Origin: Fidelibacterota bacterium
GTDB taxonomy: Bacteria; Verrucomicrobiota; Kiritimatiellia; JAIPIQ01
Reading direction: 5' to 3'
Assembly: GCA_021734645.1 (NCBI GenBank)
Contig: JAIPIQ010000006.1
Coordinates: 1-32,311, forward strand
Length of the DNA stretch: 32,311 bases
Program-made: the position numbers and the translations under genes
The notes under the pieces: model-generated
Databases searched by the model: none
The model's input: only the letters and a program-made list of their open reading frames with translations
What the model was told of the DNA's origin: nothing
In this document: positions 1-32,311 of the stretch, one piece after another
Position numbering within the stretch: the stretch's first letter is position 1
Layout: the number at the start of each line of letters is the position of its first letter

Positions 1-2106
1 ACCGACGGACGCGTTGTGCCGCCGCCGCAAAACCGCCAGGCGTCCGACGAATTGACCCCGCGCCGACATGAGATGGGGCTGGCAACGGACCAGAAACGAG
101 CCTTCCAACACGATGCCGGCGGATGGGTCGCGCTGGAGGCCGAACTGGTTTTAACCGTGCCGGAAGCCTGCCAGATCGCGGTCGGCTGGAAGCTCGGTGA
201 GACCATGCCGGGACGTCGGGAGCTGCCCCCGGAAATGATGCCGGCCACGATCAACCGGCTGAGCCTGCGCTCGATTCAGGTCGAAAAACTCGACCGGACC
301 ATCGCCCTCGGGCGGCTGACGGCCGACAAGGTGGTGTACAAGCCGGGGATGCAACCGGTGCTGTCGGTTCCGGTCATCAACACTGCGGCCACGCCGATCT
401 CTTACGCATACCGGGTACGGATGAGCAAAGACATTGGCGCGCCGGTCACCGTGGCCGAGGGGCAAATCGAGGCGGCCCCCGCCGTGACGCGGCATTTCGA
501 CATCGAACTGCCCGCACTGGAGGCGTTCGGTGGTTATCGCTTCGATTTCGAGCTGCTCGACACCGCCGGGAATCTCATGGCCAGCGCCGAGCGCTCTGCC
601 GCCTGCTCAGAGACGTACGCCCGGATCGGCATCCAGGGGCTTCATCATGGTGATTATCTCACCTCTTCCATTCATGGCACACCGGAGATTGCCGAGCGGG
701 TCTTTACGAATGCCCGAGAAGCGTACCTCAGTTCATTCGAGCTCAACTTCTGGCCGCCTTGCGACGTCTTCGACCTGACCCCTGAGAAGGATCGCTTCAT
801 CTCAAGTGTCATGGGCCACCATTGGGCGACCGGCATCAAGAATATCGCCGCGGCCTGTCGCCAGAACGGGATCGGCCTGTTCACGTACGCCAAGGGCAAC
901 TACGCGGATGGGCGCGCGGGCCTCGAATACGTGCAGCGCCATCCCGAGCTGGGCACGTACGAGCGCGACACCGGCAGGCCGATGGGCCGCCAGGACATGG
1001 AGCGACTGGTCAACTGGGACGATTACGAGCGGCGGATCATCGTTGACCGCGAGCCTGGTATTGGCCTGCAATGGTCCTACATCTACCTGGACGCCACCCG
1101 CCCGTCGGTGGTCGAGGCCAGCGCCGCGGAGATCATCGCCTCGCAGGCGATGTTCGGGTGGATCGGCGTGCGCTTCGACGGCGATTTCGCCGTCGCCCAT
1201 TCCGATCTCTATTACGGGGGGCCGATCCGCAATCTCAAGGGAAAGCCGATGGGGCTGGGTGACGACCGCGACTTCATGTACGCCGCCAACCTCCGGCGCT
1301 ACAAGGAAAAGGTGCGGGCGGCCATTCCTGATTTCGAGTTCGCCTTCAACCACGGCTTCAACGGTGGGCTGAGCACCGACATCCGCTTTCTGCCGTCCGA
1401 AGCTGAAATGGCACGGGATGGCGGCACCTTGGTCAACGAGCCGCTCAACACCTTCGCCCACCAGTCCCTGGCCCCCCACAATCGCTGGGCGGGCTATGCG
1501 GACCTGGTGTCGCACCAGTCGCGCACCGCGCGCGCGCTGGGCGGCTGGCATCAGCCCATCGGCTGCTACGGCATGCGGGCCGACGATTATCTCTACCAGA
1601 ACGTCTACAATCTGGCCGCGCAATCCAAGACCTATGGCACGCAGTCTGCTTTCTACACGCCGTTCATGCAACGGCTGTCGCGCTTCGTCACCCGCTATGC
1701 CGGGCTGCTCTGCGCAGATCTGGCGCCGATCACCACGCCGGAGAGCCGGATCACCGTGAGCAATGCCGCTGATCTGGAATGGCAGCGCTACGTCAGTTTC
1801 ATGGAGGCGGCGCCGGACCGACGAGTGTACCTGATCCAGTTCGTCAATCCGCCGGTCAACGAACGGGCAAAGGGAGAGAATCCCTATTGCCTGCTGCGCC
1901 CGCCTGCGCGGGACGTGCGGGTCGAACTGGATATGGACTCCTTCGAGCGGGCGGTGGCCGCCTGGCAGCTCGATCCGTGGAACGAGGCAGACCAGGTAGC
2001 GGCGCCGTTCACCGCCCGCGCCGATGGCGTGGACGTAACGCTGCCCGAGCCGGTCTCGATCTGGTCGGCGCTGGTCATCGAGTGCGAGCTGACACCGACG
2101 CGGTGA
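1..2106 (+). CDS. Putative glycoside hydrolase-like protein (beta-sandwich plus TIM-barrel, possibly GH66-like); 5' end probably outside the window
   Basis: Frame is open from base 1 (TDGRV before the listed GTG at 16). The protein has an N-terminal Ig-like region, a barrel-like core (IGVRFDGDFAVAHSDLYYGG, FAFNHGFNG) and a C-terminal beta domain. Family assignment is tentative. Confidence 0.6.
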   Translation, partial: TDGRVVPPPQNRQASDELTPRRHEMGLATDQKRAFQHDAGGWVALEAELVLTVPEACQIAVGWKLGETMPGRRELPPEMMPATINRLSLRSIQVEKLDRTIALGRLTADKVVYKPGMQPVLSVPVINTAATPISYAYRVRMSKDIGAPVTVAEGQIEAAPAVTRHFDIELPALEAFGGYRFDFELLDTAGNLMASAERSAACSETYARIGIQGLHHGDYLTSSIHGTPEIAERVFTNAREAYLSSFELNFWPPCDVFDLTPEKDRFISSVMGHHWATGIKNIAAACRQNGIGLFTYAKGNYADGRAGLEYVQRHPELGTYERDTGRPMGRQDMERLVNWDDYERRIIVDREPGIGLQWSYIYLDATRPSVVEASAAEIIASQAMFGWIGVRFDGDFAVAHSDLYYGGPIRNLKGKPMGLGDDRDFMYAANLRRYKEKVRAAIPDFEFAFNHGFNGGLSTDIRFLPSEAEMARDGGTLVNEPLNTFAHQSLAPHNRWAGYADLVSHQSRTARALGGWHQPIGCYGMRADDYLYQNVYNLAAQSKTYGTQSAFYTPFMQRLSRFVTRYAGLLCADLAPITTPESRITVSNAADLEWQRYVSFMEAAPDRRVYLIQFVNPPVNERAKGENPYCLLRPPARDVRVELDMDSFERAVAAWQLDPWNEADQVAAPFTARADGVDVTLPEPVSIWSALVIECELTPTR

Positions 2107-2139
2107 GGCGCAGGAAGTCATGCCCCTACGAGACCGGTA

Positions 2140-2163
2140 GTCATGAAGTCACGAAGTCAAAAA
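2140..2163. repeat. Short degenerate tandem repeat, 3 x 8 bp (gtcatgaa-gtcacgaa-gtcaaaaa)
   Basis: Direct reading of the intergenic sequence between the first and second CDS. Confidence 0.7.
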
Positions 2164-2176
2164 ACAGGTAGCCACT

Positions 2177-4057
2177 ATGAAGAAGAATTTACATGCGCAT
2201 AAACTTGGAATTTGTGTTCTGGCCGCAGTGCTGCTTGCAGCGCTAACAGGTCGAGCCGCGGAGCTGCGGGAGATGGCCGCCGGCAAATGGCTGCTCTCGA
2301 ACGGGCTGGTCGAGGTAGAAATTCATCCGGCGCGCGGCGGGCGGGTTTCGCAGTTCCGCGACTTGGCCTTTCCCGAGCCGCTGATTCGCAACGCCAACAG
2401 CCAAGGCTTGTTTGTTGACCACCTCACCGAGCAGAATTGGCCCGGTGAGCTGTGGGAACGGGCCTACGACGCTAAGGCGCTGGCTGACGTGGGCGTGGAG
2501 GTGGCGCTCGAAGTCACGACGGAAATCAAGGGCGAATGGGACCAGTCCCGTCAACCGCGATCCCGCGGTGTCATTTTGCGCAAGATCTACCGCCTGGCCG
2601 ATGGCGAGCGCGGCTTGCGCGTCGAGCATCGCATCGAGAACCCGACCGACCAAGGGAAGCAGTTCGCGCTTTGGGTGCAGAACATCCAGCAGCTTGGCGC
2701 CGACCCGAGGCAGAACACAACCCTGCGGGCGGCGAAGTCGGGCGTTTATCGTTTTAAGATGCCTGAGCAGCGGCATGGTGAAGCCTGGGTACGCTATCGC
2801 GACTCCCTGGCGGCATGGTACACGGTGATGGATCCGGAGTCGGGCCAGGCCATTGCCTACTTCCAGGACTGGGATTTTCTCGATTCCCACTACACGGCCG
2901 GGTCGGCCTATACCATCGAGTGGTTCATGACTCCGGTCTCGATTCAGCCGGGAGGAAGTTGGACGACGCATGCGCGGATGATCAGCCGCCAGGTCACGTC
3001 CGACCTGTGCGCGATCAGCCCCGGGCTGTGGGCGGGCGCGAGCCTGAGCGAGGACGAGAGCGCCGTCCAGCTGACCGTTGGTGACGAGGCCGCCGCCGAA
3101 CCAATGACGGTCGAAGGCACCTTGTTCCACCGTGCCCCCGACGCTGAACGGTTTGCCGGCTTGAATCTGGCCGCGCCGTTCACAACAACCATCCAGGCGG
3201 GCGCGAACGAGATTGCCCTGCCCAAGGGGGTCAAGCCGCCGCTCGGGTTCTCCGCCACGATCAAAGCCGGCGAGAACGTCCTGGTTGTGCATGAGTACCT
3301 CGGTGGCGCCAGTTTTCCCGACAACGAACCGCTGCCCGGTTACCCCCCGATCTGGCAAGTGGAAATTCCCGAAAAAACACCCGACCTGCCCCGGCCCGAT
3401 GTGCTCGAATTCGCCGCCGATGCGGGCGAACGGGTGCTGATTGTCCATGGTTCGATGACCTTGGGCGTCAGTCTGGCGGACCCACTGGCGGTCGCGGATC
3501 TGCGCGTGGAGCATGCCTACGAAATGACTGAAATGAAGGAGACCGGCATCCGCGGCTTTCCCGCATCCTACGACGAGATTATGCAGCGACGGCTAATGGT
3601 CATGGCGAACGTGGATCACCGTTTGCTGCGGGCGACCGACCGGCTGCTGCTGAAAGACTTTGTTGAAGCGGGCGGCGGCCTGCTGGTGTTGGGCGGAACC
3701 GCCACTACAACCCTGTCGGCGGAGCGCAACCCGCAGTTTCCCGTCGCCGTTGCCCCGGCTTCAGCGATGGTCACGACGCGGATGCCGGTCCGCTCTGGGC
3801 TGAAGTCCGTTCCGGAGTTGGACACCGCCTGGTTCCCGGAAATGTCCGGCGCGATTTTCTGGGATGCGCCAGCAAATGGCATTCTGGCCGCCGTGAACGG
3901 CCAGCCGCTGGTGGTCGTGGCGTACGTTGGCGAAGGCCGGATCGTCTATTGCGGATTGAGCGCCATGGGGCCGATCCGGCCCGAGGGCTACTGGCAGTCG
4001 CCGGCGTGGGGCGAGTTGGTGCGCACGATGGTGGCCATCGCGGTGGGGAAGGAGTAG
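2177..4057 (+). CDS. Secreted protein with mutarotase-like N-terminal region and C-terminal glutamine-amidotransferase-like (ThuA/trimerisation-like) domain
   Basis: Signal peptide MKKNLHAHKLGICVLAAVLLAALTGRAAE; C-terminal LLLKDFVEAGGGLLVLGGTATTTLS...GRIVYCGLSAMGP. Confidence 0.65.
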   Translation: MKKNLHAHKLGICVLAAVLLAALTGRAAELREMAAGKWLLSNGLVEVEIHPARGGRVSQFRDLAFPEPLIRNANSQGLFVDHLTEQNWPGELWERAYDAKALADVGVEVALEVTTEIKGEWDQSRQPRSRGVILRKIYRLADGERGLRVEHRIENPTDQGKQFALWVQNIQQLGADPRQNTTLRAAKSGVYRFKMPEQRHGEAWVRYRDSLAAWYTVMDPESGQAIAYFQDWDFLDSHYTAGSAYTIEWFMTPVSIQPGGSWTTHARMISRQVTSDLCAISPGLWAGASLSEDESAVQLTVGDEAAAEPMTVEGTLFHRAPDAERFAGLNLAAPFTTTIQAGANEIALPKGVKPPLGFSATIKAGENVLVVHEYLGGASFPDNEPLPGYPPIWQVEIPEKTPDLPRPDVLEFAADAGERVLIVHGSMTLGVSLADPLAVADLRVEHAYEMTEMKETGIRGFPASYDEIMQRRLMVMANVDHRLLRATDRLLLKDFVEAGGGLLVLGGTATTTLSAERNPQFPVAVAPASAMVTTRMPVRSGLKSVPELDTAWFPEMSGAIFWDAPANGILAAVNGQPLVVVAYVGEGRIVYCGLSAMGPIRPEGYWQSPAWGELVRTMVAIAVGKE

Positions 4058-4061
4058 GGGG

Positions 4062-5558
4062 ATGATGAAGAGAACCACGGATGGACGCGGATGGACACGG
4101 ATGGGGCTTGGCAAGCAGGACAATCGTCCTTGTCCCTCGTCCTCGTCCGCAATAGTCGAGTACGAGGGCCGAGGACGACGACGAGGGGGCGTGCTGTCGG
4201 CTTTGGTTGTGCTCGGTTGCCTGCTGTTTCAGTCTGCCGCAATGGCCGCCGACGGTTCCATCCGCGCCCTTTCAGACGACTTCTCGAACGGCAACATCCA
4301 TACCGATCCGGCCTGGGTCGGCGGCGATCTGAACTGGAACAACACGTTTTTCGCCGAGAAGCTGGAGGGCAAATGGTACGCCACGACCCGACAGTACGGT
4401 TCCATGGGGACATGGTTCACCTTGCCGCCCGAACGGGTCTGGCCGGTGGCGCTTGATCCCGCGCTTGGCCCGATGCGCCTGTCGCTGACGGTGCGCTTTC
4501 GGCCCGATACCAGGAGGAACTTCGTCAATTTCTCGGTGCTCGGCCCGCAAAGCGACGGCAGATGGGGCGCGAAGTTCGGTCCCGACGGCGACATCTGGGT
4601 GCGCGTGGTTCCAACCATGACGGATCGGGGGGGCGCAAGCGTCCACGTGCCCACACCCCAAATGCGCGACGGCAAACCGGTGCGCTTCGCGTTCGTGCTC
4701 GGCGGCCATAACGCCTTCGAGCTCTGGCGCGACGGCGAGCAATTCTTTGTTCTCGCTGAGGACGAGCGCGAGGCGTTCCGCGATGCCATGCGCCGCTATG
4801 AACGGTTGGCCTTCCTCGGCAGCACGGCGGTGGCCGACGAAAATCCCTATTACATGTCGCCGACGTTTCAGGATACGCACGGGGATTTCTGGATCACCGA
4901 CATAGAGGTGCGCGGCGTGCCTGAGAGAATCGAGCCGTCGGCTGGGTTGACGCTGGACGCCGCCCCCAAGACCATGCTGGCGCTGCGCGGCGTGGGCGGC
5001 CTGGACACGACCCTCTTTTCCGACCTCGCCGAGGCCGGATGGAACCTAACAACGGTTTTCGACCAGACAGAAAATCCGGCGCAGAATCCGTTGCAACAGC
5101 ATCTTTCGCTCGAAAACCTTTGCCGCTTTCAGTCCGTGACCCTGCTGGACATCCCGGCCACGCGCCTGGGACGGCACGGCTGCGCGGCGCTCAGGGAGTA
5201 TGTGCGGGCCGGAGGCCAACTGTTCATCTTGGGAGGTGTCACCACGCTGAATCGAGGGCGGTACTTCAGCAGTCCGCTGGCCGAGTGCCTGCCGGTCACC
5301 GGCGAGGAGGGTTGGGATACGCTCGACCGCACCACGGACTCGGCGGCATACGAGTATGCCTATCGTGTCCAGGTCAATCCTGGAGCTGAAACGGCGTCCG
5401 AGTCGCCGAGGCTTGTGGTCAGCGCGTTCGGCAAGGGGCGCGTTCTGGTTTGCCCGTGGACAACGCTCGGCGCCCCCCATGAACCCTTCTGGACATCACC
5501 CGCGCTGGCTCGATCAATCGCAGAGGCTCTTCAAGGGCTGACGAAAGACAAGCCGTGA
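4062..5558 (+). CDS. Secreted LamG/concanavalin-like plus glutamine-amidotransferase-like domain protein; true start may be GTG at 4191
   Basis: Signal-peptide hydrophobic core VLSALVVLGCLLFQSAAMAADG starts at the in-frame GTG 4191; the preceding 43 residues are translated repeat DNA. C-terminal LREYVRAGGQLFILGGVTTLNRGRYFSS resembles the upstream gene. Confidence 0.6.
   Translation: MMKRTTDGRGWTRMGLGKQDNRPCPSSSSAIVEYEGRGRRRGGVLSALVVLGCLLFQSAAMAADGSIRALSDDFSNGNIHTDPAWVGGDLNWNNTFFAEKLEGKWYATTRQYGSMGTWFTLPPERVWPVALDPALGPMRLSLTVRFRPDTRRNFVNFSVLGPQSDGRWGAKFGPDGDIWVRVVPTMTDRGGASVHVPTPQMRDGKPVRFAFVLGGHNAFELWRDGEQFFVLAEDEREAFRDAMRRYERLAFLGSTAVADENPYYMSPTFQDTHGDFWITDIEVRGVPERIEPSAGLTLDAAPKTMLALRGVGGLDTTLFSDLAEAGWNLTTVFDQTENPAQNPLQQHLSLENLCRFQSVTLLDIPATRLGRHGCAALREYVRAGGQLFILGGVTTLNRGRYFSSPLAECLPVTGEEGWDTLDRTTDSAAYEYAYRVQVNPGAETASESPRLVVSAFGKGRVLVCPWTTLGAPHEPFWTSPALARSIAEALQGLTKDKP
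4073..4187. repeat. Composite intergenic-type repeat: cggatgga(c/ca) tandem followed by a 15-bp imperfect inverted repeat
   Basis: aaccacggatggacgcggatggacacggatgggg, then ccctcgtcctcgtcc (4134-4148) versus ggacgacgacgaggg (4173-4187), 14/15 complementary. Confidence 0.75.
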
Positions 5559-5612
5559 ACTTGTTGGCGGTGCCGGTTATTGTCAGGATTCGCACACAGG
5601 CAGGAGAACCAA

Positions 5613-7880
5613 ATGAAGTTGCAGAGTGAGTTTTTAATCGTCGAGATCAGCGAGAGCAACCTGCAAACGACGGTCACGGACCGGCGCAACGGCGCGGTCT
5701 GGCGCACGCCGGGGTCCGGAGTGACGCTCTGCACGTACATGGTCCCCGAGGAATGTCACCACTGGTACGACAGCGACATGGCCAGCGACAGCACCGACTG
5801 GCTGGGCCATCCTGTCCATGACTGCGAGATTGCCTTAAGTGCCAAGTACGAGCACCTCGCCGAATTCCGGCTGGAGTTCCGCACTATCGAACTGGCCTGC
5901 AACGTGCGGTTCGAACTGGAAGGCGCGCGGCTGACCGTGACCGTGCCGCAGGATTCGTGGAATTTCCACGGCGAGCTGTTCTACGAGCTGCAGTCGCTCG
6001 ATCTGCTGCCGCTGTTCGGCGCGCAACCGCGCGGGGCCGACGGTAGTCTGGTGCTGCCGCACGGTGGCGGCACGCTGCGCCACTTCAAGGACTTGCCGGA
6101 ACGCGGCGCGGCCATGGCCGATGCCCTGAAGCGCGGACAGCGCGGCGACTACGCGCGCCGGCATGGACCCGGCGCGCCCGATCCGACCGCGCCGCAGTCC
6201 TACGAGACGCCGGTTTATGGCGTCAACAGCCAGTGGCGCGAGATGATCTGGTTTCCTCTGTGGGGCGTAACCACGGGGCAAAGCGGTTTTGCCGCCTACA
6301 TCCCGCTGGGGTATGGCGATGCGGACGCCGCCATCGTGGCCACCGCCAACCACGGCAATGCTCAGCTGTGCGGGGCGCACGCCCGCTTTCATTACCGGCA
6401 GCACCCGCGCGACACGCGCGTGGATGAACCACGCCGTCTGGTCTTCGAGTTTCTTGATGGAGAGCCCGACTACGCTGTGATGGCCCGCGTCTATCGCGGC
6501 TACCTGGTCGAGAATGAACACATTCCGACCCTGCGTCAACGGGTGGCGGCCTCGCCGGAACTGGCCCACCAGGCGCGCTCATATTTCTTCATGCCCATGC
6601 TCGGCCTGAAGCGCTTCGCCTGCTATGCGAACCCGTACCCCGACGGCAGCGGGCCGCTGGATATCTATATGACCTTCGATGACCTGCTGGCGGAGATGCA
6701 GCGCGCCAAAGAGAACGGCGTGGGCAGCGCGCTCGTGCAGATGATTGGCTACAACCGCGAAGGGCACGACGGCAGCTATCCCGACATCTTTCCGATGGAG
6801 CCAAAGGCCGGTGGCGAGGAAGGGTTCGCCCGCTGCGTCAAGGGCTTTCGCGAAATCGGCTACCGCTCGTCGGTCCACATCAACCTGCGCTGCTACAGCC
6901 GCAGTTCGCTGGGGTTCCGCTACGACACGGTGATGCGCGACCGTGACGGCGGGCCGGTGGTCAACCAGACCGGCCCGGAGGGCGAGGACTTCAACGCCTG
7001 TCCATGGGCTGCCGCCGAACCGTTCTACCGCGAGTTTTTCCCGCGGCTCAAGGAACTGGGATTGGATGGCGGCATCTACACCGACTTCATGCTCGGTGTG
7101 ATCTTCCGCTGCTACCAGACCCGCCATGGCCATCTTTCGACCCGGCGTGCCTACATCGAGGGGTGCCTGGCCTTCCTTGAGCGGTGCCGCGCCGTGTTCG
7201 GCTCCGCCCGGGCCGAAAACGCCATCGCTCCCTCCCTGCACACCGTGGATGCCAGCCACACGCTGATCCATCCACGCCGCGGCGAGAGCTACCTGCTGGA
7301 CAGCGAGCTGCGTCAACGCGGCCTCTGCGACGAACCCGTAGCCTTGAACGTGGTTGTCTACCACGGCCTTGTGCTCTACTACAACGAATCGCTGACCCTC
7401 GGCCAGAAAGACTACTGGGACCACCTGCTCTACAACCTGGCCATCGGCGCCATGCCGCGCGACGAGCTGCGCGGCAGCTCGCCGCAGTTTGACGGACTGC
7501 GCACCCTCGAGTACCACATCTTTTGCGAGCAGTTGAACTGGCTCCAATTCGAGTTCATCGAATGCATCGAGCGCCACGGTGACGTGTGGCGCACGGACTA
7601 CGCCGATGGCACCACCGTGTGGGTCAACTTGGGCGAGCGGCCGACCACCTGCGAGGGCGGGGAGGTCCCGGCCCGCGGCTTCCGGGTCGCCCCGGGAACT
7701 GAGGAACACGAGCCGCTGGTCATGGAGGAGGATCCCCGCCTGACCCGGCAGCCTCCGGCCCCGCTGCCCAACGGAAGCATGATGACCGGGGCGCCGCTGC
7801 GCGGCGCGGCCGATGTGAACATTCGCATCGCCGAGCTCACGGGAACGCAACGACAAGCGCCTAATCCGGTGACGGGATGA
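5613..7880 (+). CDS. DUF5696-like putative glycosidase (N-terminal mutarotase-like region plus TIM barrel)
   Basis: Start at ATG 5613 preceded by aggag. Motifs SYFFMPMLGLKRFACYANPYPDGSG, DGSYPDIFPMEP and LDGGIYTDFMLG suggest the DUF5696 type. Confidence 0.6.
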   Translation: MKLQSEFLIVEISESNLQTTVTDRRNGAVWRTPGSGVTLCTYMVPEECHHWYDSDMASDSTDWLGHPVHDCEIALSAKYEHLAEFRLEFRTIELACNVRFELEGARLTVTVPQDSWNFHGELFYELQSLDLLPLFGAQPRGADGSLVLPHGGGTLRHFKDLPERGAAMADALKRGQRGDYARRHGPGAPDPTAPQSYETPVYGVNSQWREMIWFPLWGVTTGQSGFAAYIPLGYGDADAAIVATANHGNAQLCGAHARFHYRQHPRDTRVDEPRRLVFEFLDGEPDYAVMARVYRGYLVENEHIPTLRQRVAASPELAHQARSYFFMPMLGLKRFACYANPYPDGSGPLDIYMTFDDLLAEMQRAKENGVGSALVQMIGYNREGHDGSYPDIFPMEPKAGGEEGFARCVKGFREIGYRSSVHINLRCYSRSSLGFRYDTVMRDRDGGPVVNQTGPEGEDFNACPWAAAEPFYREFFPRLKELGLDGGIYTDFMLGVIFRCYQTRHGHLSTRRAYIEGCLAFLERCRAVFGSARAENAIAPSLHTVDASHTLIHPRRGESYLLDSELRQRGLCDEPVALNVVVYHGLVLYYNESLTLGQKDYWDHLLYNLAIGAMPRDELRGSSPQFDGLRTLEYHIFCEQLNWLQFEFIECIERHGDVWRTDYADGTTVWVNLGERPTTCEGGEVPARGFRVAPGTEEHEPLVMEEDPRLTRQPPAPLPNGSMMTGAPLRGAADVNIRIAELTGTQRQAPNPVTG

Positions 7881-7899
7881 TGGCGAGCAAGGGACAGTC

Positions 7900-10350
7900 A
7901 TGAGCACAAATGATAAGACGTGCAACAAACGATACGAACCAGCGCCTGTGCGACTGGACGACGGTCAGTCGGTCTTCTACCGGGTGGAGGAGCTGAAGGC
8001 ATGCGGCGTGCATGGCGGCCTGTTCCACGCGACGGCTTCCCCCCACGGCAAGCGCCCCGTCGCCACCGACAGCCTAGGCTCGTTGTTCGGCAAGATGGAG
8101 GAAGTCGGAGGGACAATGGAGCTTGGCATGGAGGCGGCCTGGGTGGCTCCGTGCGTGCTGCGGGTCCGGGTGTTCGAAGGCGCCGATGCGCCGCCGCGCA
8201 AATTGCCTTTGCTGCTGACCGAGCTCGAGACGCTTACTGAGGTGGAATCGAGCGAGGGTGAAGCGCCCCTGTCTTGCCTGCGCTTCATGGGGGAGAAACG
8301 TGGATTCCAGACGATCGAAGCGCCGACTGCTTTCACCGAACTGCGCGGACCGGAGTTGACCGCCCGAGTCTATCGGAATCCGTATCGGCTCGAAATCTTT
8401 ACGCACGACGGACGAACGGTTTGCGGGGTGGACGGGCCTGAGCGTAATGCCTTCGTGCAAAACGACGATCCGGGGCTTGCCCGGGTGCGAAGCGCGGCGG
8501 ACGACCGGGCGCTGTTCACCACAGCCTTCGACTTGGCGCCGGACGAGGCGATCTACGGCTATGGCGAGCGGTTCCGGGATTTCGGTACGCGCCGCGACGA
8601 CCATCTACTGTGGCAGCGGGACGCCTTGGGCACAACGACGGAGCGGAGCTACAAGAATGTTCCGTTCTTCGTTTCCTCGCGGGGGTATGGCGTGTTCGTC
8701 AACACGGTCGGGGCGGTGCACGCCGCGATCGGTACGCGCACGGCCACGAAACATGTCCTGTGCGTGGATGACGATGTTCTGGAGTACTTCATCATCTACG
8801 GGCCGCAACTCACCGATGTGCTCGAACGCTATACGGCGCTGACCGGCAAAGCGCCTGTGCCCCCCTTCTGGTCGTTTGGCGCCTGGTTCAGCCGGTGCAC
8901 CTACACCAGCGCCGACCAGGTGCGCGGGATCGTGGACAAGTTCCGCGAACGCGACATCGGCGTGGATGTGGTCAACCTGGATCCCGGGTGGATGGACCCG
9001 GCCGACTGGGTGTGCGATCTGCAATTCAACGAGCAGGGGTTTCCAGACCCTGCCGCGTTCATACGGGAGCTGCGCGAGCGTGGCGTGCGCGTCTGTTTGT
9101 GGCAACTGCCCTACATAGCGCAACGGTCCAAGCTGTATGCGAAACTCGAGGCGCAGGGTGCGTTCGCATCGGGGAGCCCTTTCGCCGAGACCGTGATCGA
9201 CTACTCCAAGCCTGAGGCCGTCGCCACCCTGCGAGAGGAATTTCTCCGGCTCTTCAAGCTGGGGGCGGCGGTCATCAAGACGGACTTCGGCGAAGAGGCC
9301 CCGGCCGAAGGCAGATACTCGGGAGCACCGGGACGGTTCATGCATAATCTTTACCCGTTTCTCTACAATCAAGCGGTCTTCAACTATACGCGGGAAGCAA
9401 CCGGCGACGGGATTGTTTGGGCACGCTCGGCCTGGGCGGGAAGCCAGCGTTTTCCCATTCACTGGGGCGGCGATGCGACGTCCGATTATCCTAATTTGGC
9501 ATCACAGTTGTATGGCGCCTTGAACCTGGGCATGTCCGGCTTCACCTACTGGAGCTCGGACATCGCCGGGATCACCGGCGTGGCGACACCGGAACTGTAT
9601 GTCCGCTGGGCGCAGTTCGGGGTCTTCAACACGCATATGCGCTTCCACAGCGGTTACCCGGTGGAGCCGTGGGAGTATGGTGAAGAGGCCGAAGCGGCTG
9701 TGCGCGACTGGATTGATTTGCGCTATCGGCTGTTGCCCTACTTGTACGCGCAAGCCCATCAGGCCTCGGGGCGCGGGCTACCCATGATGCGTCCGCTTGT
9801 GCTCATGCATCAGGACGATCCCCATGTCCGCTCGCTGGGGGACCAGTTCTATCTTGGGGAGGATGTGCTGGTCGCCCCGTTGCTGGAGCCGGGAGGTAGT
9901 CGCCGGGTATACTTGCCCGCCGGAGGATGGTACGAACTACTGACGGCCCGGCGGCATGAATCGCGGGGCGAATGGATCGAGTGGCGGGGCAACTTGCGCG
10001 ACTATCCGGTGTTTGTGCGCGCCGGCGCGATCATTCCGCTAGGCCCCAGCCGGCGACATACAGGTGAAGCGCCCGACGGTCCGGTCACACTGCTATATTA
10101 CCCTGGCCCGGCCGGCCAGACGGCGTTTGTCGAACCGGATGATCATGTGGAAATCCGGCACCAGCCGGTTAAGGAAGGCGTCGAAATTGCCATCGGGGCG
10201 CGGCGTCCCGGCCGGCCATGGGCGCTTATGGCGGTGAGCGCAGCGGCCGTTGCGGCCTGCCCTGGGTGTCTGGGGCCCTTACTCCCGGCATTTCCAGTCA
10301 CACTCCTTGCAGGCCATGAAGCCTGTCAAATCAGTGTTGCCTTCTCATGA
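7900..10350 (+). CDS. Glycoside hydrolase family 31 (alpha-xylosidase/alpha-glucosidase type)
   Basis: GH31 hallmarks: VDVVNLDPGWMDPADWVCDLQFNEQGFPDP, AAVIKTDFGEEAP, VWARSAWAGSQRFPIHWGGDATSDYPNLASQLYGALNLGMSGFTYWSSDIAG, LPYLYAQAHQASGRGLPMMRPL. Confidence 0.92.
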   Translation: MSTNDKTCNKRYEPAPVRLDDGQSVFYRVEELKACGVHGGLFHATASPHGKRPVATDSLGSLFGKMEEVGGTMELGMEAAWVAPCVLRVRVFEGADAPPRKLPLLLTELETLTEVESSEGEAPLSCLRFMGEKRGFQTIEAPTAFTELRGPELTARVYRNPYRLEIFTHDGRTVCGVDGPERNAFVQNDDPGLARVRSAADDRALFTTAFDLAPDEAIYGYGERFRDFGTRRDDHLLWQRDALGTTTERSYKNVPFFVSSRGYGVFVNTVGAVHAAIGTRTATKHVLCVDDDVLEYFIIYGPQLTDVLERYTALTGKAPVPPFWSFGAWFSRCTYTSADQVRGIVDKFRERDIGVDVVNLDPGWMDPADWVCDLQFNEQGFPDPAAFIRELRERGVRVCLWQLPYIAQRSKLYAKLEAQGAFASGSPFAETVIDYSKPEAVATLREEFLRLFKLGAAVIKTDFGEEAPAEGRYSGAPGRFMHNLYPFLYNQAVFNYTREATGDGIVWARSAWAGSQRFPIHWGGDATSDYPNLASQLYGALNLGMSGFTYWSSDIAGITGVATPELYVRWAQFGVFNTHMRFHSGYPVEPWEYGEEAEAAVRDWIDLRYRLLPYLYAQAHQASGRGLPMMRPLVLMHQDDPHVRSLGDQFYLGEDVLVAPLLEPGGSRRVYLPAGGWYELLTARRHESRGEWIEWRGNLRDYPVFVRAGAIIPLGPSRRHTGEAPDGPVTLLYYPGPAGQTAFVEPDDHVEIRHQPVKEGVEIAIGARRPGRPWALMAVSAAAVAACPGCLGPLLPAFPVTLLAGHEACQISVAFS

Positions 10351-12521
10351 AGAGAAATCGTGATCACGCAATGACATTCTATCCGTATGGCACCCAATAT
10401 CACCGGGCGCCGACGCCGCTGCCCGAGGAGTGGGACGGCGACCTCTGCGAGATCGCGCGCAAGGGCTATACGCATGTGCAATTCCGCCCCCAATGGCGCT
10501 GGCACGAGCGGTTGCGGGGAAGTGCGACCTGGGATGACCTGGACCGGCTGTTCGACCTGGCGGCGAAACATGGCTTGCGGGTGATCCTCAAGCCGATGCT
10601 CGAGACCGCGCCGGACTGGGTGTTCCAGGAACTCGGCGGCACACGCATCGGCTTCCACGGCGTACCCATCAGCCCGTTTGCCCATGGCGCCTACTATGTT
10701 GGCGGGTGGTGGCCCTGCTTCGACAATCCGGCCGTGGTCGAGGCTGCCGCCTCGTTTGTCCGCGAGCTGGTCGCCCGCTACCACCAGCATCCGGCCTTGT
10801 GGTTCTACAATGCCTGGAACGAACCGGTCAGCCGCCCCCTCGGCGCCTGCCACTGCGCGCATTCGCAGCAGTCCTATCGCGACTGGCTGAAGCGGCGCTA
10901 CGGCACCATCGAAGAGTTGAACGCGGCGTTCGGCAAGGCTTGGACCTCATTCGATACCGTTCGCGCTCCCGAGGCGGCCGCCGACTATGTCGAGATGTTC
11001 CTCTGGCGCAAGTGGGCTGGATTCGCAGTCGCCGAGCAGGTTCGCTTTGTGGCCGAGGCAATCCGGGCCATTGATTCGGACGCTCACGTCATGGTGCATA
11101 CCGGCGGCTCGTTGGTCGCGCAGGATGCCGCCTGGGCGGTCAGCGACGATTTTCAGAACGCTGCCCATGTGGATCGCTACGGAACGTCTTTCTGGGTGCC
11201 GTTGCATCCGAAAACGCCCATTGACCATGCCGCTCCCGAATTCCAGTCGTCCTGGCTGCGGCGCGTTGACCCCGACTACTGGTGTCAGGAGTTCTACCCC
11301 AATCACGGCAACTGGTGTCGGCCGCCCGAGCCGCAAACCCTCAAGAGCCTCGTCTGGTCGGCCATTTTCGGTGGCGCCGGTGGGTTCACCTTCTGGCAAT
11401 ACCGCTCCGAGCGTCTCGGCAACGAAGCGAATGGCCACGGATTGCGCAATATTGACGGCTCGGCGACCCCGCGTAGCCAGGTGGCCGATCGCATTGCAGC
11501 CATCCTGAGGGAATATGGCCCGCGCCTGCTCAATACCCGCCGGATTCCGTCACCCGTCGCATTGCTCTACAGCCATGATTCCGACTTGATCAGCCGCATC
11601 CAGGCCATGCCCGATAAGGTGGCCGACCTCTCCCATGAGCCCGATCGGGTAAACTACCCTTACAAGCGAGCCATTCGCGCCGCCCACACGCTCCATATGC
11701 AGGCGGGAATCGCCCCCGACTGGGTGGTTCCCGGCGACAACTTAGACGCGGTCGAACTCCTGCATGTGACCGCCGCTGAAATGAGCGCTGCGAAAACCGC
11801 CGACTGGTTGCGCGAGTTCGTGCGGCGCGGCGGAAATCTCATCGTCGAATTCCCATTCGCCTGCCGCGATCACCGCACCTGGGTGTCTCCACGCCGGCCT
11901 GACTACGGCCTTGATGACCTGCTCGGCGCCGTTGAAAGGGACCGGGTGGAGGCAACGGCCGAGGATATTGCGGAGTTCGCAAACGGCGTGCGCATACCCG
12001 CATCCGACTGGCGGATCGAGCTGACCGCCACAACCGGCGAGGTGCTGGCCAAGTGGCCCAACGGTTCCGCCGCCGCCCTGCGCAATCGCTACGGCAATGG
12101 CAGTGTTTGGGTTCTCGGCCTCAGTCTCTCGCTGGCTTTCCTCGATCAGCCGCGGGATCCATCCGCCACGCAGTTCGCAAATCTGCTTGATACCATGTCA
12201 TTGCCGGATCTGGCCCGGCGTTGTCCAGACGCGCAGATCTTGCGCCGTTGCGGCCCGAACCACGAAGTCTGGTTCGTCCGCAACATTGGCGGCGACACAG
12301 CCCGTCTGTCCCTCCCGGCCGCCCCCACGGCCGTTTGGGACGCTGACGGAGCCGAATGCACCGACACTGAGCTGGTCTTGTCGCCCGGCGCCTTCTGGGT
12401 GGGCGAACTGCGAAGTCCGGTGGCGCCTGATCCGCACGGCCGTGGGCAAGGGGCCCCGCGGAGGCCGACGCGGGATTTCGGCGTCACTCGAGGCGCAATC
12501 AGAAAGGGAAAGGCAGGATGA
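10347..12521 (+). CDS. Glycoside hydrolase family 42-like beta-galactosidase
   Basis: TPLPEEWDGDLCEIARKGYTHVQFRPQWRWHE, WFYNAWNEP, CHCAHSQQSYRDWLKRRYGTIEELNAAFGKAWTSF are GH42 signatures. ATGA overlap with the preceding stop. Confidence 0.88.
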   Translation: MKRNRDHAMTFYPYGTQYHRAPTPLPEEWDGDLCEIARKGYTHVQFRPQWRWHERLRGSATWDDLDRLFDLAAKHGLRVILKPMLETAPDWVFQELGGTRIGFHGVPISPFAHGAYYVGGWWPCFDNPAVVEAAASFVRELVARYHQHPALWFYNAWNEPVSRPLGACHCAHSQQSYRDWLKRRYGTIEELNAAFGKAWTSFDTVRAPEAAADYVEMFLWRKWAGFAVAEQVRFVAEAIRAIDSDAHVMVHTGGSLVAQDAAWAVSDDFQNAAHVDRYGTSFWVPLHPKTPIDHAAPEFQSSWLRRVDPDYWCQEFYPNHGNWCRPPEPQTLKSLVWSAIFGGAGGFTFWQYRSERLGNEANGHGLRNIDGSATPRSQVADRIAAILREYGPRLLNTRRIPSPVALLYSHDSDLISRIQAMPDKVADLSHEPDRVNYPYKRAIRAAHTLHMQAGIAPDWVVPGDNLDAVELLHVTAAEMSAAKTADWLREFVRRGGNLIVEFPFACRDHRTWVSPRRPDYGLDDLLGAVERDRVEATAEDIAEFANGVRIPASDWRIELTATTGEVLAKWPNGSAAALRNRYGNGSVWVLGLSLSLAFLDQPRDPSATQFANLLDTMSLPDLARRCPDAQILRRCGPNHEVWFVRNIGGDTARLSLPAAPTAVWDADGAECTDTELVLSPGAFWVGELRSPVAPDPHGRGQGAPRRPTRDFGVTRGAIRKGKAG

Positions 12522-13489
12522 CGCCGAAAGAATCGTTCATAGCGGCACTTACGCGACAGGCGCCCAGAGGGCGTGTGCCGCATTTCGAATTGGAGTTTTT
12601 TCTCACCATGGAGGCGTTTGGTCGCGTACATCCATCGCAGCGTCAATATCGTCAGTGGGACCAGATGTCCGAACGGGAGCAAACACTCCACAGAAAGGAT
12701 GTCGCCGATCTACACGTTACTGTGGCACGCCGATACGATCATGCGGGCATGCTGTTCCATGTCCCCGAGGGCTGGCAAGATCAGGACACGCGGTCGTCCA
12801 TCGAACATATTCGCGAGCTGTCCGGTCAGGATTACTTGATCACGCTGCACGGTGACGCGACATACGCGCTCCCCGACGGCAACGATATGATGGATTTCGT
12901 GATGAAGATATCCGAACAACCGAAGGAGATGAAAGAAGACGCCCAACGTCGGGTGAATCAAGCCTTGGAGCGAGGCGCACAAATCAAGAGTTGGGGTGTT
13001 CTGGACGGCTTCTGTTTGTGCGCGGACTATTGCTTCAATGATAATCCTTTTCTGTCCCCGGGCATGTTTGACGATTTCGTGACCCCCTATCTGGCTCAAC
13101 TGGTGGCCGGATATCGCGAGCTGGGCTTCTACGTCATCAAGCACACGGATGGAAACATCATGCCGATTCTGGATTCACTTGTGTCAACCCGTCCGCATGC
13201 CCTGCACAGCATTGATCCCCAGGGTGGCGTGGAACTGGCCGAGGTAAAGCGTCAAGTGGGCGACGAAGTCTGCCTGATCGGAAACGTCAACTGTGCGTTG
13301 CTTCAAACAGGAACGGATGACGAGGCGGCCGCCGACGTCAGGCGGGCGCTCGCACAGGGGATGCCTGGCGGCGGGTATGTTTTCGGCACCAGCAACTGCA
13401 TATACACGGGCATGAGTCTGGAGCGATACGAATTGATGTTGGATATCTGGCGTAGAGAAGGAAGCTATGATCGAGATCCACCGAGATGA
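12518..13489 (+). CDS. Uroporphyrinogen decarboxylase (URO-D)/MtaA-CmuA-like family protein
   Basis: Family-like segments YVIKHTDGNIMPILDSLVS, HSIDPQGGVELAEVKRQVGDEVCLIGNVNCALLQTGT and GMPGGGYVFGTSNC. ATGA overlap with the GH42 stop. Confidence 0.8.
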   Translation: MTPKESFIAALTRQAPRGRVPHFELEFFLTMEAFGRVHPSQRQYRQWDQMSEREQTLHRKDVADLHVTVARRYDHAGMLFHVPEGWQDQDTRSSIEHIRELSGQDYLITLHGDATYALPDGNDMMDFVMKISEQPKEMKEDAQRRVNQALERGAQIKSWGVLDGFCLCADYCFNDNPFLSPGMFDDFVTPYLAQLVAGYRELGFYVIKHTDGNIMPILDSLVSTRPHALHSIDPQGGVELAEVKRQVGDEVCLIGNVNCALLQTGTDDEAAADVRRALAQGMPGGGYVFGTSNCIYTGMSLERYELMLDIWRREGSYDRDPPR

Positions 13490-13508
13490 AAGGCATTGAT
13501 GGAGAACC

Positions 13509-15131
13509 ATGAAGCGGACCCTGTTCATCAACGAGGACGACAGTCATTTCACCTCCTACCATCCGCGCGCGGACATGACCCGCGAGGGGATCGAGCGACT
13601 GGCCGACTTCTACTGCGACAATACACAGGTTGCGGGCGTGCTATTCTGCGTGAACTACCAGAAGGCCCTGTACAAGAGCGCGGTCTGGGAGTACCTCTGC
13701 GACGGCTACGACCCGGGTGGCCCGGATGACCAGCTGTTCCTGCGGCACGTCGACCTCAGCACCGGTGGCCACGGGCGACACATGCTCGACAATATGCTCG
13801 CACTCGACCGCCAGGGATTGGACCGCTACCAGCTCTGGATCGACCGTTGCCGCCGCTACGGGGTCGAAGGCTGGCTGACCCTGCGCATGAACGACTGTCA
13901 CGGCCTGCAAGAGTACCGGCAGACTATCGAGCAGCAGACCGGCGCCTACCACGGTTGGGCGCTGATGTTCCCTTCGCAACAGTGGAAGGCCCATCCCGAA
14001 TGGCGGCGGGCGACATACCGCGAGGAACGCAGTCTGGAGGGCGCCTTCGACTTCGGGCTGGCCGAAGTGCGCAGGCATCATTTGAAACTGGTGGCCGAGG
14101 CGCTTGAAAAGTGGGACCTGGACGGCATTGAGCTGGACTGGTTGCGCTGGGGCATGCATTTCCGGCCCGGTTGCGAATCCGAATGCCGCGTTCTCCTGAC
14201 GGGGTTCATGGAGGCCGTTCGTGCGTTGGTCCGCGAGGCCGAACATCGGCTCGGGCATCCGGTCAAGCTGGGTGTGCGCATCCCCGCCGAGATCGAGGTG
14301 TGTGAGGCGCTGGGCTATGATCCCCTGGTTTGGGCGACAGAGAAACTGGCGGATCAGGTGACCCTGTCGTCCTTCGGTGGGATGTCGCTTGGCTGCGCTC
14401 CAATTGCCCTGTGGCGGCGCGTCCTGGGCGATGACGTGCGTTTGCTCGCCCACTGCTGCGGCGTCCAGGCACCCTACACGGCGCTGGGGCTCACCGGCCT
14501 CTTCGAACATGACGATCTGCTGCGCGGCGAAGCCGCCGCACTGCTGAACCGGGGCGTGGACGGGTTGTACTTTTTCAACAAGTGCTACGAGGAAAGCTCC
14601 CGCCCAGCCGAATTCAAACAACTCCTGCAAACCCTGGGCGCGGCGGAAACGTTGCGGGATCAACCACGCGCCCACCTGCCCGGCCACGGCGTCGCCGCGC
14701 CCGGCGTGCCGGCCCGCGGTCAACTGCCCGTTCCGTTGACAAATCCTTCCGTCGGCTATGACTATGCCCGTCTGGAATCAAGCATCACGCTGCGGCTCGA
14801 TACCGGTTTCGTTCCGGCGCTGGATGCCGGGGTCATGCTATACTTGGGCTTTTCGGAAACCATCGAGCTGGCCGAACACAGCGAACTCCGCATCAACGGG
14901 CGGGTGCTCGCGCGGGTCGCGGACACCAGTGGCGCGGTACTGCGCAATAACCAGATTGAGCGTTGCCTGGCCCCTCTGGCGCAGGCCATCCCGTTTCTGC
15001 TGGCTTACCGGGTTCCGCCCGAGTTCCTGCACCCCGCCGAGAATGTTGTCGAGCTGAGCGGCTTCACCGGCGCCGCCGAGTTGCGCTGGGCGGAGCTTGG
15101 TGTGCGGGCCATTGCCGATCGTGAACGATGA
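13509..15131 (+). CDS. Uncharacterised glycoside hydrolase-like (TIM-barrel, GHL-type) protein
   Basis: WDLDGIELDWLRWGMHFRPG (strand-end acidic motif), VKLGVRIPAEIEVCEALGYDPLVWATEKLADQVTLSS; C-terminal beta-sandwich-like region. Preceded by ggaga. Confidence 0.55.
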   Translation: MKRTLFINEDDSHFTSYHPRADMTREGIERLADFYCDNTQVAGVLFCVNYQKALYKSAVWEYLCDGYDPGGPDDQLFLRHVDLSTGGHGRHMLDNMLALDRQGLDRYQLWIDRCRRYGVEGWLTLRMNDCHGLQEYRQTIEQQTGAYHGWALMFPSQQWKAHPEWRRATYREERSLEGAFDFGLAEVRRHHLKLVAEALEKWDLDGIELDWLRWGMHFRPGCESECRVLLTGFMEAVRALVREAEHRLGHPVKLGVRIPAEIEVCEALGYDPLVWATEKLADQVTLSSFGGMSLGCAPIALWRRVLGDDVRLLAHCCGVQAPYTALGLTGLFEHDDLLRGEAAALLNRGVDGLYFFNKCYEESSRPAEFKQLLQTLGAAETLRDQPRAHLPGHGVAAPGVPARGQLPVPLTNPSVGYDYARLESSITLRLDTGFVPALDAGVMLYLGFSETIELAEHSELRINGRVLARVADTSGAVLRNNQIERCLAPLAQAIPFLLAYRVPPEFLHPAENVVELSGFTGAAELRWAELGVRAIADRER

Positions 15132-17515
15132 CGGTTGCGAAAACCCTTGACGGGGCGCTGAAAATGGGGCCTCGTGTGCGAATGCCCAAACAGGATTCCA
15201 CTTCGGCCGCGTCGGCGCGGACTTTGTCCTTTCGGCGGCCTGAATTGCTGGCGCCGGCGGGGAGTCCGGCGGCGGCTTGCGCGGCGCTGCATTACGGGGC
15301 CGATGCGATTTATCTGGGGTTGACCCGGTTTTCGGCGCGGGCGGAGGCGGTCAATTTTTCGCCGGAGGAGTTGGCGGCGGTATTGGGGTTGGCCCATACG
15401 CTGACGCCGCGTCGCCGGGTGTATGTGACGGTGAATACGTTGGTGCGCGAGTCGGAACTTGAGGCATTGTTGGCGGAGTTGGCGCTGCTCGAGGAGCTGG
15501 GGGTGGATGCAGTGCTGGTGCAGGATCTGGGGGTGGTGGGTTTGTTGCGGCGGCATTTTCCGCATTTGGCTTGGCACGCCAGCACGCAGATGGCCGTGCA
15601 TAATCTGGCGGGCGCCCGGGCGCTGGCGGAAATGGGGTGTGCGCGCGTGGTGCTGGCGCGCGAGCTGGACCTTGAGGAGATTGGTCGGATCACAGCCGGG
15701 GGCGGTCTTGAGACGGAAGTGTTTGTGCATGGGGCCCTGTGCTATTCCTATAGCGGGCTGTGCCTGTACTCGGCGCTGACCCAGGGCCGCAGCGGCAACC
15801 GGGGGCGGTGTGCGTATGGCTGCCGCGAGGCCTGCGTCGGCGCCCCGCGCCTGCCGTTTTCGATGCGCGATCTGGACCGTTCGGCGGCGCTCGAGGCCTT
15901 GACCCAAGCGGGCGTCGCCGCGTTCAAGCTCGAAGGGCGGATGAAGAGCCCGCTGTACGTGGCGGCCGTCACGGATTTTTACCGGCGGCTGATTGATGGC
16001 GAATTGGCGGGGGCGGACCTTTCCCGGCGGCGCGCGGATATTCAGACGCTGTTCAGTCGGCCGGTCACGAGCCTGGGGTTGCGGGGCGGAGACCAGGAAC
16101 CGGTGATTGACGCGGTGCATACGGGGCATCGGGGCGCGCTGGTGGGCCGTGTGTCCCGCACGGTCCTCGAGCGGAACGGTGAGCTGTGGCTCGAGTTCGA
16201 GTGCGAACGGGAGCTCGAGAAACACGACGGCTTGCAGGTGGACCTGCCCGAGCAGATCCAGCCCTATGGTTTCGCGGTGACCGGACTGAAGCCCCTCGAG
16301 GGCCGGTCGGCCGTGCGCGCGGGGCCGGGTTGGCTGGCCGTATTGCTGCCCGCCGATGCGCCGGTGTTGCCTGCGGGCGCCCGCGTGTATTGCGCTTCCT
16401 CCCAGGCCGTCAAACGCAGCTATCCCTTTCCCGCCCTGCGGCCCACCGTCCATCGCCAGCCCCGCCCCCTGACGCTGGCCGTCCGTCTGCAGCCCTCGGG
16501 CGCCGAACTCGAAGCGCAAAGCACGACCCCCGCCGGGGCAACGGTCTGCGCCTCCGTGCGCCTGGACGGTCCGCTGGCGCCGGCCCGTAATCCGGCGGGG
16601 ACTCAGGCCGCCCTCGAGAAAGCCTGGGCGCGCGCCGGCGAAGCCGGTTGGGAAGCCGCCGCCTTGACCATCGAGAATCCGGCCGGCGTCTTTCTGCCGC
16701 CCAGCCAGGCCAATGCCGCGCGGCGGATCCTGTGCGCCGAGCTTGGGACCGCGTGGGATGCACAGCAGGCCGCGCGGCTGGCCGAAATCACGCTGGACTT
16801 GGCGGCGTCTCCCGCGCCGCCGTCTCCGGGCGCTGCCGCCGGTTGGTTCGTCAAAGTGGGCGCCCTGACGGATCTCGCCCGAGCTGCCCAATGGGCGCGC
16901 GGCCCCCTGACCGAGTGTATCCTCGAAGTGCCGCCCCCTTGGCCGGATCCGGACGCACTGTGCCTCGCCTTGGCGGCGAGTCCCGCGCCCGTGCGTCTGG
17001 CCCTGCCGCCCATTCTGCGGGCGGGCGATGAATCAACGGCCCTCGAGTGGGTGCGGCGCGGCCTGGCGGCGGGGCTGACCCGCTGGGAAGCCGCCAATGG
17101 GGGCGCGCTGTGGATCTTGCGCCAGGCCGGCGCGACGGATATCACCGGCGACTGGCCGCTCTACACCTGCAATCATGCGGCCTGGGCGCAATGGCAGGCG
17201 CTGGGCCTGCGCGCCGTAGTGCTGGCCCCGGAAGACGAACCCGAAAACTGGGGTCGCCTCCTGAGTCAATACGGCGCCGCTTTGCAAGTGCCCGTGGAAA
17301 TGTATGCCCCGCTCTTTATCTCCGCCCACCAACCGGCTGACGGCCCCGGCCCGCGCCGCACCCGCGCCGGACTCGCCCTGCACACCCTCGAACGAGGCGG
17401 CGTATTCTATACCGTTGCCGATACCCCCTGGCGCTGCCCCGTCGCCACCGAAACCCTGCGCGCCGCAGGCGCGCAAGCCTGGCGCGTGGACCATACCCTG
17501 CCGCCCGACGCCTGA
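15128..17515 (+). CDS. Peptidase U32 family / RNA hydroxylase-like protein (RlhA/TrhP type)
   Basis: PELLAPAGSPAAACAALHYGADAIYLG, VHGALCYSYSGLCLYSALTQGRSGNRGRCAYGCREAC, FKLEGRMKSPLYVAAVTDFYRR are U32 hallmarks. ATGA overlap with the upstream gene. Confidence 0.9.
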   Translation: MTVAKTLDGALKMGPRVRMPKQDSTSAASARTLSFRRPELLAPAGSPAAACAALHYGADAIYLGLTRFSARAEAVNFSPEELAAVLGLAHTLTPRRRVYVTVNTLVRESELEALLAELALLEELGVDAVLVQDLGVVGLLRRHFPHLAWHASTQMAVHNLAGARALAEMGCARVVLARELDLEEIGRITAGGGLETEVFVHGALCYSYSGLCLYSALTQGRSGNRGRCAYGCREACVGAPRLPFSMRDLDRSAALEALTQAGVAAFKLEGRMKSPLYVAAVTDFYRRLIDGELAGADLSRRRADIQTLFSRPVTSLGLRGGDQEPVIDAVHTGHRGALVGRVSRTVLERNGELWLEFECERELEKHDGLQVDLPEQIQPYGFAVTGLKPLEGRSAVRAGPGWLAVLLPADAPVLPAGARVYCASSQAVKRSYPFPALRPTVHRQPRPLTLAVRLQPSGAELEAQSTTPAGATVCASVRLDGPLAPARNPAGTQAALEKAWARAGEAGWEAAALTIENPAGVFLPPSQANAARRILCAELGTAWDAQQAARLAEITLDLAASPAPPSPGAAAGWFVKVGALTDLARAAQWARGPLTECILEVPPPWPDPDALCLALAASPAPVRLALPPILRAGDESTALEWVRRGLAAGLTRWEAANGGALWILRQAGATDITGDWPLYTCNHAAWAQWQALGLRAVVLAPEDEPENWGRLLSQYGAALQVPVEMYAPLFISAHQPADGPGPRRTRAGLALHTLERGGVFYTVADTPWRCPVATETLRAAGAQAWRVDHTLPPDA

Positions 17516-17558
17516 CCCCAGCCTTCCAGTTACAGGCCCATATGGCGCGCGCCGCCGC

Positions 17559-18806
17559 TCAAAGCGTGACGGTCCGGCCTTCCAGGCGGGACTGCTCCGC
17601 GGCAAAGACCATGCGGTGCGATTCGAGGGATACCTCCGGTCCGGTTCGGAGCAGGCTGCGGTCGCCGGTGGCCAGCACCTGCATGAAGGCCGCCATCATC
17701 CGCTGATCGCCGCCGCCATGCCCCCCGGATAGATCCGTCCCCAGCTTGTTGACATCCTCTTCCGTCCAGGCATCGCGCTTGAAATCGAGGACGCGCAGGG
17801 TTTGTTCATCGCCCTCGAGATAGCCCTGGGCGCCCATGATTTTCACTCTGCGGCCATGCGGGGTAAACGCGCTCATGGTCAGGGAAGCCGACACCCCGCC
17901 CGCAAACTCGAAGTTCACCACCTGGTTATCCACCACATCATTGTCGCAGCGGTACACGCAGCGGCCATACGGTCCGGTCCGGAGCGCCGCTGTGAGCCGG
18001 TCTTCGTCGGGGTTCTCCACCACCATATTCAGCGGCCAGCCCAGGTTCTGCTGGCGCAGGCGGCCGAAATAGAAAGCCTTGGCCGAGTAGGGACAGGCCC
18101 CGTCGGCCAGCGGGCAGTCCAGGCAACGCGCGGTACTGCCGGCCGGAGCCTGGTCGGCGCGGAAATGGTGCAGGCTCCCGAAGCTGCTCACCCGGCGGCA
18201 CGGCCGGTCCGCCCACCAGCGCAGCAGGTCAATATCATGGCAACACTTGGCCAGGAGACTGAAAGACGACCGGGACTCATTGCCGAAATTGCCGCGCACG
18301 AAACTGTGGGCGAAGTGCCACCAGGCGATCCCTTCGAGGTGCTGGATGGACACCAGATCCCCCAGCGTCCCGGCCTCGAGGATCTCGCGAATGCGATTGT
18401 AGAAGGAAGCGTAGCGCAGCACATGGCAAACCATCAGCACGATGCCGGCCTCCTGGGCGGCGCGGGTGATGGCCGCGCATTCTTCCGGGGTGGGCGCCAT
18501 GGGCTTCTCGAGCAGGATGTGGTATCCTTGGGCGGCGGCCGCCAGGGCCGGTTCGTAATGCAAGCGGTCGGTCGTGGCGATAATCACCGCATCCGCCAGC
18601 CGGGGCCGCGCGAGCAACTCGCGCCAGTCAGCGAACTGATTCGCCGCCGGGATGCCGTGCCGCCGTGCCGCCTCTTCGCGGTAAAACGCCCGGGGATCGG
18701 CCACCGCCACGACCCGCCCCGCTTCCGGATGCCGCTCCAGATATCCGCCATAACAATGCAGGCCGCGACTGCCCGCGCCGATTATCGCCACTGTGGGGAC
18801 ACTCAT
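17559..18806 (-). CDS. Gfo/Idh/MocA family oxidoreductase
   Basis: MSVPTVAIIGAGSRGLHCYGGYLERHPEAGRVVAVADP (Rossmann fold) and HILLEKPMAPT; start moved to MSVP at 18806. Confidence 0.9.
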   Translation of the reverse strand: MSVPTVAIIGAGSRGLHCYGGYLERHPEAGRVVAVADPRAFYREEAARRHGIPAANQFADWRELLARPRLADAVIIATTDRLHYEPALAAAAQGYHILLEKPMAPTPEECAAITRAAQEAGIVLMVCHVLRYASFYNRIREILEAGTLGDLVSIQHLEGIAWWHFAHSFVRGNFGNESRSSFSLLAKCCHDIDLLRWWADRPCRRVSSFGSLHHFRADQAPAGSTARCLDCPLADGACPYSAKAFYFGRLRQQNLGWPLNMVVENPDEDRLTAALRTGPYGRCVYRCDNDVVDNQVVNFEFAGGVSASLTMSAFTPHGRRVKIMGAQGYLEGDEQTLRVLDFKRDAWTEEDVNKLGTDLSGGHGGGDQRMMAAFMQVLATGDRSLLRTGPEVSLESHRMVFAAEQSRLEGRTVTL

Positions 18807-18867
18807 GCCGTCCGTACTCCTCTGCCTTACTGGCATTTCAGGTTTCTCGTGACCATTTGATCGTGCC

Positions 18868-19206
18868 CTATAAGAGCTGGGCCAAAAACGTCTTGGCGGG
18901 AACCTTAACCGGGGTGGTCCGGGAAAAGCAATCCGCTTCCACGTAATCTGCCGCGACGGTTACCTGGAAGGCATGCCGGGCGCCGGTCTTCTCCTGGAAA
19001 TAGGCCAGGTGCGCGGACAGCGGCGCCGCGGACTGCTTGGCTGCGACCAGAAACCACGGCTGGCCATCGCGCACGACCAGAAAATCCACTTCCCGCTTCT
19101 GCTTGTCGCGGATGTAACGGAGCTCAAAATCGCCCAGCCCCAGATCGGTCCACCCCTCGACGGCTTTGAGCAGATGGCAGGCGATGAATGTTTCCGCTCG
19201 TTTTGA
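18868..19206 (-). pseudogene. Remnant C-terminus of an AAA+ ATPase with DUF4143 domain
   Basis: KRAETFIACHLLKAVEGWTDLGLGDFELRYIRDKQKREVDFLVVRDGQPWFLVAAKQS...GARHAFQVT matches the DUF4143 C-terminus; no ATPase domain upstream. Confidence 0.78.
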
Positions 19207-19243
19207 CTTTGAACCGGTTGCGGCGTCCGTTACCTTGTCTGGC

Positions 19244-21151
19244 ATGAACAGGAGACCTGGATGCGGCGGACTGGAGGCGGACAGGACCATTGTATTTCGC
19301 CTGTCGGACCACGGTTTGCGCCCGGGAACGGGACAGGATGCCGTCCCGGTTGTCAACCGGGTGTTGCGCCAGGCCGCGAACGTCGCGGGCGGGTCCGTAC
19401 GCCTCGAATTTGCGGCCGGCCGGTATGACTTCTGGCCGGACCGCGCGGGCGAACGCTACTGCGCGATATCCAACAACACCAATGGCTTCAAGGCGATCGC
19501 CTTTCCCTTGATCGGCCTGCGGGATTTCGAGATTGACGGAGGCGGGGCGGCCTTTGTCTTTCATGGCCTCGTCAATCCCTTCATCATCGAGCGCTGTCAG
19601 CATATCACGCTTCACGATTTTTCGATCAACTGGGAGCGTCCCTTCTATTCACAGGCCCTGATTCTGGCCGCCACCGACGAGTACGTGGATCTGGCCTTCG
19701 ACGAGGCGTTTCCGCACGAGGTGGTCAACGAGCGGCTCTATTTCATTGGGGAGGGGTGGCGGAGCAATTTTCTGTGCAGTTCGGTGGAATTCGACCCGCG
19801 TCTTGGGGGTCCCGCCTACATGGCCCGGGACTACTACGAAGCCTCGAACAACGTCCGGGCGGTGGCGCTTGATAAATGCCGGGTGCGGCTGTTCGGCGGC
19901 TACGACGGGCACAAGGTGCAAAAGAGCGCCGGTCGCCGTCCGGCCCACCACCTGCCGCGGCCGGGCAACATGCTGGTGATGAAGAATGACACGGCCCGGA
20001 CGGCGCCGGGGATTGCGATCAGCGCCAGCCGGCGGGTGACGGTGGCGCAGGTCGAACTGTATCATGCCTGCGGCATGGGGCTGGTGGCGGAGAAGACACC
20101 CGACCTGGTCGTTCGCCGTGTCAATGCCCGCCTGCCGCCCGGTTCCGGGCGGATGGTTTCCCTGAATGCGGATGCGCTGCATTTTGTAAATTGCGCCGGG
20201 CAGATCCGGGTCGAGGAATGTGTTTCGGAATATCAACTTGATGACGCCTTGAATATTCATGGCAATTACCTGTTCGTCACGGGTCGGCGGGATGAACGCA
20301 CCCTCGAGCTGGGCGTGAGGCATCATGAACAGGAGGGGTTCGACGGCTGCGGGCCGGGGGACGTGCTGGAATTTCATCATCAGCATTCACTGCGGTCCCT
20401 GGGCCAGGCGGGCGTCGAGGCGGTGGAGGTGATCAACGGGCGCTACCGGCTGGTGCGTTTCGATCGTCCGGTGGCGGCGCTCCTGGGGGCGACTCCGGCC
20501 GTGGCGGAGAACATAAGCTGGGCCGCGGATCTCACGATTACCGGCTGCCGCGCCGTCGCCAACCGTGGCCGGGGGTTCCTGATCAAATCGCGCGGGAAAA
20601 CCGTGATCCGCGGCAATACGGTCTCGACGGGCGGGGCGGCGATTGTGCTGGAAGGGAAGAGTTCCGGCTTCTGCGAATCCGGGCCGGTGCGCGATGTGCT
20701 GATCGAGGACAACGATTTCGTGGATTGCAAGCGCGGTCCCTGGGGACGGGCCGTGATTGATGTGCGACCGCTGATCGACCGGATTGATCCCGAGGCGCCC
20801 GGCTATCATCGCGGCGTCCGCATTTGTAACAACCGCATCCGCACATTCGATCCCGGGATTCTCGCGGCCTTCTGCGTGGAAGCATTGGAATTCCGGGACA
20901 ATCTCATCGAACGCACCGCCACCTTTCCGCCCAAGGCGGAGAGCATGCCATATACCCTGGCCCTCTACCGGGTGCGGAACGCCCGCATTACCGGAAACGA
21001 ATGCCGCGGCGCCGCCGGGGAAACCCCGTGGATCATGGATGAGGGGTCGGCCCGGACGGCGACCGTGACCGGCAATCGCCTGGGGCCGCGCGAGACCGAG
21101 CCGCGCCGCTTGAAGGCCGTGACGCTGATGGATGAGCAATTCGAGCCCTAG
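19244..21151 (+). CDS. GH110-like alpha-1,3-galactosidase (right-handed beta-helix)
   Basis: IDGGGAAFVFHGLVNPFIIERCQHITLHDFSINWERPFYSQA...EVVNERLYFIGEGW, VNARLPPGSGRMVSLNADALHFVNCAGQIRVEECVSEYQLDDALNIHGNY. Start at 19244 is chosen because earlier codons overlap the antisense DUF4143 remnant. Confidence 0.75.
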   Translation: MNRRPGCGGLEADRTIVFRLSDHGLRPGTGQDAVPVVNRVLRQAANVAGGSVRLEFAAGRYDFWPDRAGERYCAISNNTNGFKAIAFPLIGLRDFEIDGGGAAFVFHGLVNPFIIERCQHITLHDFSINWERPFYSQALILAATDEYVDLAFDEAFPHEVVNERLYFIGEGWRSNFLCSSVEFDPRLGGPAYMARDYYEASNNVRAVALDKCRVRLFGGYDGHKVQKSAGRRPAHHLPRPGNMLVMKNDTARTAPGIAISASRRVTVAQVELYHACGMGLVAEKTPDLVVRRVNARLPPGSGRMVSLNADALHFVNCAGQIRVEECVSEYQLDDALNIHGNYLFVTGRRDERTLELGVRHHEQEGFDGCGPGDVLEFHHQHSLRSLGQAGVEAVEVINGRYRLVRFDRPVAALLGATPAVAENISWAADLTITGCRAVANRGRGFLIKSRGKTVIRGNTVSTGGAAIVLEGKSSGFCESGPVRDVLIEDNDFVDCKRGPWGRAVIDVRPLIDRIDPEAPGYHRGVRICNNRIRTFDPGILAAFCVEALEFRDNLIERTATFPPKAESMPYTLALYRVRNARITGNECRGAAGETPWIMDEGSARTATVTGNRLGPRETEPRRLKAVTLMDEQFEP

Positions 21152-21159
21152 ATCCGGCC

Positions 21160-22095
21160 TTATTCGAGCGGGGTGGTTTCCCAGCCGGGGGGCAGGTAGG
21201 GGCGGTAGTCGGCGTAATCGCGCGGCAGGTTTTCGTGATCGCTCTCGACGGCCTGGACGGTGGTTCGGTTTTCGGCGTCGCGCAGAATCCAGCCATCCTT
21301 GATGCGCAAATAGGGTTGGCCCGTATCCGGGGCGAACACCGTTTGGAAGATGACGGTGCGTTGGCCCTGGCCGAAGTACGAGAATTCGGCCGTCAGGTTC
21401 TCTTCGGCCACCAGCAGGAAGCGGTCGAGCCGCTCGGGGCCCAGGGCCATTTCAAAGGCGTGGTATAAATCTTCGCGCAACGCCAGGCCAGCCTCCGGGA
21501 ACGGCGGATGCCGGATGATGCTCTTATCCGCGGCGGGCCGCTCGATCTCACGGCCGGCGCTTTCAATTTCATTGACGGCCCAGTGTACATAGGCCAGCGC
21601 ATCGTTCAGCAGGGCCTCCTCTTCGGGGGTCACGCGCAGAAAATCAGCCACCTCGGGATGCAAGGTGAAGGCAGGCGTTACCGGGCGCAGCGCCAGCCGC
21701 TCGAGGTGCTCCTCCGACAGGGGATACCGCCCCCGGAAATTGCGCAGAATCCAGTTGAGCAAGTCCGTCAGTTGCGTTTGCAGTTGGGCATTCATGCGGC
21801 GCAGCCGGCCGTTTTCCGCCGCGAGCGCGCCGCGGGGTTCCGCCGTAGCGGCGCGCGGGTCCGCCGTCGGCGCCGCCGGGACCGAATTGGCTGCCGCGGT
21901 GTCCGTCACGGAACGCGCGGGCGCTTGGGCGGCGGGCGGCGGGCGGGTGGTTACCGGCGCGTGGGCCGCGCCGGGCGCTGACGCGGCGGGCCGCGCCAGC
22001 CAGAGCAGGATGCCCCCCGCCAGCAGCCCCAATCCCAGGCCGCCGGCCAGCACCTGGATTCCCACTCGCCATGTTGTGCGCACCTGCATGACCAC
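21160..22095 (-). CDS. Hypothetical membrane-anchored protein with Ala/Pro-rich linker and coiled coil
   Basis: N-terminal TM (VGIQVLAGGLGLGLLAGGILLWLA), A/P-rich segment, LAAENGRLRRMNAQLQTQL coiled coil. Confidence 0.65.
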   Translation of the reverse strand: MVMQVRTTWRVGIQVLAGGLGLGLLAGGILLWLARPAASAPGAAHAPVTTRPPPAAQAPARSVTDTAAANSVPAAPTADPRAATAEPRGALAAENGRLRRMNAQLQTQLTDLLNWILRNFRGRYPLSEEHLERLALRPVTPAFTLHPEVADFLRVTPEEEALLNDALAYVHWAVNEIESAGREIERPAADKSIIRHPPFPEAGLALREDLYHAFEMALGPERLDRFLLVAEENLTAEFSYFGQGQRTVIFQTVFAPDTGQPYLRIKDGWILRDAENRTTVQAVESDHENLPRDYADYRPYLPPGWETTPLE

Positions 22096-22179
22096 TACCT
22101 TACGTACTCGCCGCCGGGTTGCAACCAGAAACCCGCCGCGGGTCGGCGCCGGGCGCAGGACACGAGAGTTACCATCGCA

Positions 22180-22314
22180 AATCCTAATCGCACTCGTCTC
22201 ATCGCCTATCCCGGCGGAGCCGCCTCCGGTCTTCGCTGCGGCATGCCGGCTGGGTCTGTTGGCCTACGCTCCGCTCCGCGGGGGATCGGAGATGGAGAGC
22301 GTGCGATTAGGATT
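22180..22314. repeat. MITE-like palindromic element: ~41-bp imperfect inverted arms with perfect 14-bp ends
   Basis: aatcctaatcgcac (22180-22193) versus gtgcgattaggatt (22301-22314), perfect; arms continue imperfectly to gcggagc (22214-22220) and gctccgc (22273-22279). Confidence 0.8.
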
Positions 22315-22401
22315 GGGGGGGGCGCATAGCGTTGTATTTCAAGATATGCTTCCTTTGGTATCTTTGGTTTCTGAGGTGTAAGAGTGCGTGTACCAGGGCC
22401 C

Positions 22402-22440
22402 TTGACATCATAAGCACCTTATCATATGTTGTGCTTATGA
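22402..22440 (+). promoter_or_regulatory. Sigma-70-like promoter TTGACA-17-TATGTT overlapped by a perfect 10-bp inverted repeat (putative autoregulatory operator)
   Basis: TTGACA 22402-22407, TATGTT 22425-22430; tcataagcac 22408-22417 and gtgcttatga 22431-22440; start codon ATG 22437 lies in the right arm. Confidence 0.75.
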
Positions 22441-22736
22441 GTGAGCCCATCAGCGAAGCCGTGAAAACGTATTTGAGGGAGATCGGCGCCAAGGGGGGCC
22501 GGAAGAGCCGTCGGCGTCTTGATCCGGCGCAGGCGCGCCGCATGGTGGCCGTGCGCGAGGCGCGGCGGGCGTTTCGGGACTACAAGACCCAATGTTTCTG
22601 GAGTTTTGACCCGGAATGGAACATACAGCATGAGCAGGTTCCATTGGTGATCCGAACACTGCGGGACGAGGGCAACGCTCAGGCATTTGCTCTTGCGAAA
22701 CGGCTCCACCAGCTCCACGCCGCCGGGGAGGCGTAA
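22437..22736 (+). CDS. Putative antitoxin-like small basic protein upstream of a nucleotidyltransferase
   Basis: MSEPISEAVKTYLREIGAKGGRKSRRRLDPAQARRMVAVREARRAFRDYKTQCFWSFDPEW...; the start at 22332 in the track would run through the promoter/operator. Confidence 0.7.
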   Translation: MSEPISEAVKTYLREIGAKGGRKSRRRLDPAQARRMVAVREARRAFRDYKTQCFWSFDPEWNIQHEQVPLVIRTLRDEGNAQAFALAKRLHQLHAAGEA

Positions 22737-22738
22737 CC

Positions 22739-23533
22739 ATGCCCATCGGCCCTTTTGAAGCGGAAATCCTGCGCACCGTGGCCGCCAACCGGAATCCGGA
22801 GAGCTTTATTGGAGGCGCAATGGTCTTGAATCAAGGGCCGGATTCCCCCCGGACCTCGGAGGATATTGATGTCTTCCATGATTCCGAAGACACCCTGCAG
22901 CAAAGCGTGCAAATGGATGAGCAGACTTTGCGGGCCCACGGATTCGACGTGGTGATTCTGCTGAACCGCCCCAGTTTTTACCGAGCGCGAGTGTCGCGCA
23001 GGCAGGACTCCACCAAGATCGAATGGGTGCACGATTCCGCCTTCCGTTTCTTCCCCACTGAGGCGGATGCCCTCATGGGCTACCGCCTCAACTTGTGGGA
23101 CGCGGCGACCAACAAAGTATTGGCCGGCGTGGGCCGAGGGGTCGTCAGGGACTATGTGGATTTGATTCATCTGCACCAGACCCGCCTGTCCCTGGGTGCT
23201 TTGATCTGGGCGGCCGCGGCCAAAGATCCCGGCCTGAGTCCGGATTTTATGCGGTCGGAAATGATGAGAACCCACCATTATGATCAGCAGACCTATGAAA
23301 GCTTGAAGTGGTCCCATCCCGTTGATCCCATTGCCCTGAAGAAAATCTGGCTGGCGGCCATGCGGGAAGCGTGGGACCTCTTTGATCTGCTGCTGGACCG
23401 GGACGCGCCCTATGGCTGTTTCTTCCTGGACGAACAGGGCGAACCGCAAACCCCCACCCGCGAAACCCTGACTGCGCTCCGCCCCCACTATGGTTCCCTG
23501 CGCGGCTGCTGGCCCCGCATTGTCGAAGAATAA
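22739..23533 (+). CDS. Nucleotidyltransferase-fold protein (AbiEii/DUF1814-like), putative toxin
   Basis: NTase motif GGAMVLNQGPDSPRTSEDIDVFHDS (GG...DxD) with a later acidic residue TKIEWVHD; 2-nt gap from the upstream gene. Confidence 0.75.
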   Translation: MPIGPFEAEILRTVAANRNPESFIGGAMVLNQGPDSPRTSEDIDVFHDSEDTLQQSVQMDEQTLRAHGFDVVILLNRPSFYRARVSRRQDSTKIEWVHDSAFRFFPTEADALMGYRLNLWDAATNKVLAGVGRGVVRDYVDLIHLHQTRLSLGALIWAAAAKDPGLSPDFMRSEMMRTHHYDQQTYESLKWSHPVDPIALKKIWLAAMREAWDLFDLLLDRDAPYGCFFLDEQGEPQTPTRETLTALRPHYGSLRGCWPRIVEE

Positions 23534-23563
23534 CCCATACTGTGGTGTTGATGTATTGCCCGC

Positions 23564-23582
23564 TTGACACGGTAACCGGTTA
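23564..23582 (+). promoter_or_regulatory. TTGACA -35-like box followed by perfect palindrome TAACCGGTTA (candidate LacI-type operator)
   Basis: cttgacacggTAACCGGTTAaa; TTGACA 23564-23569, palindrome 23573-23582. No convincing -10. Confidence 0.4.
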
Positions 23583-23727
23583 AAGCCGACAGAGGGGACA
23601 GAGAATCCGTGCCGCTTCGAATCAAGAAACCGGGCGGTCCGGCGCTGGGCAACCTTCTCCGGCCGTCTGGGTCCCTCTCCTCTCTCTCCTCCTCACGTCG
23701 CGCCCCCCCGATGAGGTCGGCTTTCGT

Positions 23728-23793
23728 GCGCAACGGGTTGCGCCACTAAGTGGGCGCAATGGCTTGACGATCAGCGCCGCGGGCTCCTATCGT
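23728..23793 (+). promoter_or_regulatory. Putative operator-promoter copy 1 (GCGCAACGGGTTGCGC ... TTGACG ... GCGCCGCGGG)
   Basis: Near-perfect palindrome 23728-23743, TTGACG 23764-23769, GCGCCGCGGG 23774-23783; same architecture at 31024. Confidence 0.65.
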
Positions 23794-23866
23794 CGCCTGG
23801 TTGTCGAAGCGGCGGGTCGGCGAGTGAACAGCCGCCGTCAATGGATACCAAGGAAGGATTGAGGAC

Positions 23867-25213
23867 ATGAGCAGTCAGGGGTTGAACGGAAAGAAAATCA
23901 GTATGATCGGGGCCGGTTCCGGTTTCACCATCGGGATTGTGAAGGAATTGGTGGGGCATGATTTTTTCGCGGGTTGGCAGTTCTGCATGATGGATCTCTC
24001 TGACGAGAACCTGGACCTGTTGGGCGCCAAGATCGCGCCGATTCTGGCGGGGGCCAAGCATGACCTGGACGTGCGGCGAACCACCTCCCTGGAGGAGGCG
24101 TTGTCGGGCGCCGACTACGTGGTTACCTCGTGTGAGCTGCGCCGGTATGTGAATTGGGCCAAGGACCTGAGCATTCCCGAACAGTTTGGCGTGTACCAGG
24201 TGCAGGGGGAGAACGGCGGGCCGGGCGGCATGATCCACGGCATGCGCAACATCGGGCTGTTCATGGGGATTCTGCCCGAGATGGAGCGCCTGTGCCCGGA
24301 GGCCTGGTTGTTGAACTTCACGAATCCCATGTCCATCCTGTGCACCTACTTCAAGAACCATTCCCCGGTGCGCGCGCTGGGGTTCTGCCATCAGGTGCAT
24401 GGTTCCTTCGGCGTGGTCGCCGAGATGCTCGATATGGAACCCGGCGAACTCGAAGTGGTTTCCGCCGGCGTCAACCATCTCAACTGGTTGTTTGATGTGC
24501 GGCGGCGGGGCACCGCCACCAGTTGCCTGCCGGAGTTTATCGAGCGGGTGCGCGCCTCGAAGTACTGGCGCGAACGCTTTCCCAATGTGCCGGAGCAGAA
24601 TTGGACACTCGAGGTGCTCAACACCTTCGGGATGTATCCCATCGGTTATGACCACCATATCTGCGAGTATATGTCCTTCTTCTGGGAGCCGCAGGAATGG
24701 GCGGCGCACGGGGTCCACTCGATGACCGAAACCTACACGCGGATGGCCCAGCAGACCTTCCGGGAGGTCAAGGAGCAGAAATTACTCGGCCAGCAATACA
24801 AAGCCCCGCCTTTCCCCAGGGATTCCGACCATCCGTACTACGCGGAGAAGCCCTGCCAGGTGATCGTCGCCCTCGAGACCAACACCCCAACGTACTTCGA
24901 CGCCATCAACATCCGCAACAACGGCGCGGTAACCAATCTGCCCGCGGACGTCATTCTCGACGTGCCGGGGTTGGCGATCGGCGGCGAAGTCCGCAGCGTC
25001 CATGTCGGCGAGCTGCCGCCCGGTCCGCTCGAAATCTGCCGCCGTCAGACCGCCCTGCATGAGATGATTGTCGCGGCCACCGTCGCCGGCGATGAAAGCC
25101 TGGTCGTGCAGGCCCTCTGTTTAACCCCCTTCGTGCGCAGCATTACCCAGGCCAAACAGATCTGGCAGGCCTACAAGCAGGAGTTCCTGGAATACCTGCC
25201 GACATTCCAGTAA
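23867..25213 (+). CDS. Glycoside hydrolase family 4 (NAD-dependent alpha-galactosidase/glucosidase type)
   Basis: KKISMIGAGSGFTIGIVKEL, NFTNPMSILCTY, GFCHQVHG, SAGVNHLNW; SD gagga upstream. Confidence 0.92.
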   Translation: MSSQGLNGKKISMIGAGSGFTIGIVKELVGHDFFAGWQFCMMDLSDENLDLLGAKIAPILAGAKHDLDVRRTTSLEEALSGADYVVTSCELRRYVNWAKDLSIPEQFGVYQVQGENGGPGGMIHGMRNIGLFMGILPEMERLCPEAWLLNFTNPMSILCTYFKNHSPVRALGFCHQVHGSFGVVAEMLDMEPGELEVVSAGVNHLNWLFDVRRRGTATSCLPEFIERVRASKYWRERFPNVPEQNWTLEVLNTFGMYPIGYDHHICEYMSFFWEPQEWAAHGVHSMTETYTRMAQQTFREVKEQKLLGQQYKAPPFPRDSDHPYYAEKPCQVIVALETNTPTYFDAINIRNNGAVTNLPADVILDVPGLAIGGEVRSVHVGELPPGPLEICRRQTALHEMIVAATVAGDESLVVQALCLTPFVRSITQAKQIWQAYKQEFLEYLPTFQ

Positions 25214-25238
25214 GTCCAGGCCTGGCAGGGAGCAATCA

Positions 25239-26438
25239 ATGGATAACCAGTTATTGTTGGAGCGGATGGCGTGCTGCACGGAGTGGCAAATCCGCAATCA
25301 GGTCACAGACCGGCAGGACGCCAACCGTGGGCGCTTCATCCGCAGCTACGACCAGGCCACCGGGCATCTCATCCTGACGGGCAACTGGCAAACCGGCACC
25401 GCGCTGATGGCGTTGTTGGCGGTGTACCGGCTGACCGGTGACCCACGCTGCCTGGACGCGGCGGAGTTGGCGGGCCGCTACATCATGTCGTTGCAGGTCA
25501 TGGACAGTGCGGATAAATATTACGGGGCCATTCGCGAATTGACCCCCCAGTCGCTTGAGTTCGCGCCGCGCGACGCCACCAGCGCCGCCTGGGCCCTGGT
25601 ATGGCTGTACACCTTCACCGGCGATGAGACGTACCTGCGGCGGGCGATCCTTTTTGCGGAATTCCATTTGAAATACTGCATGTGTGAAGGCTGGCCGCTG
25701 TACGCATGCTACATGACCACGGAACTCGATGATTTCTTGGCCCGCGGTTCCTTCCAATCCGGAACCGGACTGTTCTACTACGACTTGTTCATGGCTTCCA
25801 AGGATCCCCGCTATATCGCGTCCGGATTGCGTCCGATTGCCGACAACTACCGCAAGTACTTCATTCGGGAGGACGGCAGCCTGGTGCAGGAGCGGGAGAT
25901 TTTCACGTGGGCGGAGAAACCCGGCGCCGCGGAACAGGGGCATACGAGCCCCAATATGCATGCGTTCAACGATGATTTCGGCGCGCCGATGCTGTGGGCC
26001 GCCGCCGGCCTTTTCGGGGATGAGGAATACCGGCTCACGGCCCTGCGGTTTGTGCGCTGGTTGGCGGCGCATCTGCCGGGGAACTGGGAACACACGCCTT
26101 CCGCCGTCCCGATGGGGCTGATGTATTTCAACGACTTCGGCAACTATTATCAAGACCAAGAGCTGTTGACGGCTCGCGAGTGGGCCCTGGGCGCCTTGTT
26201 GAACATGCAATATCTCGATCGCGGCGATCCGAAGCTGGACGGGGCATTCAAGGGCCGGTACGAGGGGGCGGCCGGGGTTCCTGGCGGCGGCGCCCGTTGC
26301 CTCAACAATCGCACCACCTCCTATGCCCTGATTGCGCTGGCCAAGCTGGCCGGCGACCCGGAAAACATCTGGCTCGGCGCCAGAAACAGCCCGTTCGTGG
26401 ATCCGTTGACCCTTGGCCCACATTTGCTGAAGTATTAA
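25239..26438 (+). CDS. (alpha/alpha)6-barrel protein, putative carbohydrate-active enzyme
   Basis: Helical repeats with GNWQTGTALMALLAVYRLTGD, DATSAAWALVWLYTFTGDETYLRRAI, TTSYALIALAKLAGDPENIW; family not assigned. Confidence 0.6.
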   Translation: MDNQLLLERMACCTEWQIRNQVTDRQDANRGRFIRSYDQATGHLILTGNWQTGTALMALLAVYRLTGDPRCLDAAELAGRYIMSLQVMDSADKYYGAIRELTPQSLEFAPRDATSAAWALVWLYTFTGDETYLRRAILFAEFHLKYCMCEGWPLYACYMTTELDDFLARGSFQSGTGLFYYDLFMASKDPRYIASGLRPIADNYRKYFIREDGSLVQEREIFTWAEKPGAAEQGHTSPNMHAFNDDFGAPMLWAAAGLFGDEEYRLTALRFVRWLAAHLPGNWEHTPSAVPMGLMYFNDFGNYYQDQELLTAREWALGALLNMQYLDRGDPKLDGAFKGRYEGAAGVPGGGARCLNNRTTSYALIALAKLAGDPENIWLGARNSPFVDPLTLGPHLLKY

Positions 26439-26477
26439 CGCCGGGAAGCAGGATTCGCGCCGACGGGGAGGTGAACA

Positions 26478-27713
26478 GTGGCCAATGCCCGAAAGGTTCC
26501 CATGGATTTCGAAGAACTCCGGTTGTTCTACCGGCGGACCTTACTGGATGATATCATTCCGTTCTGGATGCGCCATGCCATAGACCCGGCCGGGGGGTTG
26601 AACACCTGCCTGCGCGATGACGGCACACTCGTTTCCCGCGATAAGTGGCTCTGGAGCCAGTGGCGCGCCGTGTGGGTGTTCAGCACGCTCTACAATCGCG
26701 TGGAAAAGCGCCCGGAGTGGCTTGAACTTGCCACCCACATCTACGATTTCACCCGCCGCCACGGGTGGATCGCCAGCGTCGGCGGCTGGGCGTTGCGCCT
26801 TGACCACCAGGGCCATGTCCTTGATGGCTGCCAGAGCATTTACGTGGATGCCTTTGCCATCTATGGCCTGGTCGAATACTGCCGCGCCACCAACAACGCC
26901 CCCGAGGCCGTCGCGCTCCTCAGGCGGACGGCCGAAAATACCTTGCGCCGCCTCCGCGACACGCCCCGCGACCAACTGCCCCATTTTCCCTATCCCATCC
27001 CGCCCGGCGCCAAGACCCATGGCGTGCCCATGATGTTCAGCCTGATCCTCTGGGAATTGGGACAATATCTGGACGATGATCTGTACCGCACGGCGGCGCA
27101 AGGCTACTCCCGTGAAATCTTCGAATGTTTCCACCGTCCCGAATGTGACTTCGTTGTCGAGCGCGTTACCCTGGACAACCGCGAAATGCCCGCGCCGCTG
27201 GGCACGGCCGTCGTCCCCGGCCATGTGATCGAGGACATGTGGTTCCAAATCCACATTTTGCGCGATCTGGGAGACGCCGCCCGGATCAACGAGGCCTGCC
27301 GGCTCATGCGGCGCCACACCGCGGCGGGTTGGGACGCGGAATATGGCGGGCTGTTTCTCGCCATCGACGCCGCTGGCCGCGCAGAGGTCGGTTGGCCGTT
27401 CGCCGAGGCCAAGCTCTGGTGGCCGCATACCGAGGCGCTGTACGCGTTATTGCTCGCCTTTGAATACACCGGCGCGCAATGGTGCCTTGATTGGCACAAG
27501 AAAATTCAGGACTATTCCTTCGCGCGCTACCCGGTGGCCGGGCATGGCGAATGGACCCAGAAACTCGACCGGCGCGGCGAGCCGTTCAGCGCCACCGTGG
27601 CATTGCCCGTCAAAGATCCGTTTCACCTGTCCCGCGCCCTGATCCTCTGCCTCGAAGTCCTGGAACGGCTGAGCCCCGGCACAGCCGGCAACCGGGGCCA
27701 TCGGGCAAAGTAG
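26478..27713 (+). CDS. AGE family epimerase/isomerase (N-acylglucosamine 2-epimerase type)
   Basis: WMRHAIDPAGGLNTCLRDDGT, KWLWSQWRAVWVFSTLYN, GHVIEDMWFQ, WPFAEAKLWWPHTEALYALLLA, HGEWTQKLDRRGEPF; GTG start with ggggagg upstream. Confidence 0.88.
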   Translation: MANARKVPMDFEELRLFYRRTLLDDIIPFWMRHAIDPAGGLNTCLRDDGTLVSRDKWLWSQWRAVWVFSTLYNRVEKRPEWLELATHIYDFTRRHGWIASVGGWALRLDHQGHVLDGCQSIYVDAFAIYGLVEYCRATNNAPEAVALLRRTAENTLRRLRDTPRDQLPHFPYPIPPGAKTHGVPMMFSLILWELGQYLDDDLYRTAAQGYSREIFECFHRPECDFVVERVTLDNREMPAPLGTAVVPGHVIEDMWFQIHILRDLGDAARINEACRLMRRHTAAGWDAEYGGLFLAIDAAGRAEVGWPFAEAKLWWPHTEALYALLLAFEYTGAQWCLDWHKKIQDYSFARYPVAGHGEWTQKLDRRGEPFSATVALPVKDPFHLSRALILCLEVLERLSPGTAGNRGHRAK

Positions 27714-27754
27714 AGAAACCCGATCACGGGGGCCATTGGTCGGCATTTTGGCGT

Positions 27755-27777
27755 GCGGCAGCGTGAGCTGCCGCTTT
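27755..27777 (+). terminator. Hairpin with 8-bp stem and GTGA tetraloop followed by TTT, downstream of the AGE gene
   Basis: gcggcagc-gtga-gctgccgc-ttt; also part of a larger palindrome gtgcggc...gccgcac. Confidence 0.5.
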
Positions 27778-27834
27778 GAGCGGTGTCCGCCGCACGATCT
27801 GATTTTTCGGGGGCTGAAAGAATTCGAGGCATTG

Positions 27835-28028
27835 GGGACCCAGAAGTGGTGCCCGTCAATCTTTGTCGCGAGCCTTGTCGTGAGCTTTGTCGTATAGACA
27901 CGGGCGTCTTGCCCATGAAAGGGCAGCAGGGACCCAATAGCTGCGTCCGCTACGCTTTGTCGCGCACCTTGTCGCGCACCTTGTCGGAGAACGTCGAACA
28001 TCGGAACATCGAACGTCGAGTTCAGAAT
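27835..28028 (+). repeat. Dispersed repeat block 1: two 46-bp units (27835-27880, 27929-27974) plus a 23-bp unit (28006-28028)
   Basis: GGGACCCA...CTTTGTCGCG(C/A)(A/G)CCTTGTCG twice, then acatcgaacgtcgagttcagaat; recurs at 29502-29617. Confidence 0.85.
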
Positions 28029-28036
28029 GAGAATAA

Positions 28037-28069
28037 CGCCTAGCGCCTAGCGCCTAACGCCTAGCGCCT
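28037..28069. repeat. 7-bp tandem repeat (cgcctag), 4.7 copies
   Basis: cgcctag-cgcctag-cgcctaa-cgcctag-cgcct read directly. Confidence 0.85.
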
Positions 28070-28137
28070 CCTGAAACCTCAAACCTGACACCTGTTTCCT
28101 CAAACGTACCCGTTCACCGCGGGAATCTGAACGGCGC

Positions 28138-29358
28138 TCACGTCCAGAGCGGATTATCAATGATGCGGCTCAGGTCGGGCGGCAGCAGGTCGGCGGGATT
28201 GACAAAGCCCCCCTCGGCCGCGGCCTGGATGCCCGCATAGCCGAGCAGCTCGGCGGCGAACGCCTGGTCAACGGTGCTGAAGGGCTCCTCGGCGCCGCGC
28301 ATGACCAGGTAAAAATGTTTGGCCATGAATCCGTCGCCGTTGTAGTGGTTGCGGCCAAGATAGTCGAAATCGTACTTTTGTTGGTCGTGAACCATGCCAT
28401 AGCGTGGGCAAACCAAAATGTGACCGCCAAACTGCTCGCCCAGGTTAATTTCCATGGCGCCCTCGGTGCCATGAATTTCGTAGACGCGGTGATGATAGGC
28501 ACGCGGCGAGAAGAACCACTGGTGGTAGGTGCCGAAAACGCCATTGGCGAATTCAAACAGGCACAAATCGTTATCGGGCGTGTCCGCCTCGCGGGCATAA
28601 ACGCACAGGTCATTCTTCACCCGGGAAAGCTCCTCCATCGCGAAATGGCCGTTCCGGTAGAGGATATTCTGCATGCTCTCGGGACACGTCGTCCGTTCGG
28701 CGCAGGTGCGGCAGCGCAAGTCGTTCGGCTTGTCCCCGCCAAAGGCCTGCAATTTCTGCGTCGCCGCCACCCGGACGGGCACATCCTCCAGCAGCCAAAG
28801 CAGGATGTCGAAATCATGGGTGGCCTTTTCGAGCAGCCAAGTCCCGGAAAGCTCCTTGCGCCGCCGCCAATTGTGGTAACCACCATTGCCGTAATGGCAA
28901 TTCTGGACGAAGCGGGTCGAACAGATGCTGCCGATGTCTCCCCGGTCCAGCATTTTCTTCGCCGCGCGCAAAATGGGCGCGTAACGCATGCAGTGGCCGA
29001 CAAGAATCTTGCCCGGATAGCCCTGGGCGAATCGGACCACTTCGCAGATTTTATCGAAGGTGCTATCGAGCGGCTTCTCAATCAAGATGGGTATGGATAA
29101 TCCGGCGAAGCCCTGCAAATGCTCAAGATGGCAATGGTTGGGGGAACCAATCACCGCGCCATCCAGTTGCTCCTGGGCCACCATCTCCGCGACCGTACGG
29201 TAGCGCCGGGGGCGCACGCCCAACTCACAACCCTTCTCATACTTGTCGTCGAACGGCTCGACGCAGGCCGTCAGCTCGACCAGACCCCCCGATTGCTGAT
29301 GAATCTCGCCAGCCACCCCCCGGGGCCGTCCACTCCAGCCGACTACCCCCAGCTTCAT
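28138..29358 (-). CDS. Gfo/Idh/MocA family oxidoreductase
   Basis: MKLGVVGWSGRPRGVAGEIHQQSGGLVELTACVEP, ILIEKPLDSTFDK, GHCMRYAPILRAAKKML; start at 29358 preceded by aggaggg on the minus strand. Confidence 0.9.
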   Translation of the reverse strand: MKLGVVGWSGRPRGVAGEIHQQSGGLVELTACVEPFDDKYEKGCELGVRPRRYRTVAEMVAQEQLDGAVIGSPNHCHLEHLQGFAGLSIPILIEKPLDSTFDKICEVVRFAQGYPGKILVGHCMRYAPILRAAKKMLDRGDIGSICSTRFVQNCHYGNGGYHNWRRRKELSGTWLLEKATHDFDILLWLLEDVPVRVAATQKLQAFGGDKPNDLRCRTCAERTTCPESMQNILYRNGHFAMEELSRVKNDLCVYAREADTPDNDLCLFEFANGVFGTYHQWFFSPRAYHHRVYEIHGTEGAMEINLGEQFGGHILVCPRYGMVHDQQKYDFDYLGRNHYNGDGFMAKHFYLVMRGAEEPFSTVDQAFAAELLGYAGIQAAAEGGFVNPADLLPPDLSRIIDNPLWT

Positions 29359-29501
29359 AACGCCGCCCTCCTGACCGGAAATCCCGCTGGGCCCAAAGGC
29401 CGCCCGTTGATCCGCCTGCCCTGTTTCCCTATTCATGCCGGGCAGTATGTTGGTGGCGCACGTGGGCGTCAAGCGCCCAGAAAGAAGCGCCGAGGGAATC
29501 A

Positions 29502-29617
29502 GGGACCCAGAAGCGGAGTTCCCCAACCTTTGTCGCGCACCTTGTCGGGAATCTCATGATCTTCTCACGGAGGCACGAAGGCACAGAGGAGAGCACATCG
29601 AACGTCGAGTTCAGAAT
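29502..29617 (+). repeat. Dispersed repeat block 2: 46-bp unit (29502-29547) plus the same 23-bp unit (29595-29617)
   Basis: GGGACCCAGAAGCGGAGTTCCCCAACCTTTGTCGCGCACCTTGTCG and an exact acatcgaacgtcgagttcagaat. Confidence 0.85.
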
Positions 29618-29649
29618 TTTATTACACCTGCTCCTACACGCCTGAAGCT

Positions 29650-29768
29650 CTTGCAAAACCTCCAGCGGACGACACGGAGGTCGTCCCTCCATTTGAAACG
29701 CGCGGGTCTTGAACTGATTTCTGGAGGGTCGGGCTCCGTCCCGACCGATGATCAGGAGGTTTTGCAAG
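29650..29768. repeat. REP-like bipartite palindromic element with two hairpins and 14-bp terminal inverted repeats
   Basis: cttgcaaaacctcc (29650-29663)/ggaggttttgcaag (29755-29768); hairpins ggacgac-acggag-gtcgtcc (29667-29686) and ggtcggg-ctccgt-cccgacc (29727-29746). Confidence 0.85.
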
Positions 29769-29879
29769 CGCCTCACCTATCTTTCCATTCATGTTCACAC
29801 GCAGGTCCAGCCCGCTCGGGCGGCATCCCCCCGGCAGCGGCGAGCTTTACAACCGCCCCTCTACTTGGTACAGAAGCTC

Positions 29880-31055
29880 ATGCAATCGGTTGGAAGCCCC
29901 TCGACGGAATCGCGGTCGGCGCATGCCGGCCGGCCGCGCATGGAAGATATTGCCGCCCGGATCGGTGTGTCCAAATCAACGGTCTCCAGGGCCTTGCGGA
30001 ACGACGCCCGCATCTCGGTTGCCATGCGCAGGCGCATCGCCCGGGCCGCGCGCGACCTGGGCTACCGCAAGAACCCGCTGGTCGCCGCCCTCATGGCCGA
30101 TATTCGCGCCGTGTATCCCGCCAAGAAGCACGCCACGACCATCGCTTTTTTTATCCCGGCCGACAATGCCGCCGTGTGGTTCAAGGTTTCCGCTTATGTT
30201 GACTTTCTCGACGGCGCGCGGCGGCGGTGTGACGAACTGGGCTTCCAACTGGACACGATTGCGCTGGATGCCTGCAAAGGGAAAATCAGCCAGGTCACGC
30301 GCGTGCTGCGCACCCGCGGTATCCGGGGCGTGGTGGTCGGCCCGCACCGGTTGCAAGCCCCTCCCGTCGGTCCGGATTGGGATGTTTTCTGGCAGTCATT
30401 CTCATTTGCCCTGCTCGGGGTTTCCTTTGCGCACGTGCCATTGCACCGGGCTTCGAGTCACCATTACTTGTGCATGCTGAACGGGTTGCAGGCGCTGACC
30501 CGCCTGGGGTACCAGCGGGTGGCGCTGGCGAACCATGCGGATATGGATGATCGGTACATGCACCAGTTTGTCGGCGCGGCCGGGGGGCACGCGACCGAAG
30601 TGCCGCCGGCGCGCCGCGTGCCGCCGCTGTTGGCCAAGACGCTGAATCGCGAGACCTGCCTGCGGTGGTTTGAAAAATACAGGCCCGATGCCATTCTCAG
30701 CGGTGAGCCGCTCATCACCGGCTGGCTCGAATCCGCCGGCATCAAGATCCCCCGCGATGTGGGATACGCCGTGACGAACAACCAGGGCCATGCCCATATC
30801 GCCGGGATTGACCAGCGCCTGCCGATCGTCGGGGCCAACGCCACGGACTTGGTCGCCACCCAGCTCTATCACAACGAGACCGGCCTGCCTCCCCATCAGT
30901 TACTCGTGCTTTCAGAAGGCATGTGGGTGGACGGCCCCACGGCGCCGGGCAAAGCCCCTCACCCGCCGACGCGCGCGACCCCGAACGCCAGCCGCCGTCC
31001 CCGGGCCGGTGGCACCCGATCTCGCGCAACGGGTTGCACAAAAAAGACAGGGTAA
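29880..31055 (+). CDS. LacI-family transcriptional regulator
   Basis: HTH RPRMEDIAARIGVSKSTVSRALRNDARIS and LacI-type sensor domain. Start moved from 29748 to ATG 29880 because the upstream codons overlap the palindromic element. Confidence 0.9.
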   Translation: MQSVGSPSTESRSAHAGRPRMEDIAARIGVSKSTVSRALRNDARISVAMRRRIARAARDLGYRKNPLVAALMADIRAVYPAKKHATTIAFFIPADNAAVWFKVSAYVDFLDGARRRCDELGFQLDTIALDACKGKISQVTRVLRTRGIRGVVVGPHRLQAPPVGPDWDVFWQSFSFALLGVSFAHVPLHRASSHHYLCMLNGLQALTRLGYQRVALANHADMDDRYMHQFVGAAGGHATEVPPARRVPPLLAKTLNRETCLRWFEKYRPDAILSGEPLITGWLESAGIKIPRDVGYAVTNNQGHAHIAGIDQRLPIVGANATDLVATQLYHNETGLPPHQLLVLSEGMWVDGPTAPGKAPHPPTRATPNASRRPRAGGTRSRATGCTKKTG

Positions 31056-31079
31056 TGACTTGACGCCGGGCGCCGCGGG
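31024..31079 (+). promoter_or_regulatory. Putative operator-promoter copy 2 (GCGCAACGGGTTGCAC ... TTGACG ... GCGCCGCGGG)
   Basis: Operator 31024-31039, TTGACG 31060-31065, GCGCCGCGGG 31070-31079; spacing identical to 23728-23783. Confidence 0.65.
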
Positions 31080-31143
31080 TACCCAAATAGGCGTATCGGA
31101 GTAAAGTGTCGGTTGAAGAAGACCCAGCGATGAGGAGCAGACG

Positions 31144-32311
31144 ATGAAGCATAATCAATTGAAGTTGGCGGCAGGCGTGGTGAGTGCGGCGTTGCTATTG
31201 GGATTGCCCGCGGTGGGTTGGGCGCAGGCCGTGAACTGGGACGAAATCATTTTCCGCACGGTCGCGGAAACCTCGTTCGTCATTCATGAGTATCGCGCGG
31301 TGGGCGAGCACGATTTTGCGACGCCCGCGGGGGTGACGGCGGTCGAGTACCTGGTCGTTGGCGGCGGCGGCGCGGGTGGCACCTCCAAGCCTGGTTATGG
31401 CGGTGGCGGTGGCGGCGGCGCCGGCGGGCTGCTCAAGTATGTGGCGGGGGAAGCCGACAATTCGGGCACCGACCCGCTGGCCGTATCTGGCACACTGGAT
31501 GTCACGGTGGGCGCGGGCGCCCCCACAGCAGGTGATGCGGCCGGCGCGAACGGCAGCAATTCGCTATTCGGTGAGATCACGGCGACGGGCGGTGGCGGCG
31601 GCGGGCGGGGAAACATTCTTTCGTTCCTGATCCCGGGGAAGGATGGCGGGTCCGGTGGCGGCTCGCCGGGCTATACCCCAGACGACGCCAACAAATTGCA
31701 GCCAGGCGGTGAGGGCGTAGTGGGTCAGGGTCATGACGGGGGTGTGGGTGAGTATAAGGCGGCGGCTGGCGGTGGCGGCGCGGCGGCGGCCGGCGTTCAG
31801 GGGACGGGCGGTACGACGATGGTGGGCGGCGCCGGCGGGGCTGGTGTAGCCAGCGCGATCACCAGCGCCGAAGTATATTATGCTGGCGGCGGCGGCGGCG
31901 GTGGCCAAGCTGGCGGTGGCCTCGGTGGCGTGGGGGGCGGCGGCAATGCCGGGCCATCGGCGAACACCCACGGCTCGCCGGGCGCGGCGAATACCGGCGG
32001 CGGCGGCGGCGGAAATAGTGTGAGCGGGGTGACCTACACTCGCGGTGGCGCCGGGGGCTCGGGCATCGTGGTCGTGCGCTATGCGCTCGCGGACGTGACG
32101 GACTACCAGAACGGCTATAAACTGAGTGGCAATGCCCGCCGGATCCAGGCGGACAATGACGTTGATTTGAAGATCGCGCAAAACGAAACGCTTTCCCTGC
32201 TTGCGGATGGGGAAGTGCAACTGGGCGCGGATGCCACTCTTGCGGTGCAGGGAACGCTGCTGTTGGGCGCCGCCGCGGATGTCACGCTGGGTAGCGGCGT
32301 GCTGACGATTT
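31144..32311 (+). CDS. Secreted glycine-rich domain protein, truncated by the window end (not in the supplied ORF track)
   Basis: Manual translation from ATG 31144 stays open to 32311: MKHNQLKLAAGVVSAALLLGLPAVGWAQAVNWDEIIFRTV...VEYLVVGGGGAGGTSKPGYGGGGGGGAGGLLKY...GGAGGSGIVVVRYALADVTDYQNGYKL...; gaggag upstream. Confidence 0.85.
   Translation, partial: MKHNQLKLAAGVVSAALLLGLPAVGWAQAVNWDEIIFRTVAETSFVIHEYRAVGEHDFATPAGVTAVEYLVVGGGGAGGTSKPGYGGGGGGGAGGLLKYVAGEADNSGTDPLAVSGTLDVTVGAGAPTAGDAAGANGSNSLFGEITATGGGGGGRGNILSFLIPGKDGGSGGGSPGYTPDDANKLQPGGEGVVGQGHDGGVGEYKAAAGGGGAAAAGVQGTGGTTMVGGAGGAGVASAITSAEVYYAGGGGGGGQAGGGLGGVGGGGNAGPSANTHGSPGAANTGGGGGGNSVSGVTYTRGGAGGSGIVVVRYALADVTDYQNGYKLSGNARRIQADNDVDLKIAQNETLSLLADGEVQLGADATLAVQGTLLLGAAADVTLGSGVLTI

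Follow-up and report, generated by a model that had tools for sequence, protein, structure and literature searches.

A palindromic unit between divergent genes

The window, by which we mean the whole 32,311-nt stretch of DNA that was analysed, carries a long palindrome in the intergenic space between two divergent genes, one of MocA type on the minus strand and one of LacI type on the plus strand (Table 1). A longer reading frame for the LacI-family regulator, from 29748, would start within the palindrome itself. Elsewhere in the window, positions 13509-27713 hold a carbohydrate-related gene cluster with GH4, GH127-like, GlcNAc 2-epimerase, GLAA-B-type beta-helix and U32 peptidase members, and a weak match to AbiEii lies at 22739-23533.

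The palindrome had been described in a first-pass annotation of the sequence as an interval from 29650 to 29768, with 14-bp inverted-repeat arms (29650-29663 and 29755-29768) around two hairpins, each with a 7-bp stem and a 6-nt loop. All of these parts were confirmed: hairpin 1 pairs 29667-29673 with 29680-29686 around the loop ACGGAG (29674-29679), and hairpin 2 pairs 29727-29733 with 29740-29746 around CTCCGT (29734-29739). When copies were aligned together with their flanks, the ends of the unit were fixed slightly further out, giving a length of 131 bp (29644-29774), over which the arms reach ~19-20 bp with one to two mismatches. The unit folds much better than its shuffled counterparts (z = -4.75 as RNA and -5.56 as DNA), none of 200 shuffles folding as well, and in the minimum free energy folds of both RNA and DNA the two hairpins are merged into one long hairpin.

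Table 1. Features of the palindromic unit and its surroundings (positions in the window)
Feature	Position	Strand	Evidence or remark
Whole composite MITE, 131 bp	29644..29774	no strand	15 near-full copies; copy alignment; TIR matches at 29644-29662 and 29756-29774
Left TIR, GAAGCTCTTGCAAAACCTCC (family consensus GAGGCTCTTGCAAAACCYC)	29644..29663	+	TIR common to the autonomous DDE insertion sequences L294, L318, L352 and L353
Right TIR, GGAGGTTTTGCAAGCGCCTC	29755..29774	-	Copy alignment and TIR match
Left flank, GCCT	29640..29643	no strand	With ACCT, a decayed candidate 4-bp target duplication (3/4 match)
Right flank, ACCT, partner of 29640-29643	29775..29778	no strand	Sequence
REP unit 1, GGACGAC-ACGGAG-GTCGTCC-CTCC, tag CTCC	29667..29690	+	Stem also beside the RAYT gene on G000:C7
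Spacer separating the inverted REP units (the pair being a REPIN/BIME)	29691..29722	no strand	Sequence and copy alignment
REP unit 2, inverted, GGTCGGG-ACGGAG-CCCGACC-CTCC	29723..29746	-	Stem also at G000:C7:5025-5048, beside the RAYT
Gfo/Idh/MocA oxidoreductase gene, flanking	28138..29359	-	Pfam; start placed by hand at MKLGVVGW, 29359
LacI-family regulator gene, flanking	29880..31055	+	Pfam; start placed by hand at 29880

Multiple copies with terminal inverted repeats and target duplications

The source genome (G000) is a metagenome-assembled genome of 2.6 Mb in 224 contigs, 69% complete; all genomes compared with it are metagenome assemblies too, and their nearest kinship to it is membership of the same class. 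Within the source genome, blastn recovered 15 near-full copies of the unit at 80-100% identity (E values from 8e-67 to 2e-38), with further matches to the hairpins only or to the ends only, and the 14-mer arm itself has 21 exact matches, compared with none for a reversed control. Aligned with their flanks, the copies have GAGGCNCTTGCAAAACCTC ends in common and diverge immediately outside them, the ends of the unit being terminal inverted repeats (TIRs) of ~19 bp, GAGGCTCTTGCAAAACCTC.

Short direct repeats of 4 bp, such as ACGA, TCAT, ACAT, TTCC, TGCA and AGCT, often lie just outside the copies. Of 101 distinct short elements that have these ends, 44 are flanked by an exact 4-bp target duplication, compared with 1.1% when pairings are shuffled; the count is maximal at shift 0 and is halved once the boundary is slid by a single base. 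In the copy of the window itself, the duplication is imperfect (Table 1). Short, non-coding, multicopy and bounded by TIRs that it shares with a transposase-coding element (below), and with a target duplication characteristic of its family, the unit bears out the earlier description of it as MITE-like. We also considered an IS200/IS605 element moved by a Y1 transposase alone, which would have neither TIRs nor a duplication; the TIRs and 4-bp duplications present here do not fit this.

Nesting was observed at several loci. One MITE copy (L013; G000:C103:23939-24299) adjoins a remnant that resembles an end of the parent insertion sequence, a case of nested insertions; when the remnant served as query for the parent, it recovered fragments only. 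In at least three lineages (L015; L196-L198; L243 and L324) an extra hairpin of 24-34 nt sits within the loop of one of the composite's REP units, so that palindromes are nested three deep.

Autonomous insertion sequences with the same ends

The same TIRs bound autonomous insertion sequences of 1.5-1.7 kb that carry a DDE transposase gene. Two of these, L294 (1652 bp) and L318 (1582 bp, with CTTC on both flanks), are bounded by the window's TIR and encode a DDE_Tnp_1+DUF772 transposase of ~372 aa. Because this product scores below the NCBIfam cut-offs (84 of 270 bits for IS1182, 69 of 110 bits for IS5_3), we term it IS1182/IS5-like only. TIRs are also perfect at L352 and L353, and in the more divergent homologues the TIRs have changed accordingly. 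Of those autonomous copies that have both flanks, only L318 shows an exact 4-bp duplication. Homologues of the transposase were found in 27 of the 288 genomes searched from the class.

A gene for the parent transposase was found neither in the 69%-complete source assembly nor in G006, an assembly from another family of the class that is 93% complete and has ~190 TIR sites. Two source contigs (C107 and C220) end in the same 139 bp, which start at the TIR; over 134-141 bp they agree at 75-79% with the right ends of L352, L294 and L353. Since these contig ends match the parent's right end, an autonomous element is probably present in the source genome but missing from its assembly. The eight parents examined contain no REP motif and have only their ends in common with the MITE; the core of the MITE is thus not derived from its parent.

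A RAYT-linked REP pair with covarying stems

The core of the unit consists of two inverted REP hairpins with a common loop, ACGGAG, and the tag CTCC/GGAG (REP-A). A Y1 transposase of the RAYT type, the partner that the first-pass annotation had proposed to look for, is encoded on contig C7 of the source genome (G000:C7:4435-5343; L019:912-1820, minus strand) and has HUH (DHVHLF) and Tyr (YVRxNP) motifs. It is flanked by doublets of the window's REP, one of which (C7:5025-5085) contains exactly both window stems. Against the NCBIfam model REP_Tyr_transpos it reaches 5.9e-18 and 65 bits, below the cut-off of 80 bits; it gave no Pfam hit and came to light only when a close relative was used to search. 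The gene has an in-frame REP pair within its coding sequence (C7:4646-4710), which gives it ~30 residues more than its relatives. A search with the RAYT L162 found its relatives in 123 of the 288 genomes of the class. At many of the fetched loci, REPs with the ACGGAG loop lie directly beside the gene. Two other RAYTs of the source genome, L067 and L068, came from a Pfam search with Y1_Tnp, and each is surrounded by a different hairpin family; L067 has hairpin-like repeats inside its reading frame.

The stems of the two window hairpins differ while pairing is kept, which had been noted as paired stem differences. Compensation of this kind is borne out across RAYT loci: when every ACGGAG with CTCC 7 nt downstream was counted, whether or not the flanking bases could pair, all seven stem pairs were Watson-Crick in 54 of 63 units with loop and tag, compared with 1 of 37 without CTCC. 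Across the 44 distinct units from all loci examined, the covariation score was 0.612; shuffled partners gave 0.183 and slid partners no more than 0.121. The stem differences are thus genuine covariation within a family of REPs linked to RAYTs. A single-copy sequence absent from relatives and free of covariation, the outcome against which the first-pass annotation had set its reading, is not what was found at any point: the unit has 15 copies, recurs in other genomes and covaries.

The canonical tag GT[AG]G is absent, GGAG standing in its place in all REP-A units, and we therefore call the core a RAYT-linked REP pair on the strength of its linkage to the RAYT and its architecture; to that extent the earlier designation as REP/BIME units, now two inverted and tagged REP hairpins, is retained. 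The GGAG within the invariant loop is complementary to the invariant tag CTCC next to the stem, and the stems vary freely, though loop and tag were what the units had been searched by. Recognition between tag and loop in REP-A units is possible. By a hand tally, 26 of 39 exact REP-A units in the source genome lie within MITE copies. The REP units listed for G006 are overwhelmingly those of the MITE pair (stems GGTCGAC and GGGCAGG), and the units beside the RAYT on its contig C33 differ from them.

These data bear on the proposal that the locus produces a transcribed, structured RNA (kissing loops, a riboswitch-like element or a bidirectional terminator), the fold of which would be under selection between divergent genes. 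A strong fold, compensatory stem changes and an intergenic place between a MocA-type and a LacI-type gene are all what such an RNA would lead one to expect, but copies of the unit lie at unrelated sites with target duplications, the covariation is fully explained by single RAYT-linked REP hairpins at many RAYT loci, and an Rfam scan of the window returned no family match. The complementarity of the two loops, from which loop-loop kissing had been suggested, is present in the sequence but is no independent feature. The hairpins lie in inverted copies of one 29-nt unit (29663-29691 and 29722-29750, 76% complementary), so that they are one REP in two orientations, and inversion forces their loops to be complementary; kissing finds no support, given this by-product of inverted duplication and minimum free energy folds that join the hairpins. 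We consider a selected RNA at this locus extremely unlikely. A secondary influence of the unit on transcription of its neighbours is possible.

Different cores between the same ends, and the same core between different ends

The TIRs of the window are not confined to one kind of core. In the source genome they also bound units of ~101 bp around a different hairpin pair (GTGGCATGGGC...GCCCGTGCCAC), a second MITE type (L096-L103, L108, L110 and L115) in which the pair is GTGG-tagged (REP-B); REP-B was found beside none of the RAYT loci examined. Both the 131-bp and the 101-bp types occur in G006, which contains ~190 end sequences at up to two mismatches, and its elements align with those of the source genome through the spacer and the REP flanks. 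When GTDB genomes were scanned for the end sequence, no fewer than 115 stretches were recovered, most of them from metagenome-assembled genomes labelled Lentisphaerae, Verrucomicrobia or PVC group. The cores of 102 distinct short elements comprised 47 with the window's REP, 34 with the REP-B doublet and 6 with other CCCTCC/GGAGGG pairs, proportions that are only indicative because the tally mixes loci found by element with loci found by ends alone. Among the remaining elements are L336, with pairs of the CTAC/GTAG type, and L240, L325 and L340, which are short palindromes without REPs. In records labelled Chromatiales and Gammaproteobacteria (L268 and L289), this TIR encloses CGTCATTCCGGC-type repeats, a hint that the insertion sequence has passed from one phylum to another.

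The converse arrangement was found in G053, where the window's REP pair (GGACGAC and GGTCGGG) is enclosed by an unrelated TIR, CAGCAATTC...GAATTGCTG; there are at least 10 such copies (among L135, L136, L138 and L382-L389). Many of these copies are at contig ends; L135, with both flanks present, is bordered by an 8-bp repeat, TCCCTCGT, and no flanking repeat was seen at L136.

If the entire 131-bp unit were an extended REPIN or BIME moved by the RAYT alone, its arms would either simply belong to the palindrome or be a target that the RAYT prefers. The core is indeed a true RAYT-linked REP pair, and REP dimers in palindromes have been read as insertions into 'target palindromes' (PMC3733652). 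However, the same arms end autonomous DDE insertion sequences and have 4-bp duplications outside them, and they frame other cores, namely the REP pair of the 101-bp units, the CTAC/GTAG pair of L336 and the REP-less L240, L325 and L340, such that we judge movement by the RAYT alone to be very unlikely. The earlier suggestion of a RAYT-type substrate therefore holds for the hairpins, which are linked to a RAYT in the same genome, but not for the whole unit, which bears the marks of DDE transposition in its duplications and in TIRs shared with autonomous copies.

A probable composite mobile element

Very probably, the unit is a composite non-autonomous mobile element with DDE TIRs outside and a REPIN as cargo inside, in which two familiar kinds of bacterial mobile DNA are stacked, and not a new RNA. 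In the mechanism that we propose from these comparisons, the outer arms are the ends of an IS1182/IS5-like insertion sequence of the DDE type, the transposase of which would recognise GAGGCTCTTGCAAAACC at both ends in trans and would move the 131-bp unit by cut-and-paste, leaving a 4-bp target duplication. The REPIN in the core would serve as substrate for the RAYT (HUH/Y1) transposase that this genome encodes and may have got into the MITE through insertion by a RAYT or through trapping, possibly on several occasions, after which the composite would have spread as a DDE element that now carries most copies of the REP.

How the REPIN came to lie between these arms can be envisaged in two ways. 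The TIRs may have trapped a pre-existing REPIN, through two insertion-sequence ends or an internal deletion, or a RAYT may have inserted the REPIN into the centre of a MITE. Trapping has a substantial chance of being right, if somewhat short of even. The lengths of 131 and 101 bp are fixed across families, which fits few founding events followed by DDE spread, and the alignment of G006 and source elements along the spacer and the REP flanks points to common descent. Against it, several kinds of REPIN lie centrally between the same arms, beside REP-less short palindromes, and repeated insertion is the easier route to such a variety of REPs within one TIR. No MITE corresponding to the composite without its REPIN turned up in the source genome, and the order of events is hence one that we infer: the RAYT would originally have placed the REPIN in the MITE.

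As a tentative generalization, which we hold to be possible though on balance doubtful, RAYTs may insert REPINs into the middle of MITEs, and DDE-type MITEs may then spread them far beyond the RAYT's own reach. Such a two-engine strategy, if true, would explain the hitherto unexplained 'REP dimers in palindromes' seen in other phyla and, in some genomes, the bulk of the REP copies.

Relation to known systems

The composite element physically joins two mobile systems that have been studied separately, RAYT/REPIN on the one hand and DDE insertion sequence/MITE on the other. With REPINs and their RAYTs (Bertels and Rainey 2011, PMC3116915) it shares a spacer between two inverted REP hairpins, stem changes that compensate each other, and a RAYT gene in the genome that is flanked by the same hairpins; it differs in that most REP pairs here lie inside DDE-type TIRs with duplications. 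As the MITE carries two thirds of the source genome's exact REP-A units, REP abundance need not measure RAYT activity. The tags reported as canonical for RAYTs are GTAG and GTGG (PMC6006769), whereas the REP family described here has a GGAG/CTCC tag and a fixed ACGGAG loop complementary to it, which makes it useful for testing how RAYTs read hairpins.

Bacterial MITEs such as RUP, NEMIS, ERIC and Nezha (listed in PMC3733652) are likewise short, TIR-bounded, non-coding and multicopy, and they are mobilised in trans, as we infer for the element described here. Their likeness ends at the interior, which here is a second mobile unit, a REPIN, instead of a parent remnant, and which varies among members with the same TIR. 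Full insertion sequences that insert into REPs (Tobes and Pareja 2006, PMC1525189) offer another association of insertion sequence and REP, but here the REP pair is inside the miniature element.

The closest parallel is the occurrence of REP dimers within long palindromes in A. variabilis and H. neapolitanus, which Di Nocera et al. (2013, PMC3733652) called target palindromes and for which palindromes without REPs were not found. There, as here, a REP dimer regularly lies within an outer palindrome; the arms here are identified as insertion-sequence TIRs with an autonomous parent, with duplications and with REP-less versions. What is added, relative to an open-access literature in which an earlier report is possible, is that the enclosing palindrome consists of transposon ends with a parent and duplications, and that several kinds of REP occur within one TIR. 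Palindromes that enclose REP dimers thereby gain a likely identity, as transposon ends.
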